From positions 396,363-460,362 of the forward strand of contig PASR01000008.1 of the NCBI GenBank assembly GCA_002713365.1: a stretch of DNA of 64,000 nt, in the 5' to 3' direction. Each line of letters begins with the position of its first letter. Within the stretch, counting starts at the first letter, position 1. The notes under the pieces were generated by a model. It was not told the origin of the DNA. It saw nothing but the letters and a program-made list of their open reading frames with translations, and did no database searches. The position numbers were made by a program, and so were the translations under genes. Shown here in pieces: positions 1-64,000 of the stretch. This DNA is from Rhodospirillaceae bacterium. GTDB taxonomy: Bacteria > Pseudomonadota > Alphaproteobacteria > UBA6615.

Positions 1-79
1 GAATATCGCGAACAAAACCAAGTACCCGGCTTCCCATGGTCCAACTACCAATTGTAGCGATCGATCTAAAAAGGGCCAT
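1..79 (-). CDS. murJ: MurJ lipid II flippase, N-terminal fragment
   Basis: The minus strand from position 79 to the window edge reads 26 codons. They begin MALFRSIATIGSWTMGSR and continue VLGFVRDI, the N-terminus typical of MurJ/MviN. MurJ flips lipid II across the inner membrane for peptidoglycan synthesis. The ATG lies 64 bp downstream of the glnD stop on the same strand, and glnD-murJ adjacency is common in alphaproteobacteria. No clear Shine-Dalgarno sequence is visible. The rest of the gene is outside the window, so integrity cannot be judged. Identity rests on a short but distinctive segment. Confidence 0.8.
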   Translation of the reverse strand, partial: MALFRSIATIGSWTMGSRVLGFVRDI

Positions 80-143
80 ATCAAGGCTAATAAAGGTAAA
101 TTAGGGCCAGGGAAAGGCAAGGCAGATATATTTTTACTAATTA

Positions 144-2906
144 CTATTCAGCTGCCGCCTTTTGCGGGGGATTACCATCATCAGAATCGTGTATTGCCCT
201 AAGCAATTCATCATGTATTTTTTTTGATCTACCTTTGTGTGTTACCTTCATCCCAAAACCGTCTTTAACATAAAAAACATCTACTGCTCGCTCTCCATAA
301 GTAGATATTTTAGATGATGATATTTGTAGCGATAGAGAGTATAAAACTCTTGTAACAGAGAATAAAAATCCAGGACGATCTCGCCCGTTAATTTCGATTA
401 CCGTATGGGTAGCACTTGCTTGATTATCAATGATAACTCGAGGTGCCACGGTAAAGACACGAGTTCGTGCGGCTATAAACATATGTTCAGTCTGAATTTC
501 ACCAAGCTTTGTCTCACCGGCAATAGACTTTTCAACTTGCAATTCCATACGACTTAATGCTGAGGGCTCATCAAACGCTCGATCATTGAAATCTTGCAAT
601 CGGAAAACATCCAACGCCATACCTTGGGGAGTAGTAAATATTTTTGCATCAACAACATTGGCACCGACTGCCGCAAATGCTCCAGCAATCAAAGAAAATA
701 ATCCTGGATGGTCCTGGGTATATATTGTTACTTCTGTGACATCGAGGTCATTAACAACCCGACTCTCAATAGATAAAAGCTTCCCTGAAACTTCCGCGGC
801 ACGCATCAAATAAGCCTGCCTTACCAAAGTATCAACATCAAATGTCAACCAATATCCAGGATAACCCCTACTTAGGTGAACCTCTATATCTTTTTCTGAC
901 CAATCATTTAGACGTGCGCGAAGGGACTCCTTAGCAATATCAACACGCCTATTATCGGTATGGTTTAATTGACTGCCAGATAAAACATCCGCAGTAGAAT
1001 AATAAAGTTCACGAAGCAATTCAGCTTTCCAATTATTCCATACAGTTGGCCCAGTCGCGCGCATATCAACTACAGTAAGACAGAGCAATAACCTTAAACG
1101 TTCAAGCGACTGAACCAAATTGGCAAAATCACTAATAGTTTTGCTATCTGACAAATCCCGTTTCTGAGCAACATTACTAAAAGACAAGTGCTGCTTCACC
1201 AGCCATTCAACTGTTTCAGTTTCCTCAGAATTAAGGCCTAGCCGAGGACAAACCTTCCTTGCAACCTGAGCTCCAATTTCTGAATGATTACCCCCCCGCC
1301 CTTTAGCTATATCATGTAAAAGAACAGATACATACAATGCCTTACGTGATCCAACCATGGGTAGGACCTCACTTACTAGGGGATGTTCTGTGCGTCTTTC
1401 TCCCCTTTCTATTGACGCCAACAAACCAATAGCCTGGATAGTATGTTCATCAACTGTATATACGTGGTACATGTCATGCTGGGTCTGACCAACTACTCTA
1501 CCAAAGTCAGGTAAAAATCTTCCTAATACCCCAGCTTCACTCATGCGTGTTAACGCTATTTCAGGTTCATTCTGGGAAGTCATTATTTCTATAAATAATC
1601 GGTTAGCTTCCGGGTCTTTCTGCAGCTTAGTATCTAATTTGCGTAAGTTTTGCGTCATTAGACGTAACGCATGCGGATGTATGTCCAGCCCTTGCTGCTG
1701 TCCAACGTAAAAAAGCCGTATCATAGACAAAGGTTCTCTTTCAAACATCTTATCATCACTAACCGTTAAACGGTCGCGATCCAGACTGAAACCTTGGAGA
1801 TCTCGTGGCAAACCAAAACGTGGCATTTTAATAAAAGGTTTCCTAACGCTATCAGCTTCAATAGAGGCACAAAAAATACGAGTTAGATCTCCAATGTCTT
1901 TAGCTACAAGGTAGTAGTGTTTCATAAACCGTTCTACACCACTAGCTCCTGCGCGATCAGAATAATTCATTCGTTTAGCCAATTTAGACTGCAAATCAAA
2001 AGTTAAGCGATCTTCAGACCGCCCTGCCAAATAATGGAGATGGAATCGGACTGTCCAGAGAAAGTTATGGTCCTTAGCAAAGTTTTTTGCCTCAACTGCC
2101 GACAGCACCCTATTAGATACAAGATCGCCTACCGTACTTGCTTGATATGTGTATTTTGCAATCCAAAACAAAGTTTGAAGATCTCGTAAACCGCCCTTAC
2201 CGTCCTTTACATTAGGCTCAACAAGATACCTACTATCTCCAAGTTTTTTATGCCTAAAGTCTCTTTCTGCTAATTTACCTTCCACAAAATCAAGGGCACT
2301 ACCAGCAACTATACGGTCCTGAAAACTCTTACGAAAACTTAAAAAAAGTTCCTGGTCACCCCACAAATAACGCGCCTCAAGAAGTGCTGTTTTAATAGTA
2401 AGGTCTTGCCTGGCCAGTCGCACACAATCGTCTGTAGAGCGAGTAGAGTGACCGACTTTAATTCCTAGATCCCACAGTAGATACAAAATATACTCGACTA
2501 TTTGTTCGCCACGGGGCGTTTGTTTGTATGGAAATAAAAAAAGTAAATCTATATCTGAAAACGGAGCCAACTCTCTTCTGCCATATCCGCCCACTGCTAC
2601 TATCGATAGACGATCAGCACTAGTAGGATTTGCAGATGGATATTCCTCCTCAGCAATATCATATGAAATACGTATTAGCTGATCGAATAGAAAGGACAGG
2701 TTTTCTGCTGTTTTTATTCCATTTGATCTAGAACTGTCGAACTGTGTGCGAATTTCTTTCCGACCACAATTCAAGGCATCACGTAACTTATTCAAAACAG
2801 TCTTTCGACGCTCCGATTCATTCCCCGCGGCAGCTCGCAACGTCGAGATCTCTTCATATAGAAGAGCACGGTTAATAATTTTACGATGAAGTTTTGTTTC
2901 GGTCAT
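144..2906 (-). CDS. glnD: GlnD, bifunctional [protein-PII] uridylyltransferase / uridylyl-removing enzyme
   Basis: Senses glutamine and uridylylates or deuridylylates PII proteins to control nitrogen assimilation in the cytosol. The 920-residue product has the family architecture. A nucleotidyltransferase domain carries GGYGR (about 106-110) followed by the metal-binding DID (118-120). An HD phosphohydrolase domain has HDIAKGRGGNH near 530. Two C-terminal ACT domains follow at about 720-800 and 830-900, the second with the DRPG motif. The length is normal for GlnD. It lies between an MFS gene (136 bp upstream) and murJ (64 bp downstream), all on the minus strand with mutS, so it is probably part of a mutS-to-murJ transcription unit. 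Confidence 0.96.
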   Translation of the reverse strand: MTETKLHRKIINRALLYEEISTLRAAAGNESERRKTVLNKLRDALNCGRKEIRTQFDSSRSNGIKTAENLSFLFDQLIRISYDIAEEEYPSANPTSADRLSIVAVGGYGRRELAPFSDIDLLFLFPYKQTPRGEQIVEYILYLLWDLGIKVGHSTRSTDDCVRLARQDLTIKTALLEARYLWGDQELFLSFRKSFQDRIVAGSALDFVEGKLAERDFRHKKLGDSRYLVEPNVKDGKGGLRDLQTLFWIAKYTYQASTVGDLVSNRVLSAVEAKNFAKDHNFLWTVRFHLHYLAGRSEDRLTFDLQSKLAKRMNYSDRAGASGVERFMKHYYLVAKDIGDLTRIFCASIEADSVRKPFIKMPRFGLPRDLQGFSLDRDRLTVSDDKMFEREPLSMIRLFYVGQQQGLDIHPHALRLMTQNLRKLDTKLQKDPEANRLFIEIMTSQNEPEIALTRMSEAGVLGRFLPDFGRVVGQTQHDMYHVYTVDEHTIQAIGLLASIERGERRTEHPLVSEVLPMVGSRKALYVSVLLHDIAKGRGGNHSEIGAQVARKVCPRLGLNSEETETVEWLVKQHLSFSNVAQKRDLSDSKTISDFANLVQSLERLRLLLCLTVVDMRATGPTVWNNWKAELLRELYYSTADVLSGSQLNHTDNRRVDIAKESLRARLNDWSEKDIEVHLSRGYPGYWLTFDVDTLVRQAYLMRAAEVSGKLLSIESRVVNDLDVTEVTIYTQDHPGLFSLIAGAFAAVGANVVDAKIFTTPQGMALDVFRLQDFNDRAFDEPSALSRMELQVEKSIAGETKLGEIQTEHMFIAARTRVFTVAPRVIIDNQASATHTVIEINGRDRPGFLFSVTRVLYSLSLQISSSKISTYGERAVDVFYVKDGFGMKVTHKGRSKKIHDELLRAIHDSDDGNPPQKAAAE

Positions 2907-3042
2907 AAATAAGCCATTAATGAAAATTATGAATTACTTTTGCAGCTCTTTCTAAGCTCACAACCAGATAATACAGACCAAAAATTAGTACACTTAACAT
3001 TTAATTGCACCCCATTGATATAGTATACATCAATGCAAATTA

Positions 3043-4311
3043 TTATAAATCTTTCGGTTCCTCCAATAAGCTCTGCAAACGTAATCTTCTAGAATTACCT
3101 ATGGCGTATGCCAAAAGCCCTATCGCGGCACCTATTGCAACTGGCCATGACAAACCCGTTGAATCAGCTACCCAACCCATAAGCAATGCCCCTAATGCCG
3201 GTCCTGAGCGAAATACCATACCAAACAAACTTAAAACCCGCCCACGCATTTTATCTGGCACTGAAAGTTGGATAAGTTGTTGTGTTGCTATACCACAACT
3301 CGTCATACTAAATCCTAGTATAGATAAACATATTAAAGCGAGTGGCAACCAACTAATTAATGCAAAAAGTAATGCGGCTCCTCCGCCAAAAATACCTGAC
3401 ATCAGAGCAATTCTAGTTATTCCACCGCGATTCCCCTGGCGAAGCATCCATATTGCCCCGCACATTGCTCCAACGCCGACGGAAGAAACCATCATAGAAT
3501 AACCGCCAACGCCAAGTCCGTAAACAATATCGGCGAATCCTGGCATTAGTTCAGTTAATGGACGTATTCCTATGCCTAAAAGTAATAATAGCAAGAGCAT
3601 CGGCGCTATACCAGGGTGTGTAAGCCCATAACGCATTCCCTCTATCATATCAGTAAATATGCTGGCTCGCTCATGTCTAAGATCTACTGAGGTAGGTACA
3701 TTAATAGCTAGTAATGCCCAAACCATAATACCAGCAGCAAACACCGTGAATGAAAATGCTAAACCCGGACCACCTAAGGTTAATAGGCCACTAGCTAAGG
3801 CAGGGCCTATAAATTGAGCTGTATTGAAAATACTAGAATTTAAAGCAATTGCTATCGGAATTTCTTCCCTAGGAACTAAATTTGGCATGAGAGATAAACG
3901 AACTGGCTGCCAGAAACCAAAAGTCATTCCACGAAATAAAGCTAAAAAGAATAGCAACCAGATAGTTATCAGCCCCGAAAACGTCAAGACTGCCAATATT
4001 AACGAAACAACACATAGTGCCGCTTGTGTAGCGACGCTTATTTTTCGGCGATCAAAACGATCGGCGAGAACGCCACCAAAAGGCCCCAACAATAGAACTG
4101 GTAGAGAATCAGCAGCTGCGATTGCTCCCAACCAAAAAGCAGAACCTGTTAGTTCCCACGCCAGCCAACCGATTGCAACACGAGTTACCCATACACCGAT
4201 AACGCTAGGTATGTGGCCTATCAAATAAATACTAAAACTATGATGGCGCATAACTTGTTCAACAGCCCCGAAACCAGCAAGAGCTAATAAGCGCAATAAA
4301 AATTTAGACAT
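3043..4311 (-). CDS. MFS transporter, MFS_3 (EntS-like) family exporter
   Basis: A 422-residue, strongly hydrophobic protein with about 12 predicted membrane segments and the loop motif [12 protein letters not shown] after the second helix (MFS motif A). The pattern fits the MFS_3 group that includes the enterobactin exporter EntS; the substrate cannot be read from the sequence. The start overlaps the mutS stop by 8 bp, suggesting translational coupling. An internal ATG at codon 21 (position 4251) would also give a sensible N-terminus. It sits between mutS and glnD, which are often direct neighbours in related genomes, so it may be an insertion into that unit. Confidence 0.88.
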
Positions 4312-7078
4312 CTAATGCAGCTTTTAGACGATATATAAGCTCAAGAGCATCACGGGGGGTTAATTCATCGGCAGAAACACTTTTAAGTAATGTGTATATT
4401 GGATCTTCTTGTTCTTTTTTATCGTTGCTGGGAGAAGTAGTGGTTTTAAACAATGGTAGATCATCCACTAACCTGCTTAACGATATACGCTGCTCACCGC
4501 TCTCTAGAAGCTTTAATACTTCTTCCGCTCGCTTTAAAACATCATCTGGTAAACCAGCCAATCTTCCGACGTGAATACCATAGGAACGATCGGCATTTCC
4601 TTCCACCACTTCATGCATAAATACTACGTCACCCTTCCATTCCTTAACACGCATAGTACGACAAACTAGGTTTTCAAGGCGCTTAGAGAGATCCGTTAGC
4701 TCATGAAAGTGAGTAGCAAACAATGTTCTGCATCTATTTAAATTATGTAGTTGTTCTATGGTGGCCCAAGCAATAGAAAGCCCATCGAAGGTCGCGGTAC
4801 CACGTCCAATTTCGTCTAATATTACTAAACTTCGATCGCTAGCTTGGTTAAGGATGGCTGCTGTCTCAACCATCTCAACCATAAAGGTTGCCCTCCCTTG
4901 CGCCAAATCATCAGCTGCCCCAACTCTGCTAAAAAGTCTATCAACCACCCCAATTACTGCCTCACTTGCGGGCACATAAGAGCCGATCTGTGCCATCAAC
5001 ATAATTAATGCATTTTGTCTCAGAAATGTGCTCTTCCCAGCCATATTTGGACCAGTTAACAGCCATAACCTGCCGTTCTTAGGCTCATCGGTCAGATTGC
5101 AGTTATTAGGGATGAAAGAGCCCGCACCCTCATAAAGAGATGACTCAACAACGGGGTGTCGTCCCTCAATAATATTGAAATCTTTGTTATCTTGTACTTT
5201 TGGGCAACAATAATTATTATTAATAGCCAAATCAGCTAAACCAGTCGCAACGTCTATTGAAGCCAAAGCTCTTGCTGCCATTATTATAAAATTTGAACAC
5301 GAAAGAATTTCGTTTACAATTTTTGCATAAATATCTAACTCAATTACCAGTGCTCTTTCAGCAGCTTTTGAAATCTGCTCCTCTAATTCTGATAATTCTA
5401 CATTTGTAAATCTCACGGCATTAGACATGGTTTGACGATGTAGTAGGCCGTGTTGCTCCGCAAGGTTGGCTTTCCCATCCTCCATTAGTTTCTCAGCCTG
5501 AGCGGCAGTAACTTCTATAAAATATCCAAGAACATTATTATGTCTAATTTTCAGTGTGCTTATTTCTGTTTGATCCGCAAAACGTTGTTGTAAGTTTGCA
5601 ATCGTTTTGCGGCTGGCATCACGAAGTTGTATTTGTTCATCTAAAATCTCAGAGTAACCTGGTGCAATAAAGCCTCCATCACGTGTATGTATTGGTAAAG
5701 AATCATTTAAAGCCAGCTCTAAATTTTCAACTATTTTATGGTGATCTCCTAGTTGATCACGGAGATGTACTAATTCACCCAAACCGATAGAAGATGAAAT
5801 ATGTTCTCCTAATAATATTACTATTTCTCCTGCAGATTCTAAGCCGGCGCGCAATGTCGATAGATCACGAGGACCCCCGCGCCCTAAACTTAGACGAGAT
5901 AATGATCTCTCAATGTCTGGGCACTTACGAAGAGAAATACGAATATCTTCACGTAGCTTGGAAGACTGGACAAATGAAGAGACTAAGTTCAAGCGTGATG
6001 ATATTTCAATTACATTTGTCAAAGGTGTAGTAAGGCGTTCAGCCAGTAGGCGGGCCCCAGCTCCCGTTAAAGTCTTGTCAATAGCCTCAAGAAGAGAGCC
6101 CTTGCGATTTCCAGAGAGTGTTTTTGTAAGCTCTAGGTTTCTTCGCGTTGCCAAGTCAATTTCCATAACCCCTCCCGCACTTCCTAAAGGAGGCAAGATT
6201 TTTGGTGAAGACAAAAGAGGTTGGCTATCTAACTGAGTAATAAACAAATAATCGAGTAACGCTCCAGTAGCAGCCATCATTGCTCGGTTAATATTGCCCA
6301 GTGAATCTAGGGTTGTTAAACTATAATAATCTTTAATTCGTCGTTCCGCATTAATAGAATCAAAGCGAGCGTCGGGTAATGGCGTTATTACCTCACAAAG
6401 TTGGGATAAAGATTTATAAAAATTATTATTTTCAGTAAATCCTTCAGGCAGTAATAACTCTCCTGGTGCAACACGTGCTAAGGCTGAAGATAGGTTAATA
6501 TTATTATGGTCATTCTTTCCCAAAGACTGGATCCATATTTCGCTGGTCGACATGTCCAACCACGACAAGCCCAACTCACCGCCTGATATTCCTACAGCAG
6601 CTAAATAATTATGCTGTCTAGCGTCTAATAAAACTTCTTCGCTAAGGGTCCCAGGCGTTACTATCCGAACTACTTCGCGACGTACAATAGATTTCGATCC
6701 TCGTTTTTTCGCAAGCTTGGGATCTTCGACTTGTTCACAAACTGCTACTCGATGCCCCGCCTTAATTAACTTAGGAAGATACTGTTCGGCTGCATGAACT
6801 GGGACTCCTGCCATAGGTACCGGCGTTCCATCCTGATGACCTCTTTTAGTAAGGGCGATATCTAACGCCTCAGAAGCCACAACTGCATCTTCAAAAAATA
6901 ATTCATAGAAATCCCCCATACGAAAAAAAAGCAAGCACTCGGGGTGATCTGATTTAGCTTTATGCCATTGCTCAAACATCGGGGTTGTACCTTTTTTGTC
7001 TTTAGGTACAGACTCTCCTCCCTCTGAACTTTGGGAATGGCTAGTGTTGGTTCTTTTATCTTTTAGAGGTATAGACAT
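4304..7078 (-). CDS. mutS: MutS, DNA mismatch recognition ATPase
   Basis: Recognises base mismatches and small loops and starts mismatch repair with MutL. The 924-residue protein has the mismatch-wedging motif FYE at about 57-59 within MGDFYELF. The Walker [10 protein letters not shown] is near 675, the Walker B region is [11 protein letters not shown], and the C-terminal helix-turn-helix region ends in a LYRLKA-type tail. An N-terminal extension of about 30 polar residues precedes the usual TPMFEQW start, so translation might begin downstream of 7078, although ATG 7078 is the first in frame. Transcribed divergently from phoR across a 139-bp gap. Confidence 0.97.
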
Positions 7079-7217
7079 AGTGAATTCACAATATATAACC
7101 AGAAATCCATTGCAGAAAGAATCTTTTCAAAAAGTTGGTAAAAATTTTAAGCAACAGAGAAAATTATGTTTATGCTAAGTTTAACCATACACTTATAAAG
7201 CTGCTTAGTATCGTAAA

Positions 7218-8612
7218 ATGGAAAAACCTAAAATAACCCATATACTAGCAGGTACTGCAACTATTTCCTTACCTATTTTGGTATTACTAATTTTTTTAGT
7301 AGGAATAGAAGAATTAGCTTTTAGCTCAGCAATAATAGCAGGGTTTATAGGAATTATTACATGTATAATAATTATAACCCTGCAAACTCTTAGAATAAAG
7401 AAAATACAGAACTTTGTTGAAAAAGACTTGGTTTTAAAAGAGTTGGAGATTAAGCAAACTGCATTTGACGCAGGCAGCGGTCCGATTGGTGAACTGATAT
7501 CAGCAACGCTGAGAGTTGAAAGAAAGTGGATAAACGAACGTAAAACTCTAAAAGCAGGCCTGCTATCGGCTGCTAATCTTTTCGACGCTCTTCCAGACCC
7601 TCTAGTCACTCTGGATCATCAAGCTCGCCTTGTGTATGCCAATGCTGCCGCAAGAACTTTGTTAGCGGAGAATAAACCAGATATTGATCTGCGTGGTAAT
7701 GATATATCATCCATTCTTAGACAACCACTCGTTCTTGAAGCAGTTCAAGATGTGCTAGATGGGGCAAAAACACGTTATATAGAGTTTAAATTTGCAGAAA
7801 AAATAGAACTGACTTTTGAAGCTCGTATTGAAGCGATTTCTGCAGCAGATAAGGAGGAAAATGACGCTGTTATTTTATTATTATTACGCGACGTGACCTC
7901 ACAAAAACTAAATGAAGAATCTCGGGCAGACTTTGTTGCAAATGTTAGCCATGAGCTACGGACACCATTGACATCACTAATTGGGTTTATTGAAACCTTA
8001 AGAGAATCTGCAAAAAATGATCCAAATGCCCGTGAGAGATTTCTATCACTTATGGCAACTCAATCAGATAGAATGGCGAGGCTTGTTAATGACTTACTAT
8101 CCTTATCCAGGATAGAAATGAATGTACATGATAATCCTGCCAAATCTGTAGATCTAAGAAAAGTGATAGAAAACGTAATAGATATGCTTGCCCCACAAGC
8201 CAAACAAAGAAGCATAACCATTGAAGCCGACCTTAGAAATATAACCAGCCCTATAATAGGAGATTCAGACGAACTCTTACAGTTATTTCAAAACTTGATA
8301 GAAAACTCCATTAAATACGCCAACAAAAAATCAATTGTTAGAATAACTTCTAATTGTAATATTAAAGCGTGCTCAATATCAGTAATTGACGAAAGTAATG
8401 GTATACCTAGAGAACATATTACTCGTTTAACTGAGAGATTCTATAGAATAGATACAGCACGGTCACGTGAACTCGGAGGCACAGGATTGGGTTTGGCCAT
8501 AGTTAAACATATAGTCAATCGTCATCTGGGAAAACTCAAGATAGAAAGCGTCGAAGGACAAGGAAGTACTTTTTCAGTAAGCCTTCCGATCTCTGAAGAA
8601 ACCAACTTATGA
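7218..8612 (+). CDS. phoR: PhoR, phosphate-regulon sensor histidine kinase
   Basis: Membrane histidine kinase that phosphorylates PhoB when phosphate is scarce. The 464-residue protein has two N-terminal membrane segments within about the first 55 residues, then a PAS region (about 120-220). The HisKA box is NVSHELRTPLTS with the phospho-acceptor His245, and a HATPase_c domain has its N box around QNLIENSIKYA. The G1 box reads DESNGIP (391-397) where the family normally has DxGxGI, so the first glycine is Ser393 (AGT codon). The G2 region, GGTGLGLAIVKH, is intact. PhoR lies upstream of pst rather than next to phoB. No Pho box is seen in the 139-bp gap to mutS. Confidence 0.93.
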   Translation: MEKPKITHILAGTATISLPILVLLIFLVGIEELAFSSAIIAGFIGIITCIIIITLQTLRIKKIQNFVEKDLVLKELEIKQTAFDAGSGPIGELISATLRVERKWINERKTLKAGLLSAANLFDALPDPLVTLDHQARLVYANAAARTLLAENKPDIDLRGNDISSILRQPLVLEAVQDVLDGAKTRYIEFKFAEKIELTFEARIEAISAADKEENDAVILLLLRDVTSQKLNEESRADFVANVSHELRTPLTSLIGFIETLRESAKNDPNARERFLSLMATQSDRMARLVNDLLSLSRIEMNVHDNPAKSVDLRKVIENVIDMLAPQAKQRSITIEADLRNITSPIIGDSDELLQLFQNLIENSIKYANKKSIVRITSNCNIKACSISVIDESNGIPREHITRLTERFYRIDTARSRELGGTGLGLAIVKHIVNRHLGKLKIESVEGQGSTFSVSLPISEETNL

Positions 8613-8861
8613 ATTTACCCGGTAATAAGGTAATGAAAATAGTCGGGTTATGTGTGTTGTTAAAACAACATCGGCAACACATTATTACAACATACTGCCT
8701 GTAATAGGCTTGTGATTTTACAGAAACCATTCAGAAACACAACTTCTCTAAGAAATAACCATTAGATGTTTGAAAGGGGAATTGTCCCCTGATGACAGAA
8801 CCTGTGATGGGCCAAATATTTTTATATAAAAAAGGTTTGCGTATCTCAAATAATGTGCTAA

Positions 8862-8876
8862 TGAGAATTATTATCA
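8862..8876. promoter_or_regulatory. Fur-box-like 7-1-7 inverted repeat, distal copy
   Basis: TGAGAAT-T-ATTATCA matches the 7-1-7 Fur consensus (TGATAAT-N-ATTATCA) at all but one arm base. It lies 22 bp, about two helical turns, upstream of a second perfect copy, and ends 57 bp before the porin ATG. The sequence is seen directly. Binding by Fur, or by a paralogue such as Mur or Zur, is inferred. Confidence 0.7.
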
Positions 8877-8883
8877 CTGCTAT

Positions 8884-8898
8884 TGATAATCATTATCA
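8884..8898. promoter_or_regulatory. Fur-box-like 7-1-7 inverted repeat, perfect proximal copy
   Basis: TGATAAT-C-ATTATCA is a perfect 7-1-7 palindrome identical to the classical Fur site. It ends 35 bp before the porin start codon, in the position expected for a promoter-blocking repressor site. Together with the copy at 8862-8876 it forms a tandem, same-face arrangement. Confidence 0.78.
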
Positions 8899-8933
8899 TA
8901 TCTATTAGATACTAAGCACTTGGAGATTACACG

Positions 8934-10061
8934 ATGTTAAAGAGTTCACTACTCGGGAGTACCATTCTTGCCGGAATGATTGTTTTTAGCGGAGCAGCTT
9001 CAGCTGGTTCAGTAGGCGCAGGTTCTTCTATGTTTGTAAAAATGGGTGGCACTTTCCGCCACCACCTTGCCATGCAAAGTCAAGACATAAGAGAAGGTTA
9101 TACGCGAGGATATGCTTTAAATGTTGATGAAGCTGAGCTTAAAATTTCGGCCTCAAATAAATCAGATAATGGCATCAAATACGGTATCACCGTTGAATTA
9201 AATGTTAATACTACTGATACAAAGGCCGCTGACGAAGTTTATGCTTACCTTAAAGGTGATTTTGGGCAAGTAGTAATGGGTGACCAAGACGACGTCACAG
9301 ATAAAATGGCAATTGGTGGTCATAAAGTTCTAGTCGGACGTGCTGGTTTTGATGGTGATGTAGCCGACTATTTCAACTTTGGCTCTGGTGGAACGATAGA
9401 CGGGCCAGGAGTTGATGAAACCAGCGATGCAACTAAAATTTCATATTTTTCCCCAAGAGTGAATGGATTTCAGTTTGGTGTTTCTCATACCCCTGATGAT
9501 GGAGCCAGTGGTTCTAGCTTCGGAGAAAAAGATAATGATGGTGATTATGAAAACATATGGGGCGTCGGTGGCAACTACAGTGGTAAATTTAGTGGAATGA
9601 AGGTTAAATTATCAGCTACTTATGAATTTGGTGAAAGTGAATCAAAAACTGGTGCTAAAACAGAAGGTGACCTGTCAACAATTAGCATCGGCGGTTCAGT
9701 TACATCCAATGGGTTTGGTTTTGCGGCTGGATTTGCTGATTTTGGTGACAAAGGCCAGAGCAACTCTAATATAGCCCTAGGCGAAGATTCTGGCTCACAC
9801 TGGTCTGTAGGGGCATCATATGCAAACGGACCTTATGCAATTAGTGCAGGTTACTTTGCCAGTGAAAAAGCACAGCCTTCAGGATCTGGAAGTGATACCA
9901 CCGTCGACATAATTTCTTTAGACGGCCAATATAAAGTTGCCCCTGGATATACAGTGGCAGCAAGTATTAATTTTGTTGAAGCAAAAAACATAAACGGCAC
10001 CAGCGCTGAAGTAGATAATGAAGGAACTGTTGTCATCTTAAGTAACATTTTTAAATTCTAA
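8934..10061 (+). CDS. Outer-membrane porin (general Gram-negative porin family)
   Basis: A 375-residue secreted protein with a classic signal peptide (cleavage probably after AASA, about residue 24). Many short alternating beta-strand segments rich in Gly, Asp and Ser follow, and the C-terminal NIFKF ends in the aromatic residue used by the BAM complex. It fits alphaproteobacterial 16-stranded porins of the Porin_4 type. The ATG has a good GGAG site 8 bp upstream. Two Fur-type sites precede it and a strong terminator follows, so it is a single-gene unit inside the phosphate cluster. Substrate unknown; iron-dependent regulation is inferred from the operators. Confidence 0.88.
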   Translation: MLKSSLLGSTILAGMIVFSGAASAGSVGAGSSMFVKMGGTFRHHLAMQSQDIREGYTRGYALNVDEAELKISASNKSDNGIKYGITVELNVNTTDTKAADEVYAYLKGDFGQVVMGDQDDVTDKMAIGGHKVLVGRAGFDGDVADYFNFGSGGTIDGPGVDETSDATKISYFSPRVNGFQFGVSHTPDDGASGSSFGEKDNDGDYENIWGVGGNYSGKFSGMKVKLSATYEFGESESKTGAKTEGDLSTISIGGSVTSNGFGFAAGFADFGDKGQSNSNIALGEDSGSHWSVGASYANGPYAISAGYFASEKAQPSGSGSDTTVDIISLDGQYKVAPGYTVAASINFVEAKNINGTSAEVDNEGTVVILSNIFKF

Positions 10062-10089
10062 TCAATACCTTGTCCTCATTTGACACCTT

Positions 10090-10119
10090 AACGGCATCCG
10101 TTTGATGCCGTTTTTTTTT
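10090..10119 (+). terminator. Rho-independent terminator of the porin gene
   Basis: AACGGCATC (10090-10098) pairs perfectly with GATGCCGTT (10104-10112) around a 5-base loop. A run of T to 10119 follows. It lies 28 bp after the porin stop, so it is a textbook intrinsic terminator. Confidence 0.93.
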
Positions 10120-10132
10120 GCTATTTGAGCCT

Positions 10133-10166
10133 TAGTCATAAAAATGTAATAGAAACTTGGTATATT
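10133..10166 (+). promoter_or_regulatory. Candidate PhoB-dependent promoter upstream of the arsC remnant and aqpS
   Basis: Two heptamers, TAGTCAT (10133-10139) and ATGTAAT (10144-10150), are spaced 11 bp apart with AT-rich 4-base linkers, as in the Pho box consensus CTGTCAT-N4-CTGTCAT. A TATATT hexamer (10161-10166) starts 10 bp after the second heptamer, matching the usual Pho box to -10 distance. The heptamers carry one and two mismatches, so this is suggestive. The unit resembles the repeats before pstS. Confidence 0.5.
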
Positions 10167-10167
10167 T

Positions 10168-10200
10168 TCTCGGGTGAAAATTTTAACTACATTCCCGAGA
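10168..10200 (+). repeat. Inverted repeat in the leader of the arsC remnant / aqpS unit
   Basis: TCTCGGG (10168-10174) and CCCGAGA (10194-10200) are perfect complements separated by 19 bp. They sit just downstream of the putative -10 and 5 bp before the arsC ATG. This could be an RNA hairpin covering the ribosome binding region or a dyad operator for a repressor such as ArsR. No arsR gene is in the window. Confidence 0.5.
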
Positions 10201-10205
10201 TAAAA

Positions 10206-10362
10206 ATGAATCAAGAAAAACAACATAATATATTATTTTTATGCACCGCCAATTCAGCTAGAAGTATAATAGCTGAATCGTGAAGGTAATGGTTTTTTGC
10301 GAGGATATAGTGCTGGTAGCTTGCCCGCAGAAAAAATAAATCCAGAGGCAATTAAACAGTGA
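10206..10362 (+). pseudogene. arsC: arsC remnant (thioredoxin-coupled arsenate reductase, LMW-phosphatase fold), frameshifted and truncated
   Basis: From ATG 10206 the frame reads MNQEKQHNILFLCTANSARS then IIAES and a TGA (10281-10283). This contains the CX5R active-site loop CTANSAR of LMW-phosphatase-type arsenate reductases. The homology resumes in another frame from 10285 with GNGFLRGYSAGSLPAEKINP, matching the next conserved segment (usually RAYSAGSHP). It stops at TGA 10360-10362 on the GTG of aqpS. About five residues around the frameshift and roughly 100 C-terminal residues are missing, so the enzyme is dead. arsC followed by aqpS is a known rhizobial arsenic-resistance arrangement, which supports the reading. 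Confidence 0.8.
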
Positions 10363-11030
10363 TTAATTATGATATACGGCGTCGACTAGCCGCTGAACTT
10401 TTTGGAACAATGTTATTACTAATGACTGTCGTGGGCTCAGGCATTATGGCAGAGAATCTATCTGGTGGAAATGACGCTTTATCATTATTGGGGAATACCA
10501 TACCTACAGGTTGTATACTCGTAGTTCTAATAATAATATTTGGTCCAGTATCTGGCGCACATTTTAATCCAGCCGTAACATTAATATTTTATTTACAAAA
10601 TAATTTAAAAGTTGGAGTGGCTTTAGCCTATATAGCCGTGCAAATAATTGGTGGCTTGCTGGGCACCGGTGCTGCACATTTTATGTTTGAAGAACCCTTA
10701 ATACAATTTTCAGAAAAAATTAGAAGCGGTCCTTCTCACTGGTTTTCTGAGTTTGTGGCCGCTTTCGGCTTAATTGCTACAATACTAGGAACTCTTCGCT
10801 GGAAGCCTGAAGCAGTGGCCTGGACTGTGGGTCTTTTTATAACAGCTGGGTATTGGTTTACAGCATCAACTTCATTTGCCAATCCAGCCGTAACCATAGC
10901 TCGTACAATTACAAATACATTTAGCGGAATTGCTCCGGAAAATATGCCAGCTTTTATTTTAGCTCAATTTATAGGCGCAATCATGGCTGCTGTTTTTTTC
11001 AAATGGCTGTTAGTTCCCAAAAACAACTGA
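10359..11030 (+). CDS. aqpS: AqpS-like aquaglyceroporin (MIP family)
   Basis: A 223-residue membrane channel with six hydrophobic segments and two NPA boxes, GAHFNPAV (first half) and SFANPAVT (second half). The N-terminal RRLAAELFGT and GNTIPTG segments resemble the AqpS group, which sits in arsenic operons and lets trivalent arsenic leave the cell. The start is GTG, overlapping the stop of the arsC remnant, with AGAGG 10 bp upstream; no ATG alternative exists nearby. With arsC broken, its present role may be transport of neutral solutes or of arsenite made elsewhere. It lies directly before the pst locus. Confidence 0.85.
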   Translation: MINYDIRRRLAAELFGTMLLLMTVVGSGIMAENLSGGNDALSLLGNTIPTGCILVVLIIIFGPVSGAHFNPAVTLIFYLQNNLKVGVALAYIAVQIIGGLLGTGAAHFMFEEPLIQFSEKIRSGPSHWFSEFVAAFGLIATILGTLRWKPEAVAWTVGLFITAGYWFTASTSFANPAVTIARTITNTFSGIAPENMPAFILAQFIGAIMAAVFFKWLLVPKNN

Positions 11031-11040
11031 AAATAGCATT

Positions 11041-11074
11041 ATGTCATAAAACTGTAACAAGTTTGACATAAAAG
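11041..11074 (+). promoter_or_regulatory. Pho box array (three 11-bp units) upstream of pstS
   Basis: Three consecutive 11-bp units are seen: TGTCATAAAAC (11042-11052), TGTAACAAGTT (11053-11063) and TGACATAAAAG (11064-11074). In heptamer form these are ATGTCAT, CTGTAAC and TTGACAT, each followed by four AT-rich bases, the layout of a PhoB binding array. They lie about 100 bp before the pstS GTG. Which unit pairs with the -10 element is unclear; CATAAG near 11089 is one possibility. Confidence 0.75.
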
Positions 11075-11172
11075 GTTCTCCAAACTTTCATAAGTTCACG
11101 CCACTTGCAAAGTGGCACCTAGAAAGTGGCTTTTGTGCAAGGAAACTTAAACTAGAGCAATAGGAGATCATA

Positions 11173-12198
11173 GTGTATTTAAAGACAATGTCATTTTTAG
11201 CGGCAATTTTATTTGTAGCTATTACTGCTGCGGAAGCACGGGACCAAATCCGTATCGTTGGATCATCAACGGTTTTCCCTTTTTCTACCTCAGTAGCCGA
11301 ACAATTCGGTAAGGTATCAAAATTTAAAACCCCAATTGTTGAGAGCACTGGCTCCGGCGGTGGCATGAAACTGTTTTGTGCGGGGGTTGGTCAAAAGCAT
11401 CCAGATATAACAAATTCTTCAAGAAGAATTAAAAAATCTGAGTTTAACAAATGCAATAAAAATGGCGTTGGTATAACTGAGGTAAAAATTGGTTTTGATG
11501 GGATAGTACTTGGTAATTCCAAAGCTGGTCCCGATCTTAATTTTTCTCTCAAGCATGTTTTTCAAGCGCTGGCAGCAAAGGTACCTGTAGATGGTAAGTT
11601 AATAGACAATCCTTATAAAATGTGGAGTGATATTGATCCTTCCCTGCCAAAAATAAAAATTGAGATTTTAGGTCCGCCACCAACAAGCGGCACACGTGAT
11701 GCGTTTGTAGAAATAGCCATGGAAGGTGGCGCAAAGAAGTTTCCTTCTTTGAAAGCTTTGAAAAAATCCAACAAAAAGCAATTTAAAGCCATTGCACACA
11801 CCATACGTGAAGATGGCGTTTTCATCGAAGCAGGCGAGAACGATAATTTAATTGTTCAGAAACTCCTGGCCAACCCCAAAGCCTTAGGCATCTTTGGTTT
11901 CAGCTTCCTGGATCAAAATGCAGATAAAATAAAAGGCGCAAGCATAAAGGGGGTTAGTCCTGAATTTGAGAAAATCGCTGAGGGGCAATACCCAATTTCA
12001 CGTTCCCTGTATTTTTATGTGAAACAACAACACTTAGGTGTTATTCCTGGTATTAAAGAATTTGTAAAAGAGTTCACAAAGGAAGGTACTTGGGGTATCG
12101 ATGGCTACCTTGTTGATAAGGGCCTAATTCCTTTACCAAGCGATGTACGTAAAGCAACCATGAAGGCTGCTAGAGGAATGGATACATTATCCATGTAA
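11173..12198 (+). CDS. pstS: PstS, periplasmic phosphate-binding protein
   Basis: Captures phosphate in the periplasm and hands it to PstC-PstA. The 341-residue precursor has a signal peptide ending about residue 22 (ITAAEA). The mature N-terminus is RDQIRIVGSSTVFPFS, which carries the family's phosphate-contacting GSSTVFP. STGSGGGMKLFC and TSGTRDAF loops follow. The start is GTG, chosen because GGAG lies 6 bp upstream and the next in-frame Met (residue 6) would shorten the signal peptide. A Pho box array lies upstream and a large hairpin lies between it and pstC. First gene of pstSCAB-phoU-phoB. Confidence 0.95.
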   Translation: MYLKTMSFLAAILFVAITAAEARDQIRIVGSSTVFPFSTSVAEQFGKVSKFKTPIVESTGSGGGMKLFCAGVGQKHPDITNSSRRIKKSEFNKCNKNGVGITEVKIGFDGIVLGNSKAGPDLNFSLKHVFQALAAKVPVDGKLIDNPYKMWSDIDPSLPKIKIEILGPPPTSGTRDAFVEIAMEGGAKKFPSLKALKKSNKKQFKAIAHTIREDGVFIEAGENDNLIVQKLLANPKALGIFGFSFLDQNADKIKGASIKGVSPEFEKIAEGQYPISRSLYFYVKQQHLGVIPGIKEFVKEFTKEGTWGIDGYLVDKGLIPLPSDVRKATMKAARGMDTLSM

Positions 12199-12204
12199 TA
12201 AATT

Positions 12205-12251
12205 AATATTAGCCACGCTGATTACTTAAAATAATGACCGTGGCTAATATT
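12205..12251 (+). terminator. 13-bp perfect stem-loop between pstS and pstC
   Basis: AATATTAGCCACG (12205-12217) is perfectly complementary to CGTGGCTAATATT (12239-12251), with a 21-base loop. TCTTTAAGTTTTT follows. The stem starts 6 bp after the pstS stop. It may be a leaky terminator or an mRNA-stabilising hairpin that raises pstS expression over the membrane genes; both roles are inferred. Confidence 0.7.
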
Positions 12252-12294
12252 CTTTAAGTTTTTATTAACATAGATTGAAACAAGAAACTGACTA

Positions 12295-13677
12295 ATGAGC
12301 CCTCTAATTCTAATAGCTTTTTTACTTGTTTTTTTGGTGTTAACCTATCAATTTGGCCGTTTTCATATTTTACGTAAAGCCGGTTTACAAAAGAAAAAAC
12401 CTCACTCTCTTCCTGGCTACTACGGCACATATATAGCCCTTTTTTGTGGTATTCCATCCTTATGTATTTTTGGTTTATGGATAGGGCTAGAACCTCACAT
12501 TGTAGAGGTCTTATTATTAAATGAGATACCATCTGACCTAAAAATTTTACCCCCAGGGGAATTAAATTTATTATTAAATGAAATAAAAAATATAGCTCAA
12601 AAAAGCGAATATGTAAGCAACACTAATCCCGTTCTAATCTCTGCGGCTGAAAGATATAACGATTTACATAAAATAAGTATGATTGCTTTGGCTATATTAA
12701 TTACAGCACTGTGCGTTGGTATATTGGCCTTTGCCTTTAATAAAATTCAATTGGATTTAAAAGCCCGTCCGATAGTAGAAAAATGTATTCAGTTTATATT
12801 AGTTATTGCTTCCATTATCGCAATTATAACCACCATAGGTATTGTGTTATCTTTATTATTCGAGTCAATTAGGTTTTTTAACATTGTATCACCATTTGAG
12901 TTTTTATTCGGGATTACCTGGAGTCCACAAACCGCTCTTAGAGACGATCAAGTCGGTGCCTCTGGAACATTTGGTGCAATACCTATATTTGCCGGAACCC
13001 TATTAATTACTCTTATAGCGATGGTAGTATCAGTTCCAGTAGGACTTTTGTCAGCCACTTACATGGCTGAGTATGCATCACCAAAAGTGCGAGCAGTTGT
13101 TAAGCCCCTACTTGAAATTTTAGCAGGCATTCCCACAGTTGTTTATGGATTTTTTGCTGCACTAACGATAGGCCCGGCATTTCGAGGTTTTGGTGAACAA
13201 ATTGGGATAGGCATCGCCTCAGAAAGCGCTTTAGTGGCTGGCCTCGTAATGGGCGTTATGATTATACCATTTGTTTCATCACTTTCCGATGATGTTATTA
13301 ATGCCGTTCCACAGTCACTTAGGGACGGAGCATATGCCTTGGGAGCAACAAAGTCAGAAACAGTTCGCCAAGTTGTACTGCCAGCCGCTTTACATGGAAT
13401 AGTTGGTGCTGTTCTTCTGGCTATAAGCAGAGCTATCGGTGAGACAATGATAGTTGTAATGGCCGCAGGTTTAGCAGCCAATCTCACAGCCAATCCGTTT
13501 GAGGCGGTAACAACCGTAACAGTTCAAATTGTAACACTTCTAGTAGGCGATCAAGAATTCGATAGCGCCAAAACTTTAGCTGCATTCGCTTTAGGGTTAG
13601 TCCTCTTTTTGGTAACACTGGCACTTAATGTTTTGGCACTCATAGCAGTCAGACGATATAGAGAAGAATATGAGTGA
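12295..13677 (+). CDS. pstC: PstC, phosphate ABC transporter permease
   Basis: Inner-membrane permease of the high-affinity phosphate importer. At 460 residues it is much longer than the E. coli protein. The extra N-terminal part contains three membrane segments and a soluble stretch before the conserved permease core, as in other alphaproteobacterial PstC proteins. The core ends with the ABC-coupling EAA loop (about 345-375, DGAYALGATKSETVRQVVLP). The start ATG lies 97 bp after pstS, beyond a hairpin. The gene overlaps pstA by 8 bp, indicating coupled translation. Confidence 0.94.
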   Translation: MSPLILIAFLLVFLVLTYQFGRFHILRKAGLQKKKPHSLPGYYGTYIALFCGIPSLCIFGLWIGLEPHIVEVLLLNEIPSDLKILPPGELNLLLNEIKNIAQKSEYVSNTNPVLISAAERYNDLHKISMIALAILITALCVGILAFAFNKIQLDLKARPIVEKCIQFILVIASIIAIITTIGIVLSLLFESIRFFNIVSPFEFLFGITWSPQTALRDDQVGASGTFGAIPIFAGTLLITLIAMVVSVPVGLLSATYMAEYASPKVRAVVKPLLEILAGIPTVVYGFFAALTIGPAFRGFGEQIGIGIASESALVAGLVMGVMIIPFVSSLSDDVINAVPQSLRDGAYALGATKSETVRQVVLPAALHGIVGAVLLAISRAIGETMIVVMAAGLAANLTANPFEAVTTVTVQIVTLLVGDQEFDSAKTLAAFALGLVLFLVTLALNVLALIAVRRYREEYE

Positions 13678-14974
13678 TACATCAAAATTTAAACTCTCTG
13701 AAGCAAAACCGGATTTATCCCCCAAAAGGCTTCAAAAAAGATATAGAGCAGAGGCTCGATTTCGTCTTTACGGAATTACTGCAATTGTCTTCGCTATTGG
13801 TGTACTTGGCATTCTACTTGGTAGTATTATTTCCAGTGGAACTAGCGCCTTTATACAAACCGAAATTGCCTTAGATATAAACTTCGACGCAAACATCGTA
13901 GACCCAGAAGGGACGCGCACCAAAGAATCATTTTTAGAAGGTAATTACCGAAAACTTTGGCGTGATTCACTCTTCACATTATTTCCTGAAGTTAAAGGTC
14001 GCAAACAGAAAAGGGCTCTTTCCAAACTAATAAGCAGGGGCGCAGACCTAACATTACGTGAAAAAGTATTAAATGACCCCTCAATAATTGGCACTACTAA
14101 ACGCATCTGGGTGAAATCATCTGCCGATATAGATTCCTTGAATAAAGGCAAAATATCACGCAGTACAATCGAATCCGACAGGAGAGTTAAAAACCATCAA
14201 ATTGCATGGTTTGATAAACTCATAGATGAGAACCGCGAAAGATTAGCCTTTAACTCATCCTTATTCACTGCTGGCGATAGCCGTGAGCCTGAACAAGCTG
14301 GAATTGGTGGTGCTGTAGTTGGATCGTTTTTAACCTTAATAGTAACACTTTTGTTGTCATTTCCGATTGGGGTGATGGCTGCTGTCTATCTAGAGTCGTT
14401 CGCACCTAAAAACCGATGGACGGATATTATAGAAGTAAATATTAACAATTTAGCAGCGGTGCCTTCAATAGTATTTGGACTATTGGGACTGGCAGTATTT
14501 CTCAATTTTTTTGGAATGCCAAGATCAGCACCCATCGTAGGAGGAACGGTACTAGCACTAATGACACTGCCCACTGTCATAATAGCCGGCAGAGCCGCTT
14601 TGAAAGCCGTTCCCCCATCAATTCAAGAGGCCGCACTAGCAATGGGAGCATCTAGGCTACAAGCAGTCAGCCATCATGTATTACCTCTGGCGATGCCAGG
14701 AATATTAACAGGAACTATAATAGGTATGGCAAGAGCGCTCGGAGAAACCGCTCCCCTTCTAATGATTGGAATGGTTGCTTTTATAGTCGATATTCCTCGA
14801 GGTCTGTCTGACCCATCCACAGTGCTACCAGTTCAAATTTATTTATGGGCTGATGCACCGGAGCGCGCCTTTGTAGAAAAAACATCTGCAGCAATTATGG
14901 TGTTATTACTATTTCTAATTTTAATGAATTTAGCGGCCGTAATATTGCGTAAAAAATTTGAAAAAAGATGGTAA
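13670..14974 (+). CDS. pstA: PstA, phosphate ABC transporter permease (with N-terminal DUF3333-type region)
   Basis: Second permease subunit, partner of PstC. The 434 residues start with a charged segment and one membrane helix. A roughly 170-residue soluble region follows, of the DUF3333 type found in alphaproteobacterial PstA, and then the membrane core with the EAA loop containing ALAMGASRLQAVSHHVLPLA. The start ATG lies inside the end of pstC (8-bp overlap). A 76-bp gap to pstB holds only a 22-codon frame. Confidence 0.94.
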   Translation: MSDTSKFKLSEAKPDLSPKRLQKRYRAEARFRLYGITAIVFAIGVLGILLGSIISSGTSAFIQTEIALDINFDANIVDPEGTRTKESFLEGNYRKLWRDSLFTLFPEVKGRKQKRALSKLISRGADLTLREKVLNDPSIIGTTKRIWVKSSADIDSLNKGKISRSTIESDRRVKNHQIAWFDKLIDENRERLAFNSSLFTAGDSREPEQAGIGGAVVGSFLTLIVTLLLSFPIGVMAAVYLESFAPKNRWTDIIEVNINNLAAVPSIVFGLLGLAVFLNFFGMPRSAPIVGGTVLALMTLPTVIIAGRAALKAVPPSIQEAALAMGASRLQAVSHHVLPLAMPGILTGTIIGMARALGETAPLLMIGMVAFIVDIPRGLSDPSTVLPVQIYLWADAPERAFVEKTSAAIMVLLLFLILMNLAAVILRKKFEKRW

Positions 14975-15050
14975 TAAAATGAATGTTACCATACCTTCTA
15001 AGCTAAGAGGCATAGTTAAAGCAGACACAAATAGAGGAACCACCTAATTA

Positions 15051-15836
15051 ATGGATAATGCTGAAATTAAGTCTGAGTTACCTAACAAAGTGACCGCCGC
15101 AAATGTGGATGTCTTTTATGCTGATAAACAAGCACTAGAATCAGTTTCATTAAGCATATATGCGAATGAGGTTACATCCCTAATAGGTCCTTCTGGATGT
15201 GGAAAATCGACCTTTCTTCGGTGTTTAAATAGAATGAATGATACAATTGACAGCTGCCGTATAACTGGAGAAATATTATTAGATGGCGCTGACATATATG
15301 ATAAGAATATCGACGTAGTACAGTTGCGCGCGCGCGTTGGTATGGTTTTTCAAAAACCCAACCCATTCCCTAAATCTATTTATGAGAACGTAGCCTATGG
15401 CCCTCGTATACATGGAATGACAAAAAATAAAACGGAACTTAATGATTTAGTTGAAGCCAGTTTACACCGAGCAGGACTCTTGGAAGAAGTTAAAGATCGA
15501 CTTGATCAGCCAGGTACTAGCCTTTCTGGTGGACAACAACAAAGGCTATGCATCGCAAGAGCTATCGCTGTAAACCCTGAAGTAATTCTCATGGATGAGC
15601 CTTGCTCAGCTCTGGACCCAATAGCCACCGCAAGAATCGAAGAGTTAATGGATGAACTTCGACAAAATTACACAATTGTAATTGTCACCCATTCGATGCA
15701 ACAAGCGGCACGCGTAAGCCAGAGAACGGCTTTTTTCCACTTGGGCATCCTTGTGGAAGAGGGTGATACAGAACGAATTTTTACAAACCCTGAAAACCAA
15801 CGAACACAAGATTATATTACGGGCCGCTTTGGCTAA
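15051..15836 (+). CDS. pstB: PstB, phosphate ABC transporter ATPase
   Basis: Cytosolic ATPase that powers PstC-PstA. The 261-residue protein has Walker [10 protein letters not shown] at 46-54, the Q-loop around [16 protein letters not shown], signature [15 protein letters not shown], Walker B VILMDEP and the switch histidine in [12 protein letters not shown]. The length matches the family. A polypurine AGAGGA lies about 13 bp before the ATG, a longer spacing than usual. Followed after 32 bp by phoU. Confidence 0.97.
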
Positions 15837-15868
15837 AAACTTTTACTGTGTAAGGGGGAAAATATAAA

Positions 15869-16591
15869 ATGCCTACAGATCACAGCCATATAGTTACCGC
15901 TTATGATGAAGAACTGGCTCGATTAAGTGATTTAATAAGTCGGATAGGTGGACTAGCAGAAACTCAGTTAGAACAAGCAATCCAAGCTCTACAAAAACGT
16001 GACGCCACGCTCGCCGAAATGGCAATAGAGCATGATCATAAAATCGATCAATTACATATCGAGGCAGACGAATTGGCAATAAAGTTATTGGCCTTAAGGC
16101 AGCCAGTTGCTGGTGATTTAAGACATATAGTAACAGGCCTGAAAATAGCTCCTATAGTTGAGAGAATTGGGGACTATTCTAAAAATGTGGCAAAACGTGC
16201 TATCGCACTTAATCAGATGCCTCCAGTAAAACCTCTATATACCATTCCACGAATGGGTTACATGGTACGTGAAATGACTAAAGATGTACTTGACGCATTC
16301 GCAAATAAAGATGTTGGCAAAGCTAAAGAGGTCTGGCTGCGTGATGAAGAAGTAGATGATATGTATGACAGCTTATTTCGCGAGCTACTAACTTATATGA
16401 TGGAGGACCCACGTAATATAACACCTTGTACGCACCTACTATTTGCTGCCAGAAATATGGAACGCATAGGAGACTTAACCACTAATATAGCTGAACTTAT
16501 CGTTTACCAGGTCGATGGGGTATTGCTTGATGACAATCGCCCGAAAACTGATGAAGCCAGCGTTACGGTGGTTGAACCCGAAAACATCTGA
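15869..16591 (+). CDS. phoU: PhoU, phosphate signalling regulator
   Basis: A 240-residue all-helical protein with two PhoU repeats. The first carries VAGDLRHIVTGLKIAPIVERIGDYS and the second CTHLLFAARNMERIGDLTTNIAE, both showing the E/DxxxD-type metal-binding pattern of the family. It links the state of PstSCAB to PhoR so that PhoB stays inactive in high phosphate. GGGGG at about 15855 serves as ribosome binding site. It is positioned between pstB and phoB as expected. Confidence 0.96.
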   Translation: MPTDHSHIVTAYDEELARLSDLISRIGGLAETQLEQAIQALQKRDATLAEMAIEHDHKIDQLHIEADELAIKLLALRQPVAGDLRHIVTGLKIAPIVERIGDYSKNVAKRAIALNQMPPVKPLYTIPRMGYMVREMTKDVLDAFANKDVGKAKEVWLRDEEVDDMYDSLFRELLTYMMEDPRNITPCTHLLFAARNMERIGDLTTNIAELIVYQVDGVLLDDNRPKTDEASVTVVEPENI

Positions 16592-16610
16592 TAGACTAAA
16601 AGACTTTAAA

Positions 16611-17324
16611 ATGAATAAAAACACTAACCTAAAACCAAATATTTTAATCGTGGAAGATGAGCCCGCACTTGTTGAAATGCTTCAATATAATCTTGAGAAG
16701 GCTGCCTTTAGAACCGAGGTCGCTCGTGATGGAGAAGAGGCATTATTAGTTGTTTCAGAGACAAAACCTGATCTAGTAATATTAGATTGGATGCTCCCCT
16801 ACATATCAGGAATAGAAGTTTGTCGTCGGATTAGACGTGATCCTGAAACCCGCGACCTACCAGTTATAATGCTAACCGCCAGAGGAGAAGAAAGTGATAG
16901 GATACGTGGTTTGGAATCGGGGGCTGACGATTACGTAACAAAACCGTTTTCTCCAAGCGAGTTAGTCGCCAGGACAAAAGCAGTTATGAGACGCACCAGG
17001 CCAATATTTAATAGTGAAGCACTTACTTACGCTGATGTTCATATGGATTTATCAAGCCACAGAGTTACACGGAACGATAAAATAGTTCTGTTAGGACCAA
17101 CTGAATTTCGTTTGCTTCGCTTCCTCCTAGAAAGACCCGAAAGAGTATTTGAACGTGAGCAATTACTTGATCACGTTTGGGGGCTAGAAGCAGATATTGA
17201 ACCACGAACCGTTGACGTGCACATACGACGCCTGAGGATGGCAATGAACCAGCCAGGTGCTCCAGACCTTATTCGAACAGTGCGATCTGCGGGATATGCC
17301 TTAGAACTAAGAAATGAAGTTTAA
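16611..17324 (+). CDS. phoB: PhoB, phosphate-regulon response regulator (OmpR family)
   Basis: A 237-residue DNA-binding regulator. The receiver domain has acidic pocket E15-D16, phospho-acceptor Asp59 in VILDW, and Lys111 in YVTKPF. The C-terminal winged-helix domain has the LGPTEFRLL and RTVDVHIRRLR elements. The start ATG 16611 was chosen because it gives the usual short N-terminus before ILIVEDEP; a longer in-frame reading from 16515 would overlap phoU extensively. Binds Pho boxes such as those before pstS. Confidence 0.95.
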   Translation: MNKNTNLKPNILIVEDEPALVEMLQYNLEKAAFRTEVARDGEEALLVVSETKPDLVILDWMLPYISGIEVCRRIRRDPETRDLPVIMLTARGEESDRIRGLESGADDYVTKPFSPSELVARTKAVMRRTRPIFNSEALTYADVHMDLSSHRVTRNDKIVLLGPTEFRLLRFLLERPERVFEREQLLDHVWGLEADIEPRTVDVHIRRLRMAMNQPGAPDLIRTVRSAGYALELRNEV

Positions 17325-17353
17325 CAAAGAACTAAAAATATATTTGAACATTA

Positions 17354-19192
17354 GTGAGAACAAAGTATTTGCTAACCCAGAAGGCTATAATATTTAAATT
17401 TACTGCGATTATTCTTTTTGTATGTTTAATCCAAGTATTTTTCCATGAGGCTTGCGCATCTTCTACCCATGCAATTGCCATGCATGGTCAACCTAAATAC
17501 CCAGAAAATTTTACAAGTTTTGAATATGTAAACCCCAATGCTAAAAAGGGTGGAACTCTTCGGCTGCACGCTATTGGCACTTATGACACCTTGAACCCGT
17601 ATATAATTAAAGGAAAATCGGCCGCAGGTCTCCACCATAGCTATGGATATTTTTTCGAAACTCTAACAAGTCGTAGTAAAGATGAACCCTTTTCATTGTA
17701 TGGCCTAATAGCTGAAACAATAGAGACACCAAACGAGCGAGATTGGGTTGAATTCAAATTAAGAAAAGAAGCTCGTTTTTCCGATGGCAAGCCAATCACT
17801 GTAGAAGATGTGATATTCAGTTGGAATACCTTGAAAAAAAAGGGTAGCCCCAATGCTCGCGCTACATGGTCACGAATCAATGAAGTAATTCAAACTGGCC
17901 CAAGAAAAGTAAAGTTTATTTTTCTAGATAATAAGGATAGAGAATTACCACTTCTAATAGCTGGTTTTCTTCCAGTTTTGTCAAAAAGTTGGTGGTCAGA
18001 GAGAAATTTTTCTGAAACCACTCTTGATAAGCCCATTTCTAGTGGTCCCTATGTAATATCAGAGGCTATTCCAGGACGTAGTATCACTTTTCACCAGAAT
18101 AAAAACTACTGGGGAAAAAATCTACCTGTTAATAACGGAAGATTTAATTTTGACTTCATTAATTTCACTTACTACCGAGATGACTCGGTCGCATTAGAAG
18201 CTTTCAAAGCAGGTGATTATGATTATAGGCGAGAACTGAATGCCGCCCGTTGGGCAACACAATACAGTTTTCCAGCAATCAACAAAGGTAATGTTATTCG
18301 AGAAACAGTAGACAAAAAAACCCCCGCAGGGCTAAATGCGCTAGTTTTTAACCTTCGGAAGTCATTCTTTTCTGATATTGATGTTCGAAAAGCATTAAAT
18401 CTCGCATTTGATTTTGAGTGGATTAACCGAGCGTTACTTCATCAAGCATATACTAGAACTAGAGGTATGTTTGACAATTCTGAGCTCTCACCAAATAGTC
18501 TACCATCCAAGGCCGAGATACTTCTCCTTAATCCTTGGCGTGAAAGGCTACCTAAGGAGTTGTTTACAACCCCCTTTAAACCAATGACTACTGATGGATC
18601 GGGAACTGATAGATTAAACCTCCGCAAAGCTGTAAAACTTTTAAAAAAATCAGGGTTTATTATAAAAAACAAAACCTTGGTTGGAACAGATGGCGTGCCT
18701 GTTGAAATCGAAATTACACTTAGGAGAAGATCTAACGAAAAGATAGCTTTAGCCTACGCAAGAAACCTAAAAAAACTTGGCATATCAGCAAGTGTGCGCC
18801 TGGTTGAATCAGCACAATTTCAAAATATAATTAATGATTATGATTTTGATATGGTGTTCGGGTTTTGGGGGGTGACACTGTCACCGGGCAATGAACAACA
18901 AAACTATTGGAGTTCAATAACAGCCAATCAAACAGGGGGAAGAAACTGGGCTGGAATTTCCGACCCCGTTATAAATTCATTAATCTCTAATCTACAATCT
19001 GCCTATACTAATGAAGAATTGGTAACTGCTGCCAGAGCACTAGACCGAGTATTAATGTGGAATTATTATTTACTTCCTCTTTATCATGATTCGTATCAGA
19101 GGTTTGCCTATTGGCAGAAACTTTCTAGGCCAAAAATCGTTCCTATTTATGGAATTCGTTTACAGACGTTTTGGAATACTAATTCGCAGTAG
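17354..19192 (+). CDS. Family 5 extracellular solute-binding protein (YejA-like)
   Basis: A 612-residue secreted binding protein of the DppA/OppA superfamily. After a signal peptide (about 36 residues, ending near HEACAS) comes HAIAMHGQPKYPENF, then KGGTLRLHAIGTYDTLNPY, characteristic of the YejA branch that binds oligopeptides including microcin C. The rest shows normal SBP_bac_5 segments such as FKLRKEARFSDGKPITVEDV. The start is GTG. No YejB, YejE or YejF permease or ATPase genes are adjacent. Its 3' end overlaps the convergent kinase gene by 14 bp. Confidence 0.88.
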   Translation: MRTKYLLTQKAIIFKFTAIILFVCLIQVFFHEACASSTHAIAMHGQPKYPENFTSFEYVNPNAKKGGTLRLHAIGTYDTLNPYIIKGKSAAGLHHSYGYFFETLTSRSKDEPFSLYGLIAETIETPNERDWVEFKLRKEARFSDGKPITVEDVIFSWNTLKKKGSPNARATWSRINEVIQTGPRKVKFIFLDNKDRELPLLIAGFLPVLSKSWWSERNFSETTLDKPISSGPYVISEAIPGRSITFHQNKNYWGKNLPVNNGRFNFDFINFTYYRDDSVALEAFKAGDYDYRRELNAARWATQYSFPAINKGNVIRETVDKKTPAGLNALVFNLRKSFFSDIDVRKALNLAFDFEWINRALLHQAYTRTRGMFDNSELSPNSLPSKAEILLLNPWRERLPKELFTTPFKPMTTDGSGTDRLNLRKAVKLLKKSGFIIKNKTLVGTDGVPVEIEITLRRRSNEKIALAYARNLKKLGISASVRLVESAQFQNIINDYDFDMVFGFWGVTLSPGNEQQNYWSSITANQTGGRNWAGISDPVINSLISNLQSAYTNEELVTAARALDRVLMWNYYLLPLYHDSYQRFAYWQKLSRPKIVPIYGIRLQTFWNTNSQ

Positions 19193-20192
19193 TGCGTTGC
19201 ATAACGAGTTCTGAAAGACTAGATTCAGGCCTTGGCCCGAAATGGGATATAACTTCAGCAGCAGCAATTCCGCCAATCTCAGCACATGCAGTAAGATCAC
19301 AGCCAGATGTGTAACCATAAAGAAAACCAGCCGCATATTGATCACCAGCTCCAGTGGTATCAACTACATTAGATACATTCACTGAGGGTACAACCATTAC
19401 GTCATCACCCGATATCACTACAGAACCTTTCTCTGAGCGTGTTAAAGCCGAAATTTTACAATCCTTACGCGCTAGCCTGACTGCAGAATCAAAATTATCT
19501 ACCTCATATAAAGAAATTATTTCATCTTCATTGGCAAATAGAATATCAATGTGGTCCCTAATTAAGGTATGAAAAGAATCACGGTGTCTATCAACACAAA
19601 ATGAATCCGATAAGGTAAGCGCCGTCAGACGGCCAGCCTGATGAGATAATTTAGCAGCCTTTAGAAAAGCTTGTTTGGCCTGCTCCCGATCCCACAGATA
19701 ACCTTCTAGGTAGGTTATCTGAGAACGGCTAATTAATCTGTCATCTATGTCATTCGGGCCTAAATCGCTACAAGCCCCCAGATAAGTCTGCATTGTACGC
19801 TCAGCATCAGGCGTCACACATATTAGGCAGCGTGCTGTTGATGGACCTTCAATAGATGGTGAAGTATCATATATAGTTCCAACTGCTCTAATGTCATCAG
19901 AAAATATTTTGCCTATATTATCATCACGAACCTTACCTATATAAGCACATTTAGCTCCTAATGAAGCCAAACCAGCAGCCGTATTTGCGGCAGATCCACC
20001 AGAAGTTTCAATACCCGGTCCCAATTGATCATATAGTAAATTTATTTTTTCATAATCAACAATAGACATAGACCCCTTTTGAACGCCAAGTCGAGCTAGA
20101 GTTTCCTCATCGGTTTGCGTTAATAAATCAACTATTGCATTACCAATACATAGAACGTGGATATCAGCCGGTACTGAAGTCTTTAAATTCAT
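19179..20192 (-). CDS. PfkB-family sugar/nucleoside kinase (adenosine-kinase-like)
   Basis: A 337-residue ribokinase-fold enzyme. The N-terminal CIGNAIVDLL and SGGSAANTAAGLASLG motifs and the C-terminal DTTGAGDQYAAGFLYG signature (catalytic Asp and anion hole) are intact. Alphaproteobacterial homologues are usually annotated as adenosine kinases, but the substrate cannot be fixed from sequence. Convergent with the upstream solute-binding protein gene. It is a single-gene unit transcribed divergently from the EI24 gene. Confidence 0.88.
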   Translation of the reverse strand: MNLKTSVPADIHVLCIGNAIVDLLTQTDEETLARLGVQKGSMSIVDYEKINLLYDQLGPGIETSGGSAANTAAGLASLGAKCAYIGKVRDDNIGKIFSDDIRAVGTIYDTSPSIEGPSTARCLICVTPDAERTMQTYLGACSDLGPNDIDDRLISRSQITYLEGYLWDREQAKQAFLKAAKLSHQAGRLTALTLSDSFCVDRHRDSFHTLIRDHIDILFANEDEIISLYEVDNFDSAVRLARKDCKISALTRSEKGSVVISGDDVMVVPSVNVSNVVDTTGAGDQYAAGFLYGYTSGCDLTACAEIGGIAAAEVISHFGPRPESSLSELVMQRTTAN

Positions 20193-20310
20193 TACAAAAT
20201 TCCGTAGAGAGAAAATTTACAGGGTTATAATCATTTTAAATCAAGTAATTTCCAAAATATATCAATAGATGGCATGCTACAATTATAATAGGCAAGAAGA
20301 TAAATTTAAC

Positions 20311-20979
20311 ATGCTAAATTCTATAATAAAAAGTCTTAATCAAATTTATACTGCTCCTTTCCGCCGTGTGCTTTTTTTAAGTATATTCCTAAGTCTATTA
20401 ACAACATTATTATTGTGGGCCTTAATAAATAAAATAATGTTTAACACCACCCTGACCAGTATAACTTGGTTAGAATGGATTTTAGATATACTAGGAGGGG
20501 GGGCAACATTTATATTATTAGTATTATTTTTACCCACCCTGGTAGGGCTTATCGCAAGCTTTATGTTAGAATCAATTTGTAGATCTGTAGAATTAGTTTA
20601 CTACCCAAGTCTTCCAAAAGCCAAAGGCCAGACTCTGTTTACAGGTGTGTTAGTCGGATTGCGCTTTACCGTTACCATGATTGCCCTGAACCTGATTTTC
20701 TTACCATTGATAGTGATACCACCTGTTTATCTATTTGCCAGTTGGGCTTTAAATGGCTATTTACTAAGTAGAGAGTTTTTTGAGCTAGTTGCCTACAGAA
20801 GGCTAGACATAGTAAATGTTAACAGAATATACAAAAAATTTCGGTTTACATTATTAGGGTATGGGCTAGTAATTGCATTTATATCTATTATACCTGTTAT
20901 AAATTTTATAGTTCCTTTATTTGGTACTGCGGTCATGTTACATGCTTTTCAACGAATCCAGAGTACTGAGTTGGTTTAG
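20311..20979 (+). CDS. EI24 domain-containing (CysZ-like) membrane protein
   Basis: A 222-residue inner-membrane protein with about four to five hydrophobic segments and the EI24/CysZ features. It starts with an amphipathic helix ending PFRRVLF. Central PSLPKAKGQ is followed by a membrane hairpin, then YLLSREFFELVAYRR and a final helix. The start was set at ATG 20311, where homologues usually begin; an upstream in-frame ATG at 20269 would add 14 polar residues. Function in alphaproteobacteria is unclear; CysZ itself imports sulfate. No cysteine-biosynthesis gene is nearby. Confidence 0.8.
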   Translation: MLNSIIKSLNQIYTAPFRRVLFLSIFLSLLTTLLLWALINKIMFNTTLTSITWLEWILDILGGGATFILLVLFLPTLVGLIASFMLESICRSVELVYYPSLPKAKGQTLFTGVLVGLRFTVTMIALNLIFLPLIVIPPVYLFASWALNGYLLSREFFELVAYRRLDIVNVNRIYKKFRFTLLGYGLVIAFISIIPVINFIVPLFGTAVMLHAFQRIQSTELV

Positions 20980-21052
20980 TGTAATTTAGTATCATTTAAC
21001 TACCTATTAATAGGATATCCGGTTTTTCATATGCTGATCTGGAGGAATAATT

Positions 21053-21514
21053 ATGACATCCGCAGATAATGAAAAAAATGAACGTGGTGAACCTGACTGG
21101 AGTTATCTTGAGGGGCGCCCCGGTAGAGATGTAAGTATTCCCAACTTAGAATTAGGTGCTGGCGGCTCCACAAATAGAGGGCGCCCGATAGAAGGTAAAA
21201 TGTTAACTATTGGCAGAGAAACTAAACTTTCCGGGGATGTAACTGAGTGTGAGTTATTGATAGTTGAAGGAAATATAGAAAAATCAAATGTTAATGCAAA
21301 ATCAATGGAAATATCACAAACTGGTTCGTTTACTGGAACTGCTGTTCTAGAAGAGGCAAAAATAGGTGGGAGTTTCGACGGAAACCTAAAAATTACAGGT
21401 AAATTACATATAACCAATACTGGAAAAGTAAGCGGTAAGATAAAATATAGCACCCTCGAAATCGAAAATGGTGGCCAGATCATTGGCGATATAAAAATTT
21501 CTAATAAAAAATGA
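21053..21514 (+). CDS. Bactofilin family cytoskeletal protein
   Basis: A 153-residue protein. A roughly 45-residue disordered N-terminus precedes a beta-helical bactofilin (DUF583) domain made of short repeating strands, for example VEGNIEKSNVNAKSMEISQTG and VSGKIKYSTLEIENGGQI. Bactofilins polymerise without nucleotide and scaffold envelope enzymes. GGAGG lies about 8 bp before the ATG. The stop codon overlaps the start of the next lipoprotein gene (ATGA), suggesting the two are made together. Confidence 0.88.
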   Translation: MTSADNEKNERGEPDWSYLEGRPGRDVSIPNLELGAGGSTNRGRPIEGKMLTIGRETKLSGDVTECELLIVEGNIEKSNVNAKSMEISQTGSFTGTAVLEEAKIGGSFDGNLKITGKLHITNTGKVSGKIKYSTLEIENGGQIIGDIKISNKK

Positions 21515-22053
21515 TTTTTCGAAATACCATAAGCGCATGCATTATGCTTTTTTTAGCCTCATGCAGCTATACAGAATCAACGAAACAAGTCCCATTACAA
21601 ACAACTCCATTTACTACTAAGAGTAATTCCGAAGCAAAACCTCCTGAAAAAAAGGTTACATATTTTAAGGCTGAAAAAAGTAAAAAAGTAATTCCTAAAA
21701 AAGAAACCGTCCAATTAGATAAACAGGAATATAAAAAACCTAAGGAAAAATTAAGAGAGCAAAATCAAACAAAGCATTTAGACCCCAAAACACTGCTTGG
21801 GCTTCACGCAGTTAATGCAGATAATTTACTTGGCTCTCCTGATTTAGTTCGGCTCGAGGAACCCGCTGAGATCAGGCTTTATCGACATATTAATAACATC
21901 TGCACATTGCACATATTTTTATACCCGAAGAACACCTCTGCTACAGATCGAACAATAGAATATATTGAGGCGCGCAATACTGAGGGGAGGATTACAGGAC
22001 CAAAGCTCATCAACTGTTTTAACGCGCTAATTAAATCAGCGAAGTTCTCATAA
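21511..22053 (+). CDS. Small lipoprotein, function unknown, coupled to bactofilin
   Basis: 180 residues with a lipobox LASC at about 15-18, so an exported lipid-anchored protein. A Lys/Glu/Pro-rich linker of about 70 residues follows. The C-terminal domain, with LLGSPDLVRLEEPAEIRLYR then CTLHIFLYP and IEYIEARN, resembles the short domain of uncharacterised Rhodospirillales lipoproteins. Two cysteines (in NNICTL and INCFN) may form a disulfide. The start overlaps the bactofilin stop by 4 bp. No function can be assigned from sequence; a link to the bactofilin scaffold is inferred from coupling. Confidence 0.78.
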   Translation: MIFRNTISACIMLFLASCSYTESTKQVPLQTTPFTTKSNSEAKPPEKKVTYFKAEKSKKVIPKKETVQLDKQEYKKPKEKLREQNQTKHLDPKTLLGLHAVNADNLLGSPDLVRLEEPAEIRLYRHINNICTLHIFLYPKNTSATDRTIEYIEARNTEGRITGPKLINCFNALIKSAKFS

Positions 22054-22076
22054 AACTCTAGGGGCAGTAACCACTG

Positions 22077-22721
22077 CTATAAAATGGTCTTTTCCTTATA
22101 ATTACATTGTAAATTTACAATGCATTTATCGCATAGAGGTTTTCGTGCTTTACACACATAGCGACCATGGAGGATGAGCCAATGGTGAGCATTATGCCGA
22201 TACGCCATAGGCACACGTTTCATTAGCTTTTTTTCAACATCATCCACATTCTTGCCGGGCGCTAAACCGGTTCGATTTGATACACGAAATATGTGAGTAT
22301 CAACTGCAATTGTTGGGTCACCAAAGGCAGTATTTAATACTACATTAGCAGTTTTGCGTCCAACCCCGGGCAAAGCTTCAAGATCAGACCTATTACATGG
22401 AACCTGACCAGCATGAAGATCTATAAGCTTACGGCTTAAAGCTATCACATTTTTTGATTTGTTACGATAAAGTCCAATTGTTTTAATGTGATTAGTAACT
22501 TTTTTTTCGCCCAGCCTTAGCATATCCGATGGATTGTCTGCTGCTTTGAATAATTCTTCAGTAGCTTTATTTACACTAATATCGGTGGCCTGGGCAGAAA
22601 GTACAACTGCAACTAGTAAGGTATAATTATTTGAATATATTAGTTCCGTTTTTGGGAAAGGGTTTTGTTCTTGCAAACCCTTAAAGAAAGCCTCAACTTG
22701 ATCCCTTTTCATCCTTACCAT
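22077..22721 (-). CDS. nth: Endonuclease III (DNA glycosylase/AP lyase)
   Basis: Removes oxidised pyrimidines and nicks the abasic site. The 214-residue protein carries the helix-hairpin-helix LPGVGRKTANVVL with the catalytic Lys, and VDTHIFRVSNR with the catalytic Asp. The C-terminal [4Fe-4S] motif C-X6-C-X2-C-X5-C starts at CKARKPLC. The length is typical. Lies 34 bp downstream of dapB on the same strand. Either ATG at codon 1 or codon 4 could be the start. Confidence 0.96.
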   Translation of the reverse strand: MVRMKRDQVEAFFKGLQEQNPFPKTELIYSNNYTLLVAVVLSAQATDISVNKATEELFKAADNPSDMLRLGEKKVTNHIKTIGLYRNKSKNVIALSRKLIDLHAGQVPCNRSDLEALPGVGRKTANVVLNTAFGDPTIAVDTHIFRVSNRTGLAPGKNVDDVEKKLMKRVPMAYRHNAHHWLILHGRYVCKARKPLCDKCIVNLQCNYKEKTIL

Positions 22722-22755
22722 ATGGGCCTAAGTCCATTCGAAGTTTTACAAAAAC

Positions 22756-23571
22756 CTATAAGTTTAACCCTAAAACATCATTCATAGAATATAACCCAGC
22801 TGGTTGAGTAACAGCCCAAAAAGCCGCGCGCAGCGCACCTCTAGCGAATATAGCTCGATCCGTAGCTTTATGCGAAATTTCAATGCGTTCGCCAGCTCCT
22901 GCAAATACTACTGTATGGTCCCCGACCACATCCCCACCACGCATCGTAGCAAAACCAATATTTCCGGCCTGTCTCTCTCCAATTATACCTTCTCGTGATA
23001 AGACTTTAGAGCTATTAAAATCTATTCCTCGTCCTTTTGCCGCTGCTTCACCGAGTCCTAAAGCTGTTCCTGAAGGTGAGTCAATCTTATGCTTATGATG
23101 CATCTCAACTATTTCTATATCAAAATCTTCATCAAGAACCTTTGCTACCTGTTGGGTAATAGCAAATAACAGATTAACACCCGCAGACATATTTGGTGCC
23201 ATTACAATTGGCACATTATTAGATGCAGATAACAGAGAGTCCCGATGGGCTTGTTCCATTCCTGTCGTACCTACAATTAGAGCACAACCAGTATTTGAGG
23301 CAATCTCAGCATGTTTTTGAGTGGCGTCAGGGATAGTGAAGTCAATGACAACATCCAGTCCCGTAAACATTTTTTCAGTATCATCGGTAATTATAACCCC
23401 ATTATTTTCAGCGCCAACCAAAAAACCCACATCAGTGCCCACATATTTCGACCCAGACACTTCTGATGCCCCTGAAAGTTCGCATCCCGACAAATGTAAA
23501 ATATTATTAATTACCATACGACCCATGCGACCTGAAGCACCAACTACGCCAATTCTTAATGGTTTTGTCAT
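22756..23571 (-). CDS. dapB: 4-hydroxy-tetrahydrodipicolinate reductase
   Basis: Second committed step toward lysine and meso-diaminopimelate. The 271-residue protein has the NAD(P)-binding GVVGASGRMGRM at the N-terminus, the GTTGM loop, and the catalytic segment EMHHKHKIDSPSGTA with its paired histidines and Lys. It sits downstream of dnaJ (91-bp gap) on the same strand, a neighbourhood seen in several alphaproteobacteria. Confidence 0.97.
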   Translation of the reverse strand: MTKPLRIGVVGASGRMGRMVINNILHLSGCELSGASEVSGSKYVGTDVGFLVGAENNGVIITDDTEKMFTGLDVVIDFTIPDATQKHAEIASNTGCALIVGTTGMEQAHRDSLLSASNNVPIVMAPNMSAGVNLLFAITQQVAKVLDEDFDIEIVEMHHKHKIDSPSGTALGLGEAAAKGRGIDFNSSKVLSREGIIGERQAGNIGFATMRGGDVVGDHTVVFAGAGERIEISHKATDRAIFARGALRAAFWAVTQPAGLYSMNDVLGLNL

Positions 23572-23662
23572 CTAAAAGATCCAAAATTGTTATAAAAACA
23601 TTATATAATATAACACTTTTGGAACAATATGGTAGCCTAACTCTTCTTTATAAAATGAGTGT

Positions 23663-24790
23663 CTACTCTTTTAGGTCTTCCCAGAGTTCTTTTACCTTAG
23701 TAAAGAAACCTTCCGCCTGTGGACTATGCGATTTTCCACCACCAGCTTTATCAAACTCCCGTAATAATTCTCGTTGTTTCTTTGTTAAATTAACGGGAGT
23801 TTCTACTTCTGACTGCACATACATATCCCCTCGAGCTTTACTTCGTAAAACGGACATACCTTTACCTCTAAGACGAAATTGCTGTCCGGTTTGAGTACCC
23901 GCCGGGACATTAACTCTAGCCCTATTACCGTCTATAGTGGGAACATCTAAGTTACCTCCTAATATCGCCGTAGTCATTGGGATAGGAACTCGGCAATAAA
24001 TATCGGCCCCCTCACGACCAAAAAATCTATGTGATTTTATCGATACAAAGATGTATAAATCACCCTGTGGGCCACCGCGCAAACCAGCCTCTCCTTCTCC
24101 TGAAACTCTTATGCGGGTTCCATCTTCTACTCCCGAGGGTATGTTTACTGACAGGGTTTTTTCGCGTTCAACACGACCTGACCCAGCACATGATCTGCAA
24201 GGATTATCAATAACTCGACCCGCACCCTGGCAAGTGGGACAACTTCTTTCTACCGTAAAGAAACCCTGCTGTGATCGAACCTTTCCTGCACCCTGGCAAC
24301 TCGGGCAGGCCACTGGAGTAGCGCCACCTTCGGCCCCACTACCTTGACAGCTTTCACAAGAAACAGCCTTTTTGACTCTAACTCTAGTCTCCTTTCCGGA
24401 AAAAGCATCCTCGAGTGTTACATCTAAATTATATCTTAGATCAGCGCCTTGTACATTGGTTTGCCGTCGGGAACGACCCCCAGCAAAATCTCCAAACATT
24501 TCGTCAAAGATATCTGAAAAACCGCCACTAAACCCAAAACCGCCACCTCCTTGTGCTCCACCACCTTCAAAAGCGGCGTGCCCGTATTGATCATAAGCAG
24601 CACGTTTATCATCATTTTGTAGGACATCATAAGCTTCATTAACTTCTTTAAATTTTTGTTCAGCTTCTGAATTATCCGGGTTACGATCAGGGTGATATTT
24701 CATAGCCAACTTGCGGTAGGCACTCTTCATTCCAGCCGCATCAGCTGAGCGATCAACTCCCAGCACCTCATAATAATCTCTTTTAGCCAT
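23663..24790 (-). CDS. dnaJ: DnaJ (Hsp40) co-chaperone
   Basis: Stimulates DnaK ATPase and delivers unfolded clients. A J domain with the HPD triad (KYHPDRNPD) is followed by a Gly/Phe-rich region with GGFGFSGGF. Four CxxCxGxG zinc modules come next ([32 protein letters not shown]), then the C-terminal substrate domains. The start was set at ATG 24790 ([10 protein letters not shown]); an ATG two codons upstream has a poorer distance to the GGGGGG tract. Lies 117 bp downstream of dnaK. Confidence 0.97.
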
Positions 24791-24907
24791 CAGCATGCCC
24801 CCCCGCTCAACATAAACTTAATCTAACCTTCGTCTCCCCTAGACAAATGCGGCCGTGGCATAAACAGAAATGAAGGACCAACTTGGAGTTTGGCAAGAAC
24901 ATTGTAA

Positions 24908-26845
24908 TTAGGCAGATGACTGATCCTTTTTATCATCTTCGTTCTCTACCTCTTCAAAATCCGCATCAACTATTCCATCATCATCTGAACCCATTGATGC
25001 ATCTGCTTCTCCTGCCGCCGCCCCTGTCTCTGCTGCCGCTTGTTCCGCTTTATAGATTGCCTCCCCAAGCTTCATAGAAGACATACTTAATGCTTCAGAT
25101 TTTTCTGTTATTAATGCAGAATCCTCTCCTTCTAGGGCCTCCTTCAAACTTGCAATATCACCTTCAATACCTGACTTTTCTTCATCAGTAATTTTGTCGC
25201 CGTGTTCAGAAAGGCTTTTTTCTACCTGATTTACAAGACTCTCAGCGTGGTTTCTAGCCTCAACCTCTGCACGCCGCGCTTTATCATCCTCTGCATGTTC
25301 TTCTGCTTCTTGCACCATGCGATCAATATCATCATCAGAGAGTCCTCCGGATGCTTGGATTCGTATTTGCTGCTCCTTACCGGTTCCCTTATCAGTTGCA
25401 GACACATTAACAATTCCATTTGCATCAATGTCAAAAGCAACCTCAACCTGTGGCACCCCACGAGGGGCGGAGGGAATTCCAACCAGATCAAACTGGCCAA
25501 GTATTTTATTATCAGCTGCCATCTCACGCTCCCCTTGAAAAACTCGGATTGTGACAGCAGATTGATTGTCCTCAGCAGTAGAAAACACCTGGCTCTTTTT
25601 TGTTGGTATAGTTGTATTACGATCAATTAACCTAGTAAAAACGCCTCCAAGGGTTTCTATCCCCAAAGATAAAGGGGTTACATCTAGTAATAAAACATCT
25701 TTGACATCGCCTGCCAAAACTCCACCTTGAATTGCAGCGCCAATTGCCACAACCTCATCTGGATTGACCCCTCGATGTGGCTCTCTACCAAAGTGATTTT
25801 TAACAATCTCCTGAATTTTTGGCATACGAGTCATTCCGCCCACAAGAATAACTTCGTCAATTTCACCGGCCGATAACCCAGCATCTTTTAATGCTGCCTT
25901 ACATGGGTCAATGGTCCGCTGAACCAAATTTTCAACAAGTGCTTCTAGTTTAGCTCGTGTTAGCTTGATATTCAGATGTTTTGGTCCCGCTTGATCAGCT
26001 GTTATAAAAGGCAAATTGACCTCTGTTTGGGTCGCAGAACTAAGTTCAATTTTGGCCTTTTCAGCAGCTTCCTTTAAACGCTGCAAGGCTAATTTATCTT
26101 GCCGAAGATCAATAGATTGTTCTTTTTTAAATTCATCCGCCAAATACTCAATTATTCGAGCGTCAAAATCCTCTCCACCCAGGAACGTGTCACCATTAGT
26201 GGATTTTACCTCAAAAACACCATCACCGATTTCTAATACCGATACATCAAAGGTTCCCCCACCTAAATCATATACAGCAATAGTTCCCCCATCTTTCTTA
26301 TCAAGACCATAAGCTAGTGCTGCTGCAGTGGGTTCGTTTATAATGCGCAACACATCAATTCCAGCTATTTTTCCAGCATCTTTAGTTGCTTGTCTTTGTG
26401 AATCATTAAAATATGCTGGCACGGTCACAACGGCTTGGGGAGTTTCTTCACCTAAAAAGGCTTCCGCAGTTTCTCTCATTTTTTGTAGTATAAAAGCGCT
26501 AATCTCAGATGGGCTATAGTCCTTACCCTGTGCTTTGACCCAAGCATCACCGTTTTCACCCTTAACAATTTCATAAGGAACTAAGTCTCTATCTTTTTCA
26601 GTCACTGGATCATCAGCTCTTCGACCAATTAATCTCTTAATTGCAAATAAAGTATTTTCTGGATTAGTAACCGCTTGGCGTTTCGCAGGCTGCCCTACGA
26701 GCCTCTCTCCGTCATCAGAAAACGCAACCATGGACGGCGTAGTGCGCGAACCCTCCGCATTTTCAATAACTTTATCTTGTCCAGCATCCATAACAGCGAC
26801 ACAATAATTTGTTGTCCCCAGATCAATACCTATAACTTTTGCCAT
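24908..26845 (-). CDS. dnaK: DnaK (Hsp70) chaperone
   Basis: ATP-dependent chaperone, 645 residues. It starts [20 protein letters not shown]. The ATPase-domain phosphate loops ([14 protein letters not shown]) and the substrate-binding domain with [14 protein letters not shown] are present, and the acidic C-terminal tail is [15 protein letters not shown] 26845 was chosen because GAGGA lies 6 bp upstream and it gives the universal N-terminus; a longer in-frame reading to 26932 adds a non-homologous stretch. A heat-shock-type promoter is proposed at 26959-26986. Confidence 0.98.
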
Positions 26846-26958
26846 ATTATCCTCGCTATTTCGGTGCGCTACTAAAGCCCTGACCGACTCCCTTTTACTA
26901 ACCCCCAGCTTGTTGAAAAATACATGGTACAAGCAAACTTTCTAAGTAACTCCGGCAC

Positions 26959-26986
26959 ATATAGGAAAGCAAAAGAGTTTCTTCAA
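26959..26986 (-). promoter_or_regulatory. Candidate RpoH (sigma-32) promoter of dnaK-dnaJ
   Basis: On the minus strand TTGAAG (26986-26981), a 15-bp spacer and CCTATAT (26965-26959) resemble alphaproteobacterial sigma-32 elements (CTTGAA / CCNNAT-type). The predicted leader to the dnaK ATG is about 105 nt. The hslV promoter region shows the same 15-bp spacing. No CIRCE repeat is present. Confidence 0.45.
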
Positions 26987-27126
26987 CCACTAGAGCCGAT
27001 GTTAGTGAGTTTTTAGTAAATATTTTACTAATTTATTTTTTGAATAAAACAGAGCTTTGAAACAAAAAACGCACATTTACGCCATATTGATAGGTTTTAG
27101 TGTTAATAATTATTTATGCAAAATTA

Positions 27127-27795
27127 TTAATTTTCTGTATCACCATTATCAGACTTTACTTCTAAATCTTTTGCGACCCCAACTCTAGCTGGCCTAAGTA
27201 AACGGTCATGCAAACTGTAGCCCGGCTGCACCACCTGAGCGACAGTACCGTTAGAAAACCCACTATCAGGCACTTCATACATTGCCTCATGAAAATTTGG
27301 ATCAAACGGCTCTCCTGTTGGATCAATACGATTAATATTGTTAGATTCAAGGGCCTTAACTAGTTCTCTCTCAACCGCCTCTACCCCACCTAACAAAGTC
27401 TGCAATAAACCTTCACCATCACGTTGATCTTCAGGCACAGCCTGTAAAGCGCGTGAAAGGTCGTCGGCAACGGTAAGTATGGAACGAGCTAAGTTTGCCA
27501 CTCCATATTTATGGGCCTCAGCTAAGTGTCGTTCGCTTCTCTTGCGAACATTTTCAGCTTCCGCCATAAAGCGTAATAATTGATCTTTTAAATCAGCAAT
27601 TTCTTTTTCCATTTTAGAAATTTTTGATTCTGTGTCTACGGGCTCAAGAGAGATTGCTTCAGATTCTATGCTGGTTTTAGTCTGATCTTGCTCTGCTTCA
27701 GCATCTAAAATAACATTATCAGTACCATTTTCTGACATAGTATTAGAAGACGTCGATTCTTCAGTATTTTCATCTTCATTGTCTTGAGTGCTCAT
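27127..27795 (-). CDS. grpE: GrpE nucleotide exchange factor
   Basis: Releases ADP from DnaK. The 222-residue protein has an acidic disordered N-terminus (about 55 residues), then a long coiled coil (KEIADLKDQLLRFMAEAENVRKR). The C-terminal beta domain ends with the family signature around VAQVVQPGYSLHDRLLRPARVGVA. Lies 50 bp downstream of hrcA and upstream of dnaK with a 281-bp gap that holds a promoter candidate. Confidence 0.96.
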   Translation of the reverse strand: MSTQDNEDENTEESTSSNTMSENGTDNVILDAEAEQDQTKTSIESEAISLEPVDTESKISKMEKEIADLKDQLLRFMAEAENVRKRSERHLAEAHKYGVANLARSILTVADDLSRALQAVPEDQRDGEGLLQTLLGGVEAVERELVKALESNNINRIDPTGEPFDPNFHEAMYEVPDSGFSNGTVAQVVQPGYSLHDRLLRPARVGVAKDLEVKSDNGDTEN

Positions 27796-27845
27796 TTACT
27801 TTTACTACCTCTAACAATTAAAAGCCCGGCTGCGGGGCCAATTCA

Positions 27846-28889
27846 TCAGCCTATCAACCGACCAATTACCTTTGCAGTATAATCAACGACCGGAATAACT
27901 CTTGCATAATTTAACCTTGTAGGACCTATAACTCCAATAGCTCCAACTATCTGTTCTTTACTATTGGTATATGGTGCAACTACCACAGAACAACCAGTAA
28001 GGTTAAATAATTCATCTTCTGCTCCTATAAAAATTTGAACCCCTTCGCCACCACGGGTTGCATCGAGCAACCATGACCATGATTCTTTTGTCTCAAGGGC
28101 TCCGTATAAAGCACGAACCCTTTCTAGATCTTCGACTGCCTGTACATCATCAAGCAATCGTTCTGTACCACTAACAATAAGGACTGCACCAGAGCCTTCA
28201 CCGGCACTTGTAGCCATTCCAGCTTCGACAAGCCGCTGTGTTAAAATATCAAGCTCCTGTCTATGAGCTGATAGCTCTGACGCAATTTGATTCTGCCCCT
28301 CTTCTAGAGTCTTACCCACCATACGAGCTGAAAGAAAATTAGTCGCTTCTACTATCGTTGAGGCCGGCATACCAACTGGTATATCAATAACCCGATTTTC
28401 AACAGCACCATCGTCTGTAACTAATATTACCAATGCACGGTCCGGGCCTAAAGCAACAAATTCAATGTGCTTGAGACGAACGTCTGCCTTTGGTACAACG
28501 ACTAAACTAGCATAATTACTAAGACCCGATAAAACACGGCTCGCCTCTTCGAGTGTTTTTTGAGAATTTCGACCCTGTGCAGCACACTGTGATTCTATAG
28601 AAGATCTCTCATCTTCGGTTAGTCGTCCAACTTCCAACAAGCCATCAACAAAAAATCTTAGCCCGGCTTCAGTTGGCAACCTCCCAGAGGAGACATGCGG
28701 TGAATAGAGTAAACCTGCATCTTGTAAATCTGACATAACATTTCGAACAGTAGCGGGCGATAACTCAAGCCCTAATTGCTTAGATAGCGTATGAGAACCA
28801 ACAGCTTCTCCTGTTTCCAAGTAGGCATCTATAATTTTCCTTAGAATTTCTCGACTGCGACTGTTTAGGTCTGGAATTATACGGCTCAT
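27846..28889 (-). CDS. hrcA: HrcA, heat-inducible transcription repressor
   Basis: A 347-residue repressor of the CIRCE regulon. An N-terminal winged helix includes SREILRKIIDAYLETGEAVGS and SPATVRNVMSDL. The central GAF-like dimerisation region and the C-terminal VIGPTRLNYARVIPVVDYTA signature follow. It is the first gene of hrcA-grpE. No CIRCE inverted repeat (TTAGCACTC-N9-GAGTGCTAA) is seen in the 201-bp gap upstream or elsewhere near the cluster, so its targets, probably groESL, are likely outside the window. Confidence 0.96.
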   Translation of the reverse strand: MSRIIPDLNSRSREILRKIIDAYLETGEAVGSHTLSKQLGLELSPATVRNVMSDLQDAGLLYSPHVSSGRLPTEAGLRFFVDGLLEVGRLTEDERSSIESQCAAQGRNSQKTLEEASRVLSGLSNYASLVVVPKADVRLKHIEFVALGPDRALVILVTDDGAVENRVIDIPVGMPASTIVEATNFLSARMVGKTLEEGQNQIASELSAHRQELDILTQRLVEAGMATSAGEGSGAVLIVSGTERLLDDVQAVEDLERVRALYGALETKESWSWLLDATRGGEGVQIFIGAEDELFNLTGCSVVVAPYTNSKEQIVGAIGVIGPTRLNYARVIPVVDYTAKVIGRLIG

Positions 28890-29090
28890 TACAAATTACC
28901 TAATTAGGGTATTTAATAATTATTGTTTATTATAGATAACTATTTACTTAAGGCCTGCAATGCCGCTAATCAAGATACACATACAACCAAATACCTTCAC
29001 TTGCATATGCTGGGCGCACTACTTCACAATAGTTAGATGTCATAAAAAGCTCTATAGAATAAAAGATTCGTATAAACACAGGACAACTCA

Positions 29091-29822
29091 ATGAATAAAA
29101 GCTTCAAACGCCCTTCTGGTCGCCAGCCAAATGAAATGCGAAAAATTATCCTTAAAACTAATGCCTCTAAATACGCAGAAGGGTCTTGTCTTGCCCAATT
29201 TGGTAATACTCATGTCCTTTGTGCAGCTACTATAGAAGAAAGGGTTCCTCCATGGATGCGCGGCAGTGGGTCTGGCTGGATTACCGCTGAATACGGCATG
29301 CTACCGCGCTCAACTCACACCCGAACTGCAAGAGAAGCAGCCAGGGGAAAACAATCCGGTCGAACGCAGGAAATCCAAAGGCTGATTGGTAGAAGCCTGC
29401 GAGCAGCAACGGATATGCAAGTCTTGGGGGAAAGACAAATACGCATAGACTGCGATGTTATACAAGCCGACGGGGGGACAAGAACCGCGGCAATTACTGG
29501 CTCCTACGTTGCTCTTCATCAAGCCTGTGAAAAGCTTTTACGCGCCGGAGAAATAAATTCTTTACCTATAAATGATATGGTTGCTGCAGTTTCATGTGGC
29601 CTTTATGAAGGCAGGGCCGTATTAGATTTAGACTATAACGAAGACTCCAATGCTCAAGCTGATGCTAATTTTGTATTTACTGATCGGGGCCGCATTATCG
29701 AGGTACAAGGTACCGCGGAAGATAAACCCTTCACGCGTGCACAATTCATAAGTTTACTGGCATTAGCCAGGGAGGGAACAAAACACCTAACTAATATTCA
29801 ACGTGCCGTTCTTAAAGTTTAA
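29091..29822 (+). CDS. rph: RNase PH
   Basis: Phosphorolytic 3'-5' exoribonuclease that trims tRNA precursors. The 243 residues include N-terminal [46 protein letters not shown] and the phosphate-binding region around [18 protein letters not shown], all diagnostic. Divergent from hrcA, the usual alphaproteobacterial pairing, and followed 35 bp later by rdgB. Confidence 0.97.
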
Positions 29823-29857
29823 TTGAGCTTTGATCAAAATAAGGTAGAATTATTATT

Positions 29858-30472
29858 ATGGGTCGAAAGTTTATTTATGATCAACTAGTAATAGCTAGCC
29901 ATAATTTAGGGAAAATAGATGAGATTACTGAGCTTATGGCTCCTCTAGGCATAACCGTTAGAAACTCTGTAGAGCTTCAACTTCCTGAACCCATTGAAGA
30001 TGGTTTAACCTTTACAGAAAACGCCACTATAAAAGCAATATCTGCATCTAATAATACTGGTCTTCCAGCACTTTCAGACGATAGTGGGCTTTCTATAAAT
30101 GCCCTTTCCGGAGCACCCGGGATATACTCAGCCAGATGGGCGGAAACAAATAATGGCAGGGATTTTAACGTTGCAATGGAAAGAATCCATAATGAACTAA
30201 TTAAGCACGATGACCTTACTGCACAGTTTACTTGTGCTCTAGCACTGAGCTGGCCAGATGGCCACATAGAAACTTTCGAAGGTATTCTAAATGGAAAAAT
30301 TATATGGCCCCCAAGAGGAACGAAAGGGTTTGGGTACGACCCAATTTTTCAAAAATTAGGAGATTCGCGGACATTTGGGGAAATTGAGCCAATGGAAAAA
30401 CAAAATATATCACATAGGGCTATTGCTTTTAATAAAATGCTTGAGAGCTGTTTTCTGCAAAAAGATGATTAA
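29858..30472 (+). CDS. rdgB: RdgB/HAM1 family XTP/dITP pyrophosphatase
   Basis: Hydrolyses non-canonical purine NTPs. The 204-residue protein has the N-terminal IASHNLGKIDEI loop, FTENATIKA, LSDDSGLSINALSGAPGIYSAR and the C-terminal GFGYDPIFQ and SHRAIAF motifs. The substrate and metal ligands are all present. The last 8 bp overlap the hemW start, and rph-rdgB-hemW is a conserved alphaproteobacterial order. Confidence 0.96.
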   Translation: MGRKFIYDQLVIASHNLGKIDEITELMAPLGITVRNSVELQLPEPIEDGLTFTENATIKAISASNNTGLPALSDDSGLSINALSGAPGIYSARWAETNNGRDFNVAMERIHNELIKHDDLTAQFTCALALSWPDGHIETFEGILNGKIIWPPRGTKGFGYDPIFQKLGDSRTFGEIEPMEKQNISHRAIAFNKMLESCFLQKDD

Positions 30473-31649
30473 TAAAATAGAAACACCGAAAACGGTGGCA
30501 ATTTATGTGCACTGGCCGTTTTGTCTTTCTCTTTGTCCGTATTGTGACTTTAATAGTCATGTTAGGGAAAATATTAACTACATGCACTGGCAATCATCAC
30601 TTATAAAAGAACTAAAACACTACGCAAAATTTACAGGTAAAAGAATCGTAAAAAGTATTTTCTTTGGTGGAGGCACTCCCTCACTAATGCCTCCGAGTAT
30701 CGTTGATAAAATTATTAACGAAATAGAAAAACTTTTTTATATAGATAAAAACATAGAAATTACGCTGGAAGCTAATCCCACGTCTGCAGAATCATATAAG
30801 TTCAAGGAATTTTCAAGGGCTGGAATAAATCGCGTTAGTCTTGGGGTCCAAGCATTAAATGATGACGCACTGAATTTTTTAGGCAGAAACCATAGTCTTT
30901 TAGAAGCAGAGAAGGCTATAGATATAATAGGCAGCACCTTCGCAAGGTACTCTTTCGATTTAATATATAATCGGCCTAACCAGTCTATTGATATGTGGGT
31001 AAGTGAGCTCCAAAAAGCTATAAAAATGGCAAAAAATCATCTATCAGTATATCAATTAACCATAGAGCCAGGAACACCTTTTTACTTATTATTGGCCCGT
31101 GGCGCTCTAAAGCTCCCCGATGAAGGTACTTCAGCATCTTTGTATGAAATAACACAAGAAGTTCTAAGTGACGTAGGTATGGACGCTTATGAAATTTCTA
31201 ATCACGCATCTTATGGTGAAGCCTGCCGCCATAATTTAGTTTATTGGCAATATGGCGACTATATAGGTATTGGTCCCGGTGCTCATGGGCGAATAACTAT
31301 AAATGGCGCTATCTACGCCACCAGACAACACCGAGCACCTGAGATCTGGCTCAGCCGGGTAGAAGAAAACGGCCATGCCACACAAACACATCAAGCACTA
31401 GACACAAATTCTATAATTAATGAAATGATAATGATGGGTCTTAGGGTTACTGAAGGAATTGATGAACAGAATTTTTTAAACCGTACCGGCATTAAATTGA
31501 AAAACGCCATTAACGGAGAAGTATCCAAACGCCTACAAGAAGGAGGTTTTATAATTCATGACAGTAATAAACTGCTAGCTACTTTCTCTGGTAGACAGCG
31601 ATTGGATTCAGTAATATCCAGTCTGTTAAATAAAGCTAATGTTTATTGA
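30465..31649 (+). CDS. hemW: HemW-like radical SAM heme chaperone
   Basis: A radical SAM protein related to HemN, thought to insert heme into respiratory proteins. From ATG 30465 the product is 394 residues. The radical SAM motif C-X3-C-X2-C is in WPFCLSLCPYCDF, followed by FFGGGTPSL, SLGVQALND and the C-terminal HemN domain. A longer in-frame reading to 30375 lies inside rdgB and is unlikely. It lacks the extra N-terminal cysteine of true HemN dehydrogenases, so HemW is preferred. The 3' end overlaps the convergent lipoprotein gene by 7 bp. Confidence 0.9.
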   Translation: MINKIETPKTVAIYVHWPFCLSLCPYCDFNSHVRENINYMHWQSSLIKELKHYAKFTGKRIVKSIFFGGGTPSLMPPSIVDKIINEIEKLFYIDKNIEITLEANPTSAESYKFKEFSRAGINRVSLGVQALNDDALNFLGRNHSLLEAEKAIDIIGSTFARYSFDLIYNRPNQSIDMWVSELQKAIKMAKNHLSVYQLTIEPGTPFYLLLARGALKLPDEGTSASLYEITQEVLSDVGMDAYEISNHASYGEACRHNLVYWQYGDYIGIGPGAHGRITINGAIYATRQHRAPEIWLSRVEENGHATQTHQALDTNSIINEMIMMGLRVTEGIDEQNFLNRTGIKLKNAINGEVSKRLQEGGFIIHDSNKLLATFSGRQRLDSVISSLLNKANVY

Positions 31650-33085
31650 TTAATGAGCTTCTTAAAAGTTACAGGAGCTGAGTCTATTTTTCGCATACCA
31701 CCATTCTCAATTTCAAATATCGCTAGACCCCTCTCAACCAATCCAGAAGAAAGCAATCGAAAAATTCCATCAACACCAGAAAAACCATTGGGATTAGTCA
31801 AAGCTTCATTAGAAAATGTCTCTAGGCCTAGTTTATTAGCCCTTAATGCATTTTGTGCCAAAAACACTACTAAAGCAGTTGAATCGTATGCTAAAGACGC
31901 CTGTTGAGTTGGCACACGTCCAAAATTTTTTCTAAATTTATCTATAAAGAACTTTCGTTTATTTATAGATGGGGCGACGAACCAAGCCCCGAGCAAGCTT
32001 GGCTCAGAATATAGGGGTTGCTCTGCCCAATTTGAAGTTCCCAAGAACTTAACTTGGGAAGGATCAATATCATAGAAAGCAAGTAGCGGTGCGATTCGTA
32101 ATACTTGTCTACCATCAGCTGGTAAAAGCAAAGCCTCAAAACCAACTTTACCGAGTGTTTCATGTTTCTCTAATTTTTGAAGAGCTCGTTTAGAAATATC
32201 ATCTTTGCGATCGGCTAAAATACGTCGCTGATATAACAATTCATTACGTCTCCTAGTGTAATTAGAAAATTTCTTTATTGTTCCGGTTAAGCTTTGGGTT
32301 TCTTCAAGATAATAAGCGGCCTCTTTTGAAAGGTTATTTTCTTTCTGTATGCTCTCCTTTAATGCCGCGACCATTCGCTTCCCATATGAATTATCGGGAG
32401 CCAAAGCCGAAAAATTATTAAGTTTTTGATTTTGAGAATATCTTATAATTCTTTTAACCTGTTCTTCTGGTGAAAACCCCATAGCAAAAACGCCATCACC
32501 AACAATTCTGCGATTATTTGAAAAAGTTAGCATTGGAATTTTATGAAGTCTGGTAACTTCGGCCGCTGCAAGTGATGTATTGGAGAATAATGGGCCAAGA
32601 ATTAGTGAGGCACCATCATCGAGAGCCGATATTGCAGCCGCTCTGGCCTGATTTTCTTTCCCCCCTGTGTCGTATAACCTCAATTCTATGCTACTACCAT
32701 TTAGATCAAATAATGCCATTTGCGATGCCGAAAGAAGGTCTTGTCCAAATAATGCTGCATTTCCCGTCATCGGTACTAGAATACCAACTATTAATTTACC
32801 TAATTCATTAATTTTGACATCAGGCTGCTTCACTAAAGGGGGTTTGTTAGATTCATCAAGCTCTGGTACTTTAGCTGGAGTTCGTATTTTTTTATGCTCT
32901 GCTATAATCGACGGTTTAGCTATAGGGCTAGGAGTAATCAAAAGCTGCTTTTTCTTATCGGGCTTTTTAATTGTTGGAATTTCTTGTTTATTAGTTGATG
33001 TTTCCGATATATCTGGATTTTCGCAACCAAATAGAAATAAGATTACTAGTGCAAGATATATAAACTGGAGTGGCTTTTGCTCCAT
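31643..33085 (-). CDS. LpoA-like lipoprotein / penicillin-binding-protein activator (periplasmic-binding fold)
   Basis: A lipoprotein with signal MEQKPLQFIYLALVILFLFG then Cys21, a polar linker to about residue 95, and a Peripla_BP_6 domain beginning IVGILVPMTGNAALFGQDLL. The domain resembles the C-terminal half of E. coli LpoA (YraM), and like yraM it is divergent from rsmI (yraL). ATG 33085 was chosen because it starts the signal peptide directly. In-frame GTG 33112 and TTG 33133 would place the start inside rsmI sequence. LpoA activates PBP1A, but that role is inferred here, and a binding protein for a small ligand is possible. Confidence 0.78.
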   Translation of the reverse strand: MEQKPLQFIYLALVILFLFGCENPDISETSTNKQEIPTIKKPDKKKQLLITPSPIAKPSIIAEHKKIRTPAKVPELDESNKPPLVKQPDVKINELGKLIVGILVPMTGNAALFGQDLLSASQMALFDLNGSSIELRLYDTGGKENQARAAAISALDDGASLILGPLFSNTSLAAAEVTRLHKIPMLTFSNNRRIVGDGVFAMGFSPEEQVKRIIRYSQNQKLNNFSALAPDNSYGKRMVAALKESIQKENNLSKEAAYYLEETQSLTGTIKKFSNYTRRRNELLYQRRILADRKDDISKRALQKLEKHETLGKVGFEALLLPADGRQVLRIAPLLAFYDIDPSQVKFLGTSNWAEQPLYSEPSLLGAWFVAPSINKRKFFIDKFRKNFGRVPTQQASLAYDSTALVVFLAQNALRANKLGLETFSNEALTNPNGFSGVDGIFRLLSSGLVERGLAIFEIENGGMRKIDSAPVTFKKLINQ

Positions 33086-33108
33086 GTAAGTTAGGAAATT
33101 TAGAAATC

Positions 33109-34065
33109 GTGACACCTCGCCACCCCATTTCAAAAAGTTCTATTAAGGCCCGCCAGTCGAGTAAGCGGCAAAACAATCCTAACGAACCAAAAGTTTCACA
33201 ACAACCATCTCAATCTTTAATCGAACCGGGCCTATACATTATTGCCTCTCCAATTGGTAATCTCGGCGACATAACATTACGAGCAATTGAAACTCTTAAA
33301 AGCTCTAATTTAATAGCCTGTGAAGACACTCGAATTACACGTCGATTATTATCACATTATAATATTAACATACCAACAACCGCATATCATGAGCATAATG
33401 CCAATACTGCACTACCACGACTTATTAAGCGACTAAAAAATAATGAAATAGTTTCACTTATCAGTGACGCTGGAACCCCCTTGATTTCTGATCCCGGTTA
33501 TAGGTTAGTTCAAGCCGCTATAGCCGAAGACATACTGATAACCACCACCCCAGGACCAGTAGCGGCCATAGCAGCTCTTACACTTTCAGGTTTACCAACT
33601 GATAGCTTTTTCTTCGCAGGTTTTTTACCTCCGAAACAAACTGCAAAAAAGAACCGGATTTATCAGTTAGCAAACGTGCCCTCTACGTTAATTTTTTATG
33701 AATCACCTCGTAGACTCTCACAGACCTTAAAAGAAATGGCCAATATATATGGAAATCGGCCCGCTGCACTCGTAAGAGAAATAAGCAAAAAATTTGAAGA
33801 AGTGCGCAGAGGTACTATAGGGGAATTATCAAATGAATTAAATGCCTTGGGCCAGCCTCGGGGAGAGATAGTTCTACTTATTGGACCTCCAACACCAGAA
33901 AAAATAATTGATAATAGTGAAATTGATGCCGAGTTAATAAAAGCTTTGGCAGAAATGAGTTTACGAGATGCAGTGGAAAAAATATCCCTGAGCTTTGGTA
34001 TGCCTAAAAGACAAATTTATAGGCGCGCTTTGGAAATAACATCTCTTGACGAGACAGAGTTATAA
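33109..34065 (+). CDS. rsmI: RsmI, 16S rRNA 2'-O-ribose C1402 methyltransferase
   Basis: A TP-methylase-fold enzyme. The core begins GLYIIASPIGNLGDITLRA, then CEDTRITRRLL, SDAGTPLISDPGY and TPGPVAAIAAL. These are the signatures of RsmI/YraL, which methylates C1402 of 16S rRNA with SAM. The N-terminus carries a basic, low-complexity extension of about 40 residues. The start is uncertain: GTG 33109 avoids overlap with the divergent lipoprotein gene, while GTG 33070 would overlap it. Core identity is secure. Confidence 0.92.
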   Translation: MTPRHPISKSSIKARQSSKRQNNPNEPKVSQQPSQSLIEPGLYIIASPIGNLGDITLRAIETLKSSNLIACEDTRITRRLLSHYNINIPTTAYHEHNANTALPRLIKRLKNNEIVSLISDAGTPLISDPGYRLVQAAIAEDILITTTPGPVAAIAALTLSGLPTDSFFFAGFLPPKQTAKKNRIYQLANVPSTLIFYESPRRLSQTLKEMANIYGNRPAALVREISKKFEEVRRGTIGELSNELNALGQPRGEIVLLIGPPTPEKIIDNSEIDAELIKALAEMSLRDAVEKISLSFGMPKRQIYRRALEITSLDETEL

Positions 34066-34250
34066 GAGTCCTATTACCCAAGCAATATAAACTAAAATCA
34101 CTATTTATGTTGAAAATTAAAACAAAGTAATGATCAATAGATATTAAAGCCAACATAAACTAATTTATTGGAGAAAATATTGGTAACCTTCTAAAATTGT
34201 AGCCATACACCTTAGGTTTGCCTTGCACTCATTAAAATTGGATTTCAGCT

Positions 34251-34913
34251 ATGAACAGTATAATAAAAACTATAATTACCAAAAAATATATTATTAGTTT
34301 TTCCTCAGCAGTACTTCTCTCATTATTTGTTCTGTCGTCTTGCACACCAACCGGGGTTGTACTGAGCGCTGGAGCTACTGCAGGTGTGGCTGCTTATGAA
34401 GAAAGAGGTGTAAAAGGGGCGGCCAAAGATTTAAGCATTAGGGTTGAGATCAATAATAGTTGGCTAAACGCCGGACTTGAGCTCTATAACTTAGTTAGCC
34501 TGCAAGTGTATGAAGGCAGAGTACTTCTCACGGGCCACGTTCCAAACAATGATATGGCTGATCGTGCTGTACGCCTAGCATGGCAACCTAAATACGTACG
34601 GGAGGTTATCAATGAAATTCAAGTTAGAAGAGACATTGGAATAGAAACTTTTGCTAGAGACGCTCTGATTAATGCGCGTCTGGACTCCGCATTATTATTT
34701 GCAAACAATATTCAATCAATAAATTACTCAACACGTTCTGTTGCTGGAACTATCTACTTACTAGGCATAGCTAAAAACCAAGAGGAGCTTAACCTAGTTT
34801 TGCAGGTTGCAAGAAACATTCCAGATGTTAAAAATGTGATTAGTCACGTTTTACTAAATACTGACTCTCGTCGTTTGCAACAGCCATCGAAAAAGATGGG
34901 CGACAAGAGTTAA
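34251..34913 (+). CDS. BON-domain outer-membrane lipoprotein (DolP/YraP-like)
   Basis: 220 residues with a lipobox ending LSSC at about residue 31. Two BON domains follow, the first around LYNLVSLQVYEGRVLLTGHVPN and the second around INYSTRSVAGTIYLLGIAKN. This matches DolP/YraP, an outer-membrane lipoprotein needed for envelope integrity, and it lies in the same rsmI-lpoA neighbourhood as in enterobacteria. yraN and diaA, which normally lie between rsmI and yraP, are absent; the 185-bp gap upstream holds no gene. Ends 8 bp before the SirB1 gene. Confidence 0.85.
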   Translation: MNSIIKTIITKKYIISFSSAVLLSLFVLSSCTPTGVVLSAGATAGVAAYEERGVKGAAKDLSIRVEINNSWLNAGLELYNLVSLQVYEGRVLLTGHVPNNDMADRAVRLAWQPKYVREVINEIQVRRDIGIETFARDALINARLDSALLFANNIQSINYSTRSVAGTIYLLGIAKNQEELNLVLQVARNIPDVKNVISHVLLNTDSRRLQQPSKKMGDKS

Positions 34914-34921
34914 CATAAAAC

Positions 34922-35758
34922 ATGGAAAAATATTTCGATACAGGTGAAACCGCTCTTCAAAAAATTGGCAAAACCAAAGACGTAGTCATCCCTTTAGCGG
35001 AAGCAGCTCTTTTATTGGCATCTCGTGACCGACCTGACATTTCATTAGATAGGTATCGACAGCATCTATCACAAATTTCTCAAAAGGTAAGGAATGCTTA
35101 TATAGAAAAAAGACAAATAGATACAAATCAGATTAATGCGCTAAAATCGGTATTGGTATCAGAGTACGGATATTCTGGAGACACTGTTTCTTACGACTCC
35201 TTACAAAATGCAAATTTAATTCAAGTCATTGATCGTCGTAAAGGCCTTCCTATAACTCTAGGTATAATTTATATACACGCGGCCCGAGCACAGGGATGGG
35301 ATATTGATGGCTTAAATTTCCCAGGTCACTTTTTATTACGTATTGAAGATGGGGTCAAACGAACCATATTTGACCCTTTTAATGGTGGTAAGACCATTGA
35401 AATAAGTGATATGCGGGCGCTTATCAAGAAAACACTTGGAAATAACGCAGAGCTATCTGCAAAACATTATCGAGCAGCAAGCAATCGAGAGATATTAATT
35501 CGTCTGCAAAACAATAAAAAAATACGATTACTAAAATCTAGAAAAATAACCGAAGCGCTTACCGTGGTTGAAAGCATGCTCGAATTTTCTCCATCATCCC
35601 CAGAAATATGGTATGATGCAGGGATATTACATAAATATCTAGGAAATTTACAGGCCGCAATAATAGCCTTCAACCACTGTTATGATGTTTCCACATCCAT
35701 CAATCGTAAAAATCAAGTTATGCAAATTATTAATGAATTGCATAGGAATTTAAACTAA
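34922..35758 (+). CDS. SirB1-family transglutaminase-like TPR protein
   Basis: A 278-residue cytosolic protein. The N-terminal SirB1_N/transglutaminase-like domain has RRKGLPITLGIIYIHAA and LNFPGHFLLRIE, with a GHF/FDPFNGG motif. A C-terminal TPR unit includes SPEIWYDAGILHKYLGNLQA. Homologues are common next to rsmI and gshB in alphaproteobacteria, but no biochemical role is established. The Cys of active transglutaminases is not evident here, so catalysis is doubtful. Confidence 0.82.
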   Translation: MEKYFDTGETALQKIGKTKDVVIPLAEAALLLASRDRPDISLDRYRQHLSQISQKVRNAYIEKRQIDTNQINALKSVLVSEYGYSGDTVSYDSLQNANLIQVIDRRKGLPITLGIIYIHAARAQGWDIDGLNFPGHFLLRIEDGVKRTIFDPFNGGKTIEISDMRALIKKTLGNNAELSAKHYRAASNREILIRLQNNKKIRLLKSRKITEALTVVESMLEFSPSSPEIWYDAGILHKYLGNLQAAIIAFNHCYDVSTSINRKNQVMQIINELHRNLN

Positions 35759-35873
35759 ATGAGCCATCTATTTTAGTCTATATCGCTAGACGAATAACAG
35801 TTCCCCTGCAATTATAGAAAAATAAATAACTCCTGTGATCCATGTTTATTATTTTAAATTTAGGAGAAAACGT

Positions 35874-36815
35874 ATGAGTCTAGATATTGCGCTTCAAATG
35901 GACCCTATAGAGTCTATTGATATATCAGGGGATTCAACTTTCGCACTAGCTTTGGAAGCACAATCAAGAGGATATAAACTATTTCACTATCTGCCGGAAA
36001 ACTTAAGCCTCAAAGATGGCAGGGTAATAGCTCTCGCAGAACCGCTTACAGTATCCCGGCAGGACACAAGTTATTTTACTAAAGGTGACACCCAAATCAT
36101 GGACCTTTCTGAGGTTGATGTTGTTCTAATGAGGCAAGACCCACCTTTTAACATGTCGTATATAACTGCAACGCATATATTAGAACACATACATCCCAAA
36201 ACCCTGGTTGTTAATGATCCAGTATCCGTTAGAAACGCCCCAGAAAAGCTATTTGTAACGCACTTTAATGGTCTCTTACCGCCAACATTAATCACATCAA
36301 ACCATAATGAAATAAAGAAATTTCGAGAAGAACATAAAGATATAATTATAAAGCCATTATATGGAAATGGGGGAGCGGGGGTATTTCATATAAAACCTAG
36401 TGATGAAAACCTTACAACTCTTCTAGAGATATTTAAAATTCACTATGCGGAACCAATTATTGCCCAACTCTATTTACCCGAGGTGCGAAACGGAGATAAG
36501 CGAATTATCCTAGTTAACGGTAAACCCGCTGGAGCAATTAACAGAATACCAGCAGTAGGGGAAGCGCGGTCCAACATGCATGTCGGAGGGGTGCCTTTAA
36601 AAACAGAGTTAACAGCTCGTGAAAAACATATCTGTGATTCTATCGGGCCATCTCTAAAAGAGCTCGGGCTTATTTTTGTGGGTATTGATGTTATCGGTGA
36701 TTATCTGACGGAAATAAACGTAACCTCGCCAACTGGGATTCAAGAGATTGACCGTTTTGATAAAACCAACATTTCTGCACTGATATGGAACGCTATAGAA
36801 TCAAAAATAAAGTAA
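35874..36815 (+). CDS. gshB: Glutathione synthetase
   Basis: Joins gamma-glutamylcysteine and glycine with ATP. The 313 residues begin [15 protein letters not shown], and the ATP-grasp domain has [29 protein letters not shown] and [22 protein letters not shown] 35874 was chosen because AGGAG lies about 7 bp upstream and it starts with the normal family N-terminus; an in-frame reading to 35835 is not supported. Followed by a strong bidirectional terminator. Confidence 0.96.
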
Positions 36816-36824
36816 TAACAAAAT

Positions 36825-36852
36825 AAAAAAGCGGGCAAAAACCCGCTTTTTA
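36825..36852. terminator. Bidirectional intrinsic terminator between gshB and the VOC gene
   Basis: AAAAAGCGGG (36826-36835) and CCCGCTTTTT (36842-36851) form a 10-bp stem with a 6-base loop. The A and T flanks give a T run in both directions. It separates gshB (+) from the convergent VOC gene (-). Confidence 0.93.
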
Positions 36853-36873
36853 AATCCCCAAAAATAGCAGTCG

Positions 36874-37491
36874 CTAATTAGCAGGAAACTCACTTAGATC
36901 TGGCGGAGGTCCATCAGGACGCTGCAAAAGGTCTTCCTCAGACTCACCTGCCTTATACCTTGCAAATAATTCCTCGGGATCAAATTTTACACCTATTGGA
37001 TTAGCAGAAAATTCGCCATTATCAAAATACTCAGCAAATCGCTCCTCAGGCACGTTATCTACCTGTAACTCAACCTGATTTTTATCTGGGTCAAAATAAT
37101 ACATAGATGTTGTTGGTCCATGATTTATTGTGAATTCCGGAAGAATTCCTTCACCCTTCAGGCGATCATAGGTATGTACTAAATCTCCAAGGCTTTCATA
37201 AGTAAAAGCAACGTGATGTAATCCAGCGTAACCATCAATATGTTCCTTTATGCCAGGAAAACCCAAAACGGCAATTCGATGATGCTCGTCATCATAGGTT
37301 ATAAAACCTCCGAATCCTGCTTCATACATAGCCTCACCTTCTAAAACTACTTTGTACCAATCAAGTATCATCTGGGCCCGCTCCGGCGGTGTTCGCAGAA
37401 CTACGTGAGCTAGTTTTGCGGGCGCTACCTTACCACGTTCTTTAGCAGTTTTTGGCATTTTAGCAACTGGTGCACTTCCATCCACAATCAT
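36874..37491 (-). CDS. VOC-superfamily protein (extradiol-dioxygenase/glyoxalase fold)
   Basis: 205 residues. Two beta-alpha-beta modules begin at LAHVVLRTPPERAQMILDWY and YAGLHHVAFTY. The usual metal ligands His (AHVVL), His (LHHVAF) and Glu (QVELQVDN) are present. The C-terminal tail is longer than in simple glyoxalases. It resembles biphenyl-2,3-diol dioxygenase-like proteins, but the substrate is unknown. The annotated ATG sits only 2 bp from an AGGGAG ribosome site; the GTG at codon 3 (37485) has better spacing. Same strand as the cupin and TauD genes upstream. Confidence 0.84.
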   Translation of the reverse strand: MIVDGSAPVAKMPKTAKERGKVAPAKLAHVVLRTPPERAQMILDWYKVVLEGEAMYEAGFGGFITYDDEHHRIAVLGFPGIKEHIDGYAGLHHVAFTYESLGDLVHTYDRLKGEGILPEFTINHGPTTSMYYFDPDKNQVELQVDNVPEERFAEYFDNGEFSANPIGVKFDPEELFARYKAGESEEDLLQRPDGPPPDLSEFPAN

Positions 37492-37621
37492 TCTCCCTAA
37501 ATAATTATTTTTTAGAAAATACTAACAATTAATAATACCTTAGTACGGCCAATAATCCGTGTCAAAGCTCTGATTTAGTTTATTCTAATGTTTAATATTA
37601 AGATTTACGCCTTATAAGCCA

Positions 37622-37984
37622 CTAGTGGGCATGTTCAGTAGGACCATAAAAGCTAGTAAATATTATGCAACCCACAGGATAACTCAACGGACCGTGGGCA
37701 ATTTCATCACCTGGGCCAAATAGATAATCACCAGGCATTAGAATTTTTCCATCTACATGCATTTCACCTTCTACTATTAGATTGCTGTGCCAGCCTTTAT
37801 GAGTATGACGAGGCTCTGTATATCCTGCCGGAAAACGGACATAAAAGTCTCTTCTGCCGGTCTCAGGGTCATGAGAAAACATTTTTACCTGTACCCCTTT
37901 TGGTAGGGTAAAAAGATCCGTATCGTCCTCCCACTCTAATTCATCTGGATGAACTACTATAAGGTTTTTACTTCCAGTCTCCAT
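37622..37984 (-). CDS. Small cupin-domain protein
   Basis: 120 residues with a single cupin barrel. The first motif is GYTEPRHTHKGWHSNLIVEGE (His ligands) and the second is MPGDYLFGPGDEIAHGP. AAGGAA is at the right distance from the ATG. Cupins of this size are often metal-dependent dioxygenases, isomerases or sensors, and the substrate is not predictable. It lies 34 bp downstream of a TauD-type dioxygenase, suggesting a shared catabolic task. Confidence 0.82.
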   Translation of the reverse strand: METGSKNLIVVHPDELEWEDDTDLFTLPKGVQVKMFSHDPETGRRDFYVRFPAGYTEPRHTHKGWHSNLIVEGEMHVDGKILMPGDYLFGPGDEIAHGPLSYPVGCIIFTSFYGPTEHAH

Positions 37985-38018
37985 TTTTTTTCCTTAAACC
38001 ATAAAATAAAGTCACACT

Positions 38019-38876
38019 TTAGAAAGGAACATCACCTTGAATAACAATACGGTGCATTAAACGATGTTTAGTATAGTCAAACAGGGCATAATGAAGCGAC
38101 AGCCTATTATCCCATACAGCAAGATCATTAGTTTGCCATTTATGGCGATAATTAAATTCAGGTGTTTTTAAATAATCAAATAGATATCTAAGTAGAAAAT
38201 CGCTTTCACGTTTATCCATGCCTTTAATTAGAGAGGTCATGGATTCATTCACGAACAAACCTTTCTTTCCTGTTACCGGGTGGGTTCTTACCATTGGGTG
38301 CAACGCTGGACGGTAAGATGCTCGCTGATCCTTAATAGAATCGGTTCCTTCTCCATCCCACATCTCGGGCCTTACATGCTCATCATAAGGTTGATATGAG
38401 TCGTGATACGCCCAGAGCCCGTCTATATGAGCCTTCATACGGTCAGACAATGCCTCATAAGCAGCGACTGTACTAACCCAAATAGTATCCCCTCCCAAAG
38501 GTGGAATATCTTTCGCATATAACACAGTTCCAAGAGTTGGTTTTTTTCTTCCTACAAAATCTGTATGCCAAAGATCACGGGTTACATGAGGTGGATTTTC
38601 GGAATCGTATTCGAGTATATCTATTTCAGGGTAATCAGGGCTTTTTTCAAAACCGGAGACCGCCGCCGGCTGTGGTTCACCAAAGCGGCGGGAAAACGCT
38701 ACTTGCTGATGAGAACTAATTTTTTGATCTCGGAATATTATTACAGTACGGTCAAGTAATGCACTATGTATTTCATTAAATTGTGCATTAGTAAGTTCTT
38801 TTGATAAATCAATTCCCTCTATAACCCCGCCGCATGCAGCAGACATCTCAGTTAGAGTGAAACTTTCATAATCCAT
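38019..38876 (-). CDS. TauD/TfdA-family Fe(II)/2-oxoglutarate dioxygenase
   Basis: 285 residues. The iron-binding HxD is in LWHTDFVG and the distal His with the 2-oxoglutarate-binding Arg in LSLHYALFDYTKHRLMHRIV. HPVTGKKGLFVN is typical of TauD and TfdA enzymes. These hydroxylate sulfonates, aryloxyalkanoates or similar compounds. The substrate here is unknown; no sulfonate importer is adjacent. It has a strong GGGGGAG ribosome site. First gene of the TauD-cupin-VOC group on the minus strand. Confidence 0.9.
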   Translation of the reverse strand: MDYESFTLTEMSAACGGVIEGIDLSKELTNAQFNEIHSALLDRTVIIFRDQKISSHQQVAFSRRFGEPQPAAVSGFEKSPDYPEIDILEYDSENPPHVTRDLWHTDFVGRKKPTLGTVLYAKDIPPLGGDTIWVSTVAAYEALSDRMKAHIDGLWAYHDSYQPYDEHVRPEMWDGEGTDSIKDQRASYRPALHPMVRTHPVTGKKGLFVNESMTSLIKGMDKRESDFLLRYLFDYLKTPEFNYRHKWQTNDLAVWDNRLSLHYALFDYTKHRLMHRIVIQGDVPF

Positions 38877-38893
38877 TTATACTCCCCCTCTAT

Positions 38894-39262
38894 TTATCCC
38901 TTTGTATTTTCAATCATCCGACCAAGGTTCTTTCCCCCTAATACATGGACGTGAAAATGAGGGACTTCCTGGTTAGCATCTTCGCCATTATTAGCTAAAA
39001 TTCGATAACCTGATTTTACTATATCAAAATCATTTGCCACTTGCGATACAATGCGCATAAAACTAGCAATTTCATGGTCATTTGCATTTGTCGTAAATTC
39101 TTGAAGAGATCTATACTCCCCCTTAGGTATGACAAGAATGTGAACTGGTGCTTGTGGATTAATATCCTGAAATGCTAGGGAATATTCGTCTTCGCAAACT
39201 TTTTTACAAGGAATTTCACCACGAAGAATTTTAGCAAAAATATTATTTTTGTCATAAGACAT
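38894..39262 (-). CDS. HIT-family (HinT-like) nucleotide hydrolase
   Basis: 122 residues with the histidine triad HFHVHVLGG in the C-terminal part and the N-terminal NIFAKILRGEIPCKKVCEDE typical of Hint proteins, which split AMP from aminoacyl or lysyl adenylates. Located 5 bp after hisE, as in many alphaproteobacteria, where it closes the his operon. Confidence 0.93.
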   Translation of the reverse strand: MSYDKNNIFAKILRGEIPCKKVCEDEYSLAFQDINPQAPVHILVIPKGEYRSLQEFTTNANDHEIASFMRIVSQVANDFDIVKSGYRILANNGEDANQEVPHFHVHVLGGKNLGRMIENTKG

Positions 39263-39267
39263 CTTAT

Positions 39268-39615
39268 TTAACTCTCATTTCCCTTCTTGGGCCTAGATGA
39301 TTTTTCAACTAACCCAGAAACTCCCTCGCGACTAGATAACTCCGACCATATATCATCAAGCTTTATGCCCTGATCAACCCATAAAACACATAAATGGTAT
39401 AGCAGGTCTGCGCTTTCTCGTATGAGTGCGTCTGATCCTTCGTCTAAAGCAGCAAATACAACCTCTTCAGCCTCTTCTGTAACTTTTGCACCTATTTTAG
39501 CAGTACCCTTTGTTAATAGACTCGCTGTATAGGAGGTATTAGTTGAAGCCCTTTGACGCTCTTGAATAATTTGGCAAAGCTTCTCGAGAGCTGGTTGATT
39601 TTTCTGACTGCCCAC
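39268..39615 (-). CDS. hisE: Phosphoribosyl-ATP pyrophosphatase
   Basis: Second step of histidine synthesis. The 115-residue all-alpha MazG-like protein has EEAEEVVFAALDEGSDALIRESADLLYHLCVLW, the metal-binding acidic motif of HisE. There is no HisI fusion. It abuts hisF with no gap and is part of the his operon. Confidence 0.95.
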   Translation of the reverse strand: MGSQKNQPALEKLCQIIQERQRASTNTSYTASLLTKGTAKIGAKVTEEAEEVVFAALDEGSDALIRESADLLYHLCVLWVDQGIKLDDIWSELSSREGVSGLVEKSSRPKKGNES

Positions 39616-40398
39616 CTAAATTGTCCTCCGATTTACTGCATCCAATCTAACAGGAACCCCCGCCGCTTCCATATACTCTTTAGTTTCTGTTATAGAATAT
39701 TCACCAAAATGGAATATAGACGCAGCCAGAACAGCAGAAGCATGACCCTTACTAACACCATCTACCATATGCTCTAAAGAACCAACTCCCCCAGAAGCAA
39801 TCAACGGGATAGAAACTTTATCAGCTATCTTACGTGTCAGATCTATATCAAAACCAGCCTTAGTGCCATCACGGTCCATCGACGTCAAAAGTATTTCACC
39901 TGCGCCAAATGACTCCATCTTTTTTGCCCATTCAACAGCATCAAGGCCAACTGATACACGACCGCCATGAGTAAATACCCCCCAGCTTCCAAAACCAGTT
40001 GATTTTGCATCAATGGCCACGACGATACATTGACTACCAAATTTTTCAGATGCCTCGCGAACAAATTCAGGTCTGGACACAGCAGCAGTATTTATTGAAA
40101 CCTTGTCCGCTCCAGCTCTAAGTAACTTGCGAATATCATTAATATCCCGGACACCCCCTCCCACTGTAAGAGGCATGAAGCAGGCCTCTGCCGTGCGAGA
40201 AACTACGTCATAAATAATATCTCTGTTATCACTGGATGCAGTTATATCTAGGAAACAAAGCTCATCTGCACCTTCATAATCATATATTTTTGCTTGCTCA
40301 ACTGGGTCACCGGCATCACGTAAATCAACAAAGTTTACCCCCTTAACAACACGACCGTCTTTAACATCAAGACATGGAATAACTCTTATTTTTAGCAT
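39616..40398 (-). CDS. hisF: Imidazole glycerol phosphate synthase, cyclase subunit
   Basis: TIM-barrel subunit that closes the imidazole ring using ammonia from HisH. The 260 residues start [20 protein letters not shown], with catalytic Asp11 in CLDVKDG and the second catalytic Asp in [23 protein letters not shown] and [15 protein letters not shown] phosphate loops are present. Lies 5 bp downstream of hisA, directly abutting hisE. Confidence 0.97.
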
Positions 40399-40403
40399 AA
40401 AAC

Positions 40404-41138
40404 TTAGTTTCCTAAAAAATTTAAGGCTTTTTTCAGGTCCAGTTGGCCATCATATAAAGCACGCCCACTAATGACACCTATAACTCCATCAGCTTCATGG
40501 GGCTTCAAAGATATTAAATCCTTTATTGAAGATATCCCACCGGAAGCTATTATGGGTGTTGTCAGTCTTCTCGCTATATTAGCTGTAGCATCTACATTGA
40601 CCCCAGATAGGACCCCATCGCGATCAATGTCTGTATAAATAATTGCAGAGACACCAGCGTCTTCAAAACGAAAACCCAGCTCAATTGCAGTCATTGTAGC
40701 AGTTTCCGCCCAACCTTCGATTGCAACTAATCCTTTACGCGCATCAACACCAACAGCAATCTGGGTAGGAAATAGTTTACATGCCTCCTTTACCAATTCT
40801 GGCTCTTTAACAGCAGCCGTCCCTAGAATTACCCTATTTATCCCAGCAGCCAACCACTTTTCAATTTGTGCGAGAGATCGAATACCCCCACCTAATTGAA
40901 CATGAACAAAGCTGTGCTTAGCAACTTCTAAAATATTTTCTACCGCTTCCTTATTTACCGGCTCTCCTGCAAAAGCACCGTTTAGGTCAACAACATGCAG
41001 CCATTTCGTACCGGCATCTATGAAGGCCTTTGCCTGTCCCGCGGGATTATGACTAAAAATTGTCGCCTCTTCCATATCACCACGAAGCAATCGCACACAT
41101 TTCCCATCTTTTAAATCAATTGCCGGAAACAAAATCAT
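40404..41138 (-). CDS. hisA: ProFAR isomerase (1-(5-phosphoribosyl)-5-[(5-phosphoribosylamino)methylideneamino] imidazole-4-carboxamide isomerase)
   Basis: TIM-barrel isomerase of histidine synthesis, 244 residues. The N-terminal [18 protein letters not shown] carries the catalytic Asp, and VGVDARKG and YTDIDRDG follow, with [14 protein letters not shown]. It lies between a GNAT gene and hisF with gaps under 10 bp, so it is co-transcribed. Confidence 0.97.
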
Positions 41139-41146
41139 AGTAATCC

Positions 41147-41662
41147 TTAAAGGTCTTTTGTGTAATATAAACCACGTACGTATTCGCCATTAATCCGTGC
41201 ATACTTAGGATGAACTCCCCATCGAGCATAGCCACTTTCTTCAAATATTTGTATTGCCCTCTCTTGTGTTTCTCGTACATCTAGATTGAGTACGGTATAA
41301 GCCTCTCTTCGAGCTAAATCCTCACAAGCCTCTAGTATAGCTGGCGCCAAACTATGCCCACGAGCCCAAGGCGCCAGGAAAAAAGTAGTTACAGTAACTG
41401 TAAATGATTGTGCTTCAGCATTAGATCGCGGGCGATTAAGTTGAGCAGATCCTGCTATCACGCCATCCAATCTACCGCCAAAAACAGTTCTTCCTGGCAC
41501 CAACAAGGTGCCACGCCAATAAGATTCCATCACATCCCTACGTGGAGGCTTAAGCCAACCAAAACCTCCACCTGCGGTAATTGCCGCTTCTGCGGCATCA
41601 CACATATCTGCTAGGTCATTACCTCTAAACTCCGATAATCTATCCACAACAATTTCTGCCAT
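41147..41662 (-). CDS. GNAT-family N-acetyltransferase
   Basis: 171 residues with the acetyl-CoA-binding region [21 protein letters not shown] and the C-terminal [11 protein letters not shown] segment. It is inserted between hisH and hisA with gaps of 8 and 26 bp. Such GNAT genes recur in alphaproteobacterial his operons, but the substrate is unknown. The pyrophosphate loop is less canonical (RGHSLA), which does not exclude activity. Confidence 0.85.
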
Positions 41663-41688
41663 TATGAGTTACTAAACCCCTTATTATT

Positions 41689-42345
41689 TTAAGGCGACCA
41701 GGCCAGAAAGTTAGATATAAGACGCAAACCAGCTGTCTGGCTTTTTTCTGGATGAAATTGTGTTCCCACCATATTATCTCTTCCAATTGCAGCAACAATC
41801 TCATCTCCATATTCAGTAGTAGCTAAAACATTCTGTGAATCAGCTCCAGTAAATTGATAACTGTGAACAAAATAAACATGGGGAATTTTAGTTTCGTTTT
41901 GTAACCCGTTAAATAGAGGGTGGTCGCATGAAACAATTTTTAATTCATTCCATCCCATATGAGGAATCTTTAGATTGGTGCCCGTTGTATTAATAGGCAT
42001 TACATTACCCGTTATCCAATTAAAACCAGGAGTTACTGAATGCTCATAGGAACTTGTTGCCATTAGCTGCATACCAACACATATACCAAGAAAAGGACGA
42101 TTTTTTTCAATAACAGCAATATGTAATGACTCGCTGAGTCCCGGCGATTCCATTACGCCTTTGTAACAATCCGCAAATGCCCCTACCCCCGGCAGCACTA
42201 AGCGGTCTGCGCTAGAAACAATCGACGAATCAGAAGTGACCTCAACCTTCAGAGGCAAACCTGCCTCAATTGCCATTCTTTCAAATGCCTTCGCAACTGA
42301 ACGCAGATTACCTGATCCATAATCAATTATGGCAATCGTTTGCAT
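41689..42345 (-). CDS. hisH: Imidazole glycerol phosphate synthase, glutaminase subunit
   Basis: Class I glutamine amidotransferase that supplies ammonia to HisF. The 218-residue protein has IDYGSGNLRSVAKAFER at the N-terminus, the nucleophile Cys in FLGICVGMQLM and the His/Glu pair in GTQFHPEKSQ. Separated from the DUF2628 gene by 9 bp. Confidence 0.96.
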   Translation of the reverse strand: MQTIAIIDYGSGNLRSVAKAFERMAIEAGLPLKVEVTSDSSIVSSADRLVLPGVGAFADCYKGVMESPGLSESLHIAVIEKNRPFLGICVGMQLMATSSYEHSVTPGFNWITGNVMPINTTGTNLKIPHMGWNELKIVSCDHPLFNGLQNETKIPHVYFVHSYQFTGADSQNVLATTEYGDEIVAAIGRDNMVGTQFHPEKSQTAGLRLISNFLAWSP

Positions 42346-42354
42346 CCCATACCC

Positions 42355-42753
42355 CTAAGACTCAACTAAAACTGTATTTAATAAATATCTATGCTCGGCT
42401 TCATTTTTATTTCTGCCAGCAATCACTACATAATCAACATAGCCTCTTTGGGATAAAGCGGCCCGTCTAAGGTCATTAGCCCAAATTCCAACAAAAAGCA
42501 TAACCTGAAATTGCGAAATTATTACTACATAATTTGTTAAATATAACGCATCACAAGTAATAGGTATTGCGATCAAAATTAGAGAAATGGCTATCATCGT
42601 TTTCCACATTCCATGCCACAAGGCCCAAAATGGACCCAATAAAAAACCAGCCCAATTGAATCCCTCTTTAGTTAACACTACCTCACCATCTGATGATGTT
42701 GACCACGGAGCTATTTGTGCGGTGTAAATTTTCACGACGGCCTTTCTCATCAT
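42355..42753 (-). CDS. DUF2628 small membrane protein
   Basis: 132 residues. The hallmark is KEGFNWAGFLLGPFWALWHGMW, followed by two membrane segments (about 50-100). It occurs between hisB and hisH in many alphaproteobacteria with no known function. The start could be ATG at codon 1 or 2, or the GTG giving MKIYTAQIAP. Lies 100 bp after hisB, a larger gap than elsewhere in the operon. Confidence 0.8.
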   Translation of the reverse strand: MMRKAVVKIYTAQIAPWSTSSDGEVVLTKEGFNWAGFLLGPFWALWHGMWKTMIAISLILIAIPITCDALYLTNYVVIISQFQVMLFVGIWANDLRRAALSQRGYVDYVVIAGRNKNEAEHRYLLNTVLVES

Positions 42754-42853
42754 AAAGAAACTACATTTCTAGTAGACTATTTAATAATAAAACCTTTTAT
42801 GCCTTTAGTATAGAAATTAGCACTTTCTTAGAACTAGCCTTGAGTCACAATAC

Positions 42854-43492
42854 TTAAAGAGATCCTCCTAATATACCTTTTGTTGAAGGAATGGAATCCG
42901 CACGTCTAGGATCAATTTCCACTGCATCACGTAAAGACCTAGCCAAGCCTTTATAACACGACTCAATCATGTGATGATTATTTTCACCATAAATAGTTTC
43001 AACATGAAGCGTTAATCCAGCCGCTTGAGCAAATGCCTTAAACCATTCTTGAAATAGCTCAGTATCCATATCTCCTAATTTAGGACGACTGATTGGTACC
43101 TTCCAAACTAAATAAGGTCGGTTAGACGCATCTAAAGCGACTCTTGTGAGGGTTTCATCCATAGGAACTAATGCAAAACCATAGCGTCGAATTCCTCGCC
43201 GCTCACCTAAAGCTTGACTGATAGCCTCACCAACAGCATAGCCGCTATCTTCAGTAGTATGATGAAAATCAATATGTAAATCTCCAGAGGCACGAACCTT
43301 AAGATCTATTAAACTATGACGTGATAGTTGTTCCAACATATGATCTAGAAATCCAATACCTGTTTCAATGTCATAAATACCTGTTCCATCTAAGTTTACT
43401 TCAACCAATATTTCTGTTTCTCGAGTTTGACGAGTAACAGCGCCTAATCGAGCTAACTGATCAGAGTTTTTATTTATATTTTGTTTACTCAT
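42854..43492 (-). CDS. hisB: Imidazoleglycerol-phosphate dehydratase
   Basis: Sixth step of histidine synthesis, Mn-dependent. The 212-residue protein has [15 protein letters not shown], the metal-binding [16 protein letters not shown] and [19 protein letters not shown]. It is single-domain, without the phosphatase of enterobacteria. It is the first gene of this his operon and divergent from hslV across a 201-bp gap. Confidence 0.97.
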
Positions 43493-43584
43493 TTTAATCC
43501 CCGGGGAACTAAATCTAACACAAATTTAAAGCCTACATAGCAGGGGCGGCAATGCAATACTACCACATCTAATAATCTATGGGC

Positions 43585-43612
43585 TTGACGGAAGCGTACG
43601 AATAACCAAATG
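43585..43612 (+). promoter_or_regulatory. Candidate RpoH (sigma-32) promoter of hslVU
   Basis: CTTGACG (43584-43590), a 15-bp spacer and CCAAATG (43606-43612) precede hslV by about 80 bp. The spacing equals that of the dnaK promoter candidate. HslVU is a heat-shock protease in other bacteria. The -10 is a weak match. Confidence 0.4.
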
Positions 43613-43693
43613 AAGTAACATAGTATACTATAGCCTAACAGTTTAAAATTATTTAAATACCTTAACAACAAACATAAAAAGGCGGATATATGA

Positions 43694-44254
43694 ATGTATA
43701 CAGAAAATAAAGGCGCCGAAATTGATCTATGGCACGGCACTACAATTCTTTCAATCCGCAAAAAAGGAAGCGTAATCATAGCGGGTGACGGTCAGGTAAC
43801 CCTAGGTTCCACCATAATAAAGTCTTCGGCACGTAAAGTTAGACCACTCGCAGATGGTAATGTAATTGCAGGCTTTGCAGGAGCTACAGCTGATGCTTTT
43901 GCCCTTTTTGAAAGGCTAGAATCTAAACTGGAGCAACACCCGGGACAGCTTACTCGCGCTTGCGTAGAAATGGCTAAAGATTGGCGTACCGACCGATATT
44001 TACGTAGACTAGAGGCCATGATGGCAGTAGCTGACAAAGAGACCTCTTTAGTTCTTACTGGAACGGGTGATGTTTTAGAGCCTGACGATGGCATAATAGC
44101 AATAGGCTCGGGCGGCAACTATGCACTTGCAGCCGCTCGCGCTTTAATAAACGAGGATAACATATCCGCTCATGAAATAGCTAAAAGAGCTATGGCAATT
44201 GCAGCAGATATTTGTGTTTATACAAATACCAACGTGACAATAGAGAGCCTATGA
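43694..44254 (+). CDS. hslV: HslV, proteasome-like peptidase subunit
   Basis: Threonine protease of the HslUV complex. The 186-residue precursor has a 15-residue propeptide [15 protein letters not shown]. The mature start is [20 protein letters not shown], with the catalytic Thr exposed after cleavage. SSARKVRPL and [17 protein letters not shown] match the family. The stop overlaps the hslU start (ATGA). Confidence 0.97.
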
Positions 44255-45564
44255 CAAATTTTTCCCCCCGCGAAATAGTATCCGAATTAGATCGATTCAT
44301 AATTGGCCAGAATGACGCCAAGCGCGCTGTAGCAGTGGCTTTAAGGAACCGCTGGCGTAGACAACAACTTCCTGAGGATTTAAAAGAGGAGGTTTTGCCC
44401 AAAAACATTCTGATGATTGGACCAACTGGAGTTGGAAAAACAGAAATATCTCGTAGACTTGCCAAATTAGCTAATGCACCATTCATAAAGATTGAAGCAA
44501 CTAAGTTTACTGAGGTCGGTTATGTAGGCCGTGATGTGGAATCTATAGTACGTGATTTAGTTGAGCAATCCATAATGATGACACGTGAAGTCCGACGTAG
44601 AGAAGTAAATGCACAAGCTGAGGTAAATGCAGAGCAGAGAGTTTTAGATGCTATTGTTGGAGAAAATGCAAGTGATTCCACCCGGCAATCTTTTCGAGAA
44701 AAATTAAGGCGTGGCGAGTTAGACGAAAAAGAAATTGAGATAGAAGTTACAGAAACGGGCGGTATTCAAATGCCGACTATGGATATACCTGGAATGCCCG
44801 GTTCTCAAATGGGTATGATAAACTTCAATGATATGCTTGGGAAAGCTTTCGGCCAACGTACTTCTCCACGTAAATTGAGCGTCGTTGAAAGCTATGAGAT
44901 CCTCATGGCCGATGAATCTGACAAACTTTTAGACGATGATAAAATTGTTAAAGAAGCACTAAGCGCTGTTGAAAACAATGGAATAGTGTTTCTAGATGAA
45001 ATTGATAAAATAACTGGTCGCAGCGAACGTTCTGGAGGAGGGGATGTTAGCCGAGAAGGTGTTCAACGCGATTTATTACCGTTAATAGAAGGAACCACAG
45101 TGGCAACGAAGCACGGTGCTGTAAAAACAGATCATATTTTATTTATTGCTTCTGGTGCGTTTCATTTAGCAAAACCCTCTGACCTTTTGCCTGAATTACA
45201 GGGACGTCTGCCAATACGCGTGGCATTAAAAGCACTCACAAGGGATGACTTTGGTAGAATACTTCGGGAACCAGAAAATAGCTTGATTAGACAATCGGTA
45301 GCTCTATTAAAAACAGAAGGATTGACGCTTGATTTTACTCAGGATTCTATTGATGCAATTGCAGATCTCAGTGCGGAGATAAATCAAAATGTTGAAAATA
45401 TAGGAGCCCGCCGATTACACACTGTTATTGAGCGGCTACTCGAGGAAATAAGTTTTACTGCGACCGATCGAGGAGGAGAAACTATTGAAATTGATGCTGC
45501 AATGGTTCGTGATCGTGTTGAAGAATTAGCAAAGAACGCCGACCTATCAAAATTTATTCTATAA
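44251..45564 (+). CDS. hslU: HslU, ATPase/unfoldase subunit
   Basis: AAA+ unfoldase that feeds HslV. From ATG 44251 the product is 437 residues and starts [20 protein letters not shown]. The Walker A is [12 protein letters not shown] (about 60-71). The GYVGRDVES pore loop and Walker [13 protein letters not shown] follow, as does the C-terminal [18 protein letters not shown] longer in-frame reading from 44212 lies within hslV. Translationally coupled to hslV. Confidence 0.97.
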
Positions 45565-45635
45565 ATTAACTTAGTATATTTTTTGTGACATTATAAAAAA
45601 CATTACAAACAAATTAATTATCTGGGAGTTAAAAA

Positions 45636-46418
45636 ATGAAAATGCCCTCTAAAATAGTTGATATATCTATGCCCTTAGATAATGAAACAGTCTGCGATCC
45701 AGAAATAATGAGACCAAAAATTAAATATGTTAGCCAAAAAGATAATGCTGAGGCGATGGCTGGCTTTTTCGATGAAATGAAACCCTCAGACTTACCTAAT
45801 GGTGAAGGTTGGGCGTGGGAGGTAATAACATTAACCACACATAATGGGACTCATATCGATGCACCCTGGCATTATCATTCGCATGACAAGGATGGTAATC
45901 CCATGCAAACTATTGATGAGCTTCCACTGGATTGGTTTTTTCGCCCAGGTGTTAAACTTGATTTCCGTAATATGCCAGACGGCTATGTGGTCCAGCCAGA
46001 AGATATAGAATCTGAACTCAAACGAATTGGGCATGATTTACAACCACTCGATATCGTGCTTGTTAACACGAAAGCCAGTGAATATTATGGCACAAACGAG
46101 TATATCGATCATGGAATCGGTATTGGTAAAGAAGCAACCCTTTATTTAACCCGTGATCATGGCGTAAGAGTAACTGGCATAGATGCCTGGGGATGGGACG
46201 CACCATTTAAGTTTGCAAAAGAAGAATGGTTAAAGGACCGTGATGCAAATAAAATATGGCAGGGACACTGGGCAGGTATTGAACAACCATATTGTCATAT
46301 GGAGAAGTTGTTAAATTTAGAAACGTTGCCGGATAAAGGCTTTACCGTTAGTTGTTTTCCATGGAAAATTAAGGGGGCTTCAGCTGGGTTCATACGAGCG
46401 GTGGCAATGTTTGATTAG
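45636..46418 (+). CDS. Cyclase-family (kynurenine-formamidase-like) metal hydrolase
   Basis: 260 residues with the metal-binding signature HNGTHIDAPWHYH near 70, VLVNTKASEYY and the C-terminal HMEKLLNLETLP of PF04199. Members include bacterial kynurenine formamidase (KynB) and isatin hydrolase. Without kynurenine genes nearby the substrate remains open. GGGAG precedes the ATG. It ends 78 bp before the convergent Smr gene and shares no operon with hslVU beyond proximity. Confidence 0.87.
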   Translation: MKMPSKIVDISMPLDNETVCDPEIMRPKIKYVSQKDNAEAMAGFFDEMKPSDLPNGEGWAWEVITLTTHNGTHIDAPWHYHSHDKDGNPMQTIDELPLDWFFRPGVKLDFRNMPDGYVVQPEDIESELKRIGHDLQPLDIVLVNTKASEYYGTNEYIDHGIGIGKEATLYLTRDHGVRVTGIDAWGWDAPFKFAKEEWLKDRDANKIWQGHWAGIEQPYCHMEKLLNLETLPDKGFTVSCFPWKIKGASAGFIRAVAMFD

Positions 46419-46496
46419 GAAATAATAAAGATCTGCAATTTTATAAAACCGATTATTTATGGACAATATTCAACTTTGATAAAAAAATCACGAACT

Positions 46497-47096
46497 TTAA
46501 TTATTTGAGCGGCGAAGCAAAATATAAAATGCACCCCCGCCGCCATGTTCGGGACGTGCCGCACAAAAAGCTAAAATATAAGGCCGACACGATGGCTGAT
46601 TAAGCCAATCAGGTAAATTCTTTCGCAAGACCCCGCCGCCCTTACTCAATGATCCCTTGCCGGTTATCACTAATACAACTCGTCTGCCAGATAAGGCACA
46701 ACTGCTAATAAATGAATTAAGTTCTGATTGGGCTACGTCCTGATAGTAGCCATGCAAGTCTAAACGTGCCTCAATACTTAGTTTTCCACGACGAAGTCTT
46801 TCCATTGTGCGTCTATCAACACCAGAAAATTTATCAATATAAAGTTTTGGTTGCAGTGTGTTTTTTTTCACTGTCTTTGATGTTGCATTGGACAAGCCTG
46901 TAAAAGAAGTCTTTGATAGTCCTGAGCTCAAACGGGTCGGTCTACTTACCTTTTTTTCTCTAGTTGACCGAAACCGTTTATTATTAAGAGGCTTTACGCC
47001 AGTCATGGTTTTCTTAAAGAGAACCTCATCGTGTTCATCAATGTCTTTGTCAGTTAAGGTTTTAGATCGCCCCTTTTCTTGTGAATGCGTTACCAT
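46497..47096 (-). CDS. Smr-domain protein
   Basis: 199 residues. A basic, disordered N-terminal half is followed by an Smr domain containing ARLDLHGYYQDVAQSEL, VVLVITGKGSLSKGGGVLR and HGGGGAFYILLRR. Related domains in MutS2 have nuclease activity. Alphaproteobacterial Smr genes of this size commonly sit near mltA and tim44; here a lut operon lies between. It begins 3 bp after the lutC terminal stop. Confidence 0.87.
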   Translation of the reverse strand: MVTHSQEKGRSKTLTDKDIDEHDEVLFKKTMTGVKPLNNKRFRSTREKKVSRPTRLSSGLSKTSFTGLSNATSKTVKKNTLQPKLYIDKFSGVDRRTMERLRRGKLSIEARLDLHGYYQDVAQSELNSFISSCALSGRRVVLVITGKGSLSKGGGVLRKNLPDWLNQPSCRPYILAFCAARPEHGGGGAFYILLRRSNN

Positions 47097-47099
47097 ATT

Positions 47100-47795
47100 T
47101 TATTCAGATTCAACTAGAATTAAATGTAAACGTCTAGGCCCATGAGCCCCCAATAATAATGTCTGCTCTATATCTCCTGATCGAGACGGGCCAGTTATAA
47201 AATTTACCGTTCTAGGCATTCGTATTAATTTATCTTCAACAGTAGATCTTTGGCGTATTATATCCCAAATATCCTAGTAGTTCTTTGTGATGCGGTCTAC
47301 AGGTAAAACAACTACATGGGTTTCCGGCAAAAAATTCAAGGTGGAGGGGTGGCTGGGACCTGAGAACATAGCTAAAGTACCAGTTTCAGCCACTGCTCCT
47401 GCCGCTGAAGTCACGCTAACCATATCCTGTTCATTGGGTATACCCTTTCTAATTTCGAGTAGTGGTTGTTTTTCCCAAGGTGTATTGTCTAAATAGGGAT
47501 CGGGAGACATAACAACTTGAGCAGGTAAATTTTCTTTCTTTAGATAGTCCGTAAGGGAATCAGGAATTTCATCTGTGTTTTTTACTCTTTCAACAGTTGC
47601 AAACACATCCTCAGCCATTTTTTGAAATAAATTTATTAACTCATTTTTTGGTAATTCTGTTCGAGAAGGTAGAAGATTCCGCACTGGTTTATTGACTCTT
47701 GCATTTAACTCTTTCGCTTCTTCAGAGCATATTGGTCCAGCACGCCCTAATGATTTTCTTATATTGTTAATTATATTATTACGTTCATTATTCAT
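47100..47795 (-). pseudogene. lutC: lutC interrupted by an in-frame amber codon (LUD-domain protein)
   Basis: LutC is the third subunit of the LutABC L-lactate oxidation complex. From ATG 47795 the frame runs 173 codons to VDRITKNY and then reads TAG (47276-47274). The same frame then continues DIWDIIRQRSTVEDKLIRMP and further, through FITGPSRSGDIEQTLLLGAHGP and RRLHLILVESE, to TAA at 47102-47100. These downstream motifs are the conserved LutC C-terminus, and family members usually have a Glu-like residue at the amber site. The frame is otherwise intact with no frameshift. Possible causes are a recent nonsense mutation, readthrough, or a sequence error. Confidence 0.85.
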
Positions 47796-49210
47796 TAAGA
47801 GCGTTCCGACCACTGTTTCTGAAAAGTTTTACCTTCAGGAGCAGGTAAATCTCTATATTTAGTCCAACCCTTAGCCATGGGTAAGCTAGAAAACCTTCCA
47901 CGCCGGCGACCAATCCATCCTAAAATACGTATGTGAAAACTAGTTAATCGCTTATAAAGATTTGGACGAAGCGCAATAAATGACCATAGCTGAATTCCCT
48001 TTCTATATGCATTTGGGGTTAAATGGCGTTCAAATTCACGCTCTCGCCAGTGCCTCATCATTTTGGGCAATGGTATATGAACAGGGCAAACTTCCTCACA
48101 TCGGCCACAAAAAGTAGACGCATTTGGTAAATGTCCAGCTTCATCAACACCCAGTAAGCCTGGAGACAAAACAGCTCCCATAGGGCCAGGGTAAACCCAG
48201 CCATATGCATGACCACCCACCGATTGGTAAACTGGGCAATGATTCATACAAGCACCACAACGTATGCATCTCAGCATATCTTGAAACTCTGTTCCCAACA
48301 TACTAGTTCGGCCGTTATCGAGTAGAATCACATGATATTCTTCCGGGCCATCCAAGTCTTCGTCCCTTCTTGGGCCTGTTGATATAGTAGTGTAAACACT
48401 GAACTCTTGTCCGGTCGCCGATCGTGCCAAAACACGTAACAAGGTAGAGGCATCTTCTAGGTTAGGTACAACCTTTTCTATACTTGCTAATACTATGTGC
48501 ACACGAGGTAATAATTGCGACAAATCTCCGTTACCCTCATTTGTTACAATTATGGAAGAACCAGTTTCAGCCACTAAAAAGTTTGCTCCTGTAATTCCAA
48601 CCTCGGCTTCAAAATATTTTTTTCGTAATACCTTTCTGGCCTCCTCAAGAAGGGTTGGGGGTTCATCCAATACTCTTTCAGGATCTAGATGGGTATGCGT
48701 TTCTCTAAAACTTTCTTCTACCTGAGCCTTCGTTAGGTGCACCGCAGGAGCAATGATATGACTAGGTCTTTCGTTCCGGATTTGGATTATATATTCACCA
48801 AGATCAGTTTCTACAGCATTTATGCCAGCAGCCTCGAGTGCCTCATTTATATCACACTCTTCACCAATCATGGATTTTCCTTTGTTTACAGAAGTGGCCC
48901 CTACAGTTTGACAGATATTTAATACTATTTCCTGAGCATCTTTTGCAGTGCTAGCCCAATGCACATGACCACCACTAGATAAAACCTTTTTCTCATAGGC
49001 TTCGAGATAAAAGTCTAGGTTTTCTATCGTATGATTTTTAATATCACGTGCCTTATCGCGTAACTCCTCAAACTCTGGGAGGTTATCTATGGACTTTTGC
49101 CTTCCGCCTGTAAAATGACCCTTACTCTTAGTGAGTGCTTGACGCAGATCTTCGTCTGCGAGTTGGCGCACCGCATTTTCTTTAAATTGGCTCGGGATAG
49201 ATTCTGTCAT
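47795..49210 (-). CDS. lutB: LutB, iron-sulfur subunit of L-lactate oxidation complex
   Basis: 471 residues. An N-terminal LUD domain (with HLDPERVLDEPPTLLEEARK and ETGSSIIVTNEGNGDLSQLLP) is followed by two [4Fe-4S] ferredoxin motifs, CIRCGACMNHCPVYQ and CGRCEEVCPVHIPLPK, as in LutB/YkgF. Its stop codon overlaps the lutC ATG (TAATG). Lies 8 bp after lutA. All motifs are intact. Confidence 0.95.
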   Translation of the reverse strand: MTESIPSQFKENAVRQLADEDLRQALTKSKGHFTGGRQKSIDNLPEFEELRDKARDIKNHTIENLDFYLEAYEKKVLSSGGHVHWASTAKDAQEIVLNICQTVGATSVNKGKSMIGEECDINEALEAAGINAVETDLGEYIIQIRNERPSHIIAPAVHLTKAQVEESFRETHTHLDPERVLDEPPTLLEEARKVLRKKYFEAEVGITGANFLVAETGSSIIVTNEGNGDLSQLLPRVHIVLASIEKVVPNLEDASTLLRVLARSATGQEFSVYTTISTGPRRDEDLDGPEEYHVILLDNGRTSMLGTEFQDMLRCIRCGACMNHCPVYQSVGGHAYGWVYPGPMGAVLSPGLLGVDEAGHLPNASTFCGRCEEVCPVHIPLPKMMRHWREREFERHLTPNAYRKGIQLWSFIALRPNLYKRLTSFHIRILGWIGRRRGRFSSLPMAKGWTKYRDLPAPEGKTFQKQWSERS

Positions 49211-49218
49211 AAGCTATT

Positions 49219-49983
49219 CTAATCCTTACTTGGTACACCAATGGCTGGTTTATCCGCCATACCCGCCAAAACTTCTGCTACATGCCTAACATTTAATTCA
49301 ACCCCGTCTCGTTGGAGTTTACCAGCCATATTTAGTAAGCAACCTAAATCACCTGCCAATAAAGTATCAGCTCCTGTCGCTATAACTTGTTCCGCCTTAG
49401 TTTCAACCATACGATTAGAAATATCAGCATATTTGACACAAAACGTGCCTCCAAAACCACAACAAACATTAGCATCATCAAGTTCACGTAAATGTAAACC
49501 ATCTATAGAAGATAGAAGGCGTCGCGGTTGATCATGGATTGATAATTCTCTTAGACCTGAACATGCATCGTGATAGGTAACTGTTCCTTGAAATTCAGAA
49601 TCTACTGAATCTACCCCCATAATATCTGTTAAAAAGGAAATTAGTTCATAAGTTTTTTTACTAAGTCTATTAGCACGATCAAGCCAATTAGAATCTTGAG
49701 AAAAAAGTGCTGGATAATGCTTGCTAATCATTCCGGCACATGAGCCTGATGGCACTATGATGTAGTCATAGTCCTCAAACTCTACTATAACCTGTTTTGC
49801 AATAGAAATAGTATCAGCTCTATCACCGGTATTGTAAGCGGGTTGTCCACAACAGGTTTGTTGCCGAGGCACTACCACTTCGCAGCCAGCTTCTTCTAGT
49901 AATTTAATACTAGCAAAACCTACCGTGGGCCTAAATAAATCAACCAAACAAGTAATAAATAATGCAACCCTATTATTTTTCAT
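49219..49983 (-). CDS. lutA: LutA, CCG-motif subunit of L-lactate oxidation complex
   Basis: 254 residues with two CCG heterodisulfide-reductase-type cysteine motifs. One is PRQQTCCGQPAYN in the N-terminal half and the other is DANVCCGFGGTFC in the C-terminal half, as in LutA/YkgE. First gene of lutABC. The 77-bp gap to mltA shows no regulator gene. Confidence 0.94.
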   Translation of the reverse strand: MKNNRVALFITCLVDLFRPTVGFASIKLLEEAGCEVVVPRQQTCCGQPAYNTGDRADTISIAKQVIVEFEDYDYIIVPSGSCAGMISKHYPALFSQDSNWLDRANRLSKKTYELISFLTDIMGVDSVDSEFQGTVTYHDACSGLRELSIHDQPRRLLSSIDGLHLRELDDANVCCGFGGTFCVKYADISNRMVETKAEQVIATGADTLLAGDLGCLLNMAGKLQRDGVELNVRHVAEVLAGMADKPAIGVPSKD

Positions 49984-50060
49984 TTTATAACTCTATCAAA
50001 ACATGGTGTTAACTATGAAGCACTTTTAGCAGGGTTTAAAAATTATTTGCTAAAAAACGT

Positions 50061-51287
50061 CTAATTAGAAATCCTAATATTAGCTGGTATGAGAACAAAA
50101 TACACTCCAGAACTTTTCATCTTCCCTGCTAATTGAAGGGCTCGGTATCCTGTTCCCCAAAATATATCGCCTCGAACTGGACCCCGAATAGCATTTCCAA
50201 CATCTTGAGCTAAAACTAAATGCTGAAAACGTTTATTTTTTTTCCCTGGATATTTTGTGTCTACCCATAAAGGAACGTGCATTGGTATGAATTTTCTATC
50301 TACAGCTATTGAATGTTTAGGGATTAGTGGCACCCCCGCGAACCCTCGCGGACCAATTTCGTCTGTTTTTTTAAAAAAAATATATCGAGGATTTAAATCT
50401 AATAAGCTCCTCCCTAAATCCTTTTGTCGCTCCATCCATTTTCTAATACCTTTCCAACTAGCTTTTCCAGATATAATCTGATTTCTATTAATAAGTATTT
50501 GGCCTACAGAAACATAATCATGTCCATTATGACCAGCGAACCCAATTCTTTGTCTTTTTCCATCTGTGAGCTGTATAACCCCTGAACCCTGTACTTGCAT
50601 AATGTAAACGCCTAATAAATCATCCGCCCAATAGAGAATGGGCAGGGTAGAACTATCCATTTTACGTATTTCAGAACGAGTATAATAGGGAACTAAACGC
50701 CTATTTTTAAGCCTTCCAACAATATTAGTATCAGGGAGCTTGGGATCAAAATCCTGAAGGTTTATTGAAATATGATCACGGGGTATTCCATATATAGGAA
50801 AACGGTATTGATTATTAGGAAATTCTGATGCCTTAACTATCGGTTCAAAATAGCCCGTAAAAAGACCTTGATTATTATCTCCATTAAATATGGCGTAGGG
50901 AAAGAAATTAGACTCAACAAATTCTCTTACTGTCTCGCTTTCCTTGGGAAGGTCTTTAATTTTTGTGCAAACATGAAACCATTCGCCTGCTTTTCCAACC
51001 ATTAAGTTTACACTAAGCGTTTTTTCCGGTTCCATTTGTAAAATACGATCACAAGAATACTTCCAGGCCTCTAGAGATTTTTCCTGACTCCCTAAACTCC
51101 ACCCGGGTAATTTTTCAAAACCGACCTGCATCATACTAATATTAGTCTCCTTATCAGGAAAATTAGTTTGAGCACATGCAGAAAAAAACCACATCATCAT
51201 TAAAAGACCCCATCTCTGGTTATGGATAGTCTTATTTTTTAATTTATTGAAAAATATATATGGTCTGATCCGGCAACAGAACTTCAA
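50061..51287 (-). CDS. mltA: MltA, membrane-bound lytic murein transglycosylase A
   Basis: Cleaves peptidoglycan to anhydromuropeptides. From TTG 51287 the product has about 408 residues: a hydrophobic segment ending FSAC (lipobox-like), an MltA domain with GLFTGYFEPIV, YVMQ-type loops, and the C-terminal 3D domain with catalytic Asp in LAQDVGNAIRGPVRGDIFWGTG. The TTG overlaps the Tim44 stop (TTGA), so translation is probably coupled. A TTG at 51317 is an alternative. The long basic N-region of the signal is unusual, so the exact start is uncertain. Confidence 0.88.
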   Translation of the reverse strand: MKFCCRIRPYIFFNKLKNKTIHNQRWGLLMMMWFFSACAQTNFPDKETNISMMQVGFEKLPGWSLGSQEKSLEAWKYSCDRILQMEPEKTLSVNLMVGKAGEWFHVCTKIKDLPKESETVREFVESNFFPYAIFNGDNNQGLFTGYFEPIVKASEFPNNQYRFPIYGIPRDHISINLQDFDPKLPDTNIVGRLKNRRLVPYYTRSEIRKMDSSTLPILYWADDLLGVYIMQVQGSGVIQLTDGKRQRIGFAGHNGHDYVSVGQILINRNQIISGKASWKGIRKWMERQKDLGRSLLDLNPRYIFFKKTDEIGPRGFAGVPLIPKHSIAVDRKFIPMHVPLWVDTKYPGKKNKRFQHLVLAQDVGNAIRGPVRGDIFWGTGYRALQLAGKMKSSGVYFVLIPANIRISN

Positions 51288-51958
51288 TTTGGGGCTTCTG
51301 TCGCTACAAGCGTCCAATTTGGGTTTCTTGACCTTGTATTTCTAGCAAAGGTCCAAATATCTGTAACAGTAGTAACACGAACCGGGTCCCCATCAACAAC
51401 CTCTCCAGCCAAGTCCTTAGTTACCTCTATTTGTTCAGTTACAAATTTATTAGTAACAAATGCTACAGAACCATCCATTGAGGCTTCTATAATTTCGCTT
51501 GACTGAATTCCAACCAAAGTCATTTCAATTACTTGACCATTATCAGCACGCGCAGAAATCGCACCAGAAAATTTATCATAAACTTCATCACTTAAAAGTG
51601 GTCGAAGCGATTCACTATCCCCATTAGCATAAGAAGTTATTATGATTTCAAAAGCAGCTCGACTTCCCTCAACAAAAGCACTTGAATTAAAGGAACTATC
51701 CGCTTTTCTGATTTTACGAAGGTTTTCCCCAAACTCTCCCTGAGACTGATCTATAAAGGGATCTTCAGATTGGCGATCGGGAAGCGCAACAACATTTTGT
51801 CCATTTGCATTTTCTTCACTCACTTGGGGTTTATCTTCACTATTCTCACCCGAACCAAAGGGTGAACGATCATTACCCATTCTTCGGCCAAGAACATTTC
51901 TAAGACGAAATACAAGAAAGGCTGCTATTGCAGCAAATAATAGTAGATCAAGTGACAC
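51284..51958 (-). CDS. Tim44-domain membrane-anchored protein (TimA-like)
   Basis: 224 residues. An N-terminal membrane helix (LLLFAAIAAFLVFRLRNVLGRR) and an acidic linker precede a Tim44/LolA-like cystatin-fold domain, with ADSSFNSSAFVEGSRAAFEII and the TDIWTFARNTRSRNPNWTLVAT tail. This matches alphaproteobacterial TimA. Its role is unclear. It is followed immediately by mltA, the usual arrangement. Confidence 0.88.
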   Translation of the reverse strand: MSLDLLLFAAIAAFLVFRLRNVLGRRMGNDRSPFGSGENSEDKPQVSEENANGQNVVALPDRQSEDPFIDQSQGEFGENLRKIRKADSSFNSSAFVEGSRAAFEIIITSYANGDSESLRPLLSDEVYDKFSGAISARADNGQVIEMTLVGIQSSEIIEASMDGSVAFVTNKFVTEQIEVTKDLAGEVVDGDPVRVTTVTDIWTFARNTRSRNPNWTLVATEAPN

Positions 51959-52199
51959 TGTATTTCCTATATAACCGCTCTAAAGGAGCTATTTCAAAGA
52001 TTAAACACTTATTTTTTTTAAAACTTTATATTGTTTACATGATCTAAGCTATTTTAGCGCCCACCCACAACTAAAAAAATGAATTATTTTATATAATCGC
52101 ACTAAATAGGGCTAATCTTTGAATTATAAAAAAAATAAACGCTGTAATTTTAAATTTAATTAATACATTACATAAGCATAATGGGATGAAAGAACAAGA

Positions 52200-52676
52200 A
52201 TGAGTATATGGATTCTAGCAATTTTCATTGGTGTACCACTGATGGAAATAATGCTTTTTATAAAAATCGGAGCATACATTGGTCTATGGTATACTCTAGC
52301 AATAGTTGTTATAACAGCTATTATAGGAACTGCGCTAATACGTAGGCAAGGACTGCAGACTCTAAATAGAGCACAACATGAAATGCAGTCCCAAAGATTG
52401 CCTGTTCAAGAGCTTTTCGAGGGAATATGTCTGATAATTTCTGGTGTGTTGCTTTTAACCCCTGGATTTCTAACTGACTTATTCGGCTTTATGTTGCTAG
52501 TTCCACCTTTACGCAGGGTTTTAGGCCACTATTTATGGAAAACAATACAAAATTCTGGAACCACGAGGTTCGTAATGCCGGGTCAGGCAAACCATTATAG
52601 TAGAAATGATGATGGGCCTATAATTGATGCTGAAGCCAAAAATATATCAGAAGAAGATGAAAAAGGAAAAGAGTAG
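52200..52676 (+). CDS. fxsA: FxsA-family inner-membrane protein
   Basis: 158 residues with three to four membrane helices and the FxsA features MEIMLFIKIGAYIGLWYT, ALIRRQGLQTL and GVLLLTPGFLTDLFGFMLLVPPLRR. Overproduction of FxsA in E. coli blocks F exclusion of phage T7; its native function is unknown. It lies upstream of secB (134-bp gap), an arrangement typical of alphaproteobacteria. Confidence 0.93.
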   Translation: MSIWILAIFIGVPLMEIMLFIKIGAYIGLWYTLAIVVITAIIGTALIRRQGLQTLNRAQHEMQSQRLPVQELFEGICLIISGVLLLTPGFLTDLFGFMLLVPPLRRVLGHYLWKTIQNSGTTRFVMPGQANHYSRNDDGPIIDAEAKNISEEDEKGKE

Positions 52677-52810
52677 GGTGAAGAATAAAGAATAAATAAG
52701 GGCGTGATAAAATTATATAAAAATAAATTGGTTATTCACATTAATTCTGAGTGATGGCCTAATCGTGCAATACCATCCATAGACCGCTATAATATATTAG
52801 GAGTTTCTCT

Positions 52811-53350
52811 ATGTCTGAAGATAATGAACAACCACAAAACATGAACGAAGAAGCACAAACTGGGCAGCCATCACTAGTTGTTAACGCACAATATGTGAAA
52901 GATTTGTCCTTTGAAAACCCAAATGCCCCAAAGAGTCTTATGCAACAAAGTGGAGAACCCAATGTAGAGGTTGGCGTGGACACCTCCGCAGTTAAACTGG
53001 AAGGTTCCACCTTCGAAGTAACATTAACCATTAGGGCAGAGGGTAAGTCAGGTGAAGAAACACTATTTATGGTAGAAACTTCTTACGGTGGAGTCTTTAC
53101 ACTTGGAGAAACGCCAGAGGAATATATTGCTCTTATGCTATACGTTGAAGCACCACGCTTGCTCTTTCCATTTGCACGTGCGGTGGTAGCTGAGTGTGTT
53201 CGTGAGGGAGGCTTTCCGCCCTTACTTATTCATCCTGTAGATTTTATGGCTCTATTTCAAGAACGCGCCAAACAAGCACAAGAAGAAGCCAAAAAAGCCG
53301 AGAGCCCAGCTAATGGATCTAGTGAAAATAAATTCGAATTTGAGCTTTAG
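52811..53350 (+). CDS. secB: SecB export chaperone
   Basis: Keeps Sec-dependent preproteins unfolded and binds SecA. The 179-residue protein has VNAQYVKDLSFENPNAPKSL, then ETSYGGVFTLGETPEEYI and LLFPFARAVVAECVREGGFPPLLIHPVDFMALF, the family core. N- and C-terminal tails are longer than in E. coli and rich in Gln, Glu and Lys. Convergent with dnaQ with a 13-bp gap. Confidence 0.96.
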   Translation: MSEDNEQPQNMNEEAQTGQPSLVVNAQYVKDLSFENPNAPKSLMQQSGEPNVEVGVDTSAVKLEGSTFEVTLTIRAEGKSGEETLFMVETSYGGVFTLGETPEEYIALMLYVEAPRLLFPFARAVVAECVREGGFPPLLIHPVDFMALFQERAKQAQEEAKKAESPANGSSENKFEFEL

Positions 53351-53363
53351 ATACTCTACATTA

Positions 53364-54044
53364 TTATTCGGTTCGCCAAATAGGGTCTTTTATCTGATCG
53401 AGAAGAGCCTCATGATCATCTAACTCTTCAGCCGACGCCAAATGTGATCGAACTAATCGCACTGGAAGATCATCCTGTGATAACTGCTTTTGTTCTAGTT
53501 GAGAAAGATCTGAATTCAAATCTAAACCACGTTGACGCCCCCCCATTAAATATAAATAAACCTCAGCTAAAAGCTCTGCATCCAGCAATGCGCCGTGTTT
53601 GTCACGCCTAGATAGGTCAATTTCAAATCTTCGGCAGAGTGCGTCAAGGCTGACTTGAGCTCCTGGATATCGTCTACGAGCTATTTTTACAGTATCCACA
53701 GACCTAGAACGTTCTATTGGTTCTTTTTCTAATAATAACAACTCTGAATCAATAAAACGTAGATCAAATTCTGCATTGTGTATCACCAATGGTGCATCAG
53801 CAATAAACTCAAGAAACTCGTCCACGATGTTTTTAAATTTTGGTTTATCTAATAAAAACTCAGTGCTTAAACCGTGAATAGCAAACGCTTCTTCAGGCAT
53901 ATCTCTCTCGGGATTAACATAAGTATGAAAAAAATTTCCTGTAGGAACTTGGTTAAGAAGCTCAATGCAACCAATCTCAACTATGCGGTCACCCGATGAT
54001 GCATTCAGACCTGTAGTTTCTGTATCTAGTATTATCTCTCTCAT
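53364..54044 (-). CDS. dnaQ: DNA polymerase III epsilon subunit (3'-5' proofreading exonuclease)
   Basis: 226 residues of the DEDDh exonuclease fold. Motif I is ILDTETTGLNA, motif II NAEFDLRFID and motif III HGALLDAELLAEVYL, with the catalytic acids and His present. Lies 27 bp downstream of coaE on the minus strand, as is usual for alphaproteobacteria next to the origin. Confidence 0.95.
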   Translation of the reverse strand: MREIILDTETTGLNASSGDRIVEIGCIELLNQVPTGNFFHTYVNPERDMPEEAFAIHGLSTEFLLDKPKFKNIVDEFLEFIADAPLVIHNAEFDLRFIDSELLLLEKEPIERSRSVDTVKIARRRYPGAQVSLDALCRRFEIDLSRRDKHGALLDAELLAEVYLYLMGGRQRGLDLNSDLSQLEQKQLSQDDLPVRLVRSHLASAEELDDHEALLDQIKDPIWRTE

Positions 54045-54071
54045 TTTGCATTTCTTTCACAAATTGCAATT

Positions 54072-54659
54072 CTATCTTCGAAGTAGATTTACCAATCTGC
54101 TTAGCGCTCTAAAAGTATAAGCCTTTCCTATCCCTGTCTCCACTATGAAATCCGCTCGTCTTCTTTTATCAAAATCTGACATTTGGCTTTTCATAATACC
54201 TTCTAGTTTTTTAATATTCATACCAGGCCGCATTAGTACCCTACGAAGTTGCAAGAATTTAGGCGCTGTAACCACGACTACAGAGTCCACCCTTGAATCA
54301 GCGCCCGTTTCATAAAGCAACGGAATATCAAGTACAACTAATCGGGTGCCAATTCGACATTGATTTCTAACGAATTTTTTCGACATCTCACGTACCTGTG
54401 GGTGGATAATATTTTCTAGATCTTTACGAGCCTTAATATCATTAAAAACTATAGCCCCTAAAACCTGACGGTCTATAGAAAATCCATCAAAAGACTCTGG
54501 AAACCTATCGGCAACTTTATTCAACACTAATGTATCTTTAGAAAGCAAATAGTGTACTGATGAATCTGCATCATGGACGGGAACACCTAATAGTTTAAAC
54601 ATATTTGCGGCTGTGGATTTTCCCATTCCTATCGATCCGGTAAGGCCTAAGACAAACAA
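54072..54659 (-). CDS. coaE: Dephospho-CoA kinase
   Basis: Last step of coenzyme A synthesis. The 195-residue P-loop kinase has GLTGSIGMGKSTAANMF, with DADSSVH and PLLYETGAD segments typical of CoaE. Lies 11 bp after aroE and upstream of dnaQ, forming a minus-strand block. Confidence 0.95.
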   Translation of the reverse strand: MFVLGLTGSIGMGKSTAANMFKLLGVPVHDADSSVHYLLSKDTLVLNKVADRFPESFDGFSIDRQVLGAIVFNDIKARKDLENIIHPQVREMSKKFVRNQCRIGTRLVVLDIPLLYETGADSRVDSVVVVTAPKFLQLRRVLMRPGMNIKKLEGIMKSQMSDFDKRRRADFIVETGIGKAYTFRALSRLVNLLRR

Positions 54660-54670
54660 AATATTCTCCG

Positions 54671-55540
54671 TTATTTAGAAAGTGTAGCCAGCACCACTTG
54701 ACGAAGCTGAGAACTAACAGAGGGATCAGTGCCAAACCAAGAACAAAAACCGGGGCGAGCCTGATGAAGCAACATGCCTAAACCATCCACCACTTTATTG
54801 CCACGCTGCTGGGCATTAATTAAAAGATCAGTTTCTAGTGGAGAATAAACTATATCATGGACAGTAGAATTAATTGGCAGTTCCGTTAAATCAATGTGCA
54901 GGGGAGATTTGCCAGTCATACCTAGTGATGTAGTATTAACTAGAAGACCAGCATCTGATAGTGCGTCAGATCGGTTATCCCAACTATATACATCAGATAA
55001 GTTCGACATTCCCTCTACTTGTTCAATTAACCCAAAAGCACGATCAGAGTTACGATTTACTAGCCGTATTTCTTTAACTCCAATATCTATTAAGGCAACA
55101 CAAACAGCACGAGCAGCGCCTCCTGCCCCCAAAACAACTGCAGGTTTACCGGACCAACCGCATTCCACCTCTTCAGGTACGATATCTTTTAGATTTTCTG
55201 TAAAGCCCATTGCATCAGTGTTAGAACCAACTAATACGCCAGAATCTTCTACAAGAATTGTATTAATAGCCCCTATCCTTTTAGCCATACTGTCAATCCT
55301 ATCAACATAACCCAAAGCTAATTCTTTATGTGGAACTGTTAAATTAACTCCTCTGAAAATATTTTTCCGCAGATCAGTAAGTGCTTTTTCTAAGTCTTCT
55401 GGATGAACTGGAATAGCTTCATATGACCCATTAATATTATATTTAGAAAGCCAGTAACTATGTAAAACAGGAGATAATGAATGTGAAACTGGCCACCCCA
55501 TAACTCCGGCTTTAAGCTTTTTTATATGGTTATCCTTCAT
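54671..55540 (-). CDS. aroE: Shikimate dehydrogenase
   Basis: Reduces 3-dehydroshikimate with NADPH. The 289 residues carry AGVMGWPVSHSLSPVLHSYW, then VNLTVPHKE with the catalytic Lys, the NADP-binding GAGGAARAVCVAL and C-terminal VVDGLGMLLHQA. The start overlaps the maf stop (ATGA-type 4-bp overlap), so translation is coupled. Confidence 0.96.
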   Translation of the reverse strand: MKDNHIKKLKAGVMGWPVSHSLSPVLHSYWLSKYNINGSYEAIPVHPEDLEKALTDLRKNIFRGVNLTVPHKELALGYVDRIDSMAKRIGAINTILVEDSGVLVGSNTDAMGFTENLKDIVPEEVECGWSGKPAVVLGAGGAARAVCVALIDIGVKEIRLVNRNSDRAFGLIEQVEGMSNLSDVYSWDNRSDALSDAGLLVNTTSLGMTGKSPLHIDLTELPINSTVHDIVYSPLETDLLINAQQRGNKVVDGLGMLLHQARPGFCSWFGTDPSVSSQLRQVVLATLSK

Positions 55541-56157
55541 GCTGAAATTACACCGTGATTTCTTAATTCCTTAAGTAATGGCAATAACGGAAGACCAAGT
55601 ATAGAGAAAAAATCTCCCTCTATAGAACTGAAAAGCTGAGCTCCCAATCCCTCTATCCTATATGCTCCTAATGTTTCGCAAACCTGTTCTTTAATTTCAT
55701 TGATATACCAATCTATATATGATTCACTTAATAACCGCATTTCCATATTGGCTTTATCAGTGAATTGCCACAAAATATTTCCATTTAAAAAAATACAAGT
55801 ACTTACCAAAAGTGTATGATTCCTGCCACTTAGCTTATTAAGGTGCTCTTTTGCGTCCTGTATGTTTATTGGTTTGTTAAGCATTTCATCGTCATAGTAC
55901 AATACTTGATCAGCACCAATCACTAATGAATTACTATGTAAGTAAGAAATTTTTTGAGCTTTCATTTCAGCTAGTGTCTTAGCAACGGTTGCTGGATCAG
56001 AATCAGTTTCTATCAATTTTACTTTTACTCGGGCTTCGTCAATATTAGCTGGAATAATCTCGTGTGAAATACCAACAGCGCTGAGAATGCGAGACCTGGA
56101 CTTACTGGCAGAAGCAAGTATCAGATGAGGGGATTTTATTATGGGAGTAGCATTCAT
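55537..56157 (-). CDS. maf: Maf-family nucleoside triphosphate pyrophosphatase
   Basis: 206 residues with LILASASKSRSRIL at the N-terminus and VIGADQVLYYDDEMLNKP. GLGAQLFSSIEGDFFSILGLPL lies near the C-terminus. Hydrolyses dTTP/UTP or modified pyrimidine nucleotides depending on the subfamily; the VIGADQVL motif is similar to YceF-type members. Overlaps aroE by 4 bp and follows ppsR by 6 bp. Confidence 0.93.
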   Translation of the reverse strand: MNATPIIKSPHLILASASKSRSRILSAVGISHEIIPANIDEARVKVKLIETDSDPATVAKTLAEMKAQKISYLHSNSLVIGADQVLYYDDEMLNKPINIQDAKEHLNKLSGRNHTLLVSTCIFLNGNILWQFTDKANMEMRLLSESYIDWYINEIKEQVCETLGAYRIEGLGAQLFSSIEGDFFSILGLPLLPLLKELRNHGVISA

Positions 56158-56163
56158 AAATTA

Positions 56164-57000
56164 CTAATTATTCGCATGAATAGATAGTTGTGCCATTACT
56201 GCTGCAGCTGTTTCTTCAATCGACCGCCTAGTTACATCGATAACTGGCCAGTTTCTTTCTGAAAAATAACGCCTTGCTTCAGTAATTTCCGCACGTACTT
56301 TATCGGGGTCTATATATGGGGTTTCTTCTTTTTGTTTTAATATTGCTAGACGAGCCCTTCTTAGTTCAACCAATCTTTTAGGGTCATTAGTTAGTCCAAT
56401 AACTATGGCATTTTTGATCCGATCCAAAATTTCTGGAAGCGGAATCCCTGGCACATATGGCACATTAACAGCTTTTACACCACGGTTTGCCAAATATAGA
56501 CAGGTAGGTGTTTTGGATGTTCTGGAGACGCCAACTAATATAACATCAGATTGATCATATTCCTCCGAACGTTGCCCATCATCATGTGCTAAAGCCCAAT
56601 CCATGGCTTCAATACGCTCAAAATATTCAGCATCCATCTCGTGTTGTCCACCTATTCGATGCACGGGTTGAGCGCCCAGAAATTGACCAAAGGCTGCAAT
56701 AACTGGATCAAGAACAGAAATACATGGTATTTTTAACCTACGACAACCTTCTCGCAACTGCTTTCGTAAAGCATCATTCACTAGAGTGAACATAACCGGT
56801 CCGGGTTTATCCTTAATAGCGTCAAGAACAATTTGCATGGCTTCTTCTGAGCTAGCCATTGGCCAAACATGTTCCACTGCCTCCACATGATCAAATTGAA
56901 CTAAGCAAGCACGCGCTACAGAGTGGATAGTTTCTCCGGTAGAATCAGATACCAAGTGTAAATCAAACACCTGGTTTCCTAAAGATTCACTTTTATTCAT
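56164..57000 (-). CDS. ppsR: PpsR/PDRP-type bifunctional kinase/phosphotransferase (DUF299)
   Basis: ADP-dependent kinase and Pi-dependent phosphotransferase that controls pyruvate phosphate dikinase or PEP synthase. The 278-residue protein begins after a short N-terminus with VFDLHLVSDSTGETIHSVARA. It has the P-loop-like GVSRTSKTP at 157-165 and the C-terminal IDVTRRSIEETAAAV. It is the first gene left of the AT-rich hemE intergenic stretch, as in Caulobacter, where this gene flanks the replication origin. Confidence 0.94.
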   Translation of the reverse strand: MNKSESLGNQVFDLHLVSDSTGETIHSVARACLVQFDHVEAVEHVWPMASSEEAMQIVLDAIKDKPGPVMFTLVNDALRKQLREGCRRLKIPCISVLDPVIAAFGQFLGAQPVHRIGGQHEMDAEYFERIEAMDWALAHDDGQRSEEYDQSDVILVGVSRTSKTPTCLYLANRGVKAVNVPYVPGIPLPEILDRIKNAIVIGLTNDPKRLVELRRARLAILKQKEETPYIDPDKVRAEITEARRYFSERNWPVIDVTRRSIEETAAAVMAQLSIHANN

Positions 57001-57345
57001 TTACATTTAACCTGTTGAAAAGATTCTATAAACGTAGATAACTTATCTTTAAAAAATACATTATAAATAAATTAAATATCTCTGTTTTGATATCAACAGA
57101 CTGATACCCATTAGTATAAAGATATTCATATTCTGTGGATTAAAAATTAAATACTTTTTATCCCCAACTTTGTCCCTCAATATATTCATATTAACAAACA
57201 AGAAAAGTCCCTTACAACTTATACTTAAATATACATTTCCACAGTAACATCACGATATGAATAAAATATAATATAAGCTAATAAGTCTGAAGATTAAAAA
57301 TTACTCACATAATTCCTATCCACTACTATATCTACAACCTTTTAA

Positions 57346-57363
57346 ATTAATTTATAAATTAAT
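57346..57363. repeat. 18-bp perfect AT-only palindrome inside the candidate origin
   Basis: ATTAATTTATAAATTAAT is its own reverse complement. It consists only of A and T and sits within the AT-rich stretch, so it could help strand opening or serve as a protein site. Palindromes of A/T can also arise by chance in such sequence. Confidence 0.5.
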
Positions 57364-57393
57364 ATTTAGATATGGATTTGAATAGAATTCTAA

Positions 57394-57418
57394 GCTTAAT
57401 ATCAATAAATTATTAAGC
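57394..57418. promoter_or_regulatory. IHF-type site flanked by a 7-bp inverted repeat, upstream of hemE
   Basis: TATCAA-TAAA-TTA (57400-57412) fits the IHF consensus WATCAA-N4-TTR. The arms GCTTAAT (57394-57400) and ATTAAGC (57412-57418) are exact complements. It ends 34 bp before the hemE start. IHF sites occur in the Caulobacter origin, but the match is short. Confidence 0.4.
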
Positions 57419-57452
57419 ACATATTTAATACCAATATAGAATTGAAAATAAA

Positions 57453-58487
57453 TTGAAAAAAATATTTTTAGAAGCTTTAAATGGTAAAATTCTAGAAAGA
57501 CCACCATTTTGGTTTATGCGGCAAGCTGGTAGATATTTGCCGGAATATAGAGAAATTCGACACAATATTCCTTCATTTTTAGATCTGTGTTATAATCCTG
57601 TGTTTGCATCAGAAGTAACAATGCAGCCTATTGATAGATTTAAACCAGATGTTGCCATACTTTTTTCAGATATTTTAGTCATACCTGATGCACTGGGAAG
57701 AAAAGTTTCTTTTTCTAAAGGCATTGGACCTAAGCTTGATCCGATTATCTCTACAAAAGATGTTGAGAATCTATTAGTAAATAATATTAATCATCACCTA
57801 TCTCCAGTTTACGAAACAGTAAAAAAGGTTAAAAATAGACTTCCTGAAGATGTATCTTTATTAGGATTCGCTGGAGCACCCTGGACCGTTGCAACATATA
57901 TGGTTGAGGGAGGCTCTAGTCGTGATTTTTTAAAAGTAAAAACATGGGCTCGAGAAGATGCTGAAAGGTTTGATTGTCTTCTCTCAATATTAGTAGAAGC
58001 GACAACTGATTATTTAATTGGTCAGATAGAGGCTGGTGCTGATGCCATACAGATTTTTGATACTTGGGCAGGGATAGTACCATCTGATCAATTTAATAAA
58101 TTTGTAATAACTCCTACAAAAAAAATTATTTCTAATGTCCGTAAATTAAAACCTGATATTAAATTTATCGGTTTTCCTAAGGGAATAGGACCGGAGATAT
58201 CTACATATATTTCTGAAACAGGAATTGATTGTATAAGTATTGATAGTACTTTATCTCCAAATTACGCTGCTAAATATCTACAGGGAGATTGTACAATACA
58301 AGGAAACCTTGATCCAGTTGCGTTGTTAATTGGTGGTAAAACTATGCTAAAAGCAGCAGATGAAATAATAAAAAATTTGAATGATGGCCCATTTATATTT
58401 AATTTAGGTCATGGAGTTATGCCTCAAACACCACCAGAAAATGTTGTGTTATTAGCTGAACATATTAAGTCTCAAGGTAATCAATGA
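57453..58487 (+). CDS. hemE: Uroporphyrinogen decarboxylase
   Basis: Decarboxylates uroporphyrinogen III in heme synthesis. The 344-residue protein has the signature PPFWFMRQAGRYLPEYREIR near the N-terminus, GFAGAPWTVATYMVEGG and FNLGHGVMPQTPPENV. The only suitable start is TTG 57453; no ATG exists upstream in frame before a stop. Codon use is visibly more AT-rich than in most neighbours. Overlaps hemH by 4 bp (ATGA). First gene right of the candidate origin. Confidence 0.95.
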   Translation: MKKIFLEALNGKILERPPFWFMRQAGRYLPEYREIRHNIPSFLDLCYNPVFASEVTMQPIDRFKPDVAILFSDILVIPDALGRKVSFSKGIGPKLDPIISTKDVENLLVNNINHHLSPVYETVKKVKNRLPEDVSLLGFAGAPWTVATYMVEGGSSRDFLKVKTWAREDAERFDCLLSILVEATTDYLIGQIEAGADAIQIFDTWAGIVPSDQFNKFVITPTKKIISNVRKLKPDIKFIGFPKGIGPEISTYISETGIDCISIDSTLSPNYAAKYLQGDCTIQGNLDPVALLIGGKTMLKAADEIIKNLNDGPFIFNLGHGVMPQTPPENVVLLAEHIKSQGNQ

Positions 58488-59530
58488 AAATAGCTGTTGT
58501 CCTTTATAATTTAGGTGGTCCCGATAAAATTGAAGATGTTCAGCCGTTTCTATTTAATTTATTTAATGATCCAATGATTATAGGTGTTCCTACTCCGCTA
58601 AGGTGGTTACTAGCAAAAATTATATCTAGACGTAGAGCACCAATAGCTAAAGAAATATATAAATATTTAGGCGGGGGTTCTCCTCTTCTAGAAAATACTA
58701 GGAAGCAAGCAGAAGCTTTAGAATTAGAACTTAAGACTCAAGGTGATAATGAATTTAGAGTCTTTGTGGCTATGAGATATTGGCATCCGACAGCCTATGA
58801 AGTGGCCCTTAAAATAAAAAGTTATAAACCAGATCAGATTATTCTTATGCCGCTCTATCCTCAATACTCGACTACTACAGTTGGTTCATTTCTTAATGTT
58901 TGGAGGAAGGTAGTTAAAAGAGTGGATTTAGATTGTATTACTAAATCAATTTGTTGTTATCCCAGAGAACAGGGTTTTATATCTCCTATTTCTGAGTTTA
59001 TAAAATCTTCGCTAAAGAATATTGGAGAAGATAAAAAAACTCGTATTTTGTTTTCGGCCCACGGACTTCCCAAAAAAATTGTAGACAAAGGAGACCCCTA
59101 TCAATGGCAGGTTGAACAATCTGCGCAAGCAATTGTAGAAGACATCTCAATAGATGGTTTAGATTGGGTTAACTGCTATCAAAGTAGGGTAGGGCCCTTG
59201 GAGTGGATAGGTCCCTCGACTGAAGAAGAGATCAGGCGTGCGGGTAGAGAAAAATTGGCCGTTATAGTTGTACCATTAGCTTTTGTGTCGGAACATTCAG
59301 AAACTTTAGTGGAGTTGGATATTGAATATAAGCTTATTGCAGATAAAGCTAATGTAATAGAATATACTCGCGCACCAACTGTTAGTTTAGATAAAAAATT
59401 TATAAAAAGCCTCGCTAAAATAGTTCTATTATCTTTGTCTAATACAAGGGGTATTTGTAGCGGGTCACCAGGACAATTATGTCCAAAAAGGTGGAAAAAA
59501 TGCCCAGCCTCTCAGGCTCAGGTGTTTTGA
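58484..59530 (+). CDS. hemH: Ferrochelatase
   Basis: Inserts Fe(II) into protoporphyrin IX. The 348 residues have VVLYNLGGPDKIEDV, AMRYWHPTAYEVA, the catalytic His in FSAHGLPKKIVDKGDPY, and CYQSRVGPLEWIGPSTEEEI. The C-terminus holds three cysteines (CSGSPGQLC and KKCP) that could take part in an iron-sulfur cluster like those of some alphaproteobacterial ferrochelatases; the spacing differs from the animal enzyme. Overlaps hemE by 4 bp and hemJ by 1 bp. Confidence 0.95.
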   Translation: MKIAVVLYNLGGPDKIEDVQPFLFNLFNDPMIIGVPTPLRWLLAKIISRRRAPIAKEIYKYLGGGSPLLENTRKQAEALELELKTQGDNEFRVFVAMRYWHPTAYEVALKIKSYKPDQIILMPLYPQYSTTTVGSFLNVWRKVVKRVDLDCITKSICCYPREQGFISPISEFIKSSLKNIGEDKKTRILFSAHGLPKKIVDKGDPYQWQVEQSAQAIVEDISIDGLDWVNCYQSRVGPLEWIGPSTEEEIRRAGREKLAVIVVPLAFVSEHSETLVELDIEYKLIADKANVIEYTRAPTVSLDKKFIKSLAKIVLLSLSNTRGICSGSPGQLCPKRWKKCPASQAQVF

Positions 59531-59967
59531 TGTATGTGTTTATTCTTATAGTAAAAGCACTTCATATTATTTCCGTTATTTCTTGGATGGCAGGACTGCT
59601 ATATTTACCTAGGCTGTTTGTTTATCACAGTCAGGTTGAAATTAAATCTCCCGAAAGTGAAATGCTCAAGAAAATGGAACGTCGTTTAACCTGGATAATC
59701 ATGACCCCAGCCATGATACTATCTTTAATATTTGGGGGAATACTAATGTCATATCCTGGTCTTGTTGATTGGGAAAGCGGCTGGATATGGGTTAAACTTT
59801 TTTCTGTTTTTTTATTGTTTATTACTCATATTATTTTCTGTCGTTGGCAAAAATATTTTTATATAGATGACAATAAAAACTCTACGCGTACCTACAGATT
59901 GGCCAATGAAGTTCCTACTTTTTTAATGGTTATTATCGTTATAATGGTGGTTTTAAAGCCGTTCTAA
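59530..59967 (+). CDS. hemJ: HemJ, protoporphyrinogen IX oxidase
   Basis: A 145-residue inner-membrane protein with four helices. It starts MYVFILIVKALHIISVISWM and includes AGLLYLPRLFVYH, the family hallmark with conserved His and Arg. ERRLTWIIMTPAMILSL and the C-terminal NEVPTFLMVIIVIMVVLKPF follow. It oxidises protoporphyrinogen IX, the step just before HemH. ATG 59530 overlaps the hemH stop (TGATG). A longer in-frame reading from 59479 lies in hemH. Confidence 0.93.
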   Translation: MYVFILIVKALHIISVISWMAGLLYLPRLFVYHSQVEIKSPESEMLKKMERRLTWIIMTPAMILSLIFGGILMSYPGLVDWESGWIWVKLFSVFLLFITHIIFCRWQKYFYIDDNKNSTRTYRLANEVPTFLMVIIVIMVVLKPF

Positions 59968-60190
59968 GCTTTATAAAGGTTGACTTGCAGGTGTATTATA
60001 ACATATTGGGTAATTATTAGACGCAAAGTTATGTTGTTTAGCGTGCGATTAATCCTACCTAATTTGTCGAATATAGTCTTGATAAGTATTTGACATTATC
60101 ACTGCCAGAGAAAATTAAAACCCTGGAAATTAAAAGCATTTACGGAATCCGTGGGTTTATAAACTCTTTATTACATTACCGGTAAAAAAA

Positions 60191-61447
60191 ATGGATCTAC
60201 AAGAACTAAAACAAAAAACACCTAGCGATCTTCTAGCATTTGCTGAAGAATTAGAAATTGAAGGCGCCAGCAACCTTAGAATGCAGGATATGATGTTCGG
60301 TATTTTAAAGGCACTTGCTGAAAGTGGAATACCGATTCATGGGGGAGGTGTTCTAGAGGTTTTACAGGATGGGTTTGGCTTTCTCCGTTCTCCTGAATCT
60401 AATTACTTACCAGGTCCAGATGATATATATGTATCACCTAGCCAGGTTAGGCGATTTGCTTTGCGCACTGGTGATACAGTTGAAGGAGAAATTCGTGCTC
60501 CAAAAGATGGCGAGCGATATTTTGCGTTGTTAAAAACAAATAAAGTAAACTTTGATGATGCGGAACAAACTCGTCATCGTATAAATTTTGATAACCTTAC
60601 CCCACTATACCCAGAAGAAAAAATATCTCTTGAAATTGAAACAAGTGCTGATAAAGATCCCACACTCAGGGTAATTGATATAGTCGCTCCACTGGGCAAG
60701 GGACAAAGAGCTTTACTTGTTGCACCACCTCGCACTGGTAAAACTGTTATGATGCAAAATGTGGCCAAAGCAATTATGGCTAATCACCCCGATGTTTACC
60801 TTTTGGTTTTACTAATCGATGAAAGGCCAGAAGAAGTAACAGATATGCAGCGAACTGTTAGAGGAGAGGTTATTGCATCTACTTTTGATGAGCCAGCCTC
60901 TAGACACGTACAGGTTGCAGAGATGGTTATAGCTAAGGCTAAGCGTTTGGTTGAGCATAAGCGTGATGTAGTGATTTTGTTGGATTCTATAACACGTTTG
61001 GCACGTGCTTATAATACTGTAATTCCTTCCTCTGGAAAAGTTTTAACAGGTGGCGTGGATGCAAATGCTTTGCAAAGACCTAAAAGATTTTTTGGGGCGG
61101 CTCGAAATATAGAAGAGGGTGGATCATTAACCATTATTTCGACTGCCTTAATAGAGACTGGGTCTAGGATGGATGAGGTTATATTTGAAGAGTTTAAGGG
61201 TACAGGTAATTCAGAAATTATTCTCGATCGTAAACTTGCCGATAAACGAACTTGGCCCTCAATCGATATCACCAAATCAGGTACTCGCAAAGAAGAGTTA
61301 TTAGTTCAAAAAGATACACTCTCTAAAATGTGGATGTTGAGACGAATTCTGATGCCGATGGGGGTAGTAGATGGAATGGAGTTTTTATTGGATAAAATGA
61401 AGCAAACAAAAACGAATAATGAATTCTATGATTCTATGAATCAATAG
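60191..61447 (+). CDS. rho: Transcription termination factor Rho
   Basis: Hexameric RNA-dependent ATPase, 418 residues. The N-terminal RNA-binding domain has [37 protein letters not shown]. The Walker A is [12 protein letters not shown] and the Walker B is [16 protein letters not shown], with the Q/R-loop region [21 protein letters not shown]. The length matches E. coli Rho. The 223-bp leader upstream holds no gene and may carry the autoregulatory Rho-dependent region. Confidence 0.97.
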
Positions 61448-61471
61448 GTTTATTATTTTTGTATGAATAAG

Positions 61472-61831
61472 CTATCGTGTTTGAATTGATCTAGCACAAT
61501 CGATACAAATAGCAGTAGCTAAGTCTTGCTTTAGTCTCTCTTGAGATATTTCTTCACCGCAATTTATACAGAATCCGTACTCATCATTATCGATACGGCT
61601 AAGTGCACTATCTATTTTCTTGATTTGTAATATACGTCTTTTTTGGGCTGCACCTGCAGTTTCTTTTGCTATCAAGGCATCCATTCTTGATAGTCTTCCA
61701 ATGCGTTGCTGATCTAGCTCTACGGGCGCAATGGATTTCGATGCTTTCTCTTTATGATTAATCACTTCCTTTTTCAAAGATTCTAGGGCAAATCTTATTG
61801 CTTTAACGTTTTTGTTAGTTTTTTTAACCAA
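61472..61831 (-). CDS. DksA/TraR-type zinc-finger protein
   Basis: From TTG 61831 the product is 119 residues. A coiled-coil N-terminal part is followed by a four-cysteine zinc finger, C-X2-C and C-X2-C with 17 residues between, in GFCINCGEEIS and ICIDCARS, and the RLSRMDAL motif. DksA-like proteins bind RNA polymerase and tune rRNA and stress transcription. The start was placed after the quinone reductase stop because a longer in-frame reading reaches 61957 inside that gene. Confidence 0.82.
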   Translation of the reverse strand: MVKKTNKNVKAIRFALESLKKEVINHKEKASKSIAPVELDQQRIGRLSRMDALIAKETAGAAQKRRILQIKKIDSALSRIDNDEYGFCINCGEEISQERLKQDLATAICIDCARSIQTR

Positions 61832-61838
61832 TTTTTTA

Positions 61839-62813
61839 CTAAGGCAACAATACCGTAGATCCAGTAGTTTTTCGGGCCTCAAGGTCCCGATGGGCTTGAG
61901 CAGTATTTTCGAGTGGATAGGTTTGATGAATCTCGATTTTAACTGCGCCAGAGCCAATCACACTAAATAAATCGTTAGCGCAGGACTCAAGGGCAGGGCG
62001 TGAAGCTGTGTAGTGAAATAACACTGGGCGAGTTACATAAATTGATCCATATGTTGAAAGGTCAATTATATTAAGTGGATCAGTAGCACCGGATGCGGCG
62101 CCAAAACATACTAGCATTCCAAGTGGTGATAAGCATTTCATAGAATTATAGAAAGTATCTTTTCCAACTCCATCGTATACTACGGGAACGCCCTCGCCTC
62201 CAGTAATTTCATTTACGCGCTCAACAAAGTCTTCAGTTTGGTAGTTTATCGTATGATGTACGCCATGCGCTTTTGCTAAATCTGCTTTTTCTTTACTACC
62301 CACTGTTCCTATTACTGTTGCTCCTAAGTGGTTTAACCACTGACTGGCAATAAGACCAACTCCCCCCGCTGCAGCGTGAAGTAAAACAGTCATTCCTGGT
62401 TCTACTCTAAATGTTTGTCTAATAAGAAACTGAGCTGTCATTCCCTTTAGCATAGATGCTGCAGCTACTTGGTCATTTACCCCATCTGGCAATTTAACAG
62501 CAATTTTAGCGGGCATAACACGTGCTTCTGAATACGCTCCGGCCGGCATATCAGCATATCCGATGCGATCCCCTACAGATAGGTGGTTTACGCCTTCGCC
62601 GACCTCCTCAACAATACCAGCGGCCTCTAGTCCAAGTATTGAGGGCATAGGTAGAGGTCTGACACCAGTTCGTAAGTATGTATCTATGTAATTGAGTCCT
62701 ATGGCTGTGTGACGAACAAGAATTTCGCCTTCAGATGGAGATCCTACATTAACTTCATCCCAGCTTAAAACTTCGGGACCACCCGTTTCGTGTATACGTA
62801 TTGCATGAACCAT
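61839..62813 (-). CDS. NADPH:quinone reductase-like zinc-free MDR dehydrogenase
   Basis: 324 residues of the medium-chain dehydrogenase superfamily. GVRPLPMPSILGLEAAGIVEEVGEGV and the cofactor loop LHAAAGGVGLIASQWLNHLGA are typical of bacterial quinone oxidoreductases, and no structural zinc cysteines are present. The ligand is not predictable. Ends 8 bp before the DksA-type gene on the same strand. Confidence 0.9.
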   Translation of the reverse strand: MVHAIRIHETGGPEVLSWDEVNVGSPSEGEILVRHTAIGLNYIDTYLRTGVRPLPMPSILGLEAAGIVEEVGEGVNHLSVGDRIGYADMPAGAYSEARVMPAKIAVKLPDGVNDQVAAASMLKGMTAQFLIRQTFRVEPGMTVLLHAAAGGVGLIASQWLNHLGATVIGTVGSKEKADLAKAHGVHHTINYQTEDFVERVNEITGGEGVPVVYDGVGKDTFYNSMKCLSPLGMLVCFGAASGATDPLNIIDLSTYGSIYVTRPVLFHYTASRPALESCANDLFSVIGSGAVKIEIHQTYPLENTAQAHRDLEARKTTGSTVLLP

Positions 62814-62870
62814 ATTTACCTCCCAGCTATCATATTTGTGGAATAAATTTATAATGTTTTATCTATTAGC

Positions 62871-63332
62871 CTATGTATTAATATCAACACCTTCAAGATT
62901 AAGTAAATATTTTTTCGTTTTAGATCCTCCTTTTCCAGAATACCCACTTATTGTTATTTTTTTTGTTAAAACTCTGTGACAGGGGATAATTATTGGCAAG
63001 GGGTTTTTTCCGCAAGCGTTACCAATAGCTCTAGGCGATGATTTAATATTGGAAGCTATTTCTCCGTATGTTAAAAAGTCCCCATATTTTATTGCGTTTA
63101 TAATATTCCAAGTTTTTACCTGATGCATAGTTCCTTTCGGGTTTAACGGAAGATTGAAATCTTTTAAAGTTTTAGAAAAATATGCCTTTAACTGATCGGA
63201 TGCTTCACTAAGTAATGCATTAGGTGTTTCATTGGGCTGTTTATTCCATTCTAGTTTTATTAAAAACCCGTTTTCTTCTATCAATGTGAGTGGGCCAAGT
63301 GGGCTGGTGATACTAAGTCGACTTTTGGTCAT
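62871..63332 (-). CDS. ogt: Methylated-DNA-protein-cysteine S-methyltransferase
   Basis: 153 residues. The nucleophile Cys is in IIIPCHRVLT, preceded by NACGKNPLP, with GYSGKGGSKTKKYLL after it, and an N-terminal methyltransferase_1N part. It lacks the Ada N-terminal zinc domain. Repairs O6-alkylguanine in a suicide reaction. Its ATG overlaps the stop of the upstream YyaL-type gene (TAATG), indicating coupled translation. Confidence 0.94.
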   Translation of the reverse strand: MTKSRLSITSPLGPLTLIEENGFLIKLEWNKQPNETPNALLSEASDQLKAYFSKTLKDFNLPLNPKGTMHQVKTWNIINAIKYGDFLTYGEIASNIKSSPRAIGNACGKNPLPIIIPCHRVLTKKITISGYSGKGGSKTKKYLLNLEGVDINT

Positions 63333-64000
63333 TATGATTCCAGATGTCTTTTTAGGGTTTCTGCATTCTCAAGGGGGACTGAACATACTTGACCATAACA
63401 GACATACGCGGTGGCATTTTCATTTATTTTGGTTTTTCCAAATGCCGGATGTTCGGGATACAATGCCTCACCGTCGGGTATTATTGATAAAACGCGAGTG
63501 GGTATATTAAAAAGATTTTGAGCAGCTAAGAGTTCTTTTGTATCCTCATCATCCATATCACCTATAATTATGATTTGGACCGCTTCAATTAAGAATTGGG
63601 CCGCATTGATAAGGGTTACATGTCCATAGGGATTTTTTTCTGCTTCGGCTGAGAAGGCAGTAATTACAGATTCGCAACGTTTCCTATAATAGTCATGACC
63701 AGTTAGGTAATAAAGGCGGGCAAGTACTTCTGCGATTATTCCATTTCCTGACGGAGTAGCATTATCTAAGCAAGTCTTTGTTCGGACTATAACATCTTCA
63801 GCATCTTGTGATGTAAAATAATATCCCCCAAGATCCTCGTCCCAGTAAAATTTATCCAAGACTTTAATCCAACATTTAACATTATCTAAGTATTCATAAT
63901 TATTTGTGCTTTCAAAAAGAAGAAGACCAGCTCTGGACATATTGGCATAGTCATCAAGTGTTGCTAAGTGTTTCGCAATATCAAGTCGATAAGAGTGGAG
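63332..64000 (-). CDS. YyaL/DUF255-family protein, C-terminal fragment
   Basis: 222 codons remain in frame from the window edge to TAA 63332. The segment is the C-terminal six-hairpin (alpha/alpha toroid) part of YyaL/SPATA20-type proteins, with LDDYANMSRAGLLLFES, the DNATPSGNGIIAEVLARLYYLTG turn and a CYGQVCSVPLENAETL tail resembling the family's CxxxxC-type end. The thioredoxin-like N-terminal domain is beyond the window. The frame stays open to 64000, so the gene is 5'-truncated by the window and not by mutation. Confidence 0.85.
   Translation of the reverse strand, partial: LHSYRLDIAKHLATLDDYANMSRAGLLLFESTNNYEYLDNVKCWIKVLDKFYWDEDLGGYYFTSQDAEDVIVRTKTCLDNATPSGNGIIAEVLARLYYLTGHDYYRKRCESVITAFSAEAEKNPYGHVTLINAAQFLIEAVQIIIIGDMDDEDTKELLAAQNLFNIPTRVLSIIPDGEALYPEHPAFGKTKINENATAYVCYGQVCSVPLENAETLKRHLES

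Follow-up and report, generated by a model that had tools for sequence, protein, structure and literature searches.

In SAR11 marine alphaproteobacteria, Fur boxes are found before Fe3+ ABC importers of the fbpABC type and before FTR1, and these bacteria are said not to import intact organic iron complexes (PMC4771312). The SAR11 boxes before the ferric ABC transporters are of the 15-bp 7-1-7 form, the same as the sites treated below, whereas a porin with a Fur box is not named in the part of that study available, where passage of the outer membrane is described as probably passive (PMC4771312). A porin that feeds iron uptake is described in Synechocystis: Slr1908, an iron-selective porin, is bound and induced by PhoB, and this control has been demonstrated by yeast one-hybrid, gel shift and mutants (PMC11126600). 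As far as the available part of that paper goes, the porin of this report would resemble Slr1908 in feeding iron uptake and in being tied to iron and phosphate status, here as judged from sequence, but differs in its control, because Slr1908 is under PhoB and the present porin has Fur sites and a weak Pho link. The two also differ in type, Slr1908 being a cyanobacterial porin of the SLH/OprB type and the present protein a Porin_4. In Bradyrhizobium, the porin MnoP is controlled by Mur. MnoP is likewise an alphaproteobacterial porin for metal entry under a repressor of the Fur family, while its metal is manganese, its regulator is Mur and its operator has a different sequence. Fur can also act on porins in the opposite sense: according to partial accounts, OmpT of Vibrio cholerae is activated by Fur, and two Caulobacter porins fall in iron limitation and in a fur mutant.

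The locus described here lies in the window, i.e., the whole 64,000-nucleotide stretch of DNA analysed, which belongs to genome G000. It places a pair of Fur-type palindromes before a porin gene (8934-10061, + strand) in the midst of phosphate genes. The gene encodes an acidic outer-membrane porin of 375 aa (mature net charge about -21) that matches family Porin_4 (PF13609, E 9e-36).

The palindrome pair and its occurrence

Site 1, TGAGAATTATTATCA, occupies 8862-8876, and site 2, TGATAATCATTATCA, occupies 8884-8898 (both + strand), as read from the window sequence. Their starts are 22 bp apart, leaving a gap of 7 bp, and the 3′ end of site 2 lies 35 bp before the start codon at 8934. A sequence-only reading of the window had reported such a tandem pair upstream of the porin, and the exact 15-mers were located there. 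The same reading had called site 2 a perfect match to the classical Fur site, which holds for the 7-1-7 form (no mismatch) but not for the classical 19-bp Fur box, of which site 2 matches 17/19 and site 1 16/19. Against TGATAATNATTATCA, site 2 has no mismatch and site 1 has one; against TGANAATNATTNTCA, neither has any.

The sites were scored by a matrix built from 15 sites of fbp promoters only, the porin being excluded; since the training sites were picked by consensus score, the matrix owes nothing to the porin but is tied to the consensus. With this matrix, site 1 ranks first in the window (22.7 bits) and site 2 second (21.9 bits), followed by a third place at only 13.6 bits. The 15-mer of site 2 is found identically on the fbp operon promoter. 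Of the five exact TGANAATNATTNTCA matches in the whole G000 genome (2.52 Mb), two precede the porin, two fall within ORFs, and the remaining one lies between the fbp operon and an ABC ATPase gene. The G000 places with 0 or 1 mismatch to the TGANAATNATTNTCA pattern were inspected one by one, and some single sites of like score sit inside genes or at doubtful positions. Because similar scores occur within genes, single sites alone are unconvincing; the pair is convincing.

The 22-bp pair was then searched in 60 genomes, allowing up to three mismatches and using the reversed pattern as control. Matches were obtained in 9 of the 60 genomes, at 12 places that make up ten promoter regions, and the reversed pattern at the same threshold was found in none of the 60. 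A pair with zero mismatches occurs once among these genomes, before this porin. The other nine regions all adjoin iron or heme genes: the fbp operon with a first gene of the DUF4856 type in G000 and its congeners G001 and G002, DUF4856 genes in G017, G021 and G024 (assigned from the DUF4856 gene itself), feoA-feoB in G025, a TonB receptor adjoining a heme oxygenase in G049, and a PNPOx/DUF2470 gene in G023, which we take to be of the heme-utilisation type. Within G000, the only pair besides that of the porin is on the FbpABC promoter, with the identical 22-bp spacing, and the FbpA encoded there matches a solved iron-binding FbpA at E 2e-90. Single Fur-like sites are near fbpA in 4/16 fbpA loci, all four in other genera of the family, and a weaker Fur-like site (15.1 bits) precedes bfd, opposite bfr, in G000.

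Two genes of the fbp operon deserve a separate remark. The DUF4856 gene (L061:5792-7216) is the first after the fbp Fur pair and has homologs at L119, L123 and L124; in three further genomes, including one from another family, a DUF4856 gene likewise follows a Fur pair, and the DUF4856 protein is a candidate component of iron uptake. A gene of the fatty-acid-hydroxylase family lies inside the operon (L061:7290-8303), and both congeners have similar genes at the corresponding position.

The genus sample consists of G000, the genome of the window, and the congeners G001 and G002, the only ones returned by a scan of genome contigs. The porin is present in both congeners at 78% identity, and TGAGATTGATTCTCA (23.1 bits) stands before it there, with a weaker site in overlap. 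A Fur block thus stands before the porin in 3/3 genus genomes, whereas the tandem layout and the distance to the start are not kept: from strong site to start codon there are 71 and 49 bp in the window, 232 bp in one congener and 155 bp in the other. Non-conservation in close relatives, which the sequence-only reading had named as a refuting result, was not observed: the orthologous porin has a Fur block upstream in 2/2 congeners, although the exact 22-bp tandem is absent there. An alignment of the phoR-porin intergenic region between the window and the congeners did not rise above shuffles; the best intergenic match between G000 and G002 is the Fur block. Elsewhere, no site above 13.7 bits was found at six paralogous porin loci of the three genus genomes, and none above 10.1 bits at 27 porin loci of other genomes (L026-L052), which are one best match per genome at about 50% identity or less and may not be orthologs. 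Among these outside loci, L034 and L042 are truncated or partial, L040 is below the usual length, and L026-L044 sit in other gene contexts. As far as sampled, the link between Fur block and porin is a trait of the genus, and the pair is very probably a Fur operator on the porin, of a kind that the fbp operon also carries and that the genus retains as a Fur block.

A separate feature was seen in the congener porin leaders (L067:4851-5000 and L068:4866-5000), where a common stretch, absent in the window, folds more stably than shuffled sequence (z about -2.5).

The regulator and the direction of control

The Fur gene of G000 lies outside the window, some 8 kb to its left, and the nearest solved structure to its product is Fur of Magnetospirillum gryphiswaldense (chain 4ray and its relatives, E 2.7e-56). 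In the latter protein, Tyr56 and Arg57 read bases (PMC4506495). Both residues are kept in G000 Fur, while Lys15 of the M. gryphiswaldense protein is replaced by Arg; the DNA targets given in the available part of that study are feoAB1 and the Pseudomonas aeruginosa Fur box, as against a porin here (PMC4506495). The G000 Fur protein (L062) also has Cys9 and Met16, two of the three sulphur residues called unique to magnetotactic Fur (PMC4506495). The pair in common with the fbp operon, the presence of this Magnetospirillum-type Fur gene and the Fur block of the congener porins all favour Fur control of the porin, as the sequence-only reading had proposed.

Other members of the family in G000 are Irr, and Zur in two near-identical contig copies. 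Both were considered as readers of the operator and set aside: Irr is identified by its own model, and Zur adjoins znu genes, no Fur-like site above 9.5 bits being found at the scored loci of znuA and zur (L004, L107, L108 and L109). A 19.1-bit site at L002:1397-1411 was likewise rejected as an irr promoter element, as its position is at the stop codon of irr, preceding a rubrerythrin-like gene; it is either a coding by-product or a real operator. Near-identical stretches occur on two contigs at L003/L004 (znu/zur) and at L092/L098 (ribonucleotide-reductase-like), probably representing assembly redundancy.

A probable ribosome-binding site, GGAG, is read at 8922-8925 (+ strand). The transcript must include this site, so the promoter must overlap or precede the Fur block. 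A possible promoter, TTGATA-17-TAGATA (8883-8911, + strand), overlaps site 2 and is weak (8 of 12, a consensus match only); other candidates in the block, at 8861-8890 and 8871-8899 (+ strand), reach 9 of 12, again by consensus match only. In the congeners, the hexamers TTGATT-17-TAGTAT or TAATAT are placed similarly relative to the Fur block, with 8 of 12 each.

From this arrangement, the following course of events is proposed. When iron is plentiful, iron-loaded Fur dimers would lie side by side on 8862-8898, over the promoter zone, and porin expression would be low. When iron is scarce, Fur would leave, and the porin would be made along with the ferric-ion importer FbpABC; it would then admit small iron species across the outer membrane to FbpA. 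This explanation as a whole, with a tandem Fur operator, derepression of the porin together with FbpABC, and iron entry, appears quite probable, and repression rather than activation by iron-loaded Fur is likely too, if by a slightly lesser degree. Against it stand the exact tandem, which is found in one genome only, the congeners having one strong site with an overlapping weaker one, and the weakness of the promoter hexamers.

The phosphate cluster and competing explanations

The gene order is phoR, porin, aquaporin-family gene, pstS, pstC, pstA, pstB, phoU and phoB. The position of the porin between phoR and pstS, already noted from the sequence, was read again in the gene order and is kept in 3/3 genus genomes. 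On the + strand of the window, the sensor kinase gene phoR (7218-8612) matches TIGR02966 at E 1e-95 (320.6 bits, with a cut-off of 334.2); a terminator-like hairpin with a T-run lies at the end of the porin unit (10090-10112); and the aquaporin-family (MIP) gene (10359-11030), which is absent between porin and pstS in both congeners, is followed by pstS (11173-12198), by pstC, pstA, pstB and phoU (12295-16591), and by phoB (16515-17324), which matches TIGR02154 at 333.7 bits (cut-off 296.2) and whose true start is probably later than 16515. Because the hairpin at 10090-10112 ends it, the porin forms its own transcription unit by sequence. Pho boxes were scored out of 12 by the pattern TGTMAY-N5-TGTMAY. 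Clear boxes (12 of 12) stand before pstS in 3/3 genus genomes, that of the window consisting of three half-sites with an 11-bp period (11042-11069, + strand). Before the porin, the window has an 11-of-12 repeat, TGTAATAGGCTTGTGAT (8700-8716, + strand), which overlaps a small hairpin and is doubtful. G001 has two overlapping 11-of-12 repeats upstream of the porin, also with an RNA hairpin, and in G002 no Pho-box-like repeat was found before the porin. The repeats before the porin are thus imperfect, differently placed and present in 2/3 genomes. Moreover, ten places in the window reach at least 11 of 12 among about 128,000 tested, and one such repeat in a 320-bp gap is therefore only mildly surprising. 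A further 11-of-12 repeat is at 10134, and an Rfam search of the window gave no match. The interval before the aquaporin-family gene holds a remnant of a gene (10206-10361, two frames with a stop), presumably ArsC-like from its motif, which is absent between porin and pstS in both congeners.

The most trivial explanation, that the palindromes are chance occurrences in AT-rich DNA, draws on the base composition of the genome, in which the pattern with up to two mismatches occurs 419 times against 379 for the reversed control. It has to account, however, for 5 Mb of first-order Markov sequence with the same dinucleotide make-up in which no place reached 21.9 bits, for two sites within 22 bp, for a Fur block before the porin ortholog in 2/2 congeners and for the presence of the pair at iron promoters, and is hardly credible. 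If the sites are real, their reader could be Mur, a manganese-sensing relative of Fur, and the porin could serve manganese, as does MnoP of Bradyrhizobium. Among solved structures, chains 5fd5 and 5fd6 (E 2.5e-49) come second in closeness to the regulator; they are named Ferric uptake regulation protein and are taken here as rhizobial Mur. Furthermore, no Nramp importer was found in the search of G000, and manganese must therefore enter another way. Nevertheless, the nearest relative is the M. gryphiswaldense Fur, the same sites are found on FbpABC and, in weaker form, before bfd, and elsewhere they accompany FeoAB and the TonB receptor adjoining heme oxygenase. In addition, a complete ZnuA-family protein is encoded beside the znu/zur genes in G000 and each congener has one, while a second manganese-type ABC binding protein was not found. 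A manganese role is accordingly quite improbable.

With Fur as the reader, the sign of control could still be positive, the porin rising when iron is plentiful as OmpT does. The porins of Vibrio and Caulobacter mentioned above, the latter known here from a partial account, offer precedents for activation by Fur, and the Fur block of the congeners is far upstream of the start codon. In the window, however, the end of site 2 is so near the start codon that it falls where the promoter would sit, and the sites are arranged as on the fbp promoter, so that activation is distinctly unlikely. The surroundings of the gene suggest another assignment, a phosphate porin of the PhoB regulon resembling PhoE or OprP, whose Fur sites would merely modulate it. 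The conserved placement between phoR and pstS and the 11-of-12 repeats in two genomes speak for it; its own terminator, and 12-of-12 boxes that stand before pstS in all three genomes while the third has none before the porin, speak against it. So may the protein itself: PhoE and OprP have basic pores, unlike this porin, which is acidic over the whole protein and has 5 Arg, and the assignment is about as improbable as that to manganese. The iron/phosphate cross-talk that had been suggested from the position of the porin has to be set against the separate terminator, the imperfect repeats and the clear boxes at pstS; cross-talk at the porin is rather unlikely, and a Pho role for it is possible. 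Repression by iron-loaded Fur thus remains the preferred explanation.

Possible iron entry across the outer membrane

The three genus genomes encode a single TonB-receptor barrel apiece, always as the first of a set of B12-type genes and downstream of a cobalamin riboswitch; the best models for the G000 receptor are vitamin B12 receptors (BtuB), with scores below the cut-offs, and the sole Peripla_BP_2 protein is also located in the B12 cluster. No iron TonB receptor was found in the three genus genomes, only BtuB, and neither the FeoB C-domain nor FTR1 was detected in any of them. FbpABC is accordingly the only iron importer found in the searches made, although transporters outside the searched families are possible. 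Since no iron TonB receptor was found, porins are the only outer-membrane route of iron found for FbpABC, and among the genus porins examined, a Fur operator stands before this one only.

Whether the pore would suit such a role was addressed from the protein. The charge of the whole protein is -21, and acidity is common to the three porins found in G000, of which the others could pass iron too. A search of solved structures with a porin profile gave no sequence match, and an AlphaFold model from three sequences has a pLDDT of 25.8, because of which pore selectivity cannot be read from it. Tentatively, and with markedly less assurance than the repression itself deserves, the porin may let small iron species cross the outer membrane and so reach FbpA.

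Taken by its sequence, the porin would be a new target, in this lineage, of the known regulator Fur, and not a new kind of system; no Fur-controlled Porin_4 gene adjoining pho genes was found in the literature covered, i.e., open-licence papers. It is unlikely, though a little less so than activation by Fur, that a porin of general type has become the dedicated, Fur-derepressed partner of FbpABC and is also raised by PhoB thanks to its constant position beside phoR and its Pho-box-like repeat, a porin for iron and phosphate co-limitation that arose independently of the PhoB-driven cyanobacterial iron porin. Should PhoB act on the porin as well, iron and phosphate would converge on one porin for a second time, independently of the first case. 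For marine bacteria without iron TonB receptors, the available part of the SAR11 study leaves the entry of iron through the outer membrane open (“probably by passive transport”; PMC4771312). A porin with the same Fur operator as the sole iron importer found is a named candidate for this outer-membrane iron door.

Follow-up and report, generated by a model that had tools for sequence, protein, structure and literature searches.

The ppsR-hemE intergenic region as the predicted chromosomal replication origin of an uncultured alphaproteobacterial genus

The intergenic region and its boundary genes

The window, i.e. the whole stretch of 64,000 nucleotides analyzed here (positions 396363–460362 of contig C6), comes from a genome of 2.52 Mb in 19 contigs; coordinates below refer to the window unless a contig is named. 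The region of interest (57001–57452) separates ppsR on the left (56164–57000, minus strand), a member of the PF03618 Kinase-PPPase family and of COG1806, from hemE on the right (57453–58487, plus strand, PF01208, TTG start). We take COG1806 to be equivalent to the PF03618 family of ppsR. A preliminary description, prepared from the letters alone, had pointed to a gene-free, very AT-rich stretch of 452 bp flanked by divergent genes, and this holds to the letter: the gap measures exactly 452 bp, has a GC content of 21.9%, and contains no called genes. The same two genes flank the gap in about 20 relatives, where its length is mostly 444–495 bp. The TTG at 57453 is the apparent start of hemE, and the HemE proteins of the relatives align from that residue onward. 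Elsewhere in the window, two minus-strand open reading frames (61472–61957 and 61839–62813) overlap by about 120 bp, and the DksA-like one probably starts downstream of its listed TTG.

GC skew, dnaA and parS

The cumulative GC skew, the check proposed in the preliminary description, was calculated on C6 (498 kb), whose stretches were joined for this purpose, and its minimum falls at C6:453701, i.e. at position 57339 of the window, inside the gap. Because the right arm comprises just 45 kb of C6, over which the skew is nearly flat, the analysis was repeated for a congener (G002), whose contig C5, sampled with alternate stretches of the left part left out, exhibits a clear V-shaped profile with the minimum at 356882, about 250 bp off the homologous gap (~357126–357589). 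The polarity of KOPS motifs (GGGNAGGG; 7 vs 1 in the right arm, 7 vs 10 in the left arm) is a weak indication, with too few sites.

Perfect parS sites (GTTTCACGTGAAAC) occur only twice in the whole 2.52-Mb genome (C6:465323–465336 and 465599–465612), both 11.5 kb from the gap on the side of hemE and outside the window, and the single parS of G002 lies 11 kb from its own gap on the corresponding side. Both sites are located within rsmG (gidB), where they encode VSRET, and adjoin parA-parB (gene names assigned by reading the translations).

AT-rich gaps between divergent genes are frequent sites of promoters, and in many bacteria oriC is located next to dnaA. The gap could therefore be a mere divergent promoter region of ppsR and hemE, with the origin elsewhere, e.g. 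near dnaA, an outcome that the preliminary description had itself named as evidence against its proposal. In this genome dnaA lies about 100 kb from the gap (gene order rpsT-dnaA-dnaN) on a slope where the skew is still falling; it falls for 100 kb beyond dnaA and turns only in the gap. Together with parS and the conserved DnaA boxes (see below) at or near the gap, this renders the promoter-only explanation very improbable.

DnaA boxes: number and conservation

An exact-match scan of the 452 bp identified no perfect DnaA box (TTATNCACA). Sites with one mismatch number five (57134 and 57256 on the minus strand; 57158, 57301 and 57413 on the plus strand), compared with 0.98 expected from dinucleotide shuffles, and none of the 500 shuffles reached five. 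The gap is the only place on C6 with five such sites, and among 9,959 windows of 452 bp from this contig it ranks first both for low GC content and for box density. The preliminary description was right that perfect boxes are missing and that the one-mismatch sites are real, but it counted three of them rather than five, and only those at 57134 and 57158 turn out to be conserved. The sites at 57256, 57301 and 57413 were rejected as functional elements, as they are absent from the conserved set of the relatives and probably reflect chance.

Conservation was assessed in an alignment of six relatives and scored as the number of invariant columns in 10-bp blocks. Most of the top conserved blocks of the gap correspond to DnaA boxes; an AT-rich block at 57350 is also among the best. 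Of the 36 columns in the four main boxes, 24 are invariant, vs 68 of 416 elsewhere in the gap, a comparison in which the boxes were partly picked after the alignment had been seen, while two came beforehand from the mismatch scan. The best-conserved 10-mer (9/10 columns) coincides with the box TAATCCACA (57134–57142, minus strand), which in both congeners reads TGATCCACA, the G-box of Caulobacter; the aligned relatives share TGATCCAC- at this place. The box TTATCCCCA (57158–57166, plus strand; 8/10 columns invariant) contains the core TCCCCA of the Caulobacter W-boxes, and is replaced by a perfect TTATCCACA in both congeners and in the relative L019; the aligned relatives as a whole read TTATCC[A/C]CA here.

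Further weak sites were found on both sides of this pair. The DnaA-box-like site TTTTCAACA (57013–57021, minus strand; 8/10 columns invariant among the six relatives) reads TTATCAACA in the relative L020, and we infer that it is a DnaA box. A decayed box, TTATCTACG (57033–57041, minus strand; 7/10 columns invariant), is represented by TTATCTACA in the congeners and by TTATCCACA in L019. The weak box ATTTCCACA (57235–57243, plus strand) is placed by a three-way alignment opposite TTATCCACA of L017 and TTGTCCACA of L018, and the decayed box-like site TTAATCTTC (57289–57297, minus strand; 7/10 columns invariant) has the counterparts TTTATCCTC in the congeners and TTGATCCGC in other genera. The DnaA-box cluster typical of a hemE-COG1806 origin is thus represented here by five one-mismatch sites, two of them conserved, and by further weak conserved sites. 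The absence of perfect boxes is real but minor, since two congeners possess TTATCCACA at aligned positions, and TAATCCACA and TTATCCCCA of the window are similar to the weak G- and W-boxes of Caulobacter.

The DnaA protein

The gap without a perfect box had been taken in the preliminary description as a hint that relaxed sites are perhaps matched to a divergent DnaA, i.e. one of altered DNA specificity. The protein sequence contradicts this idea: domain IV aligns over its full length with that of E. coli DnaA (1J1V), the GGRDHTTV motif is intact, and the residues from HSARRARAV through KKVEELR match without exception those in the DnaA proteins of two congeners, whose origins carry TTATCCACA. 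By these sequence comparisons DnaA is a canonical member of its family in the DNA-binding domain, and an altered specificity is hardly credible. The weak boxes are most simply read as the product of drift, kept within what cooperative binding of DnaA tolerates, in a gap that is very rich in AT.

IHF sites, the palindrome and the predicted unwinding element

An IHF-like site, TATCAACAGACTG (57091–57103, plus strand), one mismatch from WATCAANNNNTTR, lies in a block conserved among the six relatives and is identical at 10 of 13 positions to the IHF site of E. coli oriC (quoted in PMC4285127); the genome encodes an IHF-beta (ihfB) homolog that scores above the model cut-off. The IHF-type site of the preliminary description, at 57400, is a genuine and exact match to the consensus, but 15% of shuffles contain at least one such match, and the relatives do not conserve it. 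It was accordingly rejected as a functional element, and on the sequence evidence 57091–57103 is the better candidate. The 18-bp A/T palindrome noted at the same time (57346–57363) likewise exists, but an equal or longer one occurs in 2.25% of shuffles, a level that chance can attain, and the alignment revealed that the relatives do not preserve its palindromic form, so it was also discarded.

The least stable DNA of the gap forms a predicted unwinding element (57323–57442) next to hemE, which includes both the palindrome and the skew minimum at 57339. By nearest-neighbor energy, the least stable 100 bp start at 57343 and rank within the eight least stable places on C6. A DnaA-trio-like ACTAC element (here ACTACTA; 57322–57328, plus strand) borders the AT-rich part on the left and belongs to a conserved block. 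Since ACTAC is kept at this edge in 6/6 compared relatives, and a relative from another genus (L023) exhibits a box-spacer-CTACTACTT arrangement, opening could perhaps proceed via DnaA-trio basal unwinding at the conserved CTAC element (57322–57338), which would be compatible with the gap being oriC. However, a search for this system (a box, a short spacer and at least three trios; criteria adapted from PMC8287927) did not identify it in the gap: the window, like most relatives, does not possess three consecutive trios beside a correctly oriented box, and the trio pattern turns up in 33% of shuffles of the AT-rich gap. We therefore consider this mode of opening possible but unlikely.

CtrA and other regulators

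The genome encodes GcrA, and none of its proteins passes the CtrA model NF045991 (cut-off 350; best score 137.6 bits); no protein above this cut-off was found in the congeners G001 and G002 either, whereas CtrA of several further family members scores >415 bits. No exact CtrA site (TTAA-N7-TTAA) is present in the gap, nor in the corresponding gaps of those tested relatives that do have CtrA. CtrA thus appears to have been lost in the genus, and because no CtrA exceeds the cut-off and the gap has no exact TTAA-N7-TTAA, gating by CtrA as in Caulobacter is unlikely here. One may speculate that in a genus with apparent CtrA loss weakened boxes, instead of blocking by CtrA, restrain firing, with the species of the window having gone furthest by losing its perfect boxes, but we regard this as improbable.

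Prediction of oriC and a possible mechanism

As the skew minimum, the nearby parS, the maximum of AT content and box density, the conserved boxes and the known gene order agree, we predict with high confidence that the ppsR-hemE intergenic region (57001–57452), the spot of lowest GC content and densest one-mismatch boxes on C6, is the chromosomal oriC and belongs to the ancestral hemE-ppsR (Cori) type of alphaproteobacteria. The central claim of the preliminary description, that the gap is oriC, is thereby borne out by the skew minimum within it, parS 11.5 kb away, the AT and box maximum, the conserved boxes and the gene order. The assignment is strong but computational, and origins of the Cori type are already known, so that the window adds a member to this kind.

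In the proposed mechanism, standard DnaA-ATP would load onto the array of weak boxes (~57013–57297), probably assisted by IHF bending near 57091, and the resulting DnaA complex would open the AT-rich DNA at ~57323–57442 beside hemE, whereupon two forks would depart in opposite directions. The binding of DnaA and IHF, the site of opening and the tolerance of weak boxes by cooperative binding, as in Caulobacter, are all inferred.

The prediction fixes the start of replication for an alphaproteobacterial genus that has not been cultured, and the ancestral hemE-ppsR origins gain a well-conserved case that apparently lacks CtrA. It also illustrates that a zero-mismatch scan for TTATNCACA can overlook a clear origin, which comparison of relatives exposes.

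Comparison with known origins

The origins of Caulobacter and Rickettsia are located between hemE and COG1806 orthologs, which is likely the ancestral order (PMC1914354, Ioannidis et al. 2007), so that the placement beside hemE cited in the preliminary description agrees with the published order hemE-ori-COG1806; the same study described a candidate origin of Neorickettsia that has no DnaA boxes. With Cori-type origins, for which a gap of ~400 bp is typical, the region shares its place between hemE and ppsR (452 bp here), the skew reversal at the gap and an AT content above that of the genome. Cori of Caulobacter crescentus itself uses weak sites, namely G-boxes (TGATCCACA) and W-boxes with the core TCCCCA (PMC4285127, PMC4468827); in the window, TAATCCACA is one change away from the G-box, and TTATCCCCA has the exact W-box core. 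Unlike Cori, the gap has no exact TTAA-N7-TTAA and a much lower GC content, and the genome has no CtrA over the cut-off, whereas the boundary genes (hemE and COG1806/ppsR; PMC1914354), the length of ~400–450 bp, the AT-rich part and the putative IHF-like site are alike. The origin of Rickettsia prowazekii (hemE-RP001) belongs to another lineage and has published CtrA and IHF sites, in contrast to the present gap with no exact CtrA site, but it resembles this gap in its boundary genes, its similar length (384 bp) and its AT content of ~80% (PMC1914354).
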